Source of the DNA: Mollicutes bacterium
GTDB taxonomy: Bacteria; Bacillota_I; Bacilli_A; Izemoplasmatales; Izemoplasmataceae
NCBI GenBank assembly: GCA_003554025.1
Contig: PWFC01000013.1
Span: 1-64,000 of the forward strand
Direction of reading: 5' to 3'
Length of the DNA stretch: 64,000 bases
Shown here: one piece after another, positions 1-64,000 of the stretch
How positions within the stretch are numbered: position 1 is the stretch's first letter
Layout of the letters: every line of letters starts with the position of its first letter
Made by a program: the position numbers and the translations under genes
The notes under the pieces: generated by a model
The model's input: the letters and a program-made list of their open reading frames with translations, nothing else
What the model was told of the DNA's origin: nothing
Database searches by the model: none

Positions 1-396
1 AACAAGGTTGTTGCCAAACTCAAGGAACTTACCGACAAAGACATCATCCTTAACGTCGCCGAAATCAAAAAACCCGAATTGGACGCCAAGCTCGTCGCCG
101 ACACCGTCGCGCGCCAGCTTGAAAACCGCGCATCATTCCGCCGCGTTCAAAAAATGGCCATCCAACGCGCCATGCGTTCAGGAGCCAAAGGGTGCCGTAC
201 CTTGGTCTCAGGCCGCTTAGGCGGTGCTGAAATGGCACGTAGCGAAGGCTACAACGAGGGGAACGTTCCCCTGCACACCTTGCGTGCCGACATCGATTAC
301 GCCATGACCGAAGCGTACACGACGTATGGAAAAATCGGTGTAAAGGTATGGATCTACAAAGGTGAAATACTACCTAAGAAAAAGGGGGCTAATTAG
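1..396 (+). CDS. rpsC: 30S ribosomal protein S3, C-terminal part
   Basis: The reading frame is open from the first base, so the N-terminus lies outside the window and 131 residues remain. The stretch around residues 60-75 ([13 protein letters not shown]) is the signature of the S3 C-terminal domain, followed by the conserved [10 protein letters not shown] block near the end. S3 sits at the mRNA entry of the 30S subunit and contributes to mRNA unwinding. It is followed 2 bases later by rplP, as in the S10/spc operons of Bacillota. The identity is secure; only the 5' part is missing. Confidence 0.97.
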
Positions 397-398
397 TT

Positions 399-827
399 AT
401 GCTAATTCCCAAAAGAACCAAATACAGACGCCCTCACCGTGTATCGTACGAAGGAACAGCCAAAGGCGGAACCAGCGTAAGCTTTGGTGATTACGGCCTT
501 CAATCTCTTGAAGGAGCCTGGATCACCGCCCGCCAGATTGAATCCGCAAGGATCGCGGTGAACCGCTATATGAAACGCCAGGGGAAACTATGGATCCGCA
601 TCTTCCCGCACATGGCGAAAACTGCGAAACCCCTTGAAGTCCGCATGGGTTCCGGTAAAGGAACGCCGGAAAGTTTCGTGGCCGTTGTCAAAAAAGGCAC
701 CATCATGCTCGAGGTTGCCGGTGTCAACGAAGAAGTCGCCAACGAAGCGCTTCGCCTAGCCGCGCACAAACTGCCGGTCCGGACGAAAGTGGTTAAGAAA
801 GAAAGTGGTGATTTCAGTGAAAACTAA
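399..827 (+). CDS. rplP: 50S ribosomal protein L16
   Basis: 142 residues, the normal length for L16. It opens with [14 protein letters not shown] and contains the MGSGKG motif near residue 83, both hallmarks of the family. L16 binds 23S rRNA near the peptidyl-transferase centre and helps position A-site tRNA. The ATG lies 2 bases after the rpsC stop and the end overlaps rpmC, so the genes are translationally coupled in one operon. Confidence 0.98.
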
Positions 828-1008
828 CGAAATCCGTGAATGGGACACTGAAAAAATCAACAAAGAAATTGTTGCACACAAAAAAGAACTCTTTGACCTC
901 CGCTTCCAACAAGCCACAGGTCAGCTCGAGAATACCGCTCGAATCAAAAACGTTAAAAAGGCGATTGCGCGCATGAAGACCGTTCTCAACGAGCGCAACG
1001 CCAAATAA
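817..1008 (+). CDS. rpmC: 50S ribosomal protein L29
   Basis: 63 residues with the L29 core [16 protein letters not shown] and a basic C-terminal helix. L29 lies by the polypeptide exit tunnel next to L23, where trigger factor and SRP dock. I place the start at the GTG at 817, inside the last codons of rplP, because that gives the usual family N-terminus (VKTNEIRE) and the GGTG at 807-810 can act as a weak ribosome binding site. GTGs at 805 and 808 are in frame and cannot be excluded. Confidence 0.93.
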
Positions 1009-1025
1009 GACGGGAGGAATAGTGT

Positions 1026-1286
1026 ATGGAACGAAACAACCGTAGAATCCTTACTGGAACCGTCGTATCCGACAAGCCGGATAAGACGATTTCGGTCGAG
1101 GTTGAACGATACATCCAGCATCCGAAATACAAAAAGCGCATCAAACGTTCCCGCAATTTTTCAGCGCACGATGAAAACAACGAAGCGAAGATGGGCGACA
1201 AGGTCAAGATTATGGAGACCCGTCCTCTGTCCAAGTCGAAAAAATTTCGCTTGCTTGAAATCGTTGAGAGAAAAGAACAGATTTAG
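1026..1286 (+). CDS. rpsQ: 30S ribosomal protein S17
   Basis: 86 residues with the S17 OB-fold signature: [14 protein letters not shown] near the start and [20 protein letters not shown] in the second half. S17 is a primary 16S rRNA-binding protein important for 30S assembly. It starts with ATG after GGGAGG at 1012-1017 and lies in the conserved order rplP-rpmC-rpsQ-rplN. Confidence 0.98.
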
Positions 1287-1320
1287 GACAGATTATAAGG
1301 CTTAAAAGGAGGTTCTTAGG

Positions 1321-1689
1321 ATGATTCAACAGGAATCGAAGCTAAAAGTCGCCGACAATTCCGGCGCAAAAGTGATAGAAGCCATCAAGATTCTTGGTGG
1401 GACGGGTGCCAAGTACGCAAACATCGGCGACATCGTCACGGCCACCGTCAAACAGGCAATCCCGGGCGGCATGGTCAAAAAAGGCGATCTCGTCAAGGCT
1501 GTAATCGTCCGTACGGCTCGCGAGACCCGTCGCAGCGACGGATCATACATCCGTTTCGACGACAACGCCGCCGTAATCGTTGCCGACGACAAATCGCCCC
1601 GGGGAACCCGGATTTTCGGTCCGGTGGCGCGCGAGTTACGTGAAGAGGGTTTCACAAAAATTCTTTCACTGGCTCCCGAAGTATTATAA
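1321..1689 (+). CDS. rplN: 50S ribosomal protein L14
   Basis: 122 residues, the canonical L14 length. It begins [17 protein letters not shown] and ends with EVL after the conserved [14 protein letters not shown] block. L14 binds 23S rRNA at the subunit interface, contacts L19, and is the target of the silencing factor RsfS in other bacteria. AGGAGG lies at 1308-1313. No anomalies. Confidence 0.98.
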
Positions 1690-1707
1690 AGAGTAGGAGG
1701 AAAACGT

Positions 1708-2034
1708 ATGAAGATTAAAAAAGGTGATAAAGTACGTGTCATGGCCGGGGAATTCAAAGGCAAAGAAGGCAATGTCATGAAGACGTTCCCCAAATCCAAT
1801 CGTGTACTTATCGAAGGCATAAACGTCATCAAAAAACACGCGAAACCTACTCAGGCCAACCCTGACGGGGGCATCTTGGAATACGAAGCGCCCATCCACG
1901 CATCAAACGTGATGCTGGTGGACAAAGAAGGCGCAACCCGAGTAGGATACAAAACCGTTACGGAAACCTCGAAGAAAAAAACACTCACCAAAAAGGTTCG
2001 TGTCTCGAAAAAAACCGGTGAGGTCTTAGACTAA
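1708..2034 (+). CDS. rplX: 50S ribosomal protein L24
   Basis: 108 residues with the N-terminal KOW motif ([20 protein letters not shown], residues 2-21) typical of L24, then the ASNVML block. L24 is one of the first proteins to bind 23S rRNA and nucleates 50S assembly; it also sits at the exit of the polypeptide tunnel. AGGAGG is at 1695-1700 and the gene stands between rplN and rplE as expected. Confidence 0.98.
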
Positions 2035-2055
2035 TGAGAGAGGAGGCATGAGTGG

Positions 2056-2795
<740 letters not shown>

Positions 2796-2829
2796 AAATT
2801 ATTCCTAGTGATTGGGAGGAGGCAATTTT

Positions 2830-3225
2830 ATGACAATGACAGATCCTATTGCTGATATGCTGACAAGAATCCGCAACGCAAATCAGATGAAAAACGAAAC
2901 CGTCGATATTCCGGCTTCAAAGGTAAAAAAACAAGTCTTGGAGCTGTTACGCGATGAAGGATATATTGCAAAAATCGATGTAATCAAAGCCAAACCCGTC
3001 GACAAGTTGCGCGTCACGTTGAAGTACATGCAAAACGAACGCGTCGTCAAGGGATTGAAACGCATTTCCAAACCGGGCCTCAGAGTCTACGCCAAGAGCG
3101 GAGAAATCCCCAAGGTATTGAACGGCCTCGGTATCGCCGTCGTTTCAACGTCGAAAGGTATTCTTTCCGACCGTGAAGCGCGCAAGCAAAACATCGGCGG
3201 CGAAATTTTAGCGTACGTATGGTAA
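2830..3225 (+). CDS. rpsH: 30S ribosomal protein S8
   Basis: 131 residues. The chosen ATG at 2830 gives the family N-terminus [17 protein letters not shown] and follows the strong GGGAGGAGG at 2814-2822; an in-frame TTG at 2812 would place the ribosome binding site inside the gene. The C-terminal [12 protein letters not shown] block is the S8 signature. S8 binds the 16S central domain and, in other bacteria, represses its own operon by binding the spc mRNA; I did not identify such a site here. Confidence 0.97.
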
Positions 3226-3246
3226 TCAAACAAAGGAGGTACTAAC

Positions 3247-3783
3247 ATGAGTCGTATAGGGGATAAACCCATTGCCCTGCCAGAGGGCGTCAGCGCCAGT
3301 TTGAACGGCCGATCGCTCGAAGTGAAAGGCCCAAAAGGCACTCTTACTCTCGAGATGCACGAAGATATGGCCTTAGACCTTGACGAACAATCGATTACGA
3401 TTAACCGTCCAAGCGATGCCAAACCGCATCGCATGCTCCATGGAACGTATCGTGCCCATATCGCCAATCTCGTCGAAGGCGTCAGCAAAGGCTACAGCAA
3501 AAAACTGAAAATGGTTGGCGTCGGTTATCGCGCGCAAAAACAAGGCAACAAACTGACCATCAACGCCGGGTATTCACAACCCGTCGAACTCGATATTCCC
3601 GAAGGGATTGAAGTGGCTGTCGACAAAAACACTTTAATCACCGTTAGCGGCATCGACAAACAAAGAGTTGGCGAATTCGCCGCCAATGTTCGTGCCGTCC
3701 GGAAGCCCGAACCTTACCTAGGCAAAGGCATCCGCTACGTCGACGAGCATGTACGTCGCAAAGAAGGAAAAACTGCTACGTAG
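3247..3783 (+). CDS. rplF: 50S ribosomal protein L6
   Basis: 178 residues in two repeated L6 folds. The start [15 protein letters not shown] and the C-terminal motif [22 protein letters not shown] are diagnostic. L6 lies near the sarcin-ricin loop and the factor-binding site and is needed for late 50S assembly. AAAGGAGG precedes the ATG, and rplR follows 19 bases downstream. Confidence 0.98.
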
Positions 3784-3802
3784 TAGTTAGGAGTGACCAA
3801 TT

Positions 3803-4165
3803 ATGAGTAAGAAAATAACCCGAAATTTCATGCGCAAAAAAAGACATAAACGTGCACGAAGAACCCTTATCGGTACCGCTGTGCGCCCCCGTTTGAGCGT
3901 TTACCGCTCAAACAAAAACATTTTCGCTCAACTCATCGACGACGTCAATGGCGAAACGCTCGCCAGCGCTTCAACGCTTGAAGAAGATTCCGTCAAGGAA
4001 ACTCGAGGAAACAAAGAAGGCGCCAAAGCCGTCGGTGAAGTTTTGGCCAAACGAGCTCAAGAAAAAGACATCAAGAAAGTCGTTTTCGACCGTAGCGGCT
4101 ATCGCTTCCACGGTCGTATCAAAGCCCTGGCCGAAGCCGCACGCGAAGCCGGACTGGAATTCTAA
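3803..4165 (+). CDS. rplR: 50S ribosomal protein L18
   Basis: 120 residues with the basic N-terminus ([10 protein letters not shown]) and the conserved [18 protein letters not shown] and [28 protein letters not shown] segments of L18. L18 binds 5S rRNA with L5 and L25 and anchors it in the large subunit. Operon position between rplF and rpsE is standard. Confidence 0.98.
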
Positions 4166-4179
4166 GAAGGAGGTAACCC

Positions 4180-4695
4180 ATGCAAAAAAATCGTAGAAAG
4201 CGCAGAAAAAAAGAAGAAAATATTTACGAAGAACGCGTTGTAAATATCAGCCGTGTCGCCAAAGTCGTCAAAGGCGGCCGTCGCTTTCGCTTTAGCGCCC
4301 TCGTCGTCGTAGGCGACAAAAAGGGCAAAGTAGGCTTTGGGACCGGGAAGGCTCAAGAAGTTCCCGACGCCATTAAAAAAGCCATTGAAGAAGCGAAACG
4401 CAGTTTTGTCAAAGTACCAATGTATGGTACCACCATTCCTCATGAAATCACCGGACGTCACGGAGGCGGAAAAGTCTATCTGAAACCCGCCGTTGAAGGT
4501 ACCGGTGTCATCGCGGGCGGACCTGTCCGCGCCGTATTGGAAGCAGCGGGCGTTTCCGACATCCTAAGCAAATCTTTGGGCTCTGATTCACCAATCAACA
4601 TCGTACGTGCAACCATGCACGCCATCGACAATCTGCGTACGGCGGATCAAGTCGCACGCACACGCGGCAAGACTCCAAAGGAGATTCTCAGTTAA
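4180..4695 (+). CDS. rpsE: 30S ribosomal protein S5
   Basis: 171 residues with an N-terminal dsRNA-binding-like domain ([21 protein letters not shown]) and a C-terminal S5 fold ([20 protein letters not shown]). S5 sits at the back of the 30S near the decoding site and affects accuracy and mRNA helicase activity. AAGGAGG at 4167-4173. The stop codon is followed at once by the rpmD ATG. Confidence 0.98.
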
Positions 4696-4875
4696 ATGAA
4701 GAACCTTGAAATCACTTTGGTGAGAAGCCTGATTGCCATCAAGCCCAAACATCGCAAGACCGCCCACGCTCTCGGACTGCGTAAGCCCAACCAAAAAGTC
4801 GTCCGCAAAGATACCGAAACCATTCGAGGGATGGTTCGCAGTATCGCACATTTAGTCCACGTTGTTGAAAAATAG
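4696..4875 (+). CDS. rpmD: 50S ribosomal protein L30
   Basis: 59 residues, starting at the ATG that directly abuts the rpsE stop. The translation ([20 protein letters not shown]..., then [13 protein letters not shown]) is a clear L30, a small protein binding 23S and 5S rRNA. The lack of its own obvious ribosome binding site and the zero-base gap suggest coupling to rpsE. Order rpsE-rpmD-rplO-secY is conserved in Bacillota. Confidence 0.96.
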
Positions 4876-4886
4876 GAGGTAGCCCA

Positions 4887-5327
4887 ATGAAATTACATGA
4901 ATTGAAACCCACCCCCGGCGCCAAGCGTAAAAGAAAACGCGTTGGCCGTGGCATGTCAAGCGGCAACGGTAAGACTGCCGGCCGCGGACACAAAGGACAG
5001 TCTCAACGTTCAGGGTTCAGCCTACCGATAGACTTTGAAGGTGGTCAAACACCTACTTATAAACGCTTTCGCAAAGTCGGCTTCAAAAGCCCCCATCGCA
5101 AAACATATGCGACGGTGAACGTCGAACGCTTGAATCGTTACGAAGACGGCACCACCATTACCCCGGAGATGCTCAAAGACGACCGTGTCATCTCTAAGGT
5201 GAACGACGGTGTCAAAATCTTAGGAAAAGGAACACTTGAGAAAAAACTGACTGTCAAGGCACACAAATTCACGGCTTCCGCCGAAGAAAAAATCAAGTCT
5301 GCCGGTGGAACCATCGAGGTGGTTTGA
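4887..5327 (+). CDS. rplO: 50S ribosomal protein L15
   Basis: 146 residues with the glycine- and arginine-rich L15 N-terminus ([20 protein letters not shown], then [12 protein letters not shown]) that threads into 23S rRNA, and a globular C-terminal half. It is a late-assembly 50S protein. AGGAGG at 4875-4880. Its TGA stop overlaps the secY ATG (TGATG-type junction), indicating coupled translation. Confidence 0.98.
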
Positions 5328-6631
5328 TGGATACAATCAAAGCGGTATTCAAAAACAAGAGCCTCATGAAGAAAATTCTCTTCACTTTAGCGGTTTTCTT
5401 GATTTATCGTGCCGCTACGTTTATCACCATGCCCCTAATCGACCCCGCTGAAATCCGGGCGTTCTTTGAACAGCAAACCGGATTCTTAGGCATTATGGAT
5501 GCCTTTACCGGCCAAGCGCTCAGCAACTACTCCATCATCGCGCTCGGCATCGCACCCTACATCACCGCATCGATCATCATGCAGCTGTTGCAGATGGATA
5601 TTGTGCCCATCTTCAAAGAATGGTCGCAAGAGGGCGAAACCGGAAAACGCAAGCTTAATCAGACAACACGCTATTTGGCACTTGGCCTCGCCTTTATGCA
5701 AGCTTTGGGTATGACTTTCGGCTTTTCGATGACTCAAGACGCCATTTTCCGTCCTGGCATCGACGCCAATTTCTTGACTTATACCTATCTTGCGCTCGTT
5801 ATGACCGCAGGTACGGCATTTTTGCTTTGGCTTGCCGATCAAATCACCATGAAAGGCGTCGGGAACGGCACATCGATGATCATCGTTGCCGGCATCATCG
5901 CCGGTCTGCCCGGAATGTTCACCCAACTCGGAAGAGAGTATCTGATCGAGGGCGACGGGTTTGACGCGTATTCAATCTTTGGCGTTGTTGTTATTCTCTA
6001 CATACTGATTCTCATAGGCATCACCTACATGCAATCGGCGAATCGAAAGATTCCCGTACAATATTCCAATCGACCCAGCAGTTCTCGGTTCAAAGGAAAA
6101 TCCGGCTCCAACATCCCCATCAAGATCAACTCCGCCGGCGTTATTCCCGTAATCTTCGCGGTTACGATTTTATCGTTGCCGCAAACTTTGCTGAATTTCT
6201 TGCCGGAGTTCGCACAAACGACTCCCGGGTTTTGGATTAACGAATTGTTCAATTACCAAAGGCCTCTTGGCTACGTTGTTTACGCCATTTTGATTGTGGT
6301 GTTCACCTTTTTCTATTCCTTTGTGCAAATCAATCCGGAAAAAATATCCAACAACCTGCAGAAGCAAAACGCTTTTGTACCCGGCGTACGCCCAGGTGTA
6401 GAAACCGAGAACTACATCTCCAAACTGCTCTTTAAAATCACGACCATTGGCGCAATATACTTGCTTGTTGTTGCTTCGCTCCCCATATTCACATCCATCA
6501 TCTTCGGCTTGCCACAATACGTCCAAGTCGGCGGCACTTCACTTCTGATTGTTGTCGGGGTAGCGATTGAAACGACCAAACAAATCAAAACCGACGTGCA
6601 AGGCAAAAGCTACAGCGGCTTCATCCGCTAG
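5327..6631 (+). CDS. secY: Protein translocase channel subunit SecY
   Basis: 434 residues with about ten hydrophobic segments, the SecY arrangement. Conserved pieces include LGIAPYITASIIMQLLQ in TM2, NGTSMIIVAGI and INSAGVIPVIFA, and the cytosolic loop with RPGVETENYI. SecY forms the membrane pore for secreted and membrane proteins, working with SecE, SecA and SRP/FtsY; secE, ftsY and ffh are all in this window. The ATG at 5327 overlaps the rplO stop; an adjacent TTG at 5324 is a less likely start. Confidence 0.98.
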   Translation: MDTIKAVFKNKSLMKKILFTLAVFLIYRAATFITMPLIDPAEIRAFFEQQTGFLGIMDAFTGQALSNYSIIALGIAPYITASIIMQLLQMDIVPIFKEWSQEGETGKRKLNQTTRYLALGLAFMQALGMTFGFSMTQDAIFRPGIDANFLTYTYLALVMTAGTAFLLWLADQITMKGVGNGTSMIIVAGIIAGLPGMFTQLGREYLIEGDGFDAYSIFGVVVILYILILIGITYMQSANRKIPVQYSNRPSSSRFKGKSGSNIPIKINSAGVIPVIFAVTILSLPQTLLNFLPEFAQTTPGFWINELFNYQRPLGYVVYAILIVVFTFFYSFVQINPEKISNNLQKQNAFVPGVRPGVETENYISKLLFKITTIGAIYLLVVASLPIFTSIIFGLPQYVQVGGTSLLIVVGVAIETTKQIKTDVQGKSYSGFIR

Positions 6632-6642
6632 GAGGCGTTAGC

Positions 6643-7299
6643 GTGAAACTACTTGTCATGGGACCTCCCGGTGCGGGCAAAGGAAGCCAGTCCAAAAAAC
6701 TTGTCGAGGAATACGATTTGACAAGCATATCCACCGGTGAGATGTTCCGCGAAGCTTACAAACGCGGTGAGAAACTCGGCATAGAAGCCATGGAGTACAT
6801 CAAGGAGGGCAACCTTGTTGACGACGATATCACCAACGAAATCGTGTACCAGCGTTTGAAGAAAAAAGGCCCCGACAGCCGTTTTTTGCTGGATGGTTAC
6901 CCACGAACCGTAAAGCAGGCGGAAGCGCTAGACAAAATGCTTGCGGACATCGGTTCCCGACTGACCGCCGTTATCAACATCGTGGTGGACTACGACGCCA
7001 TCTTAGAACGCATGGTGGGACGGCGCGTCTGCAAATCATGTTCGGAAACCTACCATACCATGTTCCGTCCCCCGAACGTCGAAGGCGTTTGCGATGTGTG
7101 TAGCGGCGAACTGTACCAACGCGAGGACGACAAACCCGCATCGGTCAAGAACCGCTTGAACATCTACGAGTCGAAGACGAGACCCATCATCGATTATTAC
7201 AAGGGCCGAGGCGTCCTCGTCAACATCAACGGCATGCAGTCCTTTGAAGCGGTGTATTCGGACATTAAACGCGCTTTGCGTGAGTTGCGGCATGATTAG
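6643..7299 (+). CDS. adk: Adenylate kinase, zinc-containing LID type
   Basis: 218 residues from a GTG start after GGAGG at 6631-6635. The P-loop GPPGAGKG is at residues 7-14, followed by the TGEMFR AMP-binding segment and the DGYPRT motif. The LID domain carries four cysteines, C130, C133, C150 and C153, the structural zinc site seen in Gram-positive enzymes. It catalyses ATP + AMP = 2 ADP. Position between secY and map is typical; its end overlaps the map start. Confidence 0.98.
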
Positions 7300-8062
7300 C
7301 CGAAAATCCGACCGTGAAATTGCGCTCATGCGCGAGGCCGGACGCATTGTCGCCCTTGCCCATCAAGAAGTGAAAAAAGCCGTCCGCCCGGGCGTCACGA
7401 CCCAAGAGATCGACGTCCTCGTCGAAGACATCATCCGTTCGTACGACGCCACTCCTTCTTTTAAGGGATACGGCGGGTTTCCCGGCAGCGCTTGCACATC
7501 CATCAACGACGAAGTGGTGCACGGCATCCCTTCGAAACAACGAAAACTCAAACAGGGAGATATTTTGAAAGTCGACATTGGCGCCTATTACAAAGGGTAC
7601 CATGGCGATTCCGCTTGGACCTATCCGGTCGGGGAAATCTCCGAAGAAGCGAAGAATCTCTTGAAAGCGACGGAAGAAGCGCTTTTCAAAGGTCTTGAAC
7701 ACGCAAAAAGCGGCGCCCGTCTTTCCGACATATCCTCCGCCATTCAAATCCACGCCGAAAACAAAGGATTCAGCGTAGTGCGCGATTTTGTCGGCCACGG
7801 CATTGGCAAAAATCTCCATGAAGCCCCGCAAATCCCCAATTACGGCCCTCCGGGAAAAGGACCGGTGTTAAAACCGGGTATGACGCTGGCGATTGAACCA
7901 ATGATCAACAGCGGCAAGAAAGAAGTAAGAGTGAAAAGCGATCAGTGGACCGCCGTCACCGTTGATGGTTCGCTCAGCGCACACTTTGAACATACCGTAC
8001 TGATTACCGATGAGGATTACGAGCTTTTAACCGCTCTTGAAGGAGGAAGGCATAGTGGCTAA
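7292..8062 (+). CDS. map: Methionine aminopeptidase, type I
   Basis: 256 residues. The ATG at 7292 overlaps the end of adk by 8 bases and gives the usual start [20 protein letters not shown]. The five metal ligands of the pita-bread fold are recognisable in the segments [29 protein letters not shown] and FEHTVLI. The enzyme removes the initiator methionine from nascent proteins, so a place beside secY and infA is sensible. Its stop overlaps the infA start. Confidence 0.97.
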
Positions 8063-8273
8063 AGAAGAAAAAATTGAAGTTGAGGGCAAAATTCTCGAAT
8101 CTTTGCCCAACGCCGAATTCTTGGTCGAATTGGACAACGGCCATACGATTAAAGCCCACGTTTCAGGTAAAATCCGTATGTATCACATACGCATCTTACC
8201 TGGAGACAAAGTCACGGTGGAACTCTCCCCTTACGACTTAACACGTGGCCGCATCACGTATCGACACAAATAA
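8055..8273 (+). CDS. infA: Translation initiation factor IF-1
   Basis: 72 residues, exactly the family length, an S1-type OB fold. The GTG at 8055 is chosen because it follows GGAGG at 8041-8045 and yields [20 protein letters not shown]; the C-terminal [20 protein letters not shown] is the IF-1 signature. IF-1 occupies the 30S A site during initiation. The start lies within the last codons of map. rpmJ follows. Confidence 0.97.
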
Positions 8274-8301
8274 ACAAAGGATTCCAAAGGAGGAAATTGG
8301 A

Positions 8302-8415
8302 ATGAAAGTTAGACCGTCCGTTAAAAGAATTTGCGACAAATGCAAAATCATCAAACGCAAGGGGAAAGTCATGGTAATTTGCGACAACCCCAAACACAAA
8401 CAAAGACAAGGTTAA
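8302..8415 (+). CDS. rpmJ: 50S ribosomal protein L36, zinc type
   Basis: 37 residues. The translation opens [20 protein letters not shown] and ends NPKHKQRQG, with C11, C14, C27 and H32 as zinc ligands (the C+ form). L36 organises 23S rRNA near the base of the L7/L12 stalk. AAAGGAGG is at 8287-8294, and the neighbours infA and rpsM match the conserved alpha-operon order. Confidence 0.97.
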
Positions 8416-8428
8416 TAGGAGGTGCACT

Positions 8429-8794
8429 ATGGCACGTATATCAGGCGTTGACATTCCCAGAGACAAACGAATCGTTGTTTCCCTTACATACATTTACGGT
8501 ATCGGCAAAAGCCTTTCCGAAGACATCGTGGCAAAGGCGCAAGTATCTCCCGATACCCGCGTAAAAGACTTGAAAGATGAAGAACTTGTTCGCATCCGCG
8601 AAGCCGTCGATCATTTTAAAACCGAAGGCGACTTGCGCCGCGAAGTGCGCTTGAACATCAAGCGTCTTCAAGAAACCGGCTCATACCGCGGCATGCGTCA
8701 TCGTAGAAACCTACCCACCCGCGGACAAAAGACCCGCAACAACGCGCGCACGCGCAAAGGACCGCGCAAAACGGTCGCGAAGAAGAAGAAATAG
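8429..8794 (+). CDS. rpsM: 30S ribosomal protein S13
   Basis: 121 residues beginning [20 protein letters not shown] and containing the [20 protein letters not shown] block, both diagnostic for S13. It sits in the 30S head, bridges to the 50S through L5, and its basic tail touches P-site tRNA. AGGAGG at 8417-8422. It is the first of the alpha-type genes rpsM-rpsK-rpoA-rplQ. Confidence 0.98.
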
Positions 8795-8806
8795 GAGGAG
8801 AGAATT

Positions 8807-9199
8807 ATGGCACGTAAAAAAGCTAGAACGAAAAAACGTCGCGTTAGAAAGAATATTCCTTCCGGAGTCGCACACATCCATTCGACTTTCAACAATACCA
8901 TCATCACAATCTCCGACCCCAGCGGCAACGCGATCGCCTGGGCCTCTGCGGGAGCGCTCGGCTTTAAAGGAAGCCGCAAATCGACCCCTTATGCCGCCCA
9001 GATTTCAAGCGAAGCATGCGCGAAAGCCGCTATGGAACACGGCGTTCAGAAAGTGGAAGTGTCGGTCAAAGGGCCGGGTCCCGGTCGTGAAGCCGCCATT
9101 CGTTCCCTGCAAAGCGCCGGATTGGAAATCACCGCGATTAAGGATGAAACCCCGATTCCCCATAACGGTTGTCGTCCCCCGAAAAGACCTCGCGGCTAA
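8807..9199 (+). CDS. rpsK: 30S ribosomal protein S11
   Basis: 130 residues with the S11 core [20 protein letters not shown] and the C-terminal [18 protein letters not shown]11 forms part of the platform that holds the mRNA Shine-Dalgarno helix. AGGAGG at 8793-8798. A TATAAT-like stretch at 9205-9210 follows it, but no good -35 box goes with it. Confidence 0.98.
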
Positions 9200-9227
9200 T
9201 ATTATATAATTAAGGGAGGTTGTACTT

Positions 9228-10202
9228 TTGAAAGACTTAAAGTTTGTGAAACCGGAAACAAGAATTCTTCACGATGGTGAAACCAAAGGCGAATTTGAGA
9301 TCAGACCGCTAGAACGCGGCTATGGAACCACCCTGGGCAACGCCCTGCGCCGTATTCTACTCTCGAGTCTCCCCGGCGCATCCATCGTGAACTGCAATAT
9401 AGACGGCGTTCAACACGAATTTTCATCCATGGAAGGCATCGTTGAAGACGTGACCACCATCGTGTTGAACCTAAAAGACGTCGTACTCACCATCGACGAC
9501 AACGACCCCGGCGCTGAAAAACCTTTGATTATCGAGGTTGACGGCCCCGGCGAAGTGACGGCCGCCGACATCAAAAAGGTCATGAAAGCCGACGACATGG
9601 AAGACGACGTCAACGTCGTCAACCCCGAACAACATATAGCGACCATCACACAGGAACGCAGTTTGCGCATTGAAATGACCGCCGCTCAAGGAGTCGGTTA
9701 CGTCAGCGCCGAGCAAAACAAGGAATACGACCGCAGCGTCGGCGTGATTCCCATCGACTGTATCTACACGCCGGTCACCCGTGTTCAATACGACGTTGAG
9801 AAGACGCGCGAAAAAGATCGCGCGGATTTGGACAAGCTCTATATCGAAATTGAAACCAACGGCAGCATTACCCCGAAGGAAGCTTTGGGCGTTGCCGCAA
9901 AAATGATGATCAACCATCTCGAGATGGTGGTCGAACTGTCCGAAAAAGCGCAAGAAGAAGATTACATGGTCGAAAGAGAGTCCGAACAGAATTCGCAAAT
10001 TCTCGAAATGCAAATCGAAGATTTGGATCTTTCGGTCCGCAGTTACAACTGTTTGAAACGCGCCGGCATCAACACCGTTGAAGAACTCACCAAAAAGACC
10101 GAAGAAGACATGATGAAGGTGCGCAATCTCGGCAAAAAATCCTTAAAAGAAGTCAAACAAAAACTTGAAGATCTCGGCCTTTCACTCGCCAGACATTCCT
10201 AG
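9228..10202 (+). CDS. rpoA: RNA polymerase alpha subunit
   Basis: 324 residues from a TTG start after GGGAGG at 9214-9219. The N-terminal dimerisation domain shows [22 protein letters not shown], and the C-terminal domain ([16 protein letters not shown], then [12 protein letters not shown]) is the DNA- and activator-binding alphaCTD, joined by an acidic linker. Alpha nucleates polymerase assembly; beta and beta' are encoded at 32480-40080. Length is close to the Bacillus protein. Confidence 0.98.
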
Positions 10203-10213
10203 GAGGTATACCA

Positions 10214-10576
10214 ATGGCTACTTACCGTAAACTAAACCGCAGAAGCGATCAGCGCAAAGCCATGTTGCGTGATTTGGTGACACAGCTCATCATGCACGAA
10301 CGGATTGAAACCACGGAGAAAAAAGCAAAAGAGCTTAGCCGTTTGATGGATAAAATGATCACACTGGGCAAGAAAAATACCCTTGAATCCCGCAAACGCG
10401 CCGCACAGACCGTGCGTTTTATCGACACCGAAGAAGAACAAAACGCTTTGCAAAAACTTTTCGAGACCATTGCCCCGCGCTATAAAGACCGCAACGGAGG
10501 CTACACACGTATTTTTAAAAAAGGCCCCCGGCGTGGCGACAGCACCGAGATGGCAATCATCGAATTGGTTGAATAA
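10214..10576 (+). CDS. rplQ: 50S ribosomal protein L17
   Basis: 120 residues, starting [20 protein letters not shown] and ending with the [15 protein letters not shown] block. L17 lies near the tunnel exit of the 50S. It is the last gene of the ribosomal cluster: AGGAGG at 10201-10206, and an intrinsic terminator begins 9 bases after the stop codon. Confidence 0.98.
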
Positions 10577-10584
10577 TTCCGCTG

Positions 10585-10620
10585 AAAATGCGAGTTGAGG
10601 CTCGCATTTTTTGTTTGTTT
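10585..10620 (+). terminator. Intrinsic terminator of the spc/alpha ribosomal operon
   Basis: A perfect 10-bp stem (AAAATGCGAG paired with CTCGCATTTT, loop TTGAGG) runs straight into a T-rich tract. It lies just after rplQ and before the promoter of the ecf genes. Confidence 0.92.
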
Positions 10621-10655
10621 CATCCCTTTGCTTCGCTTTTCAATTGCAAATTTGA

Positions 10656-10661
10656 TATAAT
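10656..10661 (+). promoter_or_regulatory. -10 box of the ecf-truA operon
   Basis: TATAAT lies 24 bases before the ecfA1 start, directly after the rplQ terminator. I see no good -35 hexamer at 17 bp; TTGCTT at 10628-10633 is too far away. The call rests on the -10 and the context only. Confidence 0.55.
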
Positions 10662-10684
10662 GAATACGACTTTGAGGTGATTGT

Positions 10685-11491
10685 ATGAGCGTAATCGAAA
10701 TCGAAAACGTCTCCTTTACCTATCATGGAGACAAGCGTGCTTTAGACAATGTTTCCTTGTCCATTGAAAAAGGTGAATGGGTCAGCATCCTTGGCCACAA
10801 CGGCAGCGGCAAGAGCACGCTGTCCAAGCTTATTGTTGGCCTTTTAAAGCCGCAAAGCGGAACCATTCGCGTCGATGGCATCACGTTGAGCGCCTCGACG
10901 GTGCGCGACATCCGCAAAAGAGTCGGAATCGTTTTCCAAAATCCCGACAACCAATTCGTTGGTGTCACGGTGCGCGACGACATCGCTTTCGGGTTGGAAA
11001 ACCTACAAATTGAACGCCCGGAAATGATTGAGAGAATCGAACACTACGCCAAAAAAGTCGATATGTATCCATACCTCAACAAAGAACCTCACGCCTTAAG
11101 CGGTGGCCAAAAACAACGCGTTGCGATTGCCGGAATTCTCGCCATGAAGACCGATGTAATCATTTTTGACGAAGCCACCGCGATGCTCGACCCCGAGGGG
11201 CGCGAGCGGGTCATGGAGTTCATGCGCACGTTGAACCGCGAAGGCACAACCATCATCCCCATCACCCATGAGATGAAAGAAGCCGTCATGAGCGACCGCA
11301 TTGTCGTCTTGAAGGACGGGAAAGTCTTGAAAGCGGACAAAAGCGAGAACATACTCAAAGACAAAGAAACGCTTGAACGCTCCAATTTGGAACTTTTACT
11401 CCCCCTTGAAATCATGCATTACATGAACGAAAACGGGATTGACAACCCCTCGCTCAAGGAGTTTTTATGGCAATTAAGTTTGAACGGGTAG
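10685..11491 (+). CDS. ecfA1: ECF transporter ATPase EcfA1
   Basis: 268 residues. Walker A GHNGSGKST is near residues 38-46, the Q-loop segment reads FQNPDNQF, the signature is LSGGQKQR, and Walker B is VIIFDEATAMLDP. The FQNPDNQFVG motif is typical of the A1-type ATPase of energy-coupling factor transporters, which power vitamin and metal uptake through exchangeable S-components. It overlaps ecfA2 by 25 bases and the set ecfA1-ecfA2-ecfT is complete. No S-component is encoded next to it, as expected for a group II shared module. Confidence 0.95.
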   Translation: MSVIEIENVSFTYHGDKRALDNVSLSIEKGEWVSILGHNGSGKSTLSKLIVGLLKPQSGTIRVDGITLSASTVRDIRKRVGIVFQNPDNQFVGVTVRDDIAFGLENLQIERPEMIERIEHYAKKVDMYPYLNKEPHALSGGQKQRVAIAGILAMKTDVIIFDEATAMLDPEGRERVMEFMRTLNREGTTIIPITHEMKEAVMSDRIVVLKDGKVLKADKSENILKDKETLERSNLELLLPLEIMHYMNENGIDNPSLKEFLWQLSLNG

Positions 11492-12330
11492 GCTACGAAT
11501 ATCAAGACATTGACGGAAAAGGCTATCTGGCTTTGGCCGATATCACGCTCAACATCAACAAAACGGGGGAGTTTATCACGTTGATAGGCGAGACGGGCAG
11601 CGGCAAAAGCACGCTGGCGCAACACATGAACGCATTGCTCACACCCACCGAGGGACGCGTTCATATTTTTGGAGTGAAAATATCACGTGAGGGCAAAAAA
11701 GACAAAAACCTAAAACTAAATCCCATCCGTCAAAAAGTTGGTTTGGTTTTTCAGTTCCCCGAATACCAACTTTTTGAAGAGACTGTTGGGAACGATATCG
11801 CGTTTGGACCGAAGAATTTCGGAGTATCTGAAAAAGAAGCCGAGGAACGCGCTAAGAAGATGATTAACATTGTCGGGCTTGACGAAAGCTATCTCTCTCG
11901 CAGCCCATTCAACTTGAGTGGCGGTGAGAAGAAACGCGTGAGCATAGCGGGGATTTTGGCGATGGAACCGGATATACTTGTTTTAGACGAACCGACAAGC
12001 GGACTCGATCCTTTGGGACGAAACGCTTTGTTGAAGGTCTTCTATGAAATCCATCAAAAGCTTGACAAGACGGTGGTCATCATCACACACGACATGAATA
12101 CAGTGTATGAGTATGCAAAACGTGTGTTGGTGATGCGCGAGGGGAATCTCGTTTATGATGGAGCCCCGACACAACTTTTTTCCCGTAAAAACGTGAAAAA
12201 CTGGAACTTGGACGTACCCGACATCTTAAAAGTGAGACGTGCAATTGAAGAAAAACTTGGTATCACCATCGAAGGCGAAACCCGCAACAAGGCCGATTTG
12301 ATGGCAAAAATCGGGGAGGCGTTACGATGA
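11467..12330 (+). CDS. ecfA2: ECF transporter ATPase EcfA2
   Basis: 287 residues with Walker A GETGSGKST, the Q-loop FQFPEYQLFE typical of A2 subunits, signature LSGGEKKR and Walker B ILVLDEPTSGLDPLG. It pairs with EcfA1 as an ATPase heterodimer docking on EcfT. AAGGAG is at 11456-11461. The start lies inside the ecfA1 coding end and the stop overlaps the ecfT start, so the three are tightly coupled. Confidence 0.95.
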   Translation: MAIKFERVGYEYQDIDGKGYLALADITLNINKTGEFITLIGETGSGKSTLAQHMNALLTPTEGRVHIFGVKISREGKKDKNLKLNPIRQKVGLVFQFPEYQLFEETVGNDIAFGPKNFGVSEKEAEERAKKMINIVGLDESYLSRSPFNLSGGEKKRVSIAGILAMEPDILVLDEPTSGLDPLGRNALLKVFYEIHQKLDKTVVIITHDMNTVYEYAKRVLVMREGNLVYDGAPTQLFSRKNVKNWNLDVPDILKVRRAIEEKLGITIEGETRNKADLMAKIGEALR

Positions 12331-13292
12331 AAAACATTGTCATAGGCCGCTATGTCCCCGGCAACAGTTTTCTATACAGCATGGACCCGCGCACCAAGTT
12401 GATCGCTTTGATCGTCTTGATGGTGGCCGCCTTTTTGATTCAGTCGTTTGCGCACATGCTTGTGGCGCTTTTATTGGTGACGTCGCTTTTGATTTTTGGT
12501 AAGATTAGCGTCAAACGAGTGTATTTAGGCCTTCGACCGCTGATGTTTTTACTGTTTTTCACGTTCATCTTTCAAATCCTTTTCAATCAAGAAGGCGATG
12601 AGATCTTCGTTTTGCCGCTTCATTACACGGCATTGAGTATTTTTGCGGCAGTCGCCGTCGCTGTTTTTTGGTTTGCGACCAAAAAACGGGTCCGTTTCAA
12701 GCTGCTTTACTTCCTAATCACGGTCGTCGCCATATTTGCGGTGTTCCATTTTATCGATTTCGGTTTCCTGTTTGCAAGAGGCACGTTCCGAGTCTTTGAA
12801 GAAGGACTTTCAACCGCCTTTTTCATCATGGTGCGACTCATCATTATCATTATGCTTTCCACCATTCTTACCATCACCACCAAACCGACCGATTTGAATT
12901 TGGGATTGGAACGGGTCCTCAAACCGTTAGGCATTGTCCGAATTAACACCGAGGAAATCGCGATGATTATCTCCATCGCTCTTCGCTACATCCCTACACT
13001 GCTCGATGAAGCCAACAAAATCATGCTTGCCCAAGCCAGTCGCGGAGTGGACTTTCAAGAAGGGAAACTCAAAGACAAAGTCGTGCAAATCATATCGCTG
13101 CTTGTTCCGATGTTCATTATTTCCTTTCAAAGGAGCGACGATTTGGCCAACGCCATGGAAGCCCGTTCTTTCGTGCCCGGCCAACCACGCACACGTCTGC
13201 ATGTGCTTACGTGGAAGCGCCTTGACACGGTCGCCATGGTTGTCTCTTTCTTGGCCTTGACCTTCGTAATCGTCTCACGGGTGGTCCTATGA
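12327..13292 (+). CDS. ecfT: ECF transporter transmembrane subunit EcfT, enlarged
   Basis: 321 residues, longer than the roughly 265 usual for EcfT. The N-terminus (RYVPGNSFLYSMDPRTKL) and the two coupling motifs near the C-terminus (AQASRGVDF and AMEARSFVPG) are those of the family. The extra length sits mainly in the middle, where about 60 hydrophobic residues (roughly 95-155, including AVAVAVFWFATKKRV and LLYFLITVVAIFAVF) look like an added pair of membrane segments. The protein links the ATPases to S-components. ATG overlaps the ecfA2 stop (ATGA). Confidence 0.92.
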   Translation: MKNIVIGRYVPGNSFLYSMDPRTKLIALIVLMVAAFLIQSFAHMLVALLLVTSLLIFGKISVKRVYLGLRPLMFLLFFTFIFQILFNQEGDEIFVLPLHYTALSIFAAVAVAVFWFATKKRVRFKLLYFLITVVAIFAVFHFIDFGFLFARGTFRVFEEGLSTAFFIMVRLIIIIMLSTILTITTKPTDLNLGLERVLKPLGIVRINTEEIAMIISIALRYIPTLLDEANKIMLAQASRGVDFQEGKLKDKVVQIISLLVPMFIISFQRSDDLANAMEARSFVPGQPRTRLHVLTWKRLDTVAMVVSFLALTFVIVSRVVL

Positions 13293-14290
13293 TGGAGGCG
13301 TTTTTGCGTGCGCTTATGCGCCACGATGAAGAGACGCTAAGCGCTCTTGTTGGAAAGGATACGGTGTATCGAGACATCGAAGGAACTCTGCATTTCGGAA
13401 AAGAGGCCTTGAAAAAGCTTCTCGCATTGAATCTTGGCGACCATAAAAAGCGCTATGTATACGAAAACATTCACGTTTGCGCATTCACCCGCGGCATACT
13501 TATGAAAGTCAAGTTTAAAGACGGCTTTTTGCACCGTGTTTACATAAAGAAAAACGATCCTTCGTCCCGTCGATTTCGCATCGATTTTGCGTACGACGGC
13601 ACACTATTTTACGGTTTTCAACGCCAAAAAAGGCGAAGAAGCGTGCAGGGTGTCCTTGAATCGGTCTTGAAACACATATGCGGGCATGATGTAAAGCTTC
13701 ATCCTGCTGGAAGAACCGACAAGGGCGTGCACGCTTTGCATCAGGTCGCACACTTCGATACGTCTTCCCATCTTGAAAGTGGAAAAATCGAAGACGTGAT
13801 GGCCACGATGCTACCCGAAGACATTGTGCTCATCAAAATCGAAGAGGTTCCTGAAGTGTTTCATGCGCGCTATGACGTTCTTAAAAAGACATACCGCTAT
13901 ACCCTTATTCACCGAAAGGACCCGTTTTACGCCCACAAAGCACTATATTGCCCACTCGTCGATGCCGACGAGCTTCTTAACCTTCTTAAACAATGCGAAG
14001 GCACGCACGACTTCAAGGGATTTTGCAAACAAAGTCCGAACCAAGACACCGTAAAAACCATAGACAATGTCGTTGTCCGTCGTGAAAAAGATTTTACCCA
14101 CATTGAACTTACGGGAAACGGTTTCTTGCGGCATATGGTACGCATTATTGTCGGAAACGCTTTGAACGACATCAGAAAAGGCACATCCTTGGTGAAAACC
14201 GCGTTGCAAAACCCTGACAAAAACTCAAGAAAACACATGGCGAAAGCCTCTGCGTTGACGCTGGCTAATGTGGTCTATAAAACGGATTGA
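13289..14290 (+). CDS. truA: tRNA pseudouridine(38-40) synthase TruA with extra N-terminal domain
   Basis: 333 residues against about 245 for normal TruA. The TruA fold begins near residue 94 (RRFRIDFAYDGT); the catalytic aspartate is D144 in GRTDKGVHA. It isomerises uridines 38-40 in the tRNA anticodon stem. Residues 1-90 form a separate region that resembles small SnoaL/NTF2-like domains (FLRALMRHDEETLSALVG, then a VYRDIEGTLHFGKEAL stretch). The frame is continuous and I see no good start codon with a ribosome binding site at the TruA boundary. ATG overlaps the ecfT stop; the ecfT-truA pairing is normal in Bacillota. Confidence 0.93.
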   Translation: MMEAFLRALMRHDEETLSALVGKDTVYRDIEGTLHFGKEALKKLLALNLGDHKKRYVYENIHVCAFTRGILMKVKFKDGFLHRVYIKKNDPSSRRFRIDFAYDGTLFYGFQRQKRRRSVQGVLESVLKHICGHDVKLHPAGRTDKGVHALHQVAHFDTSSHLESGKIEDVMATMLPEDIVLIKIEEVPEVFHARYDVLKKTYRYTLIHRKDPFYAHKALYCPLVDADELLNLLKQCEGTHDFKGFCKQSPNQDTVKTIDNVVVRREKDFTHIELTGNGFLRHMVRIIVGNALNDIRKGTSLVKTALQNPDKNSRKHMAKASALTLANVVYKTD

Positions 14291-14311
14291 CGCTTTTGCG
14301 TTTAACATATT

Positions 14312-14360
14312 AAAAAAAGCGAACACCGGCATGCAGTTCGGCGGTGTTCGCTTTGTTTTG
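14312..14360. terminator. Bidirectional terminator between truA and the metal ABC genes
   Basis: A 12-bp stem (14317-14328 with 14342-14353, AAGCGAACACCG type) is flanked by A7 on the left and a T-rich run on the right, so it can end transcription of truA from the left and of the minus-strand ABC genes from the right. Confidence 0.88.
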
Positions 14361-14369
14361 GATAGACCT

Positions 14370-15266
14370 CTATTTTACGGTGACCGGTTCTTCTTGTTTT
14401 TCTTCTAGATTTCGCCTCGTGAAAAGCTTTCTCAAAACGACGACTGCAACCAAGATTGTGATGTTGAAAAGAACGATGGTCGCTCCCGAAGGAAAGCCTA
14501 AGCGGAATGAAAGCCAAAGGCCAAGGATTACGGACACTTCGCTGAATAAGATGGCAATCATCAAGGTGGTCTTGAAGCTGCGTCCGATCTTCATGGCCGC
14601 CGCAACCGGAATAATCATCAAACTTGAAACCAAGAGCACTCCAACGGTTTCAATCGACAAACTGACCACAATCCCCAAAAAGATGGTGGTGAAAAACTGA
14701 AACAAATTGACGCGTATTCCCAATAGCCTTGCATACGTTTCATCGAAACTGATGATGACGATTTGTTTGTAGAAGATGGTGATGAGCGTCAGGATGACAA
14801 ACGTGGTGATGGCGATAATGTAGACGAAATTGCGCCCTACGGTTAGGATGCTGCCGAAGAGGTAGTTGTATATTTCGGTGTTGAATCCGCCGCTCAACGA
14901 GATGAACAAAGCGCTGAGAGCGGTCCCTAAGCTAATGACAATGGGCATGGAGATTTCCTTGTAATTCTTGTAGTAGCTGCGCAACACTTCAATGAGCAAG
15001 GCGCCGATTACCGCAAACACCATACCTATATAAAGCGGGTCGCCAATTGGCAACCGGAGAATGTTCAACAAGAACAATCCGATGGATAGGCCCGCAAGAG
15101 AGAAGTGGGAAAGAGTGTCGGCAATCAGGCTCAAACGCTTGATGACCACAAAGGAGCCGATTATCGGAGCCAAAAGCCCGACCAGGATTCCGGTGATTAG
15201 GGCAAACTGCATGAACTCCCGTTCAATCAATGCGCGCAAAAAACTTGTCAGCACGACAGCGTCCAT
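14370..15266 (-). CDS. Metal-type ABC transporter permease (ZnuB/AdcB/MntB family)
   Basis: 298 residues, nearly all hydrophobic with about eight to nine membrane segments. The stretch RLSLIADTLSHFSLAGLSIG and the later GVLLVSSLMIIPVAAA are typical of permeases for zinc or manganese (ABC-3 family). It follows the ATPase gene with an overlapping TGATG junction; the ATG at 15266 is preferred over a TTG one codon earlier. No solute-binding lipoprotein gene is adjacent, so the metal cannot be told from the sequence. Confidence 0.87.
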   Translation of the reverse strand: MDAVVLTSFLRALIEREFMQFALITGILVGLLAPIIGSFVVIKRLSLIADTLSHFSLAGLSIGLFLLNILRLPIGDPLYIGMVFAVIGALLIEVLRSYYKNYKEISMPIVISLGTALSALFISLSGGFNTEIYNYLFGSILTVGRNFVYIIAITTFVILTLITIFYKQIVIISFDETYARLLGIRVNLFQFFTTIFLGIVVSLSIETVGVLLVSSLMIIPVAAAMKIGRSFKTTLMIAILFSEVSVILGLWLSFRLGFPSGATIVLFNITILVAVVVLRKLFTRRNLEEKQEEPVTVK

Positions 15267-15931
15267 CAAACATCCCCCCCATCAGGCATGTCGGAAACGC
15301 TGGTGAACTCCGCTTTGCCCTCATGAAGATGCATAACATGGTTGAAATTCGCTTTTCCCGGTTGCAGGGAATGAGTGATCAATACGATTGTGACGCCTTC
15401 GCTGTTCAATTCATTGATGATGCGATAAAAACGGTTAACATTGTCGGTATCCACACCGATGGTAGGTTCGTCCAAAATGAGAACTTCGGGCTTATTGATC
15501 ATGGCGCGTGCGATAAACACCCGTTGAAGTTGCCCCCCGCTTAGACTGTTGATGTTTTCGTTTTGCAATTCCAAAATGCCCATACGGTCGAAAAGTTCGA
15601 GTTTTTCTTTCTCGCTCACTTTGGAGTGTTTCGAAACATGCATGATTTCATTGACGGAAATCGGGAACTCATAGTTAAAATCGTCCATTTTTTGTGGGAC
15701 ATAACCGATTTTGATCCATTTTTTGAAATCGTTGATGTCGGTGTTGTCCAAAAAGATTTTTTTGTCAGGGACGGGATTGATTCCGAGGATGCACTTGACC
15801 AGCGTGCTTTTTCCGCTTCCATTGTTGCCGACCACAACCAAAAAATCGCCGCTTTCGAGGCTGAAGGTAATGTTTTTGAGCACGGTACGGTAGTCGTAAC
15901 CGAACGAAAGGTTGGAAACTTGTATATGCAT
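15266..15931 (-). CDS. Metal-type ABC transporter ATP-binding protein
   Basis: 221 residues with Walker A GNNGSGKST, the YVPQK Q-loop, signature LSGGQLQR, Walker B VLILDEPTIGVD and the switch ITHSL. It resembles ZnuC/AdcC-type ATPases. AGGAGGG precedes the ATG on the minus strand. The histidine-bearing C-terminus (NFNHVMHLHEG) would suit metal transport but proves nothing. It forms an operon with the permease gene downstream. Confidence 0.88.
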   Translation of the reverse strand: MHIQVSNLSFGYDYRTVLKNITFSLESGDFLVVVGNNGSGKSTLVKCILGINPVPDKKIFLDNTDINDFKKWIKIGYVPQKMDDFNYEFPISVNEIMHVSKHSKVSEKEKLELFDRMGILELQNENINSLSGGQLQRVFIARAMINKPEVLILDEPTIGVDTDNVNRFYRIINELNSEGVTIVLITHSLQPGKANFNHVMHLHEGKAEFTSVSDMPDGGDV

Positions 15932-15960
15932 CCCGTGTTCCCTCCTAATTTATCATAGCC

Positions 15961-15989
15961 ATTATAACATGGGGAGGGCGGTTTCTAAA
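15961..15989 (-). promoter_or_regulatory. Promoter of the metal ABC operon
   Basis: On the minus strand an extended -10 TG-T-TATAAT (TATAAT at 15966-15961) is preceded by TTTAGA at 15989-15984 with 17 bp between. Transcription would start near 15954, 23 bases before the ATPase start codon. Confidence 0.75.
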
Positions 15990-15990
15990 C

Positions 15991-16016
15991 GTTTTACATT
16001 ATATTTATTGTAACAC
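15991..16016. promoter_or_regulatory. Imperfect 26-bp palindrome beside the metal ABC promoter
   Basis: Twenty of 26 positions are symmetrical, with half-sites of the form GTnTTACA and TGTAAnAC around an A/T centre. It abuts the upstream side of the -35 box of the ABC operon and lies before tmk. This is a plausible site for a metal-sensing regulator (Fur/Zur, MntR or MarR types use palindromes of this size), but it does not match any consensus I know well. Confidence 0.45.
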
Positions 16017-16102
16017 GTTGGGTAGTCAATGTTGAAATTCATATTTAAAAACCCCCGAAAATATGCGATAATAAACGAAAGAGCGCAAGGAGTTGACCGC
16101 AT

Positions 16103-16723
16103 GTGAAAAAGAAATTCATTACTTTCGAAGGACCCGAAGGTTCGGGAAAAACATCTGTGCTGCGAGCCGTGGAAAAACGTCTTCAAGAACGCGGCATCGA
16201 TGTTTTAACAACTAGAGAACCCGGAGGCATAAAGATATCAGAGCTTATTCGAAACGTCATATTGGACGTACACAACAAAGAAATGGATCCGCGCACCGAA
16301 GCGCTTCTTTACGCCGCTTCACGAAGACAGCATATCGTGGAAAAAATTTGTCCGGCCTTGCAAGAGGACAAAGTCGTTTTGTGCGATCGCTTCGTCGACA
16401 GCTCGCTGGCATACCAAGGTTATGGGCGTGAACTCGGTTTTGAAACGGTATTTGAGTTGAACGCGTTCGCAATCAATGATTATTTGCCGGACCTGACGAT
16501 ATTCATCGACGTTCCTCCCGAAATCGGCTTGAAACGCGTTTTTCATAATCATCGCAACGCGGACCGCTTGGATCTTGAAAATGGAACGTTTCATGAACGC
16601 GTATACAAAGGCTATCAAGAAATCATCAAGAAGTTTCCGAAACGCATCAAGGTCGTCAACGGTGACCGCCCTTTGAACGAAGTGGTTGAAGACGCCATGA
16701 AACTCATCGACGAGCTCGAATAA
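16103..16723 (+). CDS. tmk: Thymidylate kinase
   Basis: 206 residues. P-loop FEGPEGSGKTS at residues 7-17, then TREPGG and DRFVDSSLAYQGYGR, all Tmk signatures. It phosphorylates dTMP to dTDP. I use the GTG at 16103 after AAGGAG; the ATG two bases earlier is out of frame and meets a stop at once. It begins the conserved tmk-holB-ricT-trmN6-rsmI-metG block; compared with Bacillus subtilis, darA (yaaQ), yaaR and yabA are missing from the block. Confidence 0.97.
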   Translation: MKKKFITFEGPEGSGKTSVLRAVEKRLQERGIDVLTTREPGGIKISELIRNVILDVHNKEMDPRTEALLYAASRRQHIVEKICPALQEDKVVLCDRFVDSSLAYQGYGRELGFETVFELNAFAINDYLPDLTIFIDVPPEIGLKRVFHNHRNADRLDLENGTFHERVYKGYQEIIKKFPKRIKVVNGDRPLNEVVEDAMKLIDELE

Positions 16724-16736
16724 AGGGGGTTTCGCC

Positions 16737-17732
16737 ATGGATTTCAAAAACCTGCAAGAAGCTCAAAAAACGGCTCTGAATATTTTGGTGAACAGCTACC
16801 AAAGGGGCCGTCTTTCTCATGCGTATATATTTGAAGGCGCAGCCGGCTCCATGAAATTCGATACCGCGCTTTTTTTTGCGGCTTTATTGCTTTGCAAAGC
16901 GGAAGAGCACCGTCCTTGCGGAACATGCTCGAATTGCCGGCGTGTGCAACATCTTACACATCCGAACATCTATGTGGTGCGTCCTACCAAACGCCAAATA
17001 GTAAAAGAATCCATTCAAGCCTTAAGACAAGAATTTTCAAAAACGAAAATTGAGGAGGGGCCTAGAGTCTACATCGTCGAAGACGCCGACACCATGAACC
17101 CTCATGCGGCAAACGCGTTGCTCAAATTTCTCGAGGAACCCCATGAGGATATGTACGCCATTTTGCTTGCAGAAGACGCTATGAATCTTTTGCCCACCTT
17201 GCGCTCCCGTTCGCAGAGTGTTCCGTTTCACCCGCTCCCCAAAGGAACCATTGAAAAAACGTTGAGCGAAGAGGGGTATGAAACTACGTATCTCACACTC
17301 GCTTCGCGTCTCAACGATACGCCCGAAGAAGCGCGGGTATTTTTGGACGACGAAAATCTCGAAAGCGTTGTAGAAAGCGTCGACGCCGTGTACTCGTCCT
17401 TGCATGAGAACCAAGCGGCGTTGCTTACTTTTCGGGAACAGGCTGAAGAGTTTGTGCGCAACAAACAGACCGTCGCCACATTGCTCGACGTCTTCATACA
17501 CTACCAAAAAGATTTGATTTATGGTAAAATAGGAAACCGCAACCAAATTGTTTTCGCCGACCGAATCGATACAATCGAAGCCTTGGCCAAACGCTACGAA
17601 CTCAATGATTTGCTGGCTGTTTTGGAACATATGCTTCAACTCAAGGCCCGACAGAAAAACTATGTGAACACCAGGTTGGCCCTAGACAATATCATGCTTG
17701 ATTTGGAAAGAGGTCTTACCGATGAAAAATAG
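16737..17732 (+). CDS. holB: DNA polymerase III delta-prime subunit
   Basis: 331 residues of AAA+ clamp-loader type. A degenerate nucleotide-binding site (FEGAAGSMKFDTA in place of a P-loop) is followed by the four-cysteine zinc module around residues 52-67 (C..CGTCSNC), the PRVYIVEDADTMN box and the ANALLKFLEEP sensor motif. Loss of the P-loop is normal for delta-prime, which does not hydrolyse ATP. GGGGG at 16724-16728 precedes the ATG; the end overlaps ricT by 11 bases. Confidence 0.94.
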   Translation: MDFKNLQEAQKTALNILVNSYQRGRLSHAYIFEGAAGSMKFDTALFFAALLLCKAEEHRPCGTCSNCRRVQHLTHPNIYVVRPTKRQIVKESIQALRQEFSKTKIEEGPRVYIVEDADTMNPHAANALLKFLEEPHEDMYAILLAEDAMNLLPTLRSRSQSVPFHPLPKGTIEKTLSEEGYETTYLTLASRLNDTPEEARVFLDDENLESVVESVDAVYSSLHENQAALLTFREQAEEFVRNKQTVATLLDVFIHYQKDLIYGKIGNRNQIVFADRIDTIEALAKRYELNDLLAVLEHMLQLKARQKNYVNTRLALDNIMLDLERGLTDEK

Positions 17733-18561
17733 CGTTGTCGGCGTGCGCTTCAAGCCCGCCGGAAAAAAATATTATTTTACGCCCCGCGACATAGAATTAG
17801 AAAAAGGCGACCGCGTCGTTGTTGAGACGGTTCGCGGCCTCGAACTCGGTGAGGTGATGGAACCTCAAAAAGTCATTGACGACGATACGTTATCTTCTTC
17901 GTTGAAGCCAATCATACGCAAAGCCACGAAAAAAGACAAAGAAGCGGCGCAACGCAACCGAGACGAAATTTCCGAAGTCATGAGACTTTGCCAAAAACAT
18001 GTGGACAACCACGAACTAGAGATGAAACTTCTAGACGCGGAATACACCTTGGACCGTTCAAAATTGATCATCTATTTCAACGCCGAAGGTAGAATCGATT
18101 TTCGCGAGCTTGTCAAAGATTTGGCCAACGAGTTCCGCTTGCGCATAGAACTCCGCCAAGTCGGCGCACGTGACGGCGCAAAGTTTTTAGGCGGTATTGG
18201 CCCCTGCGGGTTACTGCTTTGCTGCAACACCTTTTTAGGGGAGTTTGAAACGGTCTCCATCAAAATGGCCAAAAACCAAAATCTTTCCTTGAATCCCTCA
18301 AACATTTCGGGGCTTTGTGGAAAACTGCTTTGTTGCATCCGTTACGAAGACGAGACCTACGTCGCGCACCGTGAAGGCATGCCGAAGATGAACACACGCG
18401 TAACCACCTCCGAAGGAAGAGGAAAAGTCATCTCCAAAAACATCCTTGAGCGTACCGTAAAGGTCCACCTTGAAAACGATACTGTGAAACATTTTGCGGT
18501 GTCCGAACTCGAGGACATTGAAGATTACGACGCGTTAGAATTCGTCAACAATGACAAGTAA
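17722..18561 (+). CDS. ricT: PSP1-domain protein RicT (YaaT)
   Basis: 279 residues. The ATG at 17722 follows AAAGAGG and starts MKNSVVGVRFKPAGKKYYF. The family cysteine clusters are present: GPCGLLLCCNTFL and ISGLCGKLLCCIRYE, about residues 165-212. In B. subtilis RicT works with RicA and RicF, binds an iron-sulfur cluster and steers RNase Y mRNA processing. No ricA or ricF gene is visible here. It sits between holB and the trmN6-type gene exactly as in Bacillus. Confidence 0.93.
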   Translation: MKNSVVGVRFKPAGKKYYFTPRDIELEKGDRVVVETVRGLELGEVMEPQKVIDDDTLSSSLKPIIRKATKKDKEAAQRNRDEISEVMRLCQKHVDNHELEMKLLDAEYTLDRSKLIIYFNAEGRIDFRELVKDLANEFRLRIELRQVGARDGAKFLGGIGPCGLLLCCNTFLGEFETVSIKMAKNQNLSLNPSNISGLCGKLLCCIRYEDETYVAHREGMPKMNTRVTTSEGRGKVISKNILERTVKVHLENDTVKHFAVSELEDIEDYDALEFVNNDK

Positions 18562-19288
18562 AGAAGAAGCTTTGCACACCTTGCTCGGGCATCGTCACAT
18601 CCGTCTGATTCAGCGCCCCGACATGCTTTGCTTCTCTTTGGATTCCATATTGGTTGCCGATTTTGCGAACCCTGGCAAAAGCGTCCAAAAAATCGTGGAC
18701 CTTGGCACCGGCTTTGCTCCGATTCCGTTGTTTCTCACCACGAAGACGAAAACGGCGCATATAACCGGAATTGAACTGCAAAAAGACGCCGCCGACATCG
18801 CGAAACGCAACGTGGCGCTCAATCGATTCGAGCGCCAAATTTCCATCGTCCATGACGACTTGAAAAACGCGAACCGCCACATTGAAGCCGACAGTGTCGA
18901 TTTGGTCACATGCAATCCGCCCTTTTTCAAGGTTGATGAGGATACTCCTCTCAAGGAAAGCCCTCATCAAGCATACGCGAAACACGAACTGGGCGCAACG
19001 TTTAAAGACATCGCTTCTCTAAGCGCACGTATTTTGCACCCCAAAGGCCGTTTTGTCTTCATCCACCGGATTGAAAGGCTTGAAGAGATTCTAAACACCT
19101 TAAAACGACACCGATTTTCGGTCAAGCGAATGCGTTTCATACACCCTCGCGAACACAAGGAAGCGTCACTATTCCTTTGTGAAGCGATGCTGGATGGGGC
19201 TTGGGGCATGAGGGTCTTGCCTCCGCTCATTGTGCACAACGGTTCGAACTACAGCGATGAAGTATTGAAAATTTTCAACCGAAAGTAA
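18551..19288 (+). CDS. tRNA1(Val) (adenine-N6)-methyltransferase-like protein (YabB/TrmN6)
   Basis: 245 residues of class I SAM-dependent methyltransferase. The start region (HRHIRLIQRPDMLCFSLDS) is typical of the YabB/TrmN6 group, the SAM-binding glycine motif is VDLGTGFAPIPLF, and the catalytic NPPFF motif follows VDLVTCNPPFF. E. coli TrmN6 methylates A37 of tRNA(Val). The ATG overlaps the end of ricT by 11 bases. The tRNA target is inferred from the family. Confidence 0.87.
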   Translation: MTSKEEALHTLLGHRHIRLIQRPDMLCFSLDSILVADFANPGKSVQKIVDLGTGFAPIPLFLTTKTKTAHITGIELQKDAADIAKRNVALNRFERQISIVHDDLKNANRHIEADSVDLVTCNPPFFKVDEDTPLKESPHQAYAKHELGATFKDIASLSARILHPKGRFVFIHRIERLEEILNTLKRHRFSVKRMRFIHPREHKEASLFLCEAMLDGAWGMRVLPPLIVHNGSNYSDEVLKIFNRK

Positions 19289-19296
19289 GTGATCCC

Positions 19297-20157
19297 ATGA
19301 AGATACAACGCAGCTTCGATGAAGAACGGCCAACACTGTATTTGGTCTCGACGCCCATCGGAAATCTTGCCGATATGACGTATCGCGCCATTACGGTGCT
19401 AAAAGACGTCGATACGGTATTCGCCGAGGACACTCGCACTTCAAAAATCCTGCTCGACCATTACGGCGTTTCAACCCCCTTGCAAAGTTTCCACGCATAC
19501 AACGAGGACGACAAGGCCGCTTCTGTATTGAAGACGTTGAGACATGGGAAATCCGTCGCATTGGTTAGCGATGCGGGGACCCCCTTGATTAGCGATCCGG
19601 GCGCACGCCTCGTCCAAGTCGTTCTCGAAGAAGATTTTCCTGTCGTGCCGTTGCCCGGCGCAAGCGCCGCGCTATCCGCCCTCATTGTCTCGGGCATGCA
19701 ACCCCATCCTTATCTTTTTTTCGGGTTCTTGCCGCAAAAAAGCGGCGCCCGTCAAAAGGTCTTAAAAGACTTCAAACACACAAGCCATACGCTGATATTT
19801 TACGAAAGCCCTCACCGATTGAAAAAAACGTTGGCCGACATGCGCACTGTATTTGGCAACCGTAATGTCACAATCGCCCGTGAGTTGACCAAAAAGTTTG
19901 AGGAGATTTTGCGACTGCGGTTGGATGAAATCGAAAATTTGCCGGACTTAAAAGGCGAGATGGTAATTGTCGTCGAAGGCGCATCCGCCGATGAAGCGTT
20001 CACACAATCCGATCTCGTCGAACACGTTCAAACGGTCATTGACGATGGGGAAAGCGAAATGGAAGCCATCAAAAAGGTCGCCCGTTTGCGTAAATTGAAA
20101 AAGAACACGGTGTATATGGCCTTTAAACAGCATAAATCTCAAGACGACCAGGAGTGA
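19297..20157 (+). CDS. rsmI: 16S rRNA 2'-O-ribose C1402 methyltransferase
   Basis: 286 residues of the tetrapyrrole-methylase fold. YLVSTPIGNLADMTYRAI near the start, AEDTRTSKILLDHYG, VSDAGTPLISDPG and PLPGASAALSALIVSG are all RsmI motifs. It methylates the ribose of C1402 in the 30S P site. The preceding trmN6-type gene ends 8 bases upstream and metG starts 4 bases downstream. The GIY-YIG gene yazA and abrB found near here in Bacillus are absent. Confidence 0.96.
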   Translation: MKIQRSFDEERPTLYLVSTPIGNLADMTYRAITVLKDVDTVFAEDTRTSKILLDHYGVSTPLQSFHAYNEDDKAASVLKTLRHGKSVALVSDAGTPLISDPGARLVQVVLEEDFPVVPLPGASAALSALIVSGMQPHPYLFFGFLPQKSGARQKVLKDFKHTSHTLIFYESPHRLKKTLADMRTVFGNRNVTIARELTKKFEEILRLRLDEIENLPDLKGEMVIVVEGASADEAFTQSDLVEHVQTVIDDGESEMEAIKKVARLRKLKKNTVYMAFKQHKSQDDQE

Positions 20158-20161
20158 TATC

Positions 20162-22093
20162 ATGAAAAAAACCTACTACATCACCACGCCTATTTATTAT
20201 CCGAGTGGCAACTTGCACATCGGAAACACCTATACCACTGTGTTTTGCGATGCGTTGCGGCGATACAAAGACATGCGCGGCTACGACACCTATTATCTGA
20301 CCGGCATGGACGAACACGGCAAGAAGATTGAAACCGTTGCCCAAGAACGCAACCTTCATCCCATCAAGCATGTCGACGAAATCGCCGAGGCGACCAAAGC
20401 GCTTTGGGACCGGATGAGTATTTCTTACGACGATTTCATTCGTACGACCGAAAAACGCCACAAGACCGTCGTGCAGAAACTTTTTGAACAGCTTCTCGAC
20501 CAAGGCGATATTTATCTAGGTGAATACGAGGGGTATTATTGCATGCATTGCGAGGCATTTTTCACAGAAAGCCAGCTTGAAGAAGGAAACGCTTGCCCCG
20601 ACTGCGAACGCGAAACATCCAAACTTCAGGAAGAAAGCTATTTCCTACGCTTGAGCAAATACCAGAAAAAGCTCTTGAATTTCATTGAGGACAACCCCGA
20701 TTTCATTACCCCCGAGACGCGCCGCAACGAAGTGTTGAACTTTATTCGTCAGGGGTTGAACGATTTGAGCGTTTCGCGTACCACGTTCGATTGGGGCATC
20801 AAAATCGTTTCCAATCCCAAACACGTTGTCTATGTTTGGATCGACGCGCTTTCAAATTACATCAGCGCTTTGGGATACGGCACGGATAACGACGAGCTTT
20901 TCCAAAAATACTGGTACGGCGACGAAGTCGTTCACGTCGTAGGCAAAGATATTTTGCGTTTTCATGCAATCTATTGGCCGATTATGTTGATGGCGCTAGG
21001 CATTCCCATCACGTTCAAATTGCACGCACACGGTTTTTACACCGCCAAAGAAGGAAAGATGAGCAAATCGAAAGGCTCGGTCGTTTATCCTGATACGTTG
21101 ATTGAGCGCTACGGTTTAGACGAACTCAGATATTTTCTCTTGCGCGAGTTGCCTTACGGAGGCGACGGTGTGTTCACCCCCGCCTCTTTCGTAGAACGGA
21201 TCAATTACGATTTGGCCAACGATTTCGGCAATCTCTTGAATCGAACCGTTTCGATGATCAACAAATACCTCTCCGGAAAAGTCGCTTCGTATTCCGAGGC
21301 GAGTACCGAGTACGACGCCGACCTTCAAACCATGTGCAAAGAAACGGTCGCAACGTATAGCGACTACATGGACAACCTGAAAGTTTCCGAAGCCATCAAG
21401 ACCGTGTGGGCGTTCATCTCTCGCACCAACAAATACATAGACGAAACCGAACCTTGGATTCTCGGCAAAGACAAAAACAAAAAAGACGAACTTGAAAACG
21501 TGCTTTATCATTTGGCCGAATCTTTGCGCCATATCGGCGTTATGCTTCAGCCGATTCTCCTTGATGCGAGCCAATCTCTATTCAAGCAGCTTGGCATTCC
21601 GCAGGCGCTTCGCCGTTATGAGACGTTGTCGTTTGGCGAACTGCGCGAAGCCGAAGTGGTGCGCAAACCTTCACCGCTGTTCCCCCGTTTGGACCAGGAA
21701 AAGGAAATCGACAAACTGACCAAGCATCTCAGAGGCGAGGAAGAAGAGCCCGTTCCTGAGGAAGAAGATAATTTGGCGACGTTCGACGATTTCACCAAAC
21801 TCGATATGCGCGTCGCGAAAATCACGAAATGCGCCCCGCATAAAAACGCCGATAAGCTTTTGGTCCTTCAAGTGGACCTCGGCGAAGGCAAAGAACGTCA
21901 AATTGTCGCCGGCATCGCCAAACACTACGAACCCGAAAGCCTAGTCGGCAAAAAGGTGGTCGTCGTGGCCAATTTAGAGCCGGTAACCCTGCGCGGCGAA
22001 AAAAGCGAAGGCATGCTTTTGGCGGGCTCGAACGACGACATTCTCGAAGTGCTTACCGTCGATCGTTTGAACCCCGGCGACTCCGTAAGCTGA
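20162..22093 (+). CDS. metG: Methionyl-tRNA synthetase
   Basis: 643 residues. The class I HIGH motif is HIGN at residues 19-22 and KMSKS occurs in EGKMSKSKGSVVYP. Four zinc cysteines (CMHC and CPDC, about residues 127-146) place it in the one-knuckle Gram-positive type. The last 110 or so residues (DDFTKLDMRVAKITKC onward) are the dimeric OB-fold tRNA-binding domain, after an acidic linker. It charges both initiator and elongator tRNA(Met). CAGGAG precedes the ATG. Confidence 0.97.
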   Translation: MKKTYYITTPIYYPSGNLHIGNTYTTVFCDALRRYKDMRGYDTYYLTGMDEHGKKIETVAQERNLHPIKHVDEIAEATKALWDRMSISYDDFIRTTEKRHKTVVQKLFEQLLDQGDIYLGEYEGYYCMHCEAFFTESQLEEGNACPDCERETSKLQEESYFLRLSKYQKKLLNFIEDNPDFITPETRRNEVLNFIRQGLNDLSVSRTTFDWGIKIVSNPKHVVYVWIDALSNYISALGYGTDNDELFQKYWYGDEVVHVVGKDILRFHAIYWPIMLMALGIPITFKLHAHGFYTAKEGKMSKSKGSVVYPDTLIERYGLDELRYFLLRELPYGGDGVFTPASFVERINYDLANDFGNLLNRTVSMINKYLSGKVASYSEASTEYDADLQTMCKETVATYSDYMDNLKVSEAIKTVWAFISRTNKYIDETEPWILGKDKNKKDELENVLYHLAESLRHIGVMLQPILLDASQSLFKQLGIPQALRRYETLSFGELREAEVVRKPSPLFPRLDQEKEIDKLTKHLRGEEEEPVPEEEDNLATFDDFTKLDMRVAKITKCAPHKNADKLLVLQVDLGEGKERQIVAGIAKHYEPESLVGKKVVVVANLEPVTLRGEKSEGMLLAGSNDDILEVLTVDRLNPGDSVS

Positions 22094-22117
22094 TGCCCAC
22101 AAACTTGGATAAAACAA

Positions 22118-22146
22118 TTGACATTCACGGTCAAATAAGCTATTAT
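22118..22146 (+). promoter_or_regulatory. Promoter of rplM-rpsI
   Basis: TTGACA at 22118-22123, 17-bp spacer, TATTAT at 22141-22146. The start near 22153 leaves a leader of about 59 bases before rplM. Bacillota often have an L13 leader RNA here; I could not confirm its fold by eye. Confidence 0.85.
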
Positions 22147-22211
22147 ATACGTCGGTACATTTCCAAAAATCTCCCACTAGCCCGTCTATTATCCCATAGG
22201 AGGCTAACCGC

Positions 22212-22646
22212 ATGAAAACTTACATGGCAAACAACCAAAACATCGAACGTGAATGGTTTGTCGTCGATGCGAAGGGCAAGACGCTCGGTCGCTTATCCAC
22301 CGAGATCGCCACTCTTCTAAGAGGCAAACACAAACCGATTTTCACGCCGCACGTCGACTGCGGAGACTACGTAATCGTCGTCAATGCCAAGGACGTTGAA
22401 CTCACTGGCAAAAAATGGCAAGACAAGAAATACTATTCGCATTCACAACATCCCGGATCGCTGAAGGTTCGCACCGCGCTTCAAATGAAGGAAAAGCATC
22501 CAACACGCATGGTCGAACACGCCGTCAAGGGGATGTTGCCTCAGGGGAAATTAGGACGCAAGATGTACAAGAAGCTTTTCGTGTACGAAACGGAAAACCA
22601 TCCACATCAGGCTCAGCAACCCAAACCCTACGAGCTGAAAGGTTAG
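22212..22646 (+). CDS. rplM: 50S ribosomal protein L13
   Basis: 144 residues with the L13 signatures [32 protein letters not shown] and the [15 protein letters not shown] block. L13 is an early 50S assembly protein. AGGAGG at 22198-22203 sits 8 bases before the ATG at 22212; an in-frame ATG three codons later is possible. Together with rpsI it forms a two-gene operon closed by a terminator. Confidence 0.98.
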
Positions 22647-22656
22647 GAGGAAAACC

Positions 22657-23052
22657 ATGGCAGAAGAAGTCAAATACATTGGAACCGGACGCAGAAAGAA
22701 CGCCACCGCCCGTGTCATCCTGACACCGGGAAGCGGGACGTTTATCGTCAACGACCGTCCTCTTAACGATTATATCCCTTCCGCTTCGACACGTCTTGAC
22801 ATTTTCCAACCCCTCGAACTTACCGAGAACACCAAAACGTTCGACATTCAAGTCAACGTTGACGGCGGCGGCATCACCGGACAAGCCGGCGCGATTCGCC
22901 ACGGCCTTGCAAGAGCTCTTGTGCAAGTCAATGCGGATTATCGCACACCCTTGAAACGTGCGGGTTTGATCACCCGGGACCCCCGCGCCAAAGAGCGCAA
23001 GAAATACGGACTTAGAAAAGCCCGTCGCGCTCCGCAATTCTCAAAACGTTAA
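22657..23052 (+). CDS. rpsI: 30S ribosomal protein S9
   Basis: 131 residues. [19 protein letters not shown] near the start and the C-terminal [24 protein letters not shown] are diagnostic of S9; the final basic SKR tail contacts P-site tRNA. AGGAGG at 22646-22651. Partner of rplM in the conserved L13-S9 pair. Confidence 0.98.
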
Positions 23053-23060
23053 ACTCTCGG

Positions 23061-23088
23061 AAAAAAGCACGCTCGCCGTGCTTTTTTT
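23061..23088 (+). terminator. Terminator of rplM-rpsI
   Basis: A6 followed by a GCACG / CGTGC stem with loop CTCGC and a run of seven T. It lies 9 bases after the rpsI stop. Confidence 0.9.
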
Positions 23089-23097
23089 ATGCACCGC

Positions 23098-23126
23098 TTG
23101 CCGATGCATACCAAACATACTATAAT
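23098..23126 (+). promoter_or_regulatory. Promoter of gltX
   Basis: TTGCCG at 23098-23103, 17-bp spacer and a consensus TATAAT at 23121-23126; gltX starts 28 bases after the -10 box. Confidence 0.72.
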
Positions 23127-23153
23127 GAAGACAGCGAAAACGGAGGGATACCT

Positions 23154-24578
23154 ATGAAAGTTAGAGTACGCTACGCACCAAGCCCGACCGGGCATCTGCA
23201 TATCGGAAACGCGCGCACCGCACTGTTCAACTATCTATTCGCCCGGCACCACGGCGGGGACTTCATCGTTCGCATCGAAGATACGGACGTAAAACGGAAT
23301 GTGGAAACGGGCATCAAAAGCCAAATGTCTTACTTGCATTGGCTCGGCATCGACTGGGACGAATCGATCGACAAAGATGGCGGATACGGTCCGTACCGCC
23401 AACTCGAGCGTTTGGACATATACAAAAAATACGCGCAAATCCTGATGAAAAAAGGATTGGCTTATAAGTGCTATTGCACCGCCGAAGAGCTAGAAGAAGA
23501 AAAAAGAGCGCAAAAAGCGCGTGGCGAAGAGCGTTTGCATTATTCGAGAAAGTGTCTCGGCAAAGAAGACCGTGACGAACCGCACGCGATTCGCTTCAAA
23601 GTTCCCGATGAAAAAACCTACACCTTTGACGATGTCGTCAAAGGAGACGTCGCCTTCAAAAGCGAAGACGTCGGCGACTTCATCATCCTAAAACGCAACG
23701 GCATTCCGACTTACAATTTCGCCTGCGCCGTTGACGACGCCTTGATGAAAATCACCCACGTCCTCCGCGGTGAAGATCATATTACGAACACACCAAGGCA
23801 ACTGATGGTTTTGGACGCATTGGGGTTCGACCGTCCCCGTTATGCGCATATGCCTTTGATCGTCAACGAAGAGGGCAAGAAACTCTCCAAACGCGACGAA
23901 TCGATTGTGCAATTCATTGAACAATACCATGAACTTGGTTTCTTGCCCGAGGCCCTTTTCAACTTCATTGCGTTATTGGGCTGGTCTCCCGACGCCAAAG
24001 AGGAAATCCTTTCACGCGATGCGCTCGTCGATCGTTTTGACGAAGGCCGCCTGTCGTCTTCACCGGCAACGTTTGACAAAGGCAAGCTCCATTTCATCAA
24101 CAACCGCTACGTCAAAGCGCTGTCTCTTCCGGAAATCAAAGACCTATGTCGTCCATTTTTGCAAGAAGAGGGCATTTTGCAGGGCAAAGACGAACAATGG
24201 TTTGAGAGTTTGATTCTCGTTTTCAAAGACCGCTTGAGCTATGGCGCGGAGATTGTCAAACTGTACTACGATTTCTTCGACAAGCCTTTCGATTTAGAAG
24301 GCGAAGCTTTGGAGTTTTTGCGCCAAGACGGTGTCAAAACGCTTTTAAAAACGTTCAAGCAAAAACTACAATCGCGTGATGAGATCGACCCGAACGCTTT
24401 GAAAACCATGATCAAAGAGGCCGGGAAGGAAACCTCGATGAAAGGCAAAATGCTTTTTATGCCGATTCGCATCGCCGTTAGCGGTCAGATGCACGGACCG
24501 GACCTTCCTCAGATGATGAATCTGCTTGGAAAAGACATGCTCGTCGAACGAATTTCCCTCTCCATCGACACGATTTGA
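23154..24578 (+). CDS. gltX: Glutamyl-tRNA synthetase
   Basis: 474 residues, class Ib. HIGH-equivalent HIGN in SPTGHLHIGNARTA near residue 15, IRIEDTD-type motif VRIEDTDVKRN, and KLSKR as the KMSKS equivalent. A discriminating type enzyme cannot be told from a non-discriminating one by eye; in Bacillota GltX commonly also charges tRNA(Gln) for the GatCAB route. GGAGGG at 23142-23147. Single-gene transcription unit with its own promoter; it is followed by the cold-shock gene promoter. Confidence 0.96.
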   Translation: MKVRVRYAPSPTGHLHIGNARTALFNYLFARHHGGDFIVRIEDTDVKRNVETGIKSQMSYLHWLGIDWDESIDKDGGYGPYRQLERLDIYKKYAQILMKKGLAYKCYCTAEELEEEKRAQKARGEERLHYSRKCLGKEDRDEPHAIRFKVPDEKTYTFDDVVKGDVAFKSEDVGDFIILKRNGIPTYNFACAVDDALMKITHVLRGEDHITNTPRQLMVLDALGFDRPRYAHMPLIVNEEGKKLSKRDESIVQFIEQYHELGFLPEALFNFIALLGWSPDAKEEILSRDALVDRFDEGRLSSSPATFDKGKLHFINNRYVKALSLPEIKDLCRPFLQEEGILQGKDEQWFESLILVFKDRLSYGAEIVKLYYDFFDKPFDLEGEALEFLRQDGVKTLLKTFKQKLQSRDEIDPNALKTMIKEAGKETSMKGKMLFMPIRIAVSGQMHGPDLPQMMNLLGKDMLVERISLSIDTI

Positions 24579-24619
24579 CCAAATCAAGCCAAAAAATCCC
24601 TTATTTGACGGGAAAAGAT

Positions 24620-24648
24620 TTGCATTTTTAAAAAAAGCGTTGTATAAT
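24620..24648 (+). promoter_or_regulatory. Promoter of the cold-shock gene
   Basis: TTGCAT at 24620-24625, 17-bp spacer, TATAAT at 24643-24648. The leader of about 31 bases has AAGGAG, 13 bases upstream of the ATG, a rather long spacing. Confidence 0.8.
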
Positions 24649-24685
24649 GTCCATATCAAGAGAAAAAAGGAGATTTGTTTTTTAC

Positions 24686-24919
24686 ATGACTGGAACAGTA
24701 AAATGGTTTAACTCAGAAAAAGGCTACGGATTCATCACAAAAGACGAAGAATTCGTAACCGAAGAAGAACAAGGCGACGAAAAAGCCAAAGACATCTTCG
24801 TTCATTACAGCGCCATCAATCAAGAAGGCTTCAAAACGTTGAACGAAGGCGACAAAGTCGAATTTGAAGTTGTAGAGGGCGCCCGTGGGCCTCAAGCTTC
24901 CAACGTTGAGAAGCTATAA
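24686..24919 (+). CDS. Cold-shock protein of CspA family with acidic loop insertion
   Basis: 77 residues; most CspA-type proteins have 65-70. RNP1 is KGYGFIT (residues 12-18) and RNP2 is DIFVHYSAI, both intact, so RNA or single-stranded DNA binding is expected. Between them lies an acidic loop ([18 protein letters not shown]) about ten residues longer than usual. The protein would melt RNA structure or stabilise mRNAs. The start is the ATG at 24686 ([11 protein letters not shown]); a longer frame upstream overlaps the -10 box and is rejected. A strong terminator follows. Confidence 0.95.
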
Positions 24920-24931
24920 GAACGAACGGAT

Positions 24932-24961
24932 GAAAAACAGGGCAATCCCCTGTTTTTTTTT
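24932..24961 (+). terminator. Terminator of the cold-shock gene
   Basis: Stem AAAACAGGG with CCCTGTTTT, loop CAATC, followed by an uninterrupted T run to 24961. Confidence 0.93.
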
Positions 24962-25049
24962 GTGGCGCGAGGGGTTTTGTTTTTGAAAAAGGCAACCATG
25001 TGTTAAAATATATATGATTTTTCCGATATTTTGATAGAGGGTGACGCGT

Positions 25050-26384
25050 ATGAAACTGTACAACACACTGACCAACAAGACCGAAACATTCAAACCGATA
25101 GACAAAGATACGGTGAATATGTATGTTTGCGGTCCGACAGTGTACAACTACATCCACATCGGAAACGCTCGTCCCGTGATTTTCTTCGACGTCGTACGAC
25201 GCTTTTTCGAATACAAAGGCTATACCGTGAATTTCGTTTCCAACTTCACCGATGTCGACGACAAAATCATCACCAAAGCCATTGAAGATGAAACCGACGA
25301 AATGACAGTCGCCAACAAGTTCATCGAAGCTTTTTACAAAGACGCCGAACGAGTGGGAAGTTCCACAAAGTATCTCGCTCCGCGTGTAACCGAATACATG
25401 AGCTCTATCATTTCCTACATTGAACAACTCGTAGAATCGGGGTACGCCTATGAAATTGAGGGGAACGTTTTTTTCCGGGTAGATAAAATCAACGACTACG
25501 GCATTCTTTCTGGACGGAAAATCGAAGATTTGATGGAAGGCGCTCGCGTAGAAGTCAATACGCAAAAGGAAAACCCTTTGGATTTCACCTTGTGGAAGAC
25601 CACCGAAACCGGCATCACCTACCCCTCTCCCTGGGGCGAAGGACGTCCGGGCTGGCACACCGAATGTGTCGCGATGATTCATGAAATCTTTGGAGGGAAA
25701 ATCGACATCCACGGCGGCGGCATTGGTTTGATTTTCCCGCATCATGAGAACGAAATCGCCCAAAATAGGGCGTTTGCGAAACATCACATCGCCAATTACT
25801 GGATGCATAACGGACAGCTTATCATCGACGACAAAAAGATGTCGAAAAGCGAAGGTCGCGTTGTTTTGGTCAAAGACCTCGATTATGATTACATGGGTTT
25901 CCGGTTGTTCACTTTAAGCACCCATTACAGAAGTCCGATCGAATATACGGATGAAACCCTTAAGAACCATGTCTCCGAATGGGAAAAAATCAAACGGACC
26001 TACACCCAAACGTTCTATCAACTCGATCTTGCAAATTATTTGGATACGAAAACACACCCCGACAACAAGCTCAAACAAATTCTCCACCGCTTTGTCGAAG
26101 CGATGGAACAGGATTTCAACACCCCAAACGCCATCACCGAACTGCACAATCTTGTCAAATACACCAACCAGAAACTGCGTCAGCGCAATACGTATTCCGA
26201 CCTTCGCGCAGCTTTGGAAATGTTCGATACTTTCTTCAAGGTCCTCGGCCTAAGACCCGATGTGCAAAGGTTGACTCAGACCGACCGCGCCATTTACATG
26301 GCATGGACCGACGCCCGCAAAAACAAAGAATTCGACAAGGCGGACCGTCTTCGTGAAAAACTTCTCGAAAAGGGCATTCTTTGA
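25050..26384 (+). CDS. cysS: Cysteinyl-tRNA synthetase
   Basis: 444 residues, class I. CGPTVYNYIHIGNARP holds the first zinc cysteine and the HIGH motif; ECVAMI, HHENEIAQ and KMSKSEGR follow. I chose the ATG at 25050 after AGAGGG; a GTG three codons earlier is in frame. TTGAAA at 24983-24988 with TAAAAT at 25004-25009 is a weak promoter candidate (15-bp spacer). The stop overlaps the mrnC start, and the order cysS-mrnC-rlmB is conserved in Bacillota. Confidence 0.97.
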   Translation: MKLYNTLTNKTETFKPIDKDTVNMYVCGPTVYNYIHIGNARPVIFFDVVRRFFEYKGYTVNFVSNFTDVDDKIITKAIEDETDEMTVANKFIEAFYKDAERVGSSTKYLAPRVTEYMSSIISYIEQLVESGYAYEIEGNVFFRVDKINDYGILSGRKIEDLMEGARVEVNTQKENPLDFTLWKTTETGITYPSPWGEGRPGWHTECVAMIHEIFGGKIDIHGGGIGLIFPHHENEIAQNRAFAKHHIANYWMHNGQLIIDDKKMSKSEGRVVLVKDLDYDYMGFRLFTLSTHYRSPIEYTDETLKNHVSEWEKIKRTYTQTFYQLDLANYLDTKTHPDNKLKQILHRFVEAMEQDFNTPNAITELHNLVKYTNQKLRQRNTYSDLRAALEMFDTFFKVLGLRPDVQRLTQTDRAIYMAWTDARKNKEFDKADRLREKLLEKGIL

Positions 26385-26740
26385 TGCTTGCGTATAACGC
26401 CCAAACACTGGCTTATATCGGCGACGCCGTATATGAGCTTTATGTGCGCGAACAGCTTCTGGCATCGGGGAAAGTCAAAACGAAGGATTTGCACCGTACG
26501 GCGATCACTTATACCGAAGGCCCGGCTCAAAGCCGGGCGTTAAAAACCATCGAACCGTTGTTGAGCGAGGAAGAACTAAGCGTGGTCAAACGCGGTAGAA
26601 ACGCCCCTTTGAGCCGAAAATCGCGCAAGGGCGATTTGATGGAATACAAGATTGCCACGGGATTTGAAGCCTTGCTGGGGCATTTGCATTTGACGGGACA
26701 GCACAAACGCCTTTACGAACTGCTTTCCCACATCGTTTGA
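26384..26740 (+). CDS. mrnC: Mini-ribonuclease 3
   Basis: 118 residues with the RNase III catalytic core but no dsRNA-binding domain. The signature LAYIGDAVYELYVRE is near the start and the second catalytic stretch is KSRKGDLMEYKIATGFEALLGHLHLTG. Mini-III matures 23S rRNA ends in B. subtilis. The ATG at 26384 shares its first base with the cysS stop; the TTG one codon earlier is a less likely start. Confidence 0.95.
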   Translation: MLAYNAQTLAYIGDAVYELYVREQLLASGKVKTKDLHRTAITYTEGPAQSRALKTIEPLLSEEELSVVKRGRNAPLSRKSRKGDLMEYKIATGFEALLGHLHLTGQHKRLYELLSHIV

Positions 26741-26762
26741 TTCGGCGCTCTTCCTTTTGCCG

Positions 26763-26790
26763 AAGAACCGCCGGGATTGCGGTTCTTTTT
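26763..26790 (+). terminator. Terminator after mrnC
   Basis: Nine-bp stem AAGAACCGC with GCGGTTCTT, loop CGGGATT, and a short T run. Confidence 0.85.
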
Positions 26791-26842
26791 CTAAAAAGTA
26801 GGCGTTGCGTCCCGTGATACAATCGAAATAGGAGGTGATTGC

Positions 26843-27544
26843 ATGCAAATCTATGGAAAGAATCCCATTTTAGAAGCCTACCGCGCAGGGCGAAAAATCC
26901 ACGAAGTCTTTGCGCAAAAGGGTAGGAAAGACGATTTTTTGGATACACTTTCCGAAAAAGGGATTCCCCTCCGATATCTGCCGAAATCCGTGCTTGACAA
27001 ACGTTTTGGTACGTCCCATCAAGGCCTTGTTGCAACCGTAGAGGGCTATAAGCTCTTTTCGCTTGATGAGGCTTTGGATAAAGAAGGGCGGAAATTGTTC
27101 GTCATGCTTGATTCCGTGGAGGACCCGCACAATCTAGGCGCCGTCATTCGAAACGCCGAAGTGTTTGGCGCAAGCGGAGTCATCATCCCAAAACATCGCA
27201 GCGCAAGCATCACTCCGGGTGTGGTCAAAGCTTCCGCGGGGTCCGTCGAGTATGTCGACATCATCCAAGTGACCAATTTGAACCGTGCCATCGAAAAATT
27301 GAAAAGCGCCAACGTGTGGGTTGCGGGCTTTGATGTGGCAACCGACAAAACCTTATCGGGCATTCACGCCGATGTGGATCTGTGTTTGGTGTTCGGCAAC
27401 GAACACAAAGGGCTTCGTCCCTTGGTCAAGAAGAACTGCGATTATCTGGTGAAGATTCCCATGCGGGGCACGTTGAACAGTTTGAACGTTAGCGTCGCCA
27501 CGGGCATTGCCTTATACGACGTGTTGCGCCGGAGAGAGGGATGA
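26843..27544 (+). CDS. rlmB: 23S rRNA 2'-O-ribose G2251 methyltransferase
   Basis: 233 residues of SpoU/TrmH type. An N-terminal substrate-binding part (MQIYGKNPILEAYRAGRKI) precedes the three SPOUT motifs LDSVEDPHNLGAVIRNAEVFG, LVFGNEHKGL and MRGTLNSLNVSVATGIALYD. The family RlmB methylates G2251 in the 23S P loop; exact site is inferred from gene context and length. AGGAGGTG at 26831-26838; an extended -10 TGATACAAT at 26816-26823 may drive it. It overlaps the sigma gene by 4 bases. Confidence 0.92.
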   Translation: MQIYGKNPILEAYRAGRKIHEVFAQKGRKDDFLDTLSEKGIPLRYLPKSVLDKRFGTSHQGLVATVEGYKLFSLDEALDKEGRKLFVMLDSVEDPHNLGAVIRNAEVFGASGVIIPKHRSASITPGVVKASAGSVEYVDIIQVTNLNRAIEKLKSANVWVAGFDVATDKTLSGIHADVDLCLVFGNEHKGLRPLVKKNCDYLVKIPMRGTLNSLNVSVATGIALYDVLRRREG

Positions 27545-28077
27545 GGCGGCACAACGATTACGAAATCATCGATCGCATCCAAGAAGGCGACGAGGACGCC
27601 TTGGCGTTGCTTTTGGAGCAATACCGCCACTTCATCGCCAAAAAAATACACAAATTCAATTTGGCTTATGATTTTGACAATCTTTTTCAAGAATGCTTGA
27701 TTTTGCTGCATAAAAGCGCTTTGCGATTCGACGCTTCCTTCAACAAAACTTTCACTCGGTTTTTAGAGATGAACATAGAACGCTATTTCATCAGCCACAT
27801 TGCAACCCTTAAAAGACGCAAAGAAACAACGCTTTATTATTTGAACGACATCGCTGAACGAAACCATTGTCTCCGCGAAACATCGGTCTACTATCCCTTG
27901 CATGTTTCCGAGATTCAAAAAGAACTCACGCCTTTTGAGTTTCGGGTCTACACCCTTCGTGAATTGAAAAACCACGGCATCGATTCAATCGTTGAAAAAG
28001 AGGGTGTGGACGTTAAGTCCGTCTACAACGCCTTACACCGCGCGAAAGCCAAAATCAAGGCCTATTTCAGCGATTAA
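27541..28077 (+). CDS. Sigma-70 family factor resembling SigH
   Basis: 178 residues. The N-terminal half has a region 2-like helix set (IIDRIQEGDEDALALLLEQY, then FDNLFQECLILLHKSALRFD) and the C-terminal half a region 4 helix-turn-helix (LTPFEFRVYTLRELKNHGID, then VDVKSVYNALHRAKAKIKAYF). B. subtilis sigH lies in this same slot between rlmB/rae1 and rpmGB-secE-nusG, so this is probably a SigH orthologue, though short (SigH has 218 residues) and diverged. SigH drives competence and early sporulation genes; function here is unknown. ATG overlaps the rlmB stop. Confidence 0.8.
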   Translation: MRRHNDYEIIDRIQEGDEDALALLLEQYRHFIAKKIHKFNLAYDFDNLFQECLILLHKSALRFDASFNKTFTRFLEMNIERYFISHIATLKRRKETTLYYLNDIAERNHCLRETSVYYPLHVSEIQKELTPFEFRVYTLRELKNHGIDSIVEKEGVDVKSVYNALHRAKAKIKAYFSD

Positions 28078-28080
28078 CAG

Positions 28081-28109
28081 TTGACAAAGGGCCCCCTTTT
28101 TGATACATT
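28081..28109 (+). promoter_or_regulatory. Promoter of rpmG-secE-nusG
   Basis: TTGACA at 28081-28086 and TACATT at 28104-28109 with a 17-bp spacer and a TGA extension before the -10. It starts right after the sigma gene stop. Confidence 0.8.
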
Positions 28110-28133
28110 ATATATTTGCAAGGTTGTGATATT

Positions 28134-28280
28134 ATGCGACACAAAATACGTCTTGTTTGCGAAGTTTGCCTTTCTAGGAACTATTCAACGCTCAAACACA
28201 AAGACGATAAAGAACGAATGACCATCAAGAAATACTGCAAACGTTGTAAAAAGCACACCCTACATAAAGAATCCAAATAG
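28134..28280 (+). CDS. rpmG: 50S ribosomal protein L33, zinc type
   Basis: 48 residues: [20 protein letters not shown] then [17 protein letters not shown]. Two CxxC pairs (C9/C12 and C35/C38) form the zinc ribbon of the C+ form of L33. It lies before secE and nusG as in Bacillus. The ribosome binding site is weak (AAGG at 28120-28123). Confidence 0.93.
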
Positions 28281-28293
28281 GAGCGTAATACCC

Positions 28294-28728
28294 ATGCCAA
28301 AAATGCCAAAAGACAAAACAGACAAAGTAAACAAAGTCATCCAGGTTCTTAAAACCGAATATCCTTTCGAAGGACTTCTTCTTGGTCTGCTCGGCGCCCT
28401 CGTTCTCATTCTCGGCGTCTACATCTTTGAAGGCGAGCACCTTCGCATTACCTTCACGCAACTGTGGATTTTCGATTCGCCGCTTAAAATCCGCATTTTC
28501 TCCATCATCGTCATGGCCATTGGCGCCGCAGCGATTTTGGTTGCCCTCGCCCCGTTCTTTGTACCAGGGCTCAAAGAAATGCGCCGTGTTTCTTGGCCCG
28601 ATAAATCGACGATGTACAACCACACCGCCCGCGTGTTCGGATTTGTCATTTTCTTGGGCCTGATGTTTGTTCTTTACGACCAGATTTTCCGCCCCATATT
28701 CAATATTCTTTACGATTTAGGAGCGTAA
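28294..28728 (+). CDS. secE: Preprotein translocase subunit SecE, long form
   Basis: 144 residues. The conserved cytosolic motif EMRRVSWPDKSTMYNHTARV and the final membrane segment are those of SecE, which clamps the two halves of SecY. Most Bacillota have a 60-70 residue SecE with one membrane segment; here two more hydrophobic segments (LLLGLLGALVLILGVYIF and IFSIIVMAIGAAAILVAL) precede the core, as in the three-segment proteobacterial form. TAGGAG at 28278-28283. nusG follows 2 bases after the stop. Confidence 0.9.
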   Translation: MPKMPKDKTDKVNKVIQVLKTEYPFEGLLLGLLGALVLILGVYIFEGEHLRITFTQLWIFDSPLKIRIFSIIVMAIGAAAILVALAPFFVPGLKEMRRVSWPDKSTMYNHTARVFGFVIFLGLMFVLYDQIFRPIFNILYDLGA

Positions 28729-28730
28729 TC

Positions 28731-29282
28731 ATGGCTGAAGAATTTACGGACAAAAAGTGGTACGTGGTGCAAACGTATTCCGGACAGGAAAACTCCGTCA
28801 AAACCAACTTGGAACGCCGCATCGAATCGATGCAAATGGAAGATAAAATTTTCCAAGTTGTCATTCCCGAGCAAATCAGACGTGAGAAAAAGCCTGATGG
28901 AACGACGAAAGAAAAAGTGGTCAAACTCTATCCCGGCTACGTGTTCATTGAAATGATCGTAACCGACGACTCTTGGTTTGTTGTACGCAACACACCGGGC
29001 GTAACCGGATTTTTGGGAAGCAGCGGCGGCGGAACCAAGCCCGTTCCCCTTCCCCCCGATGAGATCAATCCCATTCTCAAGCGCGCCGGAGTCATGGAGA
29101 CACCGCAGCTTGATGTAGAGATTGGCCAACGCGTACGAGTGACGGCCGGGCCGTTTATGAACCAAATTGGCAAAATTGAAAGCATCGATCACGAAAAAGC
29201 CATGGTCACCGTGCTCGTCGAGATGTTCGGGCGTGAAACGCCCGCGCAGTTGACATTTGACGAAATCGATACCAACGTTTAA
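28731..29282 (+). CDS. nusG: Transcription termination/antitermination protein NusG
   Basis: 183 residues: an N-terminal NGN domain (KKWYVVQTYSGQENSVKTNLE, then LYPGYVFIEM and the RNTPGVTGF segment) and a C-terminal KOW domain (GQRVRVTAGPFMNQIGKIESID). NusG binds RNA polymerase beta' clamp and couples it to Rho, ribosomes or pausing. A short glycine-serine rich linker (SSGGGTK) lies in the NGN domain. Paired with secE in nearly all bacteria. Confidence 0.97.
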   Translation: MAEEFTDKKWYVVQTYSGQENSVKTNLERRIESMQMEDKIFQVVIPEQIRREKKPDGTTKEKVVKLYPGYVFIEMIVTDDSWFVVRNTPGVTGFLGSSGGGTKPVPLPPDEINPILKRAGVMETPQLDVEIGQRVRVTAGPFMNQIGKIESIDHEKAMVTVLVEMFGRETPAQLTFDEIDTNV

Positions 29283-29284
29283 TC

Positions 29285-29313
29285 TTGACAGCAAGGGTGC
29301 CATAGTATATAAT
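29285..29313 (+). promoter_or_regulatory. Consensus promoter of the rplK-rplA-rplJ-rplL unit
   Basis: TTGACA at 29285-29290, exactly 17 bp, then TATAAT at 29308-29313. Both hexamers match the sigma-A consensus fully. The start would fall near 29320, at the foot of a hairpin. Confidence 0.93.
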
Positions 29314-29318
29314 GGCGT

Positions 29319-29346
29319 GGCATGTTGTGTGTCATGCCTGTTTTTT
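29319..29346 (+). promoter_or_regulatory. Terminator-like hairpin at the 5' end of the rplK transcript
   Basis: GGCATG (29319-29324) pairs with CATGCC (29333-29338) around an 8-base loop, followed by TG and six T. It has the form of an intrinsic terminator but lies at the expected transcription start, so it may instead protect the 5' end or pause the polymerase. Confidence 0.5.
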
Positions 29347-29348
29347 GA

Positions 29349-29376
29349 GTGGGAGGGGCAAAGCCCCGTCGACCAC
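29349..29376 (+). promoter_or_regulatory. L1-type operator RNA, first copy (before rplK)
   Basis: Outer stem GTGG (29349-29352) with CCAC (29373-29376), inner stem GGGGC / GCCCC with loop AAA, and the asymmetric loop GA opposite GTCGA. GUGGGAGG followed by CC..GA..CCAC copies the L1 binding site of 23S rRNA, the basis of L1 autoregulation of the L11-L1 operon in other bacteria. Confidence 0.68.
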
Positions 29377-29402
29377 ATCACGAATATGAGGAGGTGTCTA
29401 TC

Positions 29403-29828
29403 GTGGCTAAAGAAATCAGCAACGTCGTAAAATTGCAAATCCCCGCAGGAAAAGCGAATCCCGCGCCCCCGGTCGGTCCGGCTCTCGGACAAGCCGGTGT
29501 CAACATCCAAGAGTTTTGCACCAAGTTCAACGAAAAAACGCGCGAACAAATGGGGAACATCATTCCGGTCGAAATTACCGTCTACAAAGACCGTTCGTTC
29601 TCGTTCATCACCAAAACCCCGCCTGCAGCGGACTTGTTGAAGAAAGCCGCCGGAATCGAAAAAGGCGCAGGCAATCCGCTTACCGAGAAAGTCGGTACCG
29701 TCACACGCGATCAAGTTCGAGAAATCGCGGAAACGAAAATGCAGGATTTGAACGCCAACGACATGGAAGCGGCTATGAAGATTATTGAAGGTTCCGCTAG
29801 AAACATGGGAATCACAGTAAAAGACTAA
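29403..29828 (+). CDS. rplK: 50S ribosomal protein L11
   Basis: 141 residues from a GTG after GAGGAGG at 29389-29395. [20 protein letters not shown] and [11 protein letters not shown] are L11 signatures, and the C-terminal rRNA-binding domain ends NMGITVKD. L11 forms the stalk base that binds EF-G, and in other species is the target of RelA sensing and thiopeptides. A longer frame upstream has no ribosome binding site and overlaps the leader structure. Confidence 0.97.
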
Positions 29829-29835
29829 GCATTTG

Positions 29836-29851
29836 GTTGTATCGATACAAC
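29836..29851 (+). repeat. Perfect 16-bp palindrome between rplK and rplA
   Basis: GTTGTATC followed by its reverse complement GATACAAC. As RNA it could fold with a small loop just ahead of the second L1-type operator. No function is visible. Confidence 0.5.
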
Positions 29852-29853
29852 TG

Positions 29854-29888
29854 AATGTGGGAGGAAAATCCTTCCGTTAGACCACATT
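29854..29888 (+). promoter_or_regulatory. L1-type operator RNA, second copy (before rplA)
   Basis: Seven-bp outer stem AATGTGG (29854-29860) with CCACATT (29882-29888), inner stem GAGGA / TCCTT, and an asymmetric loop on the 3' side ending TTAGA. The GUGGGAGG...GA-CCAC layout equals the first copy at 29349. It ends 2 bases before the rplA ribosome binding site AGGAGG (29890-29895), so L1 binding could block rplA translation. Confidence 0.7.
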
Positions 29889-29902
29889 TAGGAGGAAAAA
29901 CA

Positions 29903-30595
29903 ATGGCTAAAAAAAGCAAGAAATATCGTGAAGCTTTGGACAAGCTGGACAAGTCAAAATATTATGAGCTCGAAGAAGCCGTCAAAATGCTCAAAGACAT
30001 ATCGTTTGAAGGCTTTGACGCCTCGGTCGAACTCGCCATGCGCTTAAACGTCAACCCGCGCAAAGCCGAAGAAAACATCCGAGGCGCCACCGTTTTGCCC
30101 CACGGAACCGGGAAAACGAAACGTGTGTTGGTGTTTGCCAAAGGCGACAAAGCGAAAGAAGCCGAAGAGGCGGGCGCCGATTTTGTCGGCGATGAGGAAC
30201 TCGTTGAAAAAGTCCAAAAAGGCTGGATGGAGTTCGACACCGTAGTCGCCGCTCCCGATATGATGCCTCATGTTGGTAAACTCGGGCGCACATTGGGTCC
30301 AAAAGGGCTCATGCCCAATCCGAAAACCGGAACCGTCACGCAAGACATTGGCAAAGCGGTCGAAGAAATCAAGGCCGGGAAAGTCGAATACCGCGTGGAC
30401 AAAGTTGGAAACTTGCACATCATCTGTGGCAAAAAATCCTTTTCCGAAGAGAAGCTTGTTGAAAACATCCGCTCGTTTTATGAAACCATCAAACGCTTGC
30501 GTCCTTCGACCGTCAAAGGGATTTTCATTCAAAACCTTGCCATCTCGACCACGATGAGCCCCGGCGTACGGGTTGACACCAGCACGATTTTGTAA
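29903..30595 (+). CDS. rplA: 50S ribosomal protein L1
   Basis: 230 residues from the ATG at 29903, giving [30 protein letters not shown]. The L1 signature [19 protein letters not shown] lies around residues 130-150. L1 forms the mobile stalk at the E site and represses its own operon by binding mRNA copies of its rRNA site; two such structures flank rplK here. An upstream in-frame extension runs through the operator hairpin and is rejected. Confidence 0.97.
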
Positions 30596-30619
30596 GATAA
30601 TACACACGAATACGTTTCA

Positions 30620-30727
30620 AAAACTGTCGAAGACCTTGGGTGCCGACCGGCTTAATTTCCCAAGTAGACAAAAGACATCGCACGCATAGCGTAGCCCTCT
30701 TTTGTCGTTTGACAGAAGAGGTTTTTT
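30620..30727 (+). promoter_or_regulatory. L10-L12 leader RNA with transcription attenuator
   Basis: A hairpin with outer stem TGTC (30625-30628) / GACA (30667-30670), a GA-containing internal loop, inner stem CTTGGG (30635-30640) / CCCAAG (30659-30664), and an apical part with GGTGC and GGCTTAAT is the L10(L12)4 binding fold. The terminator CCTCTTTTGTC / GACAgAAGAGG with six T is at 30696-30727. GACAAAAG (30667-30674) is exactly complementary to CTTTTGTC (30699-30706), the terminator's 5' arm, giving an antiterminator when L10 is not bound. This is the Bacillus-type mechanism. Confidence 0.85.
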
Positions 30728-30752
30728 ATTGACACATTAGGAGGTGGAACAA

Positions 30753-31262
30753 GTGTCCCAAAAAAACATTGAGAAAAAACAAGCACTCGTTGATGAACTC
30801 AAAGAACAAATAAACGAAGCGAACAGCATCGTCATCGTCGATTACCTCGGATTGAGCGTCGAAGAAGTGACCAAGCTTCGTGTCGAGCTGATGAAAAACG
30901 GGTGCGCGTTCAAAGTCATCAAGAACAACATCATCCGCCGTGCGGTTGAAGCCGCAGGGTACGATGAACTCGTCGAAAGCACCACCGGCCCCAACGCCAT
31001 CGCGTTTTCTTACGAAGACAGTGTTTCGGCCGCGAAAGTCATCCATGAGTTCGCAAAAGAACACAAAAAGCCTGAACTCAAAGTCGGCATCGTCGACAAA
31101 GAGTACATGGACACCGAGAACATCAAAAAAATCGCAACCATTCCTTCCCGCGAAGAATTGCTCACCATGTTTGCGGGCGGCCTTATCGAGCCGATCCGGA
31201 AAGTTGCAACCGCAATCCACATGCACGCTGAGAACCTAGAAAAAGAAGAAGACAACGGATAA
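30753..31262 (+). CDS. rplJ: 50S ribosomal protein L10
   Basis: 169 residues from the GTG at 30753, 5 bases after AGGAGGTGG; a GTG at 30744 lies within that ribosome binding site. Family pieces are KQALVDELKEQINEANSIVI, NNIIRRAVEAAG and the C-terminal ENLEKEE helix that holds L7/L12 dimers. L10 with L12 forms the stalk recruiting translation factors and represses its own genes through the leader at 30620-30727. Confidence 0.96.
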   Translation: MSQKNIEKKQALVDELKEQINEANSIVIVDYLGLSVEEVTKLRVELMKNGCAFKVIKNNIIRRAVEAAGYDELVESTTGPNAIAFSYEDSVSAAKVIHEFAKEHKKPELKVGIVDKEYMDTENIKKIATIPSREELLTMFAGGLIEPIRKVATAIHMHAENLEKEEDNG

Positions 31263-31278
31263 CTAAGGAGGAAAAATC

Positions 31279-31647
31279 ATGGCAAAACTCACAAATGAAG
31301 AAATCATTGAAGCGTTGAAAGAAAAAACATTGTTGGAACTTAACGAACTCGTCGAAGCGATGAAAGAAGAATTCGGTGTCGATCCTAGCGCCGTCGCTGT
31401 CGCCGCACCCGGTGCAGCCGAAGAAGACGAAGCGCCAAGCGAAGTCACCGTCAAACTCACCAACGCCGGCCAAAAGAAAATCGGCGTCATCAAAGTCGTT
31501 CGCGAACTTACAGGCCTTGGCCTCAAAGAAGCCAAAGCGCTTGTTGATGGTGCGCCTGCCGCCGTCAAGGAAGACATCGATCCCGAAGAAGCCGAAGAAA
31601 TCAAGGAAAAACTTGAAGAAGCCGGCGCCACTGTCGAAATCGAATAA
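31279..31647 (+). CDS. rplL: 50S ribosomal protein L7/L12
   Basis: 122 residues: an N-terminal dimerisation region ([21 protein letters not shown]), an alanine-rich acidic hinge, and the C-terminal domain ([21 protein letters not shown], then EAGATVEIE) that touches EF-Tu and EF-G. AGGAGG at 31265-31270. Last gene of the stalk operon; a terminator follows within 20 bases, which would reduce read-through into the rpoBC region. Confidence 0.98.
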
Positions 31648-31661
31648 TTGTTTCCGAGGCG

Positions 31662-31691
31662 AAAAACCTGAGTGCGAACTCAGGTTTTTTT
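31662..31691 (+). terminator. Terminator after rplL
   Basis: AAAAACCTGAGT with ACTCAGGTTTTT around the loop GCGA, followed by more T. Confidence 0.93.
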
Positions 31692-31712
31692 GCCTTTGAG
31701 GAGGCGAAACCG

Positions 31713-32303
31713 ATGAGCCATTATTATAGCGAAAAACAAGACGTTGAAAGCGAAGAGAGATTATTAACTTGGGAGCACAAGGGGCGAAGTTACCCCTTCG
31801 TTTCCGACCGTGGCGTCTTTTCCAAAAACCGGGTGGATTTTGCCACCGCTTTCTTGTTAGAAAGCCTTGAAGTTCCCAAAACAGCTTCAAACGCACTGGA
31901 TTTGGGGACCGGATACGGCGTCATCGGCATTGTTTTAAACCGGGCCTATGAATTAAACGTCACAATGAGCGATGTCAACGAACGCGCTTTGGCTTTGGCC
32001 GAAAAGAATCTTTCGCTGAACGATGCGACCGGACATATCGTCAAAAGCGACGCTTTTTCTGCGCTTGAAGGTCAATGTTTCGATTTGATCGTCAGCAACC
32101 CTCCCATTCGTGTTGGCAAGGACAAACTTTTCTCCATGTTGAGCGAATGCGCCGACCATTTGCGTAAAAACGGACAATTATGGGTGGTCGCACACAAAAA
32201 GCACGGAGCGAAAACCTTGAAAAAGCACTTGGATGAGACGTTTAACACGACTATATCCGACAAAAAGAAAGGCTTTTTCGTTTTCGTTTGCGAAAAACGT
32301 TGA
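31713..32303 (+). CDS. RsmC-like 16S rRNA guanine-N2 methyltransferase (YbxB)
   Basis: 196 residues. The N-terminal FVSDRGVFSKNRVDFAT and SAM-binding LDLGTGYGVIGIVL motifs are followed by VSNPPIRVGK, the NPP catalytic loop of small-domain N-methyltransferases. RsmC modifies G1207 of 16S rRNA; this single-domain form matches YbxB, encoded between rplL and rpoB in Bacillus, as here. GAGGAGG precedes the ATG. Target assignment is inferred from family and position. Confidence 0.88.
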   Translation: MSHYYSEKQDVESEERLLTWEHKGRSYPFVSDRGVFSKNRVDFATAFLLESLEVPKTASNALDLGTGYGVIGIVLNRAYELNVTMSDVNERALALAEKNLSLNDATGHIVKSDAFSALEGQCFDLIVSNPPIRVGKDKLFSMLSECADHLRKNGQLWVVAHKKHGAKTLKKHLDETFNTTISDKKKGFFVFVCEKR

Positions 32304-32329
32304 ATCCATTCGCACGTGTATGTTACAAT
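32300..32329 (+). promoter_or_regulatory. Upstream promoter candidate of rpoBC
   Basis: TTGAAT at 32300-32305, an 18-bp spacer and the extended -10 TG-T-TACAAT ending at 32329. It is followed by a perfect 8-bp hairpin, AACCGTTT (32335-32342) with AAACGGTT (32349-32356), without a T run. Confidence 0.6.
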
Positions 32330-32378
32330 GAATCAACCGTTTCGACGAAAACGGTTTGTGCAACACCACAAAAAATTA

Positions 32379-32407
32379 TTGACGCCTTGACAAGTATGTG
32401 ATACAAT
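32379..32407 (+). promoter_or_regulatory. Proximal promoter of rpoBC
   Basis: TTGACG at 32379-32384, 17-bp spacer, extended -10 TG-A-TACAAT with the hexamer at 32402-32407. A start near 32414 leaves a leader of about 66 bases. Confidence 0.75.
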
Positions 32408-32479
32408 AACAAAATGCGTTACAATGCGCTTTTTTATGTTGTCATCACTTTTTTTAATATGTGAACGGGGTGTATAGTA

Positions 32480-35400
32480 GTGAATTACTCGACTGTGAAA
32501 TACGGAAAGAAGCGTGAACGAAGGAATTACTCCCGCGTCAAATCAAACGTCGATTTGCCCAACCTGATCGAAGTTCAAACCAAATCTTTCAATTGGTTTA
32601 TCGAGGAAGGCCTCGACGAACTTCTCTCCGATATTTCGCCCATAGAAAACTTCACCGGCGGCCTTGAGCTGTATTTTGAGGACATTGAATTCGACGAACC
32701 GAAATACACCGCCAAGGAAGCCCGTGAAAAAGAATTGACCTATTCCCGTCCGCTTCGTGTGGGCGTGCGTTTAGTTGATCACAGTACCGGTGTCATTCAA
32801 CGCCAGAAAATATTCATGGGCGATTTTCCATTTATGACCGGCCGGGCTTCTTTTATTATCAACGGTTCCGAACGTGTCATCGTTTCCCAGATTGTCCGTA
32901 GCGCCGGTGTATTCTTCTCCGAAGAAATCGACCGGAAAACGTTAAAAAGCCGTTATCTGGGACAAATCATTCCCAACCGCGGTGCGTGGCTCGAATACGA
33001 AACGGATTCCAAAAACATCCTCAATGTGAAATTGGACCGTTCGAAAAAGATCCCGCTCACCGCTTTATTGCGTGCTGTGGGATTGTCCAAAAACGAAAGC
33101 ATCCTTAATCTGTACAAAAAGCACAACTACATTGACCAAACCATAGAAAAGGACACCACTCGATCCTCCGAAGAAGCGATTTTGGAAGTATACTCCAAGC
33201 TCCGCCAAGGAGAAACCGCGACCATCGACGGCGCCATCAAATTCTTTGTCAGCCGTCTTTTTGACGCGAAACGTTATGAATTGGCCAAAGTCGGGCGTTT
33301 CAAGGTGAACCAAAAATTGAACGCCTTGAATCATGTTCGTGGAAAAAGCCTCGCAGAAGACCTCGTCGACCCCGATACGGGAGAAATTCTCGTTTCCGCA
33401 GGTCAGACGATCGACCGTGAAACCGAGAAGATTCTCGACCAAAACCGTCATGCCTTTTCTTATACGGTTCCCGGAGTTTTGGCCCACGATTTGGAATACG
33501 ATTTCCATGAACAAAAAGACGTACTCGACGCCAATCCGTATTTGAACCATTTGAGCGACGAAGAAAAACTCGATCAAATCAAAGCCCAGACATTCAAGAC
33601 CCCCGAAGAATACGCCGCGGGGTATTTGAAGAATCAAGGGTTGAACAAGGACGCCTTCATTGAAAAAGAAGGCAACACCGCGTATGAAGAAATGCTCTCT
33701 TCCATCGAAGAGACGCTCGCAAAGGAAGAACTGACGCTTGATTTGGCGCGTGTTGAAATTTTGGACATTAAACACCGCAACAAAGAGGATGAGGAAATCG
33801 ATGTCCGCATCATCGGCAACGATTCGACCGAGACGGCCGAGCATCTCACGCCTTCGGACATCATCGCCAGCGTTAGCTATTATCTCAATCTCATGGACAA
33901 CTACGGTCGCCTAGACGACATCGACCACCTTGGAAACCGTCGTCTTCGCTTAATCGGCGAACTGCTCAAAAACCAGTTCCGCATCGGTCTTTCCAAGCTT
34001 GAGAAGAACGTCATGGACCGTATGTCCACTCGCGACACTTCCGAAATGACTCCGCAAAACCTCATCAACATCCGTCCGCTGACCTCTTCCTTAAAAGAGT
34101 TCTTCGGTTCTTCGCAACTCTCCCAGTTCATGTCGCAAACGAATCCGCTCGACGAACTGACGCATAAACGACGCATTTCCGCTCTTGGCCCTGGCGGACT
34201 CACCCGAGACCGTGCCGGTTTCGAAGTGCGCGACGTCCACTATTCGCATTACGGCCGCATTTGCCCGATTGAAACACCCGAAGGGCAAAACATCGGCTTG
34301 ATCAATTCACTGTCCACATACGTGCAAGTAAATCAGTACGGATTGATTGAAACCCCTTATTTGAAAGTAGAACGCATCAAGCAAAGCGATGGAAACGTCG
34401 AACTCTTCATCACCGACGAATACATGTTTCTAACCGCCGACCAAGAAGAAGAATACGTTATCGGTCAGGCCAACATCAATCTTGATGACGACAAGCGCAT
34501 CATCGACGATCACGTCGTCGCCCGCCACATGGGCGAAACCAAAATGCACGCCAAAGAGGAAATAGACCTGATCGACGTTTCTCCGAAACAAATCGTTTCC
34601 GTGTCGACATCGTCCATCCCGTTCCTTGAACACGACGACGCCAACCGTGCTCTCATGGGCGCAAACATGCAACGTCAAGCGATTCCGCTTTTGAAACCCG
34701 AAGCGCCTTTTGTAGGAACCGGCATCGAATACAAAGCCGCAAAAGATAGCGGGGCTTGCCTTTTAGCCCGCAAAGACGGCATTGTCGAATACGTCGATTC
34801 TCGCACCATCATCGTCAAAAGCGAAGACGGCAGCCGTGAGAGCTATCCCTTGGAGAAATTTGAGCGCAGCAACCAAAGCACATGCTTCAACCACCGCCCG
34901 ATTGTGACAACCGGCGATGAAGTCAAAGAAGGCGACATCATCACCGACGGGCCGTCTATGGACGAAGGAGAACTTGCGCTCGGACGCAACGTCACCGTTG
35001 CATTCATGACTTGGAACAGCTACAATTATGAAGACGCCGTCATCTTGAGTGAACGCCTTGTCAAAGAAGACACCTATACATCCATCCATATAGAAAAATA
35101 CGATTGCGAAGCCCGAGATACCAAACTGGGCAAAGAAGAAATCACTCGTGAGGTCCCTAACGTCGGAGAACGTGGGCGCCGTTTCCTAGACGAAAACGGC
35201 ATCATCATTCCCGGCGCCGAAGTGAACGAAGGCGACATTCTCGTCGGCAAAGTCACTCCGAAAGGCTTCACCGAAGAGACTCCTGAAGATCGTCTTTTAG
35301 GCGCCATTTTCGGCAAAAAAGCGCACGAACAACGCGATACGTCGTTGCGCGTTCCCCACGGGGGCGGAGGCATCGTCAAAAGCGTCAAGCATTTTTCTCG

Positions 35401-36244
35401 CGACGCCGGTGACGAACTGCCACCGGGCGCTAACGAAGTTGTACGAGTCTATATCGTGCAAAAACGGAAGATTTCCGAAGGCGACAAAATGGCCGGACGA
35501 CATGGAAACAAAGGCGTCATCTCGAAAATCCTTCCCGAAGAAGACATGCCGTATCTTCCCGATGGACGCCCCATTGATATCATGCTCAATCCGCTCGGCG
35601 TTCCTTCGCGCATGAACATCGGCCAGGTTTTGGAAATTCATTTGGGCATGGCCGCGAAACGGTTGAACACCCATATCGCCACGCCGGTCTTTGACGGTGT
35701 TGAAAACGAAGACCTAGTTGAAATCATGAAAGAAGCGAATATGCAAGCCGACGGGAAAACTCCGCTTTATTCGGGTCTAACCGGCGAGCGTTACGACAAC
35801 GACGTTGCCGTCGGCGTGATGCATATGATCAAGCTCGACCATATGGTTGACGACAAGCTGCACGCTCGAAGCGTAGGACCCTATACGCTTGTTACGCAAC
35901 AACCCATGGGCGGTAAAGCCCAAAACGGCGGGCAGCGTTTCGGTGAAATGGAAGTTTGGGCGCTTGAAGCCTATGGCGCGGCATACTGTTTGCAAGAGAT
36001 GCTTACCGTAAAAAGCGACGACATCATCGGCCGCAACAAAGTTTTCCGTTCGATTGTCGATGGCAAGAGCATCCCCGAACCGAGCCTTCCCGAATCGTTT
36101 AGAGTGTTGACTCGCGAACTGCAGTCGCTCGGCATTTCGGTCGAACTCATCAACCGAGACACCCGTGAGAACGAAGCCCGAAAAAGCTTAGTGGAAGATT
36201 CGGGTGAACAGGATTATCAAGAAAAATACGGCTTTAACTCCTAA
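32480..36244 (+). CDS. rpoB: RNA polymerase beta subunit
   Basis: 1254 residues from a GTG after GGGG at 32467-32470. Recognisable blocks include [20 protein letters not shown], the rifampicin pocket region ([30 protein letters not shown]), [17 protein letters not shown], and [17 protein letters not shown]. In the rifampicin region the usual susceptible residues (SQFMSQ, THKRRIS) are present. The beta subunit forms half the catalytic cleft. rpoC follows after 20 bases. Confidence 0.98.
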
Positions 36245-36264
36245 AGTAAGGATAAGGTGATTGT

Positions 36265-40080
<3,816 letters not shown>

Positions 40081-40086
40081 TCGTTT

Positions 40087-40120
40087 GTGCCGGAAGCTTC
40101 CAAGCTTCCGGCACTTTTTT
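40087..40120 (+). terminator. Terminator of rpoBC
   Basis: Thirteen-bp inverted repeat GTGCCGGAAGCTT / AAGCTTCCGGCAC with only CC between, then six T. It begins 7 bases after rpoC. Confidence 0.94.
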
Positions 40121-40140
40121 CAAAAAAGCGCCCATAAACG

Positions 40141-40169
40141 TTGACACACCTGGTGCGGTGTTATATAAT
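40141..40169 (+). promoter_or_regulatory. Consensus promoter of the str operon
   Basis: TTGACA at 40141-40146, 17 bp, TATAAT at 40164-40169, a full consensus match like that of rplK. The start near 40176 leaves a leader of about 105 bases before rpsL. Confidence 0.93.
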
Positions 40170-40198
40170 TATGCGTGCGTAACTTCATTGAGAATGAC

Positions 40199-40225
40199 AG
40201 GGTTTGCAGTATGACCCTTGTTTTT
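40199..40225 (+). promoter_or_regulatory. Terminator-like hairpin in the rpsL leader
   Basis: AGGGT (40199-40203) pairs with ACCCT (40214-40218) around a 10-base loop and is followed by TG and five T. The short stem makes it a weak terminator at best; it could serve as an attenuator of the str operon or a processing signal. Confidence 0.4.
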
Positions 40226-40281
40226 ATGGAAAAATGTGACACACATGGTTAAGTTGTATAATAATCGAAAGGAGGAAAACC

Positions 40282-40692
40282 ATGCCGACTATCAACCAAT
40301 TGGTCCGGAAAGGACGCGAAACCCGCAAGAAAAAAACCAAGTCTCCACATTTGAGCATCAACTTCAACACGCTCAAACGGCAATACACCCATTTGCCCAG
40401 TCCGCAAAAACGCGGCGTATGTACGCGTGTGGCGACGATGACTCCGAAAAAGCCGAACTCGGCTCTTCGTAAGTACGCTCGTGTGCGTCTTACCAACGGG
40501 GGGGAAGTAACCGCCTATATCCCGGGAATCGGACACAAGCTTCAAGAACATAGCGTCGTCTTGATTCGTGGCGGACGCGTCAAAGACTTGCCGGGCGTTC
40601 GTTATCACATCGTTCGAGGCAGTTTGGACGCAGGAGGCGTCGAAGGCCGCAAACAAGGCCGCTCGAAATACGGAACCAAAAAAGATGCATAA
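40282..40692 (+). CDS. rpsL: 30S ribosomal protein S12
   Basis: 136 residues starting [20 protein letters not shown]. The decoding-centre loops [20 protein letters not shown] and [20 protein letters not shown] are intact. Both lysine positions where streptomycin-resistance changes usually occur are lysine or equivalent wild-type (TPKKPNS; the second loop has RVKDLPG), so no resistance is suggested. AAAGGAGG at 40269-40276. Confidence 0.98.
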
Positions 40693-40727
40693 GTATAAAT
40701 AGAAGAACTTGAAAGGAGGAAATACGT

Positions 40728-41198
40728 ATGCCTCGTAAAGGACATGTGGCGAAAAGGGATGTACTGCCCGATCCGGTGTATAACTCGAAACTCGTCACAA
40801 AACTGATCAACAGCATCATGAAAGACGGTAAAAGAAACACTGCACAACGCATTTTATACAGCGCGTTTAGCCGCGTTGAAGAAATTACCAATAAACCGCC
40901 GATGGAAGTTTTTGAGGAAGCGATGAACAACATCATGCCCACATTCGAAGTGCGGGCTCGCCGCGTCGGCGGCCAGAACTATCAAGTACCCATGGAGGTG
41001 CGCGAAGAGCGACGTTATACCTTGGGGCTTCGCTGGATTACCCAGTATTCGCGTTTACGAAACGAAAAAACAATGGAAGAGCGTTTAGCAAAAGAAATTG
41101 TCGCAGCCGCAAATGGCGAAGGACAATCGGTTAAGAGAAAAGAAGACATCCACAGAATGGCGGAGGCCAACAAAGCATTTGCCCATTATCGTTGGTAG
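40728..41198 (+). CDS. rpsG: 30S ribosomal protein S7
   Basis: 156 residues, family length. [20 protein letters not shown] and [19 protein letters not shown] are S7 signatures. S7 nucleates assembly of the 30S head and contacts E-site tRNA. AAAGGAGG precedes the ATG. Its end lies 15 bases before fusA. Confidence 0.98.
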
Positions 41199-41213
41199 GA
41201 AGGAGTGCACGTT

Positions 41214-43283
41214 ATGGCACGTAAATACACATTAGAACGCACTCGAAATATCGGCATCATGGCCCACATCGATGCCGGCAAGACCACGACGACTGAACGT
41301 GTTCTCTTCCACACGGGCAAAATCCACCGAATGGGAGAGACCCATGAGGGCGCTTCCCAGATGGACTGGATGGACCAAGAACAGGAACGTGGCATCACCA
41401 TAACCTCCGCTGCAACAACCGCTTTTTGGCGCGAACATCGCGTCAACATCATTGACACGCCGGGTCATGTCGACTTCACCGTCGAAGTATCTCGCTCGCT
41501 CCGCGTGCTTGACGGTGCGGTGACGGTTCTTGACGCCCAAGCCGGCGTTGAACCGCAAACCGAAACCGTTTGGCGTCAAGCGACAGAGTACATGGTCCCC
41601 CGCATCGTCTTTGTCAATAAGATGGACAAAGTCGGCGCCGATTTTGCCTTCAGCGTGAAATCCTTAAACGACCGTCTAGGTGTTACAGCGGCCGCTATTC
41701 AGTGGCCCATCGGTGCCGAAAACGACTTCAACGCCATCATCGACCTAGTCGAAATGAGAGCGTACGAATACGATGGCAAACCCGATGAGAACGCTAAAGA
41801 AATCGACATCCCCGCCGATTACCGCGACATCGCCGAAGAAAAACGCGCCGAGCTCATTGAAAAGCTCGCCGACTTCGACGACGAACTGATGATGGCCTAC
41901 ATCGAAGGCGAAGACATTGCGCCCGAGCAAATCAAGAAAACCATCCGCAAAGCGACGCTCGATGTCGAATTCTTCCCCGTACTTTGCGGAAGCGCCTTTA
42001 AAAACAAGGGCGTCAAGCTCATGTTGGATTCTGTCATCGATTATCTCCCCGCACCGACCGATGTTATGAAGGTCAAAGGGACGATGAAAGACGGTAGCGA
42101 AGTGCGTGTCACCTCTAACGACGAAGGCAAATTTTCAGCCTTAGCCTTCAAAGTCGCCACCGACCCCTACGTCGGCAAATTGACTTTTTTCCGTGTTTAT
42201 TCAGGAACCCTCACCAAAGGGTCCTATATCATCAATACCACCAAGGAAAACAAAGAGCGTGTAGGACGCATCCTGCAGATGCACGCGAACCACCGCGAGG
42301 AAATCGACACCGTCTATTCCGGTGACATAGCCGCCGCGGTCGGTCTCAAAAACACGGCCACGGGAGACACACTAGCGGAAGAGAAACACCCCATCCTTCT
42401 TGAGAAGATGAACTTCCCCGAACCCGTCATCAGCGTGGCCATTGAACCGCGATCAAGAGCGGATCAAGATAAAATGGGGGTTGCCCTGCAAAAACTTGCG
42501 GAAGAAGATCCGACATTCCGCACCTACACCAATGAAGAAACCGGGCAAACCATCATCGCCGGCATGGGCGAGTTGCATCTCGACATTATTGTCGATCGTT
42601 TGAAACGAGAGTTCAAAGTCGACGCTAACGTCGGCGCCCCCCAGGTCAGCTACCGCGAAACCTTCACCACAGAGGCGAACGTCGAAGGAAAATTCGTTCG
42701 TCAATCGGGTGGCCGCGGACAGTATGGCCATGTATGGATCAAGTTCGAGCCCAACGAAGGCGAAGGGTTTGAGTTCGAGGACAAAATCGTCGGTGGCGTT
42801 GTGCCTCGAGAGTTCATTCCCGTCGTCGAACAGGGCGTGAAAGAGTCTCTTGAAAACGGCGTCTTGGCCGGTTATCCGGTCATTGATGTCAAAGCGACTC
42901 TCTTCGACGGTTCTTATCACGACGTCGACTCTTCGGAAGTCGCCTTCAAAGTGGCCGCATCCATGGCGGTTCGACAAGCCAAAGAACGCTGCAAAGCGAT
43001 TTTGCTTGAACCGGTCATGATCGTCGATGTCATCGCTCCGGATGATTATCTCGGAAACGTCATCGGTGATTTGACGGGCCGCCGAGGCAAGGTTGAAAGC
43101 CAGCAAAAACGCGGCAACGCCCATCAGGTCAAAGCCCACGTGCCCCTATCGGAAATGTTCGGTTACGCGACCAGCTTGCGTTCCAACACCCAGGGTCGGG
43201 GGAACTACACCATGCAGTTTTCACACTACGAACCGGCTCCGAAAAGCATTGCGGAAGAAATCATCAAAAAACGCAACGGTTAA
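41214..43283 (+). CDS. fusA: Elongation factor G
   Basis: 689 residues from the ATG at 41214 after AAGGAG; an in-frame GTG at 41205 falls next to that site and is rejected. GTPase motifs: [16 protein letters not shown] (G1), [10 protein letters not shown] (G2), DTPGHVDF (G3) and NKMDKVGAD (G4). Domain IV carries the GRGQYGHVW segment, and the C-terminus has the RRGKVESQ and [16 protein letters not shown] blocks. EF-G moves tRNA and mRNA after peptide transfer and helps recycle ribosomes. Confidence 0.98.
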
Positions 43284-43294
43284 CTGATTTAACT

Positions 43295-43323
43295 TGCATT
43301 CTCATTTAGAATACGATAAAATA
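43295..43323 (+). promoter_or_regulatory. Promoter ahead of tuf
   Basis: TTGCAT at 43295-43300, 17-bp spacer, TAAAAT at 43318-43323, in the 78-base gap between fusA and tuf. It would give EF-Tu its own transcript besides the str operon message. Confidence 0.7.
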
Positions 43324-43361
43324 ACGGTGTTATAAGACCAAATAAAGGAGGAAATTCAACA

Positions 43362-44552
43362 ATGGGAAAAGAAAAATTTGTACGTAAAGGAACCCATGTA
43401 AATATTGGTACCATCGGGCACGTCGACCATGGAAAAACGACGCTGACCGCCGCAATCGCGACCGTATTGAACCGCCGGGGCATTGGCGATACCGCCGCTC
43501 AGGACTATGACTCTATCGACAAGGCTCCCGAAGAGAAAGAACGAGGCATCACCATCAATACGATGCATATCGAATACGCCACCGAAAAACGCCACTACGC
43601 TCACGTAGACTGCCCTGGACACGCGGACTACGTTAAAAACATGATCACCGGCGCCGCGCAAATGGACGGGTCCATCCTCGTCGTAAGCGCAGCGGACGGA
43701 CCCATGCCGCAAACCCGCGAGCATATCCTTCTCGCTCGCCAAGTCGGCGTCCCTCAACTCGTCGTGTACATGAACAAAACAGATATGGTGGAAGACGAAG
43801 AGCTTCTCGAGCTCGTTGAAATGGAAATCCGCGAACTCTTGAGCGAATACGATTTCGACGGCGACGCAATCCCCGTCGTCCGCGGCTCCGCCCTCAAAGC
43901 CCTTGAAGGCGACGAAGCCGAAGAAGAAAAAATTCTCGAACTTATGAACACCATCGACGAATATATTCCTGATCCTGTCCGCGAAACCGACAAGCCGTTT
44001 TTGATGCCCATCGAGGACGTATTCACCATCACCGGACGCGGAACCGTCGCGACCGGTCGTGTTGAACGCGGCAAAGTCAAGGTTCAAGACGAAGTCGAAA
44101 TCGTTGGCATCAAGCCGACACGCAAGACTGTCGTTACCGGTGTCGAGATGTTCCGCAAGCTTCTTGATGAAGCCGAAGCGGGCGACAACATCGGCGCATT
44201 GCTCCGTGGCGTCACACGCGACGACATCCAACGCGGTCAAGTGCTTGCGAAGCCCGGAAGCGTTACTCCGCACACCAAGTTCCGTTGCGAAGTATACGTT
44301 CTGAGCAAAGACGAAGGCGGCCGCCATACCCCCTTCTTCTCCAACTACAGACCACAATTTTATTTCCGCACCACAGACGTTACCGGCGTTATTCAATTGC
44401 CTGAAGGCGTCGAAATGGTTATGCCCGGCGACAACATCGAGATGAACGTTGAACTCATCTACCCCATCGCTCTTGAACAAGGTACGAAATTCTCCATCCG
44501 TGAAGGTGGACGTACCGTCGGCGCTGGCGTTGTCGCAGAAGTGTTCGATTAA
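43362..44552 (+). CDS. tuf: Elongation factor Tu
   Basis: 396 residues. [15 protein letters not shown] (G1), [13 protein letters not shown] (G2), [21 protein letters not shown] (G3) and NKTDMV (G4) define the GTPase domain; domains II and III follow with [18 protein letters not shown] and the C-terminal [20 protein letters not shown]-Tu carries aminoacyl-tRNA to the ribosome. AAAGGAGG at 43346-43353. A terminator follows. Confidence 0.98.
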
Positions 44553-44564
44553 TCCACGCTTTTT

Positions 44565-44596
44565 AAAACCCGGTCCTTCAAGGATCGGGTTTTTTT
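44565..44596 (+). terminator. Terminator of tuf and the str operon
   Basis: AAAACCCG.TCCT pairs with AGGA.CGGGTTTT (one G-T mismatch) around TCA, followed by six T or more. Confidence 0.92.
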
Positions 44597-44660
44597 GTGT
44601 CGTGTATTTTCGTGTCAATTTTCCCATGGCGTTGTATAATAGGAATTAGGAGTGATGTTC

Positions 44661-45425
44661 ATGATTGTCGACACACATGTCCATTTGAACAACGAAGATT
44701 TATACGAGAATTTGGAGTTTTTCTTGGAAAAGGCCCGCAATCAAGACGTAAAAAAAATGCTAGTGGTCGGCTTCACGCCCGTAACCAACGATCTTGCCGC
44801 AAAGATTGCGGAAAGCCACGACGGGCTCTTTGCGACGGCCGGTTTGCACCCTAGCTGGGCGGAGGAATTTCAGGAAACCGATTTTGAGATGCTCAAAAAG
44901 CAGTTGTCTCACCCCTCCATCCGCGCGGTGGGAGAATGCGGGCTGGATTTTTACCACGGCAAATCTTCGAAGGAGAAACAGACTATCTTGTTTGAACGGC
45001 AAGTCAAACTCGCGCAAGAGATGGATTTGCCGATTGTCGTTCACATGCGCGATGCGTCTGAGGCAACTTATGAAGTCCTTGCCAAGCATGCGCCGATCAA
45101 AGGCGTCATGCATTGTTATAGCGGCTCGGCGGAAATGGCGGAGAAGTTTTTGGCGCTAGGCATGCACATTTCGCTTGGAGGCCCGGTGACGTTCAAAAAC
45201 GCCAAAACGCCTAAAGAAGTGGCAAAAAAGGTGCCGCTTGATCGATTGCTTGTCGAGACGGACGCACCGTTTTTGGCGCCCCACCCTTACCGCGGCAAAC
45301 AAAACGATTCAAGCTATCTGCCTTTGATTGTCGAGGCAATCGCCTCGTTGAGAGGCCTCACGTATGATGAAATTGCCGAAACGACGAGCGCAAACGCTCA
45401 GAAACTATTTCGTTTGAAGGAATGA
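44661..45425 (+). CDS. TatD family metal-dependent hydrolase
   Basis: 254 residues. Metal ligands of the TatD amidohydrolase barrel are visible: DTHVHLNN at the start, GECGLDFYHG, HMRDA, HCYSG, and the DAPFLAPHPYRGK motif. TatD/YcfH/YabD enzymes are 3'-5' exonucleases or DNases; the substrate here is not shown. In Bacillus the homologue yabD lies near metS. The ATG at 44661 sits 8 bases after AGGAG; ATG 44655 and GTG 44652 are also in frame. TATAAT at 44635-44640 is a likely -10 box. Confidence 0.93.
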   Translation: MIVDTHVHLNNEDLYENLEFFLEKARNQDVKKMLVVGFTPVTNDLAAKIAESHDGLFATAGLHPSWAEEFQETDFEMLKKQLSHPSIRAVGECGLDFYHGKSSKEKQTILFERQVKLAQEMDLPIVVHMRDASEATYEVLAKHAPIKGVMHCYSGSAEMAEKFLALGMHISLGGPVTFKNAKTPKEVAKKVPLDRLLVETDAPFLAPHPYRGKQNDSSYLPLIVEAIASLRGLTYDEIAETTSANAQKLFRLKE

Positions 45426-45430
45426 AGACC

Positions 45431-46567
45431 ATGAAAAAATGGCTGACCACGCTTTTGCTCGTGTTTTTCCTGTTCGGACTTTCGGCCTGTGACTTCTTTT
45501 TTGACGAAGAAGAGGAAATCGACACGGGACGGTACACCGAACAAGAACTGATTCAGCTCATTGAATCGCTCATGCCCGAAGCGTATGAGAACGTTTATTA
45601 TGATTTGGATTCGTTTGAAGAAATCTTGACGAATATAGTTGAGAGAAACCAGGAGGCGGTTGTGGGACTCCGCGTGTCCGGAGACCTTTTTACCGCAAGC
45701 GGCACCGGCTCGGCGGTGGTGTATAAAAAAGACGGAAGCACCTTTTATGCGGTAACCAACCATCACGTCATCGAAAACTATCGGAACATCGAAGTGGTAT
45801 ATGAGCGAAACGGCATGCTGTTTTCCATCCCAAACCGTGACGTTGAGGTTTTGGGGAAAGACGCCACCACAGATCTTGCCGTTTTAACGTTCAAAGCGTC
45901 CGACAATTTTCCCGTGGTTGCGTTTGCGGATTCCTACGACCTTAGAATCGGCCAATTCGCCATCGCCATAGGCAATCCGTTGGGCTTTGATTATTATGGA
46001 ACGGTGACCATGGGCATTGTGTCAGGGCTTTCCCGTTATGTTCCCGGGAGCGATTTGGAAGTGCCGTTCATCCAACATGACGCCGCGATTTCGCCGGGGA
46101 ATTCCGGAGGCGCGCTTTTCGACATCAATGGCAATCTCATCGGCATCAACAACATGAAAATTGTCAGCGACAAAGCCGACAACATCGGTTTTGCGATCCC
46201 ATCGAACACCGTGGCGCGCATCGTTGAGGATTTGGAAGAAAAAGGGTATGTCGAAAGACCGTATTTGGGCGTTAGGGCCATGGCGCAAGTCAGCGACTGC
46301 AACCAACCCTACGGGGTTTGTCTGAGTCAAGTGGAAAGCGAAGGGGCCGCAGCGGAGGCCGGCCTTGAGGTTGGAGACATCATCGTAGGGTACAAGTTGG
46401 AAGGCTGGGACGAATACATCGACATTTTGAATTTCAACGACTTGCGCGAGGCCATTTTGAACTCACAAGTTGGCGACCGCGTATCTTTGCAATATTACCG
46501 CAACGATGCGCTTGTTGAGAGCGCATACGTGACGTTGCAACTGCACCCGGACGATATTCAGCCTTAA
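45431..46567 (+). CDS. HtrA/DegP-type serine protease, predicted lipoprotein
   Basis: 378 residues. An N-terminal export signal (KKW, then a hydrophobic stretch) ends in the lipobox LSAC with C20, so the mature protein should be lipid-anchored outside the membrane. The trypsin-like domain shows the triad H112 (TNHHVI), D148 (TTDLAVL) and S225 (GNSGGAL). A PDZ domain follows from about residue 275 (VERPYLGVRAMAQVSDC onward). HtrA proteases degrade misfolded exported proteins. A start at 45422, overlapping the tatD stop, is possible, but AAGGA is better spaced for 45431. Confidence 0.92.
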   Translation: MKKWLTTLLLVFFLFGLSACDFFFDEEEEIDTGRYTEQELIQLIESLMPEAYENVYYDLDSFEEILTNIVERNQEAVVGLRVSGDLFTASGTGSAVVYKKDGSTFYAVTNHHVIENYRNIEVVYERNGMLFSIPNRDVEVLGKDATTDLAVLTFKASDNFPVVAFADSYDLRIGQFAIAIGNPLGFDYYGTVTMGIVSGLSRYVPGSDLEVPFIQHDAAISPGNSGGALFDINGNLIGINNMKIVSDKADNIGFAIPSNTVARIVEDLEEKGYVERPYLGVRAMAQVSDCNQPYGVCLSQVESEGAAAEAGLEVGDIIVGYKLEGWDEYIDILNFNDLREAILNSQVGDRVSLQYYRNDALVESAYVTLQLHPDDIQP

Positions 46568-46578
46568 GGAGGCGTTTC

Positions 46579-47403
46579 ATGAAAGAAGCCATTCGCAAAC
46601 GACGAAGTGTCCGCACCTACCAAAAGCAGCCGCTCACCGACGAACAGCAAAAACGCATAAAGGAAACCATTGCCTCTTATGCCGATATGCGCGGCCCTTT
46701 CGGCCATCCCGTGAAGTTCTTTTTCACGCAGTCGAATAAACAGGAAGGCAAAAAGGAAAAAGTCGGCACATACGGTTTTGTAAAAAACGCGCCCGCCTAC
46801 TTTGGCGGTACGACGCAGAACACTTTCCGGCATTTGGTGGATTTCGGCTATGTCTTCGAACATGTTCTTTTAGCCCTTACGGAACAAGGATACGGTACCG
46901 TATGGCTCGGCGGTACGTTTCACCGCAAACAGTTTCAGCGGTTCGCCGCGAAAGGGCATATCATCCCCGCAGTATCTCCGGTAGGGGTTGCCGCTGAGAA
47001 AACGACGTTGCGCGAAAAAGCCATCCGTAAATTCGCAGGGGCTTCTAATCGTAAACCTTTGGAAGAAATCGCCTTTCAAAACGAATTTTCCGAACCGCTT
47101 GATAAAGACCATCCGCTCGCGGATGCTTTAGAATATGTGCGCATGGGCCCTTCGGCTTCAAACAAGCAACCCTGGCGCATCCTCGCGCGCTCAAAGAAGG
47201 TGCATTTCTATTTGCGTTATCACCCGGGTTACCGGGAAAAAGCTTTCGGATACAATCTTCAAGCTCTTGACGGAGGCATCGCGCTTGCGCATTTCAAAAT
47301 TGCCCTAGATTCCTTTGGGAAACATCATCGATTCACCTACGACCAAAAAGCTCCCAAAAGCTCCCTTTATGAGTACGTCTTGAGCGTCGAATTCAAAGAT
47401 TAG
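46579..47403 (+). CDS. Nitroreductase family protein, putative FMN-dependent
   Basis: 274 residues. The start KEAIRKRRSVRTYQKQPLTDEQ is the nitroreductase signature and the later GPSASNKQPWRI is a second FMN-binding type motif. The layout, with two half-domains in one chain, fits the TM1586-like nitroreductase group. Substrate unknown; such enzymes reduce nitro or quinone compounds with NAD(P)H. AAGGAGG at 46566-46572, 11 bases after the protease gene, so probably co-transcribed. Confidence 0.87.
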   Translation: MKEAIRKRRSVRTYQKQPLTDEQQKRIKETIASYADMRGPFGHPVKFFFTQSNKQEGKKEKVGTYGFVKNAPAYFGGTTQNTFRHLVDFGYVFEHVLLALTEQGYGTVWLGGTFHRKQFQRFAAKGHIIPAVSPVGVAAEKTTLREKAIRKFAGASNRKPLEEIAFQNEFSEPLDKDHPLADALEYVRMGPSASNKQPWRILARSKKVHFYLRYHPGYREKAFGYNLQALDGGIALAHFKIALDSFGKHHRFTYDQKAPKSSLYEYVLSVEFKD

Positions 47404-47411
47404 GACGTTCG

Positions 47412-47440
47412 TTGTATTTTTTGCGGAAATATAATACAAT
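47412..47440 (+). promoter_or_regulatory. Promoter of ychF
   Basis: TTGTAT at 47412-47417, 17 bp, TACAAT at 47435-47440; a second hexamer TATAAT overlaps it at 47430-47435. Confidence 0.65.
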
Positions 47441-47465
47441 GATAGGAGTGTTAGGAGTTGATAGC

Positions 47466-48566
47466 GTGTCTTTGAAAGCCGGAATTGTCGGGTTGCCGAA
47501 TGTGGGCAAGTCGACGCTGTTCAACGCCTTGACCGATGCAGGCGCGCATGCGGCGAATTATCCCTTTGCGACGATAGACCCCAACGTCGGAGTGGTCAAT
47601 GTCCCCGATGCCCGCCTTGAAGAACTCTCGGCCATCGTTAAGCCGAAGCAGACGATTCCTACCGCCTATGAGTTCATCGACATCGCCGGATTGGTGAAAA
47701 ACGCCAGCAAAGGCGAAGGGCTCGGGAACCGTTTTCTCGCACAAATCCGGGAGGTCGACGCCATTTTGCATGTGGTGCGCTGTTTTGAAGATGGCGACAT
47801 ACCCCATGTCGATGGCGACGTCGACGCCGCGAGGGACGTTGATACGTTGAACACCGAGTTGATTATGGCCGATTTGGAAGTCATCGAGAATAGACTGCCG
47901 AAAATCCGGAAAAAAGCCCGTCTTGAAGTCGACAAGGACATCAAACGGGAATACGATTTGTTCAATGTTCTCAAAGAAACTTTGCTTGAAGGAAAACCCT
48001 TGCGCTCTCTTTCTTTGACAAAAGATGAAAAGAAACTGATGAAACCCTATGGTTTTCTCACTATGAAGCCGATTCTTTATGTGGCGAATGTAGGCGAAGA
48101 GGCGCTTATGGACAAAGACCATCCTCAGCTTCAAGCGTTGCAACGCCTTGCCGAAAATGAGGACGGCGCCTTTTTGTCCATCAACGCCCAAATGGAGGAA
48201 GAGTTGATTGCTCTTGACGCCGAAGAACGACAGGAATACCTTGAAACGTTCAATCTGACCTCGACGGGGTTAGAGCGAATGATTGTCAAAACGTATGAGC
48301 TTTTGAATTTGGAGACGTTTTTTACCCACAACGAAAAAGAAGCGCGAGCCTGGACGTTTCAAAAGGGCATGACGGCATACGAATGCGCCGGATTGATCCA
48401 CACCGATTTTCAACGGGGATTCATCAAAGCGGAAGTCATCCCCTTTGACGTCTTGAAGTCATACGGTTCCCTTTCACTTGTCAAAGAAAAAGGCAAAATG
48501 CGTCTTGAGGGAAAGGAATACAAGGTTCAAGACGGAGACATCATACTGTTCAAGTTTAACGTATAA
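47466..48566 (+). CDS. ychF: Ribosome-binding ATPase YchF (OLA1 family)
   Basis: 366 residues from a GTG after AGGAG at 47453-47457; this matches the family length. G1 GLPNVGKSTLFNAL, G3 DIAGLVKNASKGEGLGNRFL, and the divergent G4 YVANVGE (in place of NKxD, the reason for ATP preference) are present, and the C-terminal TGS domain begins TFFTHNEKEARAWTF. YchF binds ribosomes and affects stress translation. Confidence 0.95.
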   Translation: MSLKAGIVGLPNVGKSTLFNALTDAGAHAANYPFATIDPNVGVVNVPDARLEELSAIVKPKQTIPTAYEFIDIAGLVKNASKGEGLGNRFLAQIREVDAILHVVRCFEDGDIPHVDGDVDAARDVDTLNTELIMADLEVIENRLPKIRKKARLEVDKDIKREYDLFNVLKETLLEGKPLRSLSLTKDEKKLMKPYGFLTMKPILYVANVGEEALMDKDHPQLQALQRLAENEDGAFLSINAQMEEELIALDAEERQEYLETFNLTSTGLERMIVKTYELLNLETFFTHNEKEARAWTFQKGMTAYECAGLIHTDFQRGFIKAEVIPFDVLKSYGSLSLVKEKGKMRLEGKEYKVQDGDIILFKFNV

Positions 48567-48590
48567 TATATTCATGAAAGGAAGTTGCAC

Positions 48591-49070
48591 ATGTCATTGT
48601 TTGTCGATTATTTCGTTTTTGCGTTTTTGCTGTTTTTCATCTCGTTTTTCATCGATGTGTTTTACCAATATTTCCGCTATCGCCGCATCGTACCGCGTAA
48701 GATGTTTACGTATAAACCCGGGGGGCTGTTTGAACATTACCGCATTGTAGGCTTTATTCTCTTGGTGCTTGTTTTGCTGCATACGGCCTTCGGACTCAAC
48801 CCTTTTGCCACCGGAGAAGACGCAACCGTGCTTTCTGTGGCTATTGAGATTGCGACGTTCTATATCCCGTTGACCATTTTCTTCATTTTTGTGTTCATCT
48901 TCTTGATGTATTTGTTTTTCTCTTTGTATTCGAAAGCGAAAAACATCGAAGACCGCAAGGAATATCTTGCTTCACGCGGACATATGATCATCGTCGTTTC
49001 ATTCATCCTTGGCGTGGCCGCGGGAACATCGTTGTTGCTTTGGATACTGTTGAACGCATTGCCCGAATAA
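48591..49070 (+). CDS. Hypothetical membrane protein
   Basis: 159 residues with four strong hydrophobic segments, about residues 3-26, 49-68, 82-112 and 130-153, and short charged loops (FRYRRIVPRKMFTYKPGG; SKAKNIEDRKEYLASRGH). I do not recognise a family. The ATG at 48591 follows AAAGGAAG. It stands alone between ychF and cinA and is followed by a terminator. A transporter subunit or small envelope protein would both fit; nothing in the sequence decides. Confidence 0.8.
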   Translation: MSLFVDYFVFAFLLFFISFFIDVFYQYFRYRRIVPRKMFTYKPGGLFEHYRIVGFILLVLVLLHTAFGLNPFATGEDATVLSVAIEIATFYIPLTIFFIFVFIFLMYLFFSLYSKAKNIEDRKEYLASRGHMIIVVSFILGVAAGTSLLLWILLNALPE

Positions 49071-49076
49071 CAACCG

Positions 49077-49109
49077 GCGTCATGGGATTATCCCTTGACG
49101 CTTTTCCTT
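49077..49109 (+). terminator. Terminator after the membrane protein gene
   Basis: Interrupted stem GCGTCA-t-GGGA / TCCC-t-TGACGC around TTA, followed by TTTTCCTT. Confidence 0.78.
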
Positions 49110-49131
49110 CACAACGAAAACAGGTGATAAT

Positions 49132-50346
49132 ATGGAAGCGACCATAGTGTCCGTAGGAAACGAACTTCTAAGCGGACAAACCCTCAACAGCAACCTCACA
49201 TACATAGCAGAAAGGCTACAGTCGTTGGGGATTTTTGTGCGTGAAGCGTATACGATTAAGGATGATGAGAGCCTGATTCACAAAGCTCTCTCAAACGTCG
49301 AGACGCCTTTGGTTCTTTTCACGGGAGGGTTGGGCCCAACACGGGACGATATGACGAAGGAAAGCATTTGCCGTTATTACGACCTTCCCCTTGTAAAACA
49401 CGAACCAACATTGGAAAAAATTGAAAAATATTTCGCGCGCAGCGGTCGTACGATGCGCAAGACCAACATCAAGCAAGCGTTTTTCCCCGACGGGGCTGAT
49501 ATTCTTGTTAACAATGTCGGCACGGCCCCGGGGATGATTTTGTCTATTGAGGACAAGACCATCGTCACTCTTCCCGGTCCGCCAAAAGAGATGATGTCGA
49601 TGTTCGAAGAAGTCGAAAAGCATCTGAAGCCTTTTGGCGACGCCGATTTTTATCGCGACGGATTCCGGCTTGTTGGCCGCGGCGAAAGCGAACTAGAAGC
49701 CGATTTGGAAGATTTTTATCCCGCGCATCCCGAGGTAGAAATCGCCTCTTACGCCAATTTGGGAGAAATCAAGTACTTGTTCATTGCCAAGGATGAATCC
49801 AAACTTGAAGCGGCGTTAGCGGATTTCAAGAGACGCATGAAGAAATACATAGTCGGTTCTTTTGATGAAACGCTCGAAGGAAACGTGGTGGGAGCGCTCA
49901 AAGCGCAGGGCAAAGTCGTAAGCTTCGCAGAATCCTGCACGGGCGGCATGCTGACGTCGCGCTTGGTTGATGTTCCGGGCGCATCGTCGGTGATGAAAGA
50001 ATCCTACATTCTTTATTCGAACGAAGCCAAAAACCGTCAATTGGGCGTGTCGCCGAAATTGCTTGAGGAATACGGAGCCGTAAGCGACCAAGCCGTTTAT
50101 GAAATGGCCTATCGTCTCGGCAAGAAAACATCCGCCGACCTTTCCATCAGCGTTTCGGGCATCGCCGGTCCCAAGGGCGGTTCGGAGGACAAGCCTGTGG
50201 GCACCGTTTATTTCGGCGTGCATGCCGGAGGCGTCACGAAGACCTTTCATCGCGTGTTTTCTGGAGATCGCTCCATGATAAGGCAGCGCGCAGTGGTGCA
50301 TGCCCTTTATCTTCTGTATAAGGCCTTGGTACCCGATGAAGATTGA
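49132..50346 (+). CDS. cinA: CinA-like protein / NMN deamidase
   Basis: 404 residues in two domains. The N-terminal MoCF_biosynth/MogA-like domain starts TIVSVGNELLSGQTLNSN and has the FTGGLGPTRDDMTKES motif; the C-terminal CinA domain has GKVVSFAESCTGGMLTSRLVDVPGAS and the SVSGIAGPKGG box. The C-terminal domain deamidates nicotinamide mononucleotide; in Bacillus and streptococci cinA is linked to competence. AGGTGAT precedes the ATG. The end overlaps the hydrolase gene by 11 bases. Confidence 0.94.
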   Translation: MEATIVSVGNELLSGQTLNSNLTYIAERLQSLGIFVREAYTIKDDESLIHKALSNVETPLVLFTGGLGPTRDDMTKESICRYYDLPLVKHEPTLEKIEKYFARSGRTMRKTNIKQAFFPDGADILVNNVGTAPGMILSIEDKTIVTLPGPPKEMMSMFEEVEKHLKPFGDADFYRDGFRLVGRGESELEADLEDFYPAHPEVEIASYANLGEIKYLFIAKDESKLEAALADFKRRMKKYIVGSFDETLEGNVVGALKAQGKVVSFAESCTGGMLTSRLVDVPGASSVMKESYILYSNEAKNRQLGVSPKLLEEYGAVSDQAVYEMAYRLGKKTSADLSISVSGIAGPKGGSEDKPVGTVYFGVHAGGVTKTFHRVFSGDRSMIRQRAVVHALYLLYKALVPDED

Positions 50347-51064
50347 ACGCGAAAGTTTTTTGCATAACGATGTGCCTGTTGCGCTATATAGCGCAAAAAG
50401 CAGCAAACGTTTGATGTTTGTGCAACATGGCATTTTCGGCAACAAGGAAAAAGTGTTGAAACTGCTCGGTCCTTCGCTGGTGAAAATCGGCTACACGGTT
50501 GTTGCCGTTGATGCGAAAAAACACGGCGAAAGGCGTGAGGAGCCCTTTGCATCTAGGGACAAAATTCATGCGGAACTTGAACTTTTTGACATCGTCGAAC
50601 ACACCGCCGAAGACATTCTTGCCATCTACTCGGATTGTTTTTCAAAACGATTTGACCGCTTCGACATCCTTGGCGTCTCAATGGGGGGATACATCGCTTA
50701 TAACGTCGCCGTCAAAACCGATAAGATCCGAAACCTGATTGCGCTCATAAGCAGTCCGAATTATGCCGAATCCGCTTTTAACGGCTTTCGTGAAGCCGAT
50801 TATGAGAAGCACAAACAAAGAATCGAAAAAGAAAAAAGGAAAATCAAAAAGATGGATCCAAGCGAACAAAGCGAGAAATTGCGCTTCGAACGCGCCATCT
50901 TGATGAACGGAAAGCAAGACGACGTCATATCCCCGATTTACACACAACGTTTTGTTGAAGACCACCCCAACAAAAACATCGTTTTCCGACTTTACGACAC
51001 CGGCCATCGCATCGTTCGCCCGATGCACGAAGACTTGCTTGAGCTCTTAAAAAAGGAAGGGTAG
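50336..51064 (+). CDS. Alpha/beta hydrolase family protein
   Basis: 242 residues. The nucleophile elbow GVSMGGY has S115, an oxyanion-type HGIFGNKE segment follows the first strand, and H224 in DTGHRIV is the likely catalytic histidine. The basic helical stretch KHKQRIEKEKRKIKKMD is a cap insertion. Substrate unknown; the build resembles small esterases or peptidase-like hydrolases. The ATG at 50336 lies within the end of cinA, so the two are coupled. Confidence 0.85.
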   Translation: MKIERESFLHNDVPVALYSAKSSKRLMFVQHGIFGNKEKVLKLLGPSLVKIGYTVVAVDAKKHGERREEPFASRDKIHAELELFDIVEHTAEDILAIYSDCFSKRFDRFDILGVSMGGYIAYNVAVKTDKIRNLIALISSPNYAESAFNGFREADYEKHKQRIEKEKRKIKKMDPSEQSEKLRFERAILMNGKQDDVISPIYTQRFVEDHPNKNIVFRLYDTGHRIVRPMHEDLLELLKKEG

Positions 51065-51067
51065 GTG

Positions 51068-51096
51068 TTTACAAGGCCCCTTCCCTGTGCTATAAT
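51068..51096 (+). promoter_or_regulatory. Promoter of rpsF-ssb-rpsR
   Basis: TTTACA at 51068-51073, 17-bp spacer, extended -10 TG-C-TATAAT (51091-51096). The start near 51103 leaves a leader of about 70 bases. Confidence 0.88.
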
Positions 51097-51104
51097 TATC
51101 TACC

Positions 51105-51147
51105 GTGAGTTAAACTCACAATCCTTGCCGCAAGCGAAGGCTGCGGC
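51105..51147 (+). promoter_or_regulatory. Probable S6:S18 leader RNA
   Basis: Two hairpins precede rpsF: GTGAGT / ACTCAC with loop TAA (51105-51119), and GCCGC-A-AGC / GCT-GCGGC with loop GAAG and a bulged A (51127-51147). Bacterial rpsF leaders often hold a CCG-bearing bulged stem that binds the S6:S18 complex for autoregulation; the position fits, but I could not check the consensus base by base. Confidence 0.5.
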
Positions 51148-51172
51148 CATCTGTCCAAAAGGAGGTTTATTC

Positions 51173-51460
51173 ATGCGAAAATACGAAATCATGTACATCA
51201 TTCGCCCCGATTTAGAAGAAGAAAAGCGTAAGCAGCTGATTGAGTCGATGAGCAAGGTCATCACCGACAACGACTCCGAAATCGTGGACGTAAACGAATG
51301 GGGCATGCGCGAACTCGCCTATGAAATTGACAAGTACAAAAGTGGGTATTATGTGGTTATGAACGTCAAAGCCACCGAAACCGCCCGCAGCGAGTTTGAA
51401 CGTTTAATCGGTATGAACGAAGATGTCATTCGACATATTGTCATTCGTCACGAACGTTAA
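51173..51460 (+). CDS. rpsF: 30S ribosomal protein S6
   Basis: 95 residues from the ATG at 51173 after AAAGGAGG (51158-51165). MRKYEIMYIIRPDLEEE and the MNVKATETARSEFERLIGMNEDVIRHIVIRH end are S6 features. S6 pairs with S18 on the 30S platform; rpsR is the third gene of this operon. A frame upstream of this ATG covers the leader and is rejected. Confidence 0.97.
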   Translation: MRKYEIMYIIRPDLEEEKRKQLIESMSKVITDNDSEIVDVNEWGMRELAYEIDKYKSGYYVVMNVKATETARSEFERLIGMNEDVIRHIVIRHER

Positions 51461-51479
51461 AAATTAAGAGGTGTTTTCA

Positions 51480-51923
51480 ATGATCAATCGTGCCGTTTTA
51501 GTAGGCAGATTAACAAAAGATCCCGAGCTTCGGCGCACATCGAACGATATACCGGTGACATCGTTTACCCTAGCGGTCAACCGCCCTTTCAAAAACCAAC
51601 AGGGCGAGAACGACGTGGATTTCATTCAATGCGTCGTTTGGCGCCGTCAAGCGGAAAATGTCGCCCAATACGTGTTCAAAGGCAGCTTGGTCGGGGTGGA
51701 TGGACGCATCCAAAGCCGTTCTTATGACGATCAAGAAGGCAATCGTCGATTCATCACGGAAATCGTTGCCGATTCGGTACAATTTTTAGAACCGAAAGGT
51801 TCGAATCCTTCGCCTCGACAAGAGCCCCGTCAAGAACCACAAAAACAGGAGGCTCCCTCAAAAGGCAAGGAAGAAGAGGATCTCGACAGCATCGATATTG
51901 CTGAAGACGACCTACCATTCTAA
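51480..51923 (+). CDS. ssb: Single-stranded DNA-binding protein
   Basis: 147 residues. The OB fold begins [20 protein letters not shown] and holds [11 protein letters not shown] and [18 protein letters not shown]; a flexible proline/glutamine-rich linker leads to the acidic tip IAEDDLPF, which recruits repair and replication proteins. SSB protects single-stranded DNA at forks; dnaB, encoded nearby, acts there too. The ATG at 51480 follows AGAGGTG; a GTG three codons earlier lies within that site. Confidence 0.96.
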
Positions 51924-51938
51924 AAGGAGGCAATACAC

Positions 51939-52172
51939 ATGGCAAGAAGAAACTTTCGCAAACGTCGTAAAAAAACATGCTATTTCACGGAAAACAACAT
52001 AGAATACATCGATTTCAAAGACGTTGATTTGCTTAGACGTTTCATCAACGAAAACGGCAAAATTCTCCCCAAACGGGTTACAGGAACGAAAGCCGGCTAC
52101 CAAAAGAAACTTAGCGTCGCCATCAAACGCGCCCGCCATATGGCTTTGATTCCGTTTGCAAAAGACGAATAA
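51939..52172 (+). CDS. rpsR: 30S ribosomal protein S18
   Basis: 77 residues starting [20 protein letters not shown], with [26 protein letters not shown] as the S18 core. It binds the 30S platform as a pair with S6. AAAGGAGG at 51923-51930. The rpsF-ssb-rpsR order is widespread, and a terminator shared with the convergent transporter gene follows. Confidence 0.97.
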
Positions 52173-52175
52173 CTC

Positions 52176-52210
52176 AAAAAAAATACGCAGATTTCTGCGT
52201 ATTTTTTTTA
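52176..52210. terminator. Bidirectional terminator between rpsR and the transporter gene
   Basis: A8 - TACGCAG / CTGCGTA - T8 stem with loop ATTT; the A run and T run allow use from both sides. Confidence 0.93.
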
Positions 52211-52215
52211 CACAA

Positions 52216-52893
52216 TCAGCTCAACGGCCGTATCGACTTCATCAGATAGACAAAAGGCGTATCGAGCGCCGCCACCAGAATCTTGATGAGGTAGGTGGTG
52301 ATGAAGATGTTGACCAACACCGGGAAAGAATAAAGCGTAAAAAGCGCGATGGGCACAAAAATCATTGTGTCGACTAGCTGTGAGAGCATTGTCGACCCCA
52401 AATTGCGCACATAAAGCGCCCGGTCGGATGGGAAGGCCTTCTTGATGCGCTGGAACACATATACGTCGAAAAGCTGGCTGACGATATACGCGGTGAGGCT
52501 TCCTAAGGCGATGAGTGGCATGACGCTGAAAATGTTTCGCATGGACTCGTGGATGACGACGCCTTCGCCGATAGGCTCAAAAAGCAGGGCAATCTGCATG
52601 ATGATGACCGCGCCAATCATGGTGAAAAACCCGATAAACACGGCCCTTCTGGCTTCTTTAGGGCCATATTTTTCATTCAAAGAGTCCGTTGCCAGAAAAA
52701 GCGTGCCATACATAATGTTTCCCAAAGTGGCCTCAAGGCCGAAGAGTTCGATGCTTTTGGTGACTTGGATGTTGGCCAGTATGGTTCCCATGGCAATCCA
52801 AGCGAAGAGTCCGACCTTGCCGAACGCTTTGTACATGAGAACGACAAGGACAAAATTGACAAGTGCGAACAAAAACCATAGTATTTCGTTCAT
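52216..52893 (-). CDS. Queuosine precursor transporter, YhhQ family
   Basis: 225 residues with about six membrane segments. The loop GNIMYGTLFLATDSLNEKYGPKEARRAVFIGFF is the hallmark of YhhQ/VUT_1 proteins, which import preQ0, preQ1 or related bases for queuosine in tRNA. A preQ1-I riboswitch stands directly before the gene on the same strand, which supports the substrate. AGGAGG overlaps the aptamer tail 6 bases before the ATG. No queuosine synthesis genes are in this window. Confidence 0.9.
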   Translation of the reverse strand: MNEILWFLFALVNFVLVVLMYKAFGKVGLFAWIAMGTILANIQVTKSIELFGLEATLGNIMYGTLFLATDSLNEKYGPKEARRAVFIGFFTMIGAVIIMQIALLFEPIGEGVVIHESMRNIFSVMPLIALGSLTAYIVSQLFDVYVFQRIKKAFPSDRALYVRNLGSTMLSQLVDTMIFVPIALFTLYSFPVLVNIFITTYLIKILVAALDTPFVYLMKSIRPLS

Positions 52894-52898
52894 GTTGG

Positions 52899-52943
52899 CC
52901 TCCTAGTTTTGATAACGCAGGATGGTTGCGAACTGCGCTTGCA
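52899..52943 (-). promoter_or_regulatory. preQ1-I riboswitch (translational type)
   Basis: On the minus strand stem P1 is CGCAG (52937-52933) with CTGCG (52920-52916); the loop between them contains TTCGCAACC, and an A-rich tail TTATCAAAACTAGGAGG follows. This closely matches the class I preQ1 aptamer of Thermoanaerobacter (same UCGCA...AACC loop and CAAAAC tail). The tail runs into the ribosome binding site, so binding of preQ1 would hide it. Confidence 0.87.
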
Positions 52944-52950
52944 AACATGT

Positions 52951-52979
52951 ATTATAGAAGGACATAGAAAGAAAGTCAA
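52951..52979 (-). promoter_or_regulatory. Promoter of the queuosine transporter gene
   Basis: Minus strand: TTGACT (52979-52974), 17 bp, TATAAT (52956-52951). The start near 52944 coincides with the first base of the riboswitch. Confidence 0.88.
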
Positions 52980-53062
52980 GAAATGGTTGCACCTATTCGC
53001 CTTGTCTTCGATTTATGATATAATGATTTCGTAACCTCACAAATAGACATTGAGGTGGATGT

Positions 53063-55495
53063 ATGAAAGAAAGGTCATTGGCTTTGTTCAGTGCATGCGT
53101 ATTGCTTGTGCTTATGACGTTCGGGTTGGTATTCACCGATTTGCATGCCTTTGCGGTCATTGTTTTCGCATTCCTCTTTACCGCCTTTTGCGCTATCGCC
53201 ATAGCGTACTTTTTCAAAAAAGGCCGTATCGCTTTGCGCGAGTTGCAAGAACAACTCGAGGCGAAAGATAAGTTGCTTAAAAGAAAAAGCAAGGTAGAAG
53301 AGAGGCTTTTGCACGATATGCCTACCGGCGTATTGCTTTTTGACGACGCCTATGAAGTGCATTTTGCCAACGCCGCGGCCAAGGAAATCTTCAAGAACCC
53401 GCTTGAAAATCGCAATTTGAACGTACTGCACACGGAAATTCACGATGCTGTGCGCACCGGGTCCTTTGCCTATCCCCGGATTTTCAAAATCTACGACGAG
53501 TATTACGAAGTGTACTTTCACAAAGAAGAACAAGCTCTGTATTTCTATAAAGAAAGCGAACGGGAACGCTTGAAAAAAGCTTACGAAGACAGCACGAGCG
53601 TCATCGGTGTGTTGCATTTGGACAACTTAGAAGACGCCATAGGCGTGTTGGATGTCCAAGAACAAAACGAAATTCAAGGCCAGCTCTTGGGCGCTTTAGA
53701 CGAATGGTCGGACCGTAGGGACTTTCACATCGTTCCAATCACTTCCGCCAAAATCTTCGTATACTTGCACAAAAAGAATCTCGACCGACTGATTAAGGAA
53801 GAATTTTCCATCGTCGATGAAATCGCGGCAATTTCCAACGAAAACGATTTGATGATTACCTTGAGCGGCGGGTTCGCCTGCGCCTCAATCCCGCTCAGCA
53901 ACCTGGCCGCCATCGCCGAAGAAGCTTTGGATTTGGCGCTGTCGAGAGGCGGAGACCAAATTGTGATCAACATCCAAGGAGAAGACTTCAAATATTTTGG
54001 CGGCAACCCCAACACCCAAGAAAAACGCACAAGAATCTCCAGCCGTATCAACGCAAAAAAATTGGATTTGCTTTTTGAAGAATCCAGCAAAGTCTTCATC
54101 ATGCCCCACCAATATCCTGACGCCGACGCCCTCGGCGCCGCCCTCGGCGTGCTGAAGATGGCCAAAAGCGCGCATGCCGAGGCCTATATAGTGTTGAATT
54201 TCGATGAACTTGACCACACCGTCGAGAAAATCATGACCAAAATCCGTTACGAATACGAAAGTTTGCTCGACGTCTTTTTAAGCGTCGAACAGGCGCGTCA
54301 ATATCAAGACAGCCAAAGTCTCGCCGTGCTCGTTGACCATCATGCCGCGGCTCAAGTTGTGGACGAACGGTTGGTCAAAAACGCCAAATCACGCGTCATC
54401 ATCGACCACCATCGCAAAATGGAATCGTTTATCGAAGATACGCGCCTTTCCTATGTAGAGCCCTACGCTTCCTCGACAACGGAACTCATCATCGAGATGA
54501 TCAACGCCTATCCAAAAGACGTTGAGGTCAACACTTTTGAGGCCACCATCATGTTGGCCGGCATCATCGTCGATACGAACAATTTCATGTATAGAACCGG
54601 TTCAAGGACTTTTGAGGCGGCGGCTACGTTAAGACGATACGGCGCCGACACCTATCGCGTCAAAACCATATTGCGTGAGTCGTTGGAGGAGTTGAAAATA
54701 AAGGCGGAACTCCTTCGCAGAGCCGAAGTCGTCAACAAGCGTTTTGCCATTGTACTCGTTCCGGACGAGTTTGACGCCGACCGCATTATGCTGGCGAAAA
54801 TTGCCAACGATTTATTGGAAATCGACGACATTGTGGCCGCGTTCGCCGTTGGCCGCATCGACAAGCAAACCGTTGCGATTAGCGCTCGCAGCCTTGAAGG
54901 TTTCAACGTGCAAACGCTCATGGAAAAATATAACGGCGGCGGCCATTTCAACAACGCCGGCGCTCAAGTGCAAACAGACGATATGGAAACCTTGAAAAAA
55001 GACTTGGAAACCAAACCCGAAGAAACCAGTCAGGAGGAGAGACCCATGAAAGTCATTTTGAAAAAAGATGTCAAAAACAGAGGAAAAAAAGGAGAAGTCG
55101 TGGATGTCAAGCCCGGATACGGCAATTACCTCTTAACAAGCGGACAGGCTATCGAAGCCACCCCTGAAAACATCCAGGCCTTAGAAGATGAACGCCGCAA
55201 AGCCAAAGAAGAAGCCGAGCAGCATTACGAAGAAATGAAGGCGCTCCAAGAACGCATCGAAAATCGCGTTGTGAAGGTGCAGGTTAAAGTTGGGAAAAAC
55301 GGGAAACTTTTCGGAAAAATCACCACAAAACAAATCGCCGACGCTTTTGAAGCACAGCACAACGTTCAAATCGACAAGCGCAAAATTCAACTAGACGAAC
55401 CAATATCGGCGTTGGGCACATACGAGATAGAGCTGAAACTTCACAAAGACGTTGTCGCGACATTCGAGCTTCATGTCGTAGAAGAAGCGGTCTAA
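53063..55495 (+). CDS. GdpP-type cyclic-di-AMP phosphodiesterase fused to ribosomal protein L9
   Basis: 810 residues in one frame. Two membrane segments (about 8-48), a PAS-like domain, a degenerate GGDEF domain (SRGGDQ at 294-299), then DHH/DHHA1: H349, D353 and D355 in [14 protein letters not shown] at 425-427 and 448-450, and [10 protein letters not shown] at 625-634. Residues 662-810 are a complete L9 ([20 protein letters not shown]). GdpP degrades c-di-AMP. The genes are separate but adjacent in Bacillus (gdpP-rplI-dnaC); here no stop lies between them. An extended -10 TGATATAAT at 53017-53024 precedes the gene, and GAGGTG stands before the ATG. Confidence 0.93.
55032..55040 (+). promoter_or_regulatory. 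Internal ribosome binding site before the L9 part
   Basis: AGGAGGAGA lies inside the gdpP-rplI frame, 5 bases before an in-frame ATG at 55046 which is exactly the first codon of L9. It is as strong as the sites of free ribosomal genes in this window, so a separate L9 is probably made as well. Confidence 0.8.
55046..55495 (+). CDS. rplI: 50S ribosomal protein L9, nested in-frame product of the gdpP fusion gene
   Basis: 149 residues, the normal length of free L9: N-terminal rRNA-binding domain with [14 protein letters not shown], a long connecting helix ([21 protein letters not shown]) and a C-terminal domain ([18 protein letters not shown]). It shares frame and stop with the 53063-55495 gene but has its own AGGAGGAGA and ATG. 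I infer that ribosomes use both starts, giving a membrane-bound fusion and a free L9. If only the fusion were made, L9 would be tied to the membrane. Confidence 0.72.
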
Positions 55496-55496
55496 C

Positions 55497-56861
55497 ATGC
55501 CTGAAAAAACGATGCCGCACAATCTGGATGCGGAACAGAATGTTTTAGGCGCCGTATTCCTCGATCCCAACTCGATTAAGACCATCGCCGATTCGCTTTC
55601 GGTCGACGATTTCTTCACCCGTCGCCATCGCATCATCTATAAAGCCATCCTAAAGCTTTATGAAGAAGCGATCGACATCGACTACACCACCCTGATCGAC
55701 CGACTCGATACGGAAGACACTCTCCTTGACGCGGGCGGTTCGGATTATATCCTCGGTTTGTCCGACACCACGCCTTCGCTTGCGAATTTGGAACACTACA
55801 TCAACATCGTTCGCGACAAAGCCGTCATCCGCAATATGATTGAAGAGGTCAAAACCGTCTCCGAGAAGGGCTTCGATGCGAAAGATATGCAAGAATACAT
55901 CGACGAGTCGGAATCGCGAATTTTCGATGTGGCCCGCTCTCGTAGAACGTCCGACTTTGTCGATTTGCGAACGGTTACCGAAGAAGTCATCACCAAAACT
56001 GAGGAAGCCAAAAACAAACAAGGCGAACTCACCGGCCTCGATACGGGTTTTGAACGCCTAAACCAATACACTTTGGGCTTGCAACCTTCCGAACTCTACA
56101 TCATCGCAGCGCGCCCTTCGATGGGGAAAAGTGCGTTCGCACTGAACATCGCAAGCAACGTCGCCAAACTAAAAAGCCGCCCTTACATCGCCTTTTTCTC
56201 CTTGGAGATGGGCGTTGAACAACTCGTCAGCCGAATGCTTTCGGGAGAAGCGAACGTCGCAAGCACACGGCTTCGCCTCGGCGAATTGAATCCCAACGAA
56301 TGGCAAAGGCTCTCAGTAGCGAGCGACCGTTTGGCGAAATTGAACGTTCTTTTTGACGATTCGGGCACCGTCAAGGTCACAGACCTCCGTCAGAAATGCC
56401 GAAAACTAGCCCAGGAAAACAAACTTGACGTGGTCGTCATCGACTATTTACAATTGCTCTCCGGGTCTTTTGCCCACACCAACCGCGTCCAAGAAGTGTC
56501 GGAAATCAGCCGAACCTTGAAAGAAATGGCGCGCGAGTTAAAAGTTCCCGTTGTTGCGCTCTCACAACTTTCAAGGAGCGTTGAGCAACGAAACGTCAAA
56601 AAGCCCATCATGGCCGATTTGCGTGAATCGGGCTCCATCGAACAAGATGCGGACGTTGTCCTTTTCCTCTATCGGGACGATTACTACAACGAAGACAGCG
56701 AACGCCCCGACATCGTCGACGTTATGGTCGCGAAAAACCGCAGCGGCGCCACAAACGTCAGTGGGTTTCCACTCATCTTTCGCAAAAAGTATTCGCAGTT
56801 CAAAACCACAAGCGATCCAAAACACGAACCACAAGAAACCGACCTCGACGACATCGATTAA
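55497..56861 (+). CDS. dnaB: Replicative DNA helicase
   Basis: 454 residues. N-terminal domain starts MPHNLDAEQNVLGAVFLDPN; the RecA-like motor has Walker A ARPSMGKSAFAL, Walker B VVIDYLQLLSG, and the LSRSVEQR and DLRESGSIEQDADVVLFLYRD arginine-finger region. The hexamer unwinds DNA ahead of the fork. The start codon follows the rplI stop by 1 base with no clear ribosome binding site, which points to coupling. This follows the Bacillus order gdpP-rplI-dnaC. A terminator overlaps the stop codon. Confidence 0.97.
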   Translation: MPEKTMPHNLDAEQNVLGAVFLDPNSIKTIADSLSVDDFFTRRHRIIYKAILKLYEEAIDIDYTTLIDRLDTEDTLLDAGGSDYILGLSDTTPSLANLEHYINIVRDKAVIRNMIEEVKTVSEKGFDAKDMQEYIDESESRIFDVARSRRTSDFVDLRTVTEEVITKTEEAKNKQGELTGLDTGFERLNQYTLGLQPSELYIIAARPSMGKSAFALNIASNVAKLKSRPYIAFFSLEMGVEQLVSRMLSGEANVASTRLRLGELNPNEWQRLSVASDRLAKLNVLFDDSGTVKVTDLRQKCRKLAQENKLDVVVIDYLQLLSGSFAHTNRVQEVSEISRTLKEMARELKVPVVALSQLSRSVEQRNVKKPIMADLRESGSIEQDADVVLFLYRDDYYNEDSERPDIVDVMVAKNRSGATNVSGFPLIFRKKYSQFKTTSDPKHEPQETDLDDID

Positions 56862-56884
56862 ACACGCTTCCCCGCGTGTTTTTT
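56861..56884 (+). terminator. Terminator of the gdpP-rplI-dnaB operon
   Basis: AACACGC / GCGTGTT stem with loop TTCCCC and a T run; it begins on the last base of the dnaB stop codon. Confidence 0.85.
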
Positions 56885-56965
56885 CTTACCCCCAGCGTTT
56901 CATGCTCCGAGAAAGCCCTTTGTTGAGGCGTCAAAGTATTTCACTCCTCATTGGCCATCTTTCGC

Positions 56966-56994
56966 TTGAAAATTGTTAGGCACTATACTATAAT
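56966..56994 (+). promoter_or_regulatory. Promoter of prfA-prmC
   Basis: TTGAAA at 56966-56971, 17 bp, TATAAT at 56989-56994, 22 bases before the prfA ATG. Confidence 0.85.
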
Positions 56995-57015
56995 TAGGTC
57001 CGGAGTTGAGAGCCT

Positions 57016-58077
57016 ATGAAAGACCGATTGGAAAAGCTCAAAGAACGATATCTCGCAATCAACGAAGAATTGAGCAAACCCGAAATTACCCAAGATATCG
57101 AAAAAATGACCGAACTTTCCAAAGAGCAGCGCAGTTTGGAAAAAACGGTCACTCTTTATAATGAGTACTTAGAACTCGAAGATACGATTGAAGACCTAAA
57201 AGACATGTTGAAAGACGACGACCAAGAAATTCGCGACATGGCCGCCGAAGAACTCGAAGAGGCACGCGACAAAATCCATAAACTTGAAGAACGCTTGCAG
57301 CGGTTGTTGATTCCCAAAGATCCAAACGACGAGAAAAACGTCATTGTGGAAATTCGCGGCGCCGCCGGCGGCAGCGAGGCGAACATATTCGCCGGCGACT
57401 TGTACAGGATGTACATGAAATACGCCGAAAAGCATTCTTGGAACGTAAGCGTGGTCAACGCGGATGAAAGCGACGCCGGAGGTTTCAACCAGGTGGAGTT
57501 CACCGTATCGGGCGACCACGTGTATTCCTTTATGAAATACGAATCCGGCGCCCATAGGGTGCAAAGAGTTCCAGAAACCGAATCACAAGGCCGCATACAC
57601 ACCTCGACCGCGACGGTGGTGGTCTTGCCCGAGGCCGAAGAAATCGATGTGGAAATGAACATGAACGATTTGCGCATCGACACGTTCCGTTCTAGTGGTT
57701 CCGGCGGGCAAAGCGTCAACAAAACCGATTCCGCGGTGCGCGTGACCCATGAACCGACCGGATTGATCGTCACCTGTCAAGACGGAAAAAGCCAACACGA
57801 AAACAAAGCGACCGCGCTGAAAATCATGCGCGCCCGTCTTTTCGACGCCGTTGAAAAAGAACGACGAGAAAAAGAAGGCGAAGAACGACGCTCCAAAATC
57901 GGCACCGGTGAGCGTAGCGAGAAAATTCGCACCTACAATTACCCGCAAAACCGCATCACCGACCATCGCATACATTTCACCACCCACAACCTCGACAAAG
58001 TCATGGAAGGCGAACTCGACCCCATTATCGAAGCTTTGCATGAAGAGGAATTCAAGCGCAAGCTTGAGGAACAATAA
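57016..58077 (+). CDS. prfA: Peptide chain release factor 1
   Basis: 353 residues. The GGQ peptidyl-hydrolysis motif is in SSGSGGQSVNKTDSAVRVTH, and the stop-codon recognition domain includes HRVQRVPETESQGRIHTSTATV. The PAT/PxT-type tripeptide of RF1 lies within the recognition loop region; RF2's SPF is absent. RF1 reads UAA and UAG. Its substrate relation to PrmC, encoded next, is classical: PrmC methylates the GGQ glutamine. CGGAG precedes the ATG. Confidence 0.96.
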   Translation: MKDRLEKLKERYLAINEELSKPEITQDIEKMTELSKEQRSLEKTVTLYNEYLELEDTIEDLKDMLKDDDQEIRDMAAEELEEARDKIHKLEERLQRLLIPKDPNDEKNVIVEIRGAAGGSEANIFAGDLYRMYMKYAEKHSWNVSVVNADESDAGGFNQVEFTVSGDHVYSFMKYESGAHRVQRVPETESQGRIHTSTATVVVLPEAEEIDVEMNMNDLRIDTFRSSGSGGQSVNKTDSAVRVTHEPTGLIVTCQDGKSQHENKATALKIMRARLFDAVEKERREKEGEERRSKIGTGERSEKIRTYNYPQNRITDHRIHFTTHNLDKVMEGELDPIIEALHEEEFKRKLEEQ

Positions 58078-58083
58078 CCCTAT

Positions 58084-58101
58084 TTGGTCGATATCGACCA
58101 A
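58084..58101 (+). repeat. Perfect 18-bp palindrome at the prmC ribosome binding site
   Basis: TTGGTCGAT followed by its exact reverse complement ATCGACCAA fills half the 35-base gap between prfA and prmC. In RNA it forms TTGGTCG / CGACCAA with loop ATAT, and its last two bases overlap the AAGGAGG site at 58100-58106. It could temper prmC translation or bind a protein as DNA. Confidence 0.6.
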
Positions 58102-58112
58102 GGAGGATTTCC

Positions 58113-58979
58113 ATGCCCACCTATCAAAAAATTCTAAGAGTCAATGAGCAATACGCGCTTGACAACGATAAAGAACCTAGTGCCGTTAAACGTCTCTTGC
58201 TTCATTATTCAGGTATGAACAGCACACAGCTAGTCGCCAATTTGCAAACGACTATGCCTAACAAATCGTACCGTTCGTTTTTGCGTGCGGTCGATCAGCA
58301 CGTCATCCACAACAAGCCCATACAACATTTGATGGAATACGAGTATTTCTTCGGACGTTCTTTTTATGTAAACGGGGACGTTTTGATTCCTAGGAGCGAA
58401 ACGGAAGAACTTGCCGAAAACGTCATTTCTTTTATCGATGAATATTTTGCCGATTCCCGCATCAACGTTTTGGACATCGGCACGGGCTCCGGTTGTTTGG
58501 CTCTCACCTTGGCGCTTGAATGCGACAACGTCAAAGCCGTTGCGACCGACATATCCGAACAAGCCTTGAGCATTGCCCGAAAAAACAAAGAGCGCCTTGG
58601 CGGCGATGTGAAATTTAAAGAAGGCAATCTTCTTGTGCCCGTGAACGGGCAAACCTTTGACGTTGTGGTCTCAAACCCTCCCTACATTCCCAACACCGAA
58701 AAACTAGACCCCGTCGTTGGCGACCACGAACCCCCCATTGCCTTGTTCGGAGGTAAAAACGGACTCGATTATTACAAGGACATCATCCGCGATTTGCCCA
58801 ATGTGTTAAACGACGAATTTCTCGTCGCTTTCGAACACGCTTCCCACCAGGGGAAACACTTGAAAAAAATGATTAAGAAAACCTTTAAAAACGTTCGTAT
58901 CATACAAATGAAGGACATGCAGGGCAAAGACAGAATGCTTTTCATCACTAATAAAAAGCCTGAAAACGCCTCGTCTTGA
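58113..58979 (+). CDS. prmC: Release factor glutamine methyltransferase
   Basis: 288 residues. A helical N-terminal domain (KPIQHLMEYEYFFGRSFYVN, then VLIPRSETEELAENV) leads to the SAM-binding motif LDIGTGSGCLALTLA and the catalytic VVSNPPYIPN. PrmC methylates the GGQ glutamine of RF1 and RF2; it is encoded with RF1 here. AAGGAGG at 58100-58106 is part of a palindrome. The C-terminus overlaps the promoter of topA. Confidence 0.94.
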   Translation: MPTYQKILRVNEQYALDNDKEPSAVKRLLLHYSGMNSTQLVANLQTTMPNKSYRSFLRAVDQHVIHNKPIQHLMEYEYFFGRSFYVNGDVLIPRSETEELAENVISFIDEYFADSRINVLDIGTGSGCLALTLALECDNVKAVATDISEQALSIARKNKERLGGDVKFKEGNLLVPVNGQTFDVVVSNPPYIPNTEKLDPVVGDHEPPIALFGGKNGLDYYKDIIRDLPNVLNDEFLVAFEHASHQGKHLKKMIKKTFKNVRIIQMKDMQGKDRMLFITNKKPENASS

Positions 58980-59004
58980 CAAATCGCAAACTTTTATGCA
59001 TAAT
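58976..59004 (+). promoter_or_regulatory. Promoter of topA
   Basis: TTGACA at 58976-58981, 17-bp spacer, CATAAT at 58999-59004, starting inside the prmC stop region. Confidence 0.75.
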
Positions 59005-59027
59005 ACGCCCTATCAGGAGTGAACGCC

Positions 59028-61082
59028 ATGGATAAACTGGTCATCGTCGAATCGCCGAGCAAGTCCAAAACGATCAAGCAATACCTTGGAAAAGATTTTG
59101 AGGTGCTTTCGTCTAAAGGGCACATTCGGGACCTAGCCATATCAGGAACCGGCGGCCTCGGCCTCGACATCGAAAACAATTTCAAGCCTCGATACACCGT
59201 GCTTGAAGACAAACAAAAAACCATTGATTCCTTGAAAAAGGCCGCCGATAAAGCCAACGCGGTCTTTTTGGCAACCGACCCCGACAGAGAAGGCGAAGCC
59301 ATTAGCTGGCATTTGAAGGAAGTCTTAGAACTAGACAAAAAGAAAAAGCCCACTCATCGTGTCATTTTCAACGAAGTGACCAAGGATGCGATTCAAAACG
59401 CTTTTGATAACACGCGGGACATCGATTTGCATTTGGTGTCTTCCCAAGAAACCCGTAGAATTTTGGACCGCATCATCGGGTTCAAGTTGAGCAAGCTTTT
59501 GCAAAGCAAGATCAAGTCCAAATCCGCTGGGAGAGTTCAAAGCGCGGCTTTGAAAATGATTGTCGATCGAGAGAGAGAAATCGAAGCGTTTACTCCGGAA
59601 GAGTATTGGAAAATCACCGCGTACTTTGACGAATTCGAAGCCGAACTCAGCAAAATCAAGAAGCGTAAACCATCGTTAAAAAACGAAGCGTCCGCCGACA
59701 AGCTGCTTCAAAGTTTGAACGACACCTTCCGCATCAAATCCATCAAAGAAAAAGAGCGCCGTAGAGCGCCGAAAGCTCCTTTCACCACATCGTCGTTGCA
59801 ACAAGAAGCTTCCACGCGCTTGAACATGAGCGGGCAAAGGACGATGATGACGGCGCAAAAACTTTATGAAGGCATCGACTTACAAAACGAAACCGTCGGT
59901 CTCATCACTTATATGCGTACCGATTCGACGCGACTTTCCGATTCCTTCATCACGCCCGCCAAAAAGCACATCCGCAATCAATACGGAGAAGACTACGTAG
60001 GCCGTTATCGCAAAGGCCAGACCAAAGAGGGGGCGCAAGACGCTCACGAGGCCATCCGTCCGACGAGCGTTCGAAACCACCCCAATAAGGTCAAGCCTTA
60101 TCTGAAAGACGACGAATACCGTCTTTACAAAATGATTTACGCAAGAGCGATTGCCGCGCTCATGCAACCTGCAAAGCTCAAAAACACCACGATGATATTG
60201 GAAAACGCCGACGCCGAGTTCAAAGCCAAGGCCCAAGAAATGCTTTTCGATGGCTACTTGAAAGTGTATGGAGCCTATCAAAGCGTTGAAACGAGCAACT
60301 TACCAAACGAACAAGAAGGCGCTGAATTATCGGCCGAAAAAGTTGAGAAAAGCCAACATTTCACATCGCCTCCGGCGCGCTTTACCGAAGCGAAGCTGAT
60401 CAAAGAGATGGAAGAAAAGGGCATCGGTCGGCCCAGTACCTATTCGCAAACCGTTTCGACACTAAAAAAGCGTCGTTATGTGCGCACAAAGGAAAAGAAA
60501 TTCATTCCAACCGACCAAGGTCGATTGACCATTGAAAAACTCGAGCACTATTTTTCGCGAATCATCAGCGTCGATTACACTGCGCAAATGGAAGACGTGC
60601 TAGACGACATCGCCAACGAGGACATGGACCATCTTGCGATTGTCGCGGATTTCTACCACCGCTTTATGCCTCTGGTTGAAAAAGCGAACAAGGAAATGGA
60701 AAAAGCCGCGCCCAAGCTCACCGGAGAAAAATGTCCCAAATGCGGACGGGACATGGTGTATCGTACGAGTCGATACGGCACCTTTGAAGCGTGCAGCGGC
60801 TATCCCGATTGCAAATACATCAAGTCCGACAAGAAACAAGAACCCAAGAAAACCGGATTGACTTGTCCGAAGTGCAAAAAAGGCGAAATCGTCGAACGGC
60901 AAGCAAAGCGCGGCCGCAACAAAGGCAATACGTTTTACGCTTGCGACAACTTCCCGAAATGCAAAAACATTCTTCGTGGCAAGCCCACCGGCGAGGCTTG
61001 CGACAACTGCGACGATCTCATGGTAGAGCTTAAAGACGGCACCATCGCGTGCAACGACAAAAAGTGCGCGGAAAACAAATGA
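59028..61082 (+). CDS. topA: DNA topoisomerase I
   Basis: 684 residues from the ATG at 59028 after AGGAG; an in-frame GTG three codons earlier overlaps that site. The Toprim domain has LVIVESPSKSKTIKQYLG and ATDPDREGEAISWHL; the active tyrosine is in GLITYMRTDSTRLS. Three C-terminal zinc modules follow (CPKCGRDM, CPKCKKGE and ACDNCDDL with partner cysteines). It relaxes negative supercoils. In Bacillus topA follows dprA; dprA is absent here. Confidence 0.97.
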   Translation: MDKLVIVESPSKSKTIKQYLGKDFEVLSSKGHIRDLAISGTGGLGLDIENNFKPRYTVLEDKQKTIDSLKKAADKANAVFLATDPDREGEAISWHLKEVLELDKKKKPTHRVIFNEVTKDAIQNAFDNTRDIDLHLVSSQETRRILDRIIGFKLSKLLQSKIKSKSAGRVQSAALKMIVDREREIEAFTPEEYWKITAYFDEFEAELSKIKKRKPSLKNEASADKLLQSLNDTFRIKSIKEKERRRAPKAPFTTSSLQQEASTRLNMSGQRTMMTAQKLYEGIDLQNETVGLITYMRTDSTRLSDSFITPAKKHIRNQYGEDYVGRYRKGQTKEGAQDAHEAIRPTSVRNHPNKVKPYLKDDEYRLYKMIYARAIAALMQPAKLKNTTMILENADAEFKAKAQEMLFDGYLKVYGAYQSVETSNLPNEQEGAELSAEKVEKSQHFTSPPARFTEAKLIKEMEEKGIGRPSTYSQTVSTLKKRRYVRTKEKKFIPTDQGRLTIEKLEHYFSRIISVDYTAQMEDVLDDIANEDMDHLAIVADFYHRFMPLVEKANKEMEKAAPKLTGEKCPKCGRDMVYRTSRYGTFEACSGYPDCKYIKSDKKQEPKKTGLTCPKCKKGEIVERQAKRGRNKGNTFYACDNFPKCKNILRGKPTGEACDNCDDLMVELKDGTIACNDKKCAENK

Positions 61083-61088
61083 TTGTAT

Positions 61089-61125
61089 GAAAACGCTTCG
61101 TAAAAAAAAGCGTTTTCTTTATTTA
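61089..61125 (+). terminator. Terminator of topA
   Basis: GAAAACGCTT / AAGCGTTTTC stem (10 bp) with an A-rich loop of nine bases, followed by TTTATTT. Starts 7 bases after topA. Confidence 0.88.
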
Positions 61126-61211
61126 GAAAGCTTTGCAAAGTGCAAGCTTATTTTCCGTAAAACCGCCCAATTTAGAGGAAAAACGTTGATAAATGGCTCT
61201 GCCGGCATTTC

Positions 61212-61240
61212 TTGACAAGCCATTGGTATTGTGGTATTAT
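61212..61240 (+). promoter_or_regulatory. Promoter of the structured RNA before ftsY
   Basis: TTGACA at 61212-61217, exactly 17 bp, TATTAT at 61235-61240. The predicted start, 61247, is the first base of a GNRA-capped hairpin. Confidence 0.87.
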
Positions 61241-61246
61241 TTACAT

Positions 61247-61359
61247 GCAATCGAAAGGTTGCACTTATCCCTTACATAGCATGGTGAATACTTGCTATTC
61301 ACACATCCCCTTCCTTAATCCGCCGCAAGGCGGATTTCCCTTTTATAAGGGGTTTTTTT
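61247..61359 (+). ncRNA. Unassigned structured RNA or leader between topA and ftsY
   Basis: About 113 bases in the 338-base gap between topA and ftsY. It has hairpin 1 GCAATC-GAAA-GGTTGC (61247-61262), hairpin 2 GTGAATA-CTTGC-TATTCAC (61284-61302), hairpin 3 AATCCGCC-GCAA-GGCGGATT (61317-61336), and a terminator CCCTT-TTAT-AAGGG with seven T (61338-61359). Hairpins 1 and 3 carry GNRA loops. CCCCTT at 61307-61312 could instead pair with AAGGGG of the terminator, a switch-like arrangement. It lacks the SRP RNA core, and I do not match it to any family I know. Confidence 0.72.
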
Positions 61360-61380
61360 ATTTGGTTATAGGGCGATTTG

Positions 61381-61389
61381 TGTTATAAT
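61381..61389 (+). promoter_or_regulatory. Extended -10 promoter of ftsY
   Basis: TG-T-TATAAT at 61381-61389 with only a weak -35 (TTGGTT at 61362). It sits after the terminator of the structured RNA and 32 bases before the ftsY start. Confidence 0.6.
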
Positions 61390-61420
61390 ACCTTTGATTT
61401 ACGAAAGGTTGGTGAGGCGA

Positions 61421-62386
61421 GTGGGATTCATCAAAAACCTGTTTCAATCCAAAAAACAAAAACAACGTGCGCAAAAATATAGAATCGGTATGGAAAAGAC
61501 ACGCGAGAACGTTTTTAATCGTCTTGACGAACTGCTAAAGAGCGGCGCCCCCATCACCGAAGAGCTATTTGAGGACATAGAGGAACTGTTCATCACGGCG
61601 GATATGGGCGTCGACGTCGTTTTGTCCTTGGTCGAACATTTGAGGAACAGCGTTCGCGTACAAGACATCCAAGACGCCCATGAACTAAGGGAAATCATCG
61701 TTGAGGAAATGTTCAAACGCTATGTCAAAGACGAAATTGTCGACACGAACCTTAAGTTGAGCGACGGGCTCTCTGTGTTGTTGTTCGTTGGCGTAAACGG
61801 CGTCGGCAAAACGACAACCATCGGCAAGGTTGCGCACCTTTTGCAAAAGAAAGGCAAAAAAGTCATGATGGTTGCAGGCGACACCTTTCGTGCCGGCGGC
61901 ATCAATCAATTGAAAATATGGAGTGAACGAACTGGAAGCGAATTTTTTGAAAAACCCAAGGGCAGCGATCCTTCAAGCGTGATGTATGACGCCATCGCCT
62001 ATGCGAAACAGCACGACATCGACGTCTTGTTATGCGATACGGCCGGACGGCTCCAAAACAAAAAGCACCTGATGGAAGAACTTGGAAAAATACATCGCGT
62101 CATCGGCAGAGAGATTGAGGGCGCCCCTCAAGAAACGTTGCTTGTGTTGGACGCAACAACCGGTCAAAACGGTCTTTCCCAAGCGAAAATCTTCAACGAA
62201 GTCACACACTTGACAGGCGTAATTTTGGCCAAATTGGACGGAACCGCGAAGGGCGGAATCGCTCTTGCGATTCGCGAAACCATCGGCGTTCCCGTCAAAA
62301 TGGTGGGCTTGGGTGAAAAAGCGGAAGATTTGGAATATTTTGACATCGAAGAATACATCTACGGACTATTTTCGGATGTGATTTAG
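61421..62386 (+). CDS. ftsY: Signal recognition particle receptor FtsY
   Basis: 321 residues from a GTG after GAGG at 61411-61414. A short basic N-terminus replaces the long acidic A domain of E. coli, as in Bacillota. The NG domain shows GVNGVGKTTTIGKVAHLLQ, VAGDTFRAGGINQLKIWSE (with a G where AA is usual in DTFRAAA), LCDTAGRLQNK and AKLDGTAKGG. FtsY guides ribosome-SRP complexes to SecY. ylxM follows with no gap and ffh after it, so both SRP GTPases share one operon. Confidence 0.96.
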   Translation: MGFIKNLFQSKKQKQRAQKYRIGMEKTRENVFNRLDELLKSGAPITEELFEDIEELFITADMGVDVVLSLVEHLRNSVRVQDIQDAHELREIIVEEMFKRYVKDEIVDTNLKLSDGLSVLLFVGVNGVGKTTTIGKVAHLLQKKGKKVMMVAGDTFRAGGINQLKIWSERTGSEFFEKPKGSDPSSVMYDAIAYAKQHDIDVLLCDTAGRLQNKKHLMEELGKIHRVIGREIEGAPQETLLVLDATTGQNGLSQAKIFNEVTHLTGVILAKLDGTAKGGIALAIRETIGVPVKMVGLGEKAEDLEYFDIEEYIYGLFSDVI

Positions 62387-62710
62387 ATGGATGGACTGGA
62401 AAAACACCTTGAAATCGACGCGTTGCTCTTTTATTATGAACCGCTATTGACTGAAAAACAGACGCAAATCATGCGTTATTATTACCGTGACAATTATTCG
62501 CTTTCCGAAATCGCCGATTTGGTCGACACTTCACGAAACGCCGTGCACGATCACATCAAAAAAACCGAGACCAAATTATACGATTACGAACACAAACTAG
62601 GTCTTCACAAAAAAGCGGAGAAACGACAAAAACTGCTTGAACAATTAAAGGCGGAAGCCAATTCCGAGCGCTTGCAAGCGCTGATTGATAAACTCGAAGA
62701 GGTGGATTAA
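62387..62710 (+). CDS. ylxM: YlxM family DNA-binding protein (UPF0122)
   Basis: 107 residues, starting directly after the ftsY stop. The helix-turn-helix lies in LTEKQTQIMRYYYRDNYSLSEIADLVDTSRNAVHDHIKKTE, similar to sigma region 4, and the C-terminus is a charged coiled helix (KKAEKRQKLLEQLKAEANSE). It is found beside ffh in most Bacillota and modulates SRP in streptococci. ffh begins on the next base after its stop. Confidence 0.93.
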   Translation: MDGLEKHLEIDALLFYYEPLLTEKQTQIMRYYYRDNYSLSEIADLVDTSRNAVHDHIKKTETKLYDYEHKLGLHKKAEKRQKLLEQLKAEANSERLQALIDKLEEVD

Positions 62711-64000
62711 ATGGCATTCGACCAACTATCCGACCGATTGCAGATGGCGATGCGCCGCATCCGCGGCAAAGCGCGCCTCACCGAAAAAGACATCGAAGAG
62801 ATGATGCGCGAAGTGCGCCTGAGCCTTCTTGAGGCTGACGTCAACTTCAAAGTCGTCAAATCGTTCACCAAAGACGTCAAAGAAAAAGCTTTGGGCGATA
62901 AGATTTTGAAAGGGCTCAACCCCGCTCAACAAGTCGTAAAGGTGGTTCACGAAGAGTTGACGGACCTCTTAGGCGGTGCAACGAGCGTCTTCTCTTTGGA
63001 TAAAGGGAAGACCACCAGCATCATGCTCGCCGGCCTTCAAGGCAGCGGGAAAACGACGACCGCCGGAAAGCTTGCCCACTACATTCAGAAGCATTATGGC
63101 GCAAAACCGCTTTTGGTCGCACTCGACGTATATCGTCCCGCCGCGGTCGAACAGCTTGTGACCCTAGGCGAACAGTTGGGCATGGATGTTTTTGAAAAAG
63201 GCGTTGAAACCCCGTTGCAAGACATCATCGACGGTGCGTTGGCGCATGCCGAGGAACACGGGCATGACGTCTTGATTTTCGATACGGCTGGGCGACTGCA
63301 CATTGATGAAAAAATGATGGATGAGTTGCGAACGGTCAAAGCGCACCTGCGACCGGATGAAATCTATCTAGTTCTCGATGCGATGACCGGGCAAGACGCA
63401 GTCAGCGTCGCAGACCATTTCCATCAATCCCTTTCGATCACCGGTAGCATCATCACCAAGCTTGACGGCGACACCCGAGGCGGCGCCGCATTGTCGCTGA
63501 AAAAAGTCGCCGACGTGCCCATTAAATTTATGGGGCTTGGCGAAAGGCTTGAAGATCTCGAAGTTTTCCATCCGGAGCGCATGGCGGGAAGAATTCTCGG
63601 CATGGGCGACGTCATGACGCTTGTCGACAAAGTCAGCGAGAACGTCGACGAAGACGATATGATGAGCATGATGGAAAAGATGATGGAAGGAAAATTCAAT
63701 TTCAACGATTATTTGAAACAGTTGAAAATGGTCAAAAGAATGGGTTCTTTGTCGGGCCTTATGAAATTGATTCCCGGCATGAACAAAATGACAAAGAACA
63801 TGAACGTTGACGACAAGCAAATCGTCTATATTGAAACGTTGATCAACTCCATGACCAAGCACGAGCGAAAAAAACCCGAACTCATAAAAAACAGCGGTTC
63901 TCGCCGCCGTCGCATTGCCGAAGGTTCAGGACGAAGCGTCGCGGAAGTGAATCGTCTCATACAGACTTTGGACCAGCAAAAGCAAACCATGCAGCGTATG
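62711..64000 (+). CDS. ffh: Signal recognition particle GTPase Ffh, cut at the window end
   Basis: 430 codons are open to the last base; Ffh usually has about 450, so only the tail is missing. The N domain starts MAFDQLSDRLQMAMRRIRGK; the G domain shows LAGLQGSGKTTTAGKLA, DVYRPAAVEQL, FDTAGRLHIDEKMM and TKLDGDTRGGAAL; the methionine-rich M domain begins after DDMMSMMEKMMEG and binds SRP RNA (SGSRRRRIAEGSGRS) and signal peptides. It forms the SRP with 4.5S RNA, whose gene I did not find in the window. Confidence 0.97.
   Translation, partial: MAFDQLSDRLQMAMRRIRGKARLTEKDIEEMMREVRLSLLEADVNFKVVKSFTKDVKEKALGDKILKGLNPAQQVVKVVHEELTDLLGGATSVFSLDKGKTTSIMLAGLQGSGKTTTAGKLAHYIQKHYGAKPLLVALDVYRPAAVEQLVTLGEQLGMDVFEKGVETPLQDIIDGALAHAEEHGHDVLIFDTAGRLHIDEKMMDELRTVKAHLRPDEIYLVLDAMTGQDAVSVADHFHQSLSITGSIITKLDGDTRGGAALSLKKVADVPIKFMGLGERLEDLEVFHPERMAGRILGMGDVMTLVDKVSENVDEDDMMSMMEKMMEGKFNFNDYLKQLKMVKRMGSLSGLMKLIPGMNKMTKNMNVDDKQIVYIETLINSMTKHERKKPELIKNSGSRRRRIAEGSGRSVAEVNRLIQTLDQQKQTMQRM

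Follow-up and report, generated by a model that had tools for sequence, protein, structure and literature searches.

In the window, as we call the whole 64,000-nucleotide stretch of Mollicutes bacterium DNA analysed here, the gene for DNA topoisomerase I (topA, 59019–61082, plus strand; Pfam PF01131, PF01751, PF01396) is followed on the same strand by ftsY (61421–62386) and then by ylxM and ffh, with the identity of all three confirmed by Pfam. Between topA and ftsY lie the signals and parts of a small RNA. Its promoter (61212–61240, +) consists of TTGACA, a 17-base spacer and TATTAT with an extended -10 TG, and gives 11 of 12 consensus matches. A single promoter-like match is unremarkable for this region (one found against 1.2 expected in shuffles); the same near-consensus promoter, already proposed by the sequence-only reading, recurs with a score of 10 or 11 of 12 in all 30 relatives whose ftsY loci were read. 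The predicted RNA starts at about 61246–61248 and ends at about 61359, and the length across the family is approximately 105–115 bases. Its own promoter and its own terminator are thus present and conserved as sequence signals, with their activity predicted from them.

The predicted 5′ end is formed by hairpin 1 (61247–61262, +; GCAATC-GAAA-GGTTGC), the GAAA-capped hairpin that had been expected at the start. It is followed by a single-stranded site, SS1 (61264–61280, +; CUUAUCCCUUACAUAGC), by hairpin 2 (61281–61306, +), in which AUGGUGAAUA pairs with UAUUCACACAU around one bulged A, by a second single-stranded site, SS2 (61307–61317, +; CCCCUUCCUUA), and by the terminator-like hairpin 3 (61317–61336, +; AAUCCGCC-GCAA-GGCGGAUU). 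Hairpins 2 and 3 correspond to the two further stems, one with a GCAA loop, that had been read earlier. The intrinsic terminator of the same reading is located at 61337–61359 (+) as a second terminator hairpin, UCCCUU..AAGGGG with a U run, which is typical of the ftsY-locus copies in the window's family; in the mobile copies linked to recombinases a U run stands directly 3′ of hairpin 3. The folding energy of the window RNA is -35.8 kcal/mol, compared with -20.6 ± 3.2 in shuffles (z = -4.7).

Relation of the RNA to ftsY

The element had at first been left as either a new small RNA or a cis-regulatory switch for ftsY-ylxM-ffh. A cis-acting attenuator or riboswitch would fit the position close upstream of ftsY, and the idea was based on two stretches, CCCCTT and TCCCTTA, that are indeed complementary to the AAGGGG arm of the terminator in the window sequence, where the minimum-energy fold pairs TCCCTTA with that arm. 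The alternative pairing is not conserved, however: AAGGGG occurs in just 6 of the 30 ftsY-locus relatives (AGGG in 25). Moreover, the terminator is followed by TATAAT (61384–61389, +), read in the sequence as the -10 element of a separate putative ftsY promoter (TGTGTTATAATA), and a similar box is found upstream of ftsY in many relatives. As there are also many copies, among them the second and mobile copies described below, without SRP genes downstream, we consider a switch for the SRP genes very improbable.

Conservation and covariation

The RNA is present in all 30 of the relatives' ftsY loci, and in an order-wide search a covariance model detected it in 47 of the 49 genomes of the window's family, many of which possess two to four copies. 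Among the 30 loci almost all positions from SS1 to hairpin 3 are invariant except in the hairpin loops, with SS1 nearly invariant and SS2 invariant in every relative, and hairpin 1 varies compensatorily. Class-wide, the cores of the two sites reduce to about UUAUCCCYUA and CCCYUU.

The alignments were fitted to the covariance model, a procedure that favours the model. For 74 copies including the second and mobile ones, 99.1% of cells are paired and both sides change in 21 of 26 pairs; 34 divergent copies, which bring in divergent families, reach 96.5% paired cells with two-sided change in 24 of the 26 pairs. When the letters are slid by one to three columns, only 30–50% of cells pair, and the level of covariation was reached by none of 500 shuffles. 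Hairpin 1 changes on both sides in all five modelled pairs with 100% of cells paired, every modelled pair of the upper helix of hairpin 2 has compensatory changes in the 34-copy alignment, and all eight pairs of hairpin 3 covary. The fourth hairpin (CCC-GGG), which is the second terminator hairpin, is the weakest helix, with 76.8% of cells paired in the 34-copy alignment. Conservation and covariation in relatives, proposed earlier as the way to judge a functional RNA, are therefore both strong.

Most of the letters that hardly vary belong to unpaired C-rich stretches, while the stems vary freely. A UCCCYU-type motif stands in both SS1 and SS2, on either side of hairpin 2, in nearly all copies. 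Exceptions exist, such as the divergent copy L091 (5006–5128, -), which is without the UCCC of SS1 and keeps CAUAGC, SS2 and the hairpins.

Distribution in the class and linkage to topA

Models built from the wider alignments detected the RNA in 62, and then in 80, of 395 genomes of the class. Eight families are represented (f1, f3, f7, f10, f12, f16, f18, and f22), that is, the window's family and at least seven others, and all 34 matches from a phylum-wide draw fall within the same class. In f3, f7, f12, and f16 the RNA is usually found directly 3′ of topA, with or without ftsY downstream, and several Acholeplasma-like genomes have it after topA and followed by genes other than ftsY; the copies of f18 are located elsewhere, not after topA. 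Overall, topA was found at 28 of the 30 loci from the window's family and at 26 of 40 distant ones, and in several families the distance from topA to the RNA is usually about 35–130 bases. This recurrent position directly after topA in distant families is evidence that does not depend on the model score. The earlier placing of the RNA beside the SRP operon holds true for the window, but the class-wide anchor is topA upstream rather than the SRP operon downstream. As a separate observation, two copies lie close together in genome G245 (L122, 3588–3716 and 4151–4235, -), one of which runs into masked bases.

Such close linkage might mean that the RNA is a processed 3′ end of the topA mRNA, or a regulator specific to topA. 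Against this stand the separate near-consensus promoter of the RNA, present in all 30 relatives, and the second and mobile copies, which have no topA beside them, and we judge either form of this explanation to be improbable.

Additional copies and mobile elements

Apart from the copies behind topA, a second set lies 52–108 bases downstream of large predicted lipoprotein genes, and a third set 36–45 bases downstream of paired large serine recombinases, with an XRE-type regulator ahead of them. The lipoproteins upstream of the second copy are 360–1577 amino acids long (for example L038, 3273–5981, -), and one that was tested had no Pfam match; a c-di-GMP-I riboswitch (L070, 3311–3386, -) is situated near the second copy of genome G027. 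Six viral contigs and one plasmid bear the RNA, mostly behind paired serine recombinases, the plasmid being that of Tenericutes bacterium MO-XQ (CP017949) with a copy of the third set; the INPHARED phages gave no match. Four of the RNA-bearing mobile elements adjoin tRNA genes. In the mobile module of L099 (7144–13300), L085, L097, and L101, two large serine recombinases stand side by side together with an XRE regulator, and a tyrosine integrase was also observed in L099; the tRNA genes that these modules adjoin differ (Leu-GAG, Leu-CAG, Cys), and L085 and L099 have their sequence in common as far as AACCTGG, where the tRNA junction lies. G139 (f12) likewise has a copy of the mobile type, and G138 (f10) one that is similar to it, which suggests that the RNA has been transferred between families. 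From these positions, the RNA is in most lineages a gene right after topA that has also been copied onto mobile elements.

Given that the phage and plasmid copies follow paired serine recombinases so closely, near tRNA genes, it could be argued that the element is a DNA feature of mobile elements, either an attachment site or an end sequence, which was subsequently fixed in the chromosome. The tRNA junction, however, lies about 200 bases further on, the pairing of the RNA is preserved by compensatory changes, and no element genes stand beside the chromosomal topA copies; of all explanations weighed here we find this one the least likely.

Comparison with known RNAs

No Rfam family matches the RNA in any lineage tested, and a check of the window gave no match at gathering level for it, the best local match having an E value of 0.29. 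Elsewhere in the window, at 30609–30736, a ribosomal protein L10 leader was detected with 44.4 bits against the Rfam cut-off of 44. Like bacterial SRP RNA, the new RNA is small, and in the window it adjoins SRP protein genes; the earlier view that it is not SRP RNA is borne out by the lack of an Rfam SRP match (RF00169) in the window and by separate SRP RNA genes in three relatives (G013, G027, and G176), whereas none was found in the incomplete assembly of G000. Streptococcal csRNAs occur in several copies and target ribosome-binding sites with pyrimidine-rich single strands that separate their hairpins. The new RNA shares with them the multiple copies and such strands between hairpins, and differs in lineage and gene context; this comparison was made through Rfam scans only, which gave no match.

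The best-known RNA that the new one resembles is RsaE (RoxS), which is likewise small, has an intrinsic terminator and contains two UCCCC-type sites. Its duplicated UCCCC seed is used on Shine-Dalgarno sequences (PMC9217828), and a duplicated motif of this type, which is a feature of RsaE, is present in the new RNA as SS1 and SS2. The RsaE model (RF01820), however, scored 13.7 bits in the window and 18.6 bits for the homologue L133, compared with a gathering cut-off of 79, and it found RsaE in none of the 395 class genomes while detecting the Bacillus subtilis control; the new RNA also differs in its three separate hairpins, its topA linkage and its mobile copies. LhrC (RF00616) is similar in being multicopy with several CU-rich UCCC sites, and was the best Rfam match of L133, from genome G176, at 28.7 bits (E 0.01) against a gathering cut-off of 110; it was not among the Rfam matches listed for the homologues L135 and L116 or for the window. 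LhrC uses its repeated UCCC sites on mRNA, and these lie in two loops and a single-stranded stretch (PMC4132741), whereas the conserved sites of the new RNA lie between hairpins. Closed-access or unpublished work aside, no description of the RNA was found in the literature; an Acholeplasma motif in PMC8632094 is located upstream of aroF and is not the new RNA.

Conservation, covariation, its own promoter and terminator, and the lack of an Rfam family strongly support the new small RNA of the sequence-only reading, and we are nearly certain of a genuine, conserved RNA family, transcribed independently and without an Rfam entry, with expression judged from the conserved signals. Because it has its own start and stop signals, recurs in many relatives, lacks an Rfam entry and is copied onto phages and a plasmid, it is probably a shared but hitherto undescribed regulatory RNA. 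The class thus holds an RNA without an Rfam family that is nevertheless conserved across several of its families, where no RsaE was found.

Possible mode of action

Sequence comparison places the RNA in a new class-wide family of small RNAs whose three hairpins covary, whose two C-rich single-stranded sites are fixed and which have a predicted promoter and terminator of their own. Our leading reading, which we hold tentatively and with slightly less than even confidence, is that it acts in trans, from its own transcript, as an antisense regulator. This reading leads because the UCCCYU-type motifs are like the seeds of RsaE and LhrC and because the G176 homologue has a match to LhrC, albeit below threshold; the concentration of near-invariant letters in single-stranded C-rich stretches, with freely varying stems, is what a seed surface would lead one to expect. 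The working surface would then be formed by the two C-rich sites on the flanks of hairpin 2, with SS1 and SS2 serving as short seeds that pair with G-rich stretches, mostly the ribosome-binding sites of several mRNAs, and so lower their translation. Hairpin 1 would protect the 5′ end, and hairpin 3 would end the RNA and protect its 3′ end. Phage and plasmid copies would present the same surface, and for that reason would, once inside the cell, supply the same network or compete for it.

Targets were sought by complementarity. Among 1152 start regions of G013 (1.6 Mb), SS1 and SS2 did no better than shuffled seeds, and in 234 orthologue pairs of G013 and G027, with only 0.4 Mb of G027 covered, complementarity was not conserved beyond shuffles. 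Near-perfect or long complements of the RNA revealed no recurring partner in 49 genomes, and the starts of the neighbouring recombinase and ftsY genes showed no clear preference for pairing with SS1 or SS2. Two rnfA genes were among the top SS2 pairs, and as a target rnfA was rejected, 95 of 200 shuffles being equally good across 30 genomes. One low value was obtained, for a regulator gene with SS2 (13 of 200 shuffles), from three starts of which two have a doubtful position. In nine genomes no Hfq was found. The complementarity tests could easily miss a small number of short-seed targets; as they gave no excess complementarity, the antisense mechanism is one that we infer, and a protein partner is a genuine alternative.

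A protein partner is indeed the main rival to the antisense reading. The C-rich sites flanking hairpin 2 may hold or titrate a conserved protein, with mobile elements carrying decoys, which we regard as possible though doubtful. Long near-invariant single strands beside freely changing stems would suit a protein-binding RNA, as would the absence of antisense enrichment and of a long complementary RNA partner recurring in the 49 genomes; SS1, with its nearly fixed stretch of 17 bases, exceeds the length required of a short seed, which counts against antisense pairing. Two viral copies moreover carry large insertions at particular points: the viral contigs L100 and L032 have forms with inserted or enlarged hairpins, the insertion lying between UUAC and AUAGC in L100 and in the loop of hairpin 2 in L032. 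On the other hand, what stays fixed beyond the window's family is no more than short UCCC-type cores, which are seed-like, and no candidate protein turned up, although no systematic search was made. We think it rather unlikely that the RNA belongs to a hitherto undescribed ribonucleoprotein of this Mollicutes-related class and binds protein through a fixed C-rich surface, in which case the phage and plasmid copies would be mimics serving to hijack or block the complex of the host. The near-fixed sequence of the RNA over most of the 17 genera in the window's family implies an important partner, and its copies on viral contigs and a plasmid provide a testable case of mobile elements with a regulatory RNA of host type.
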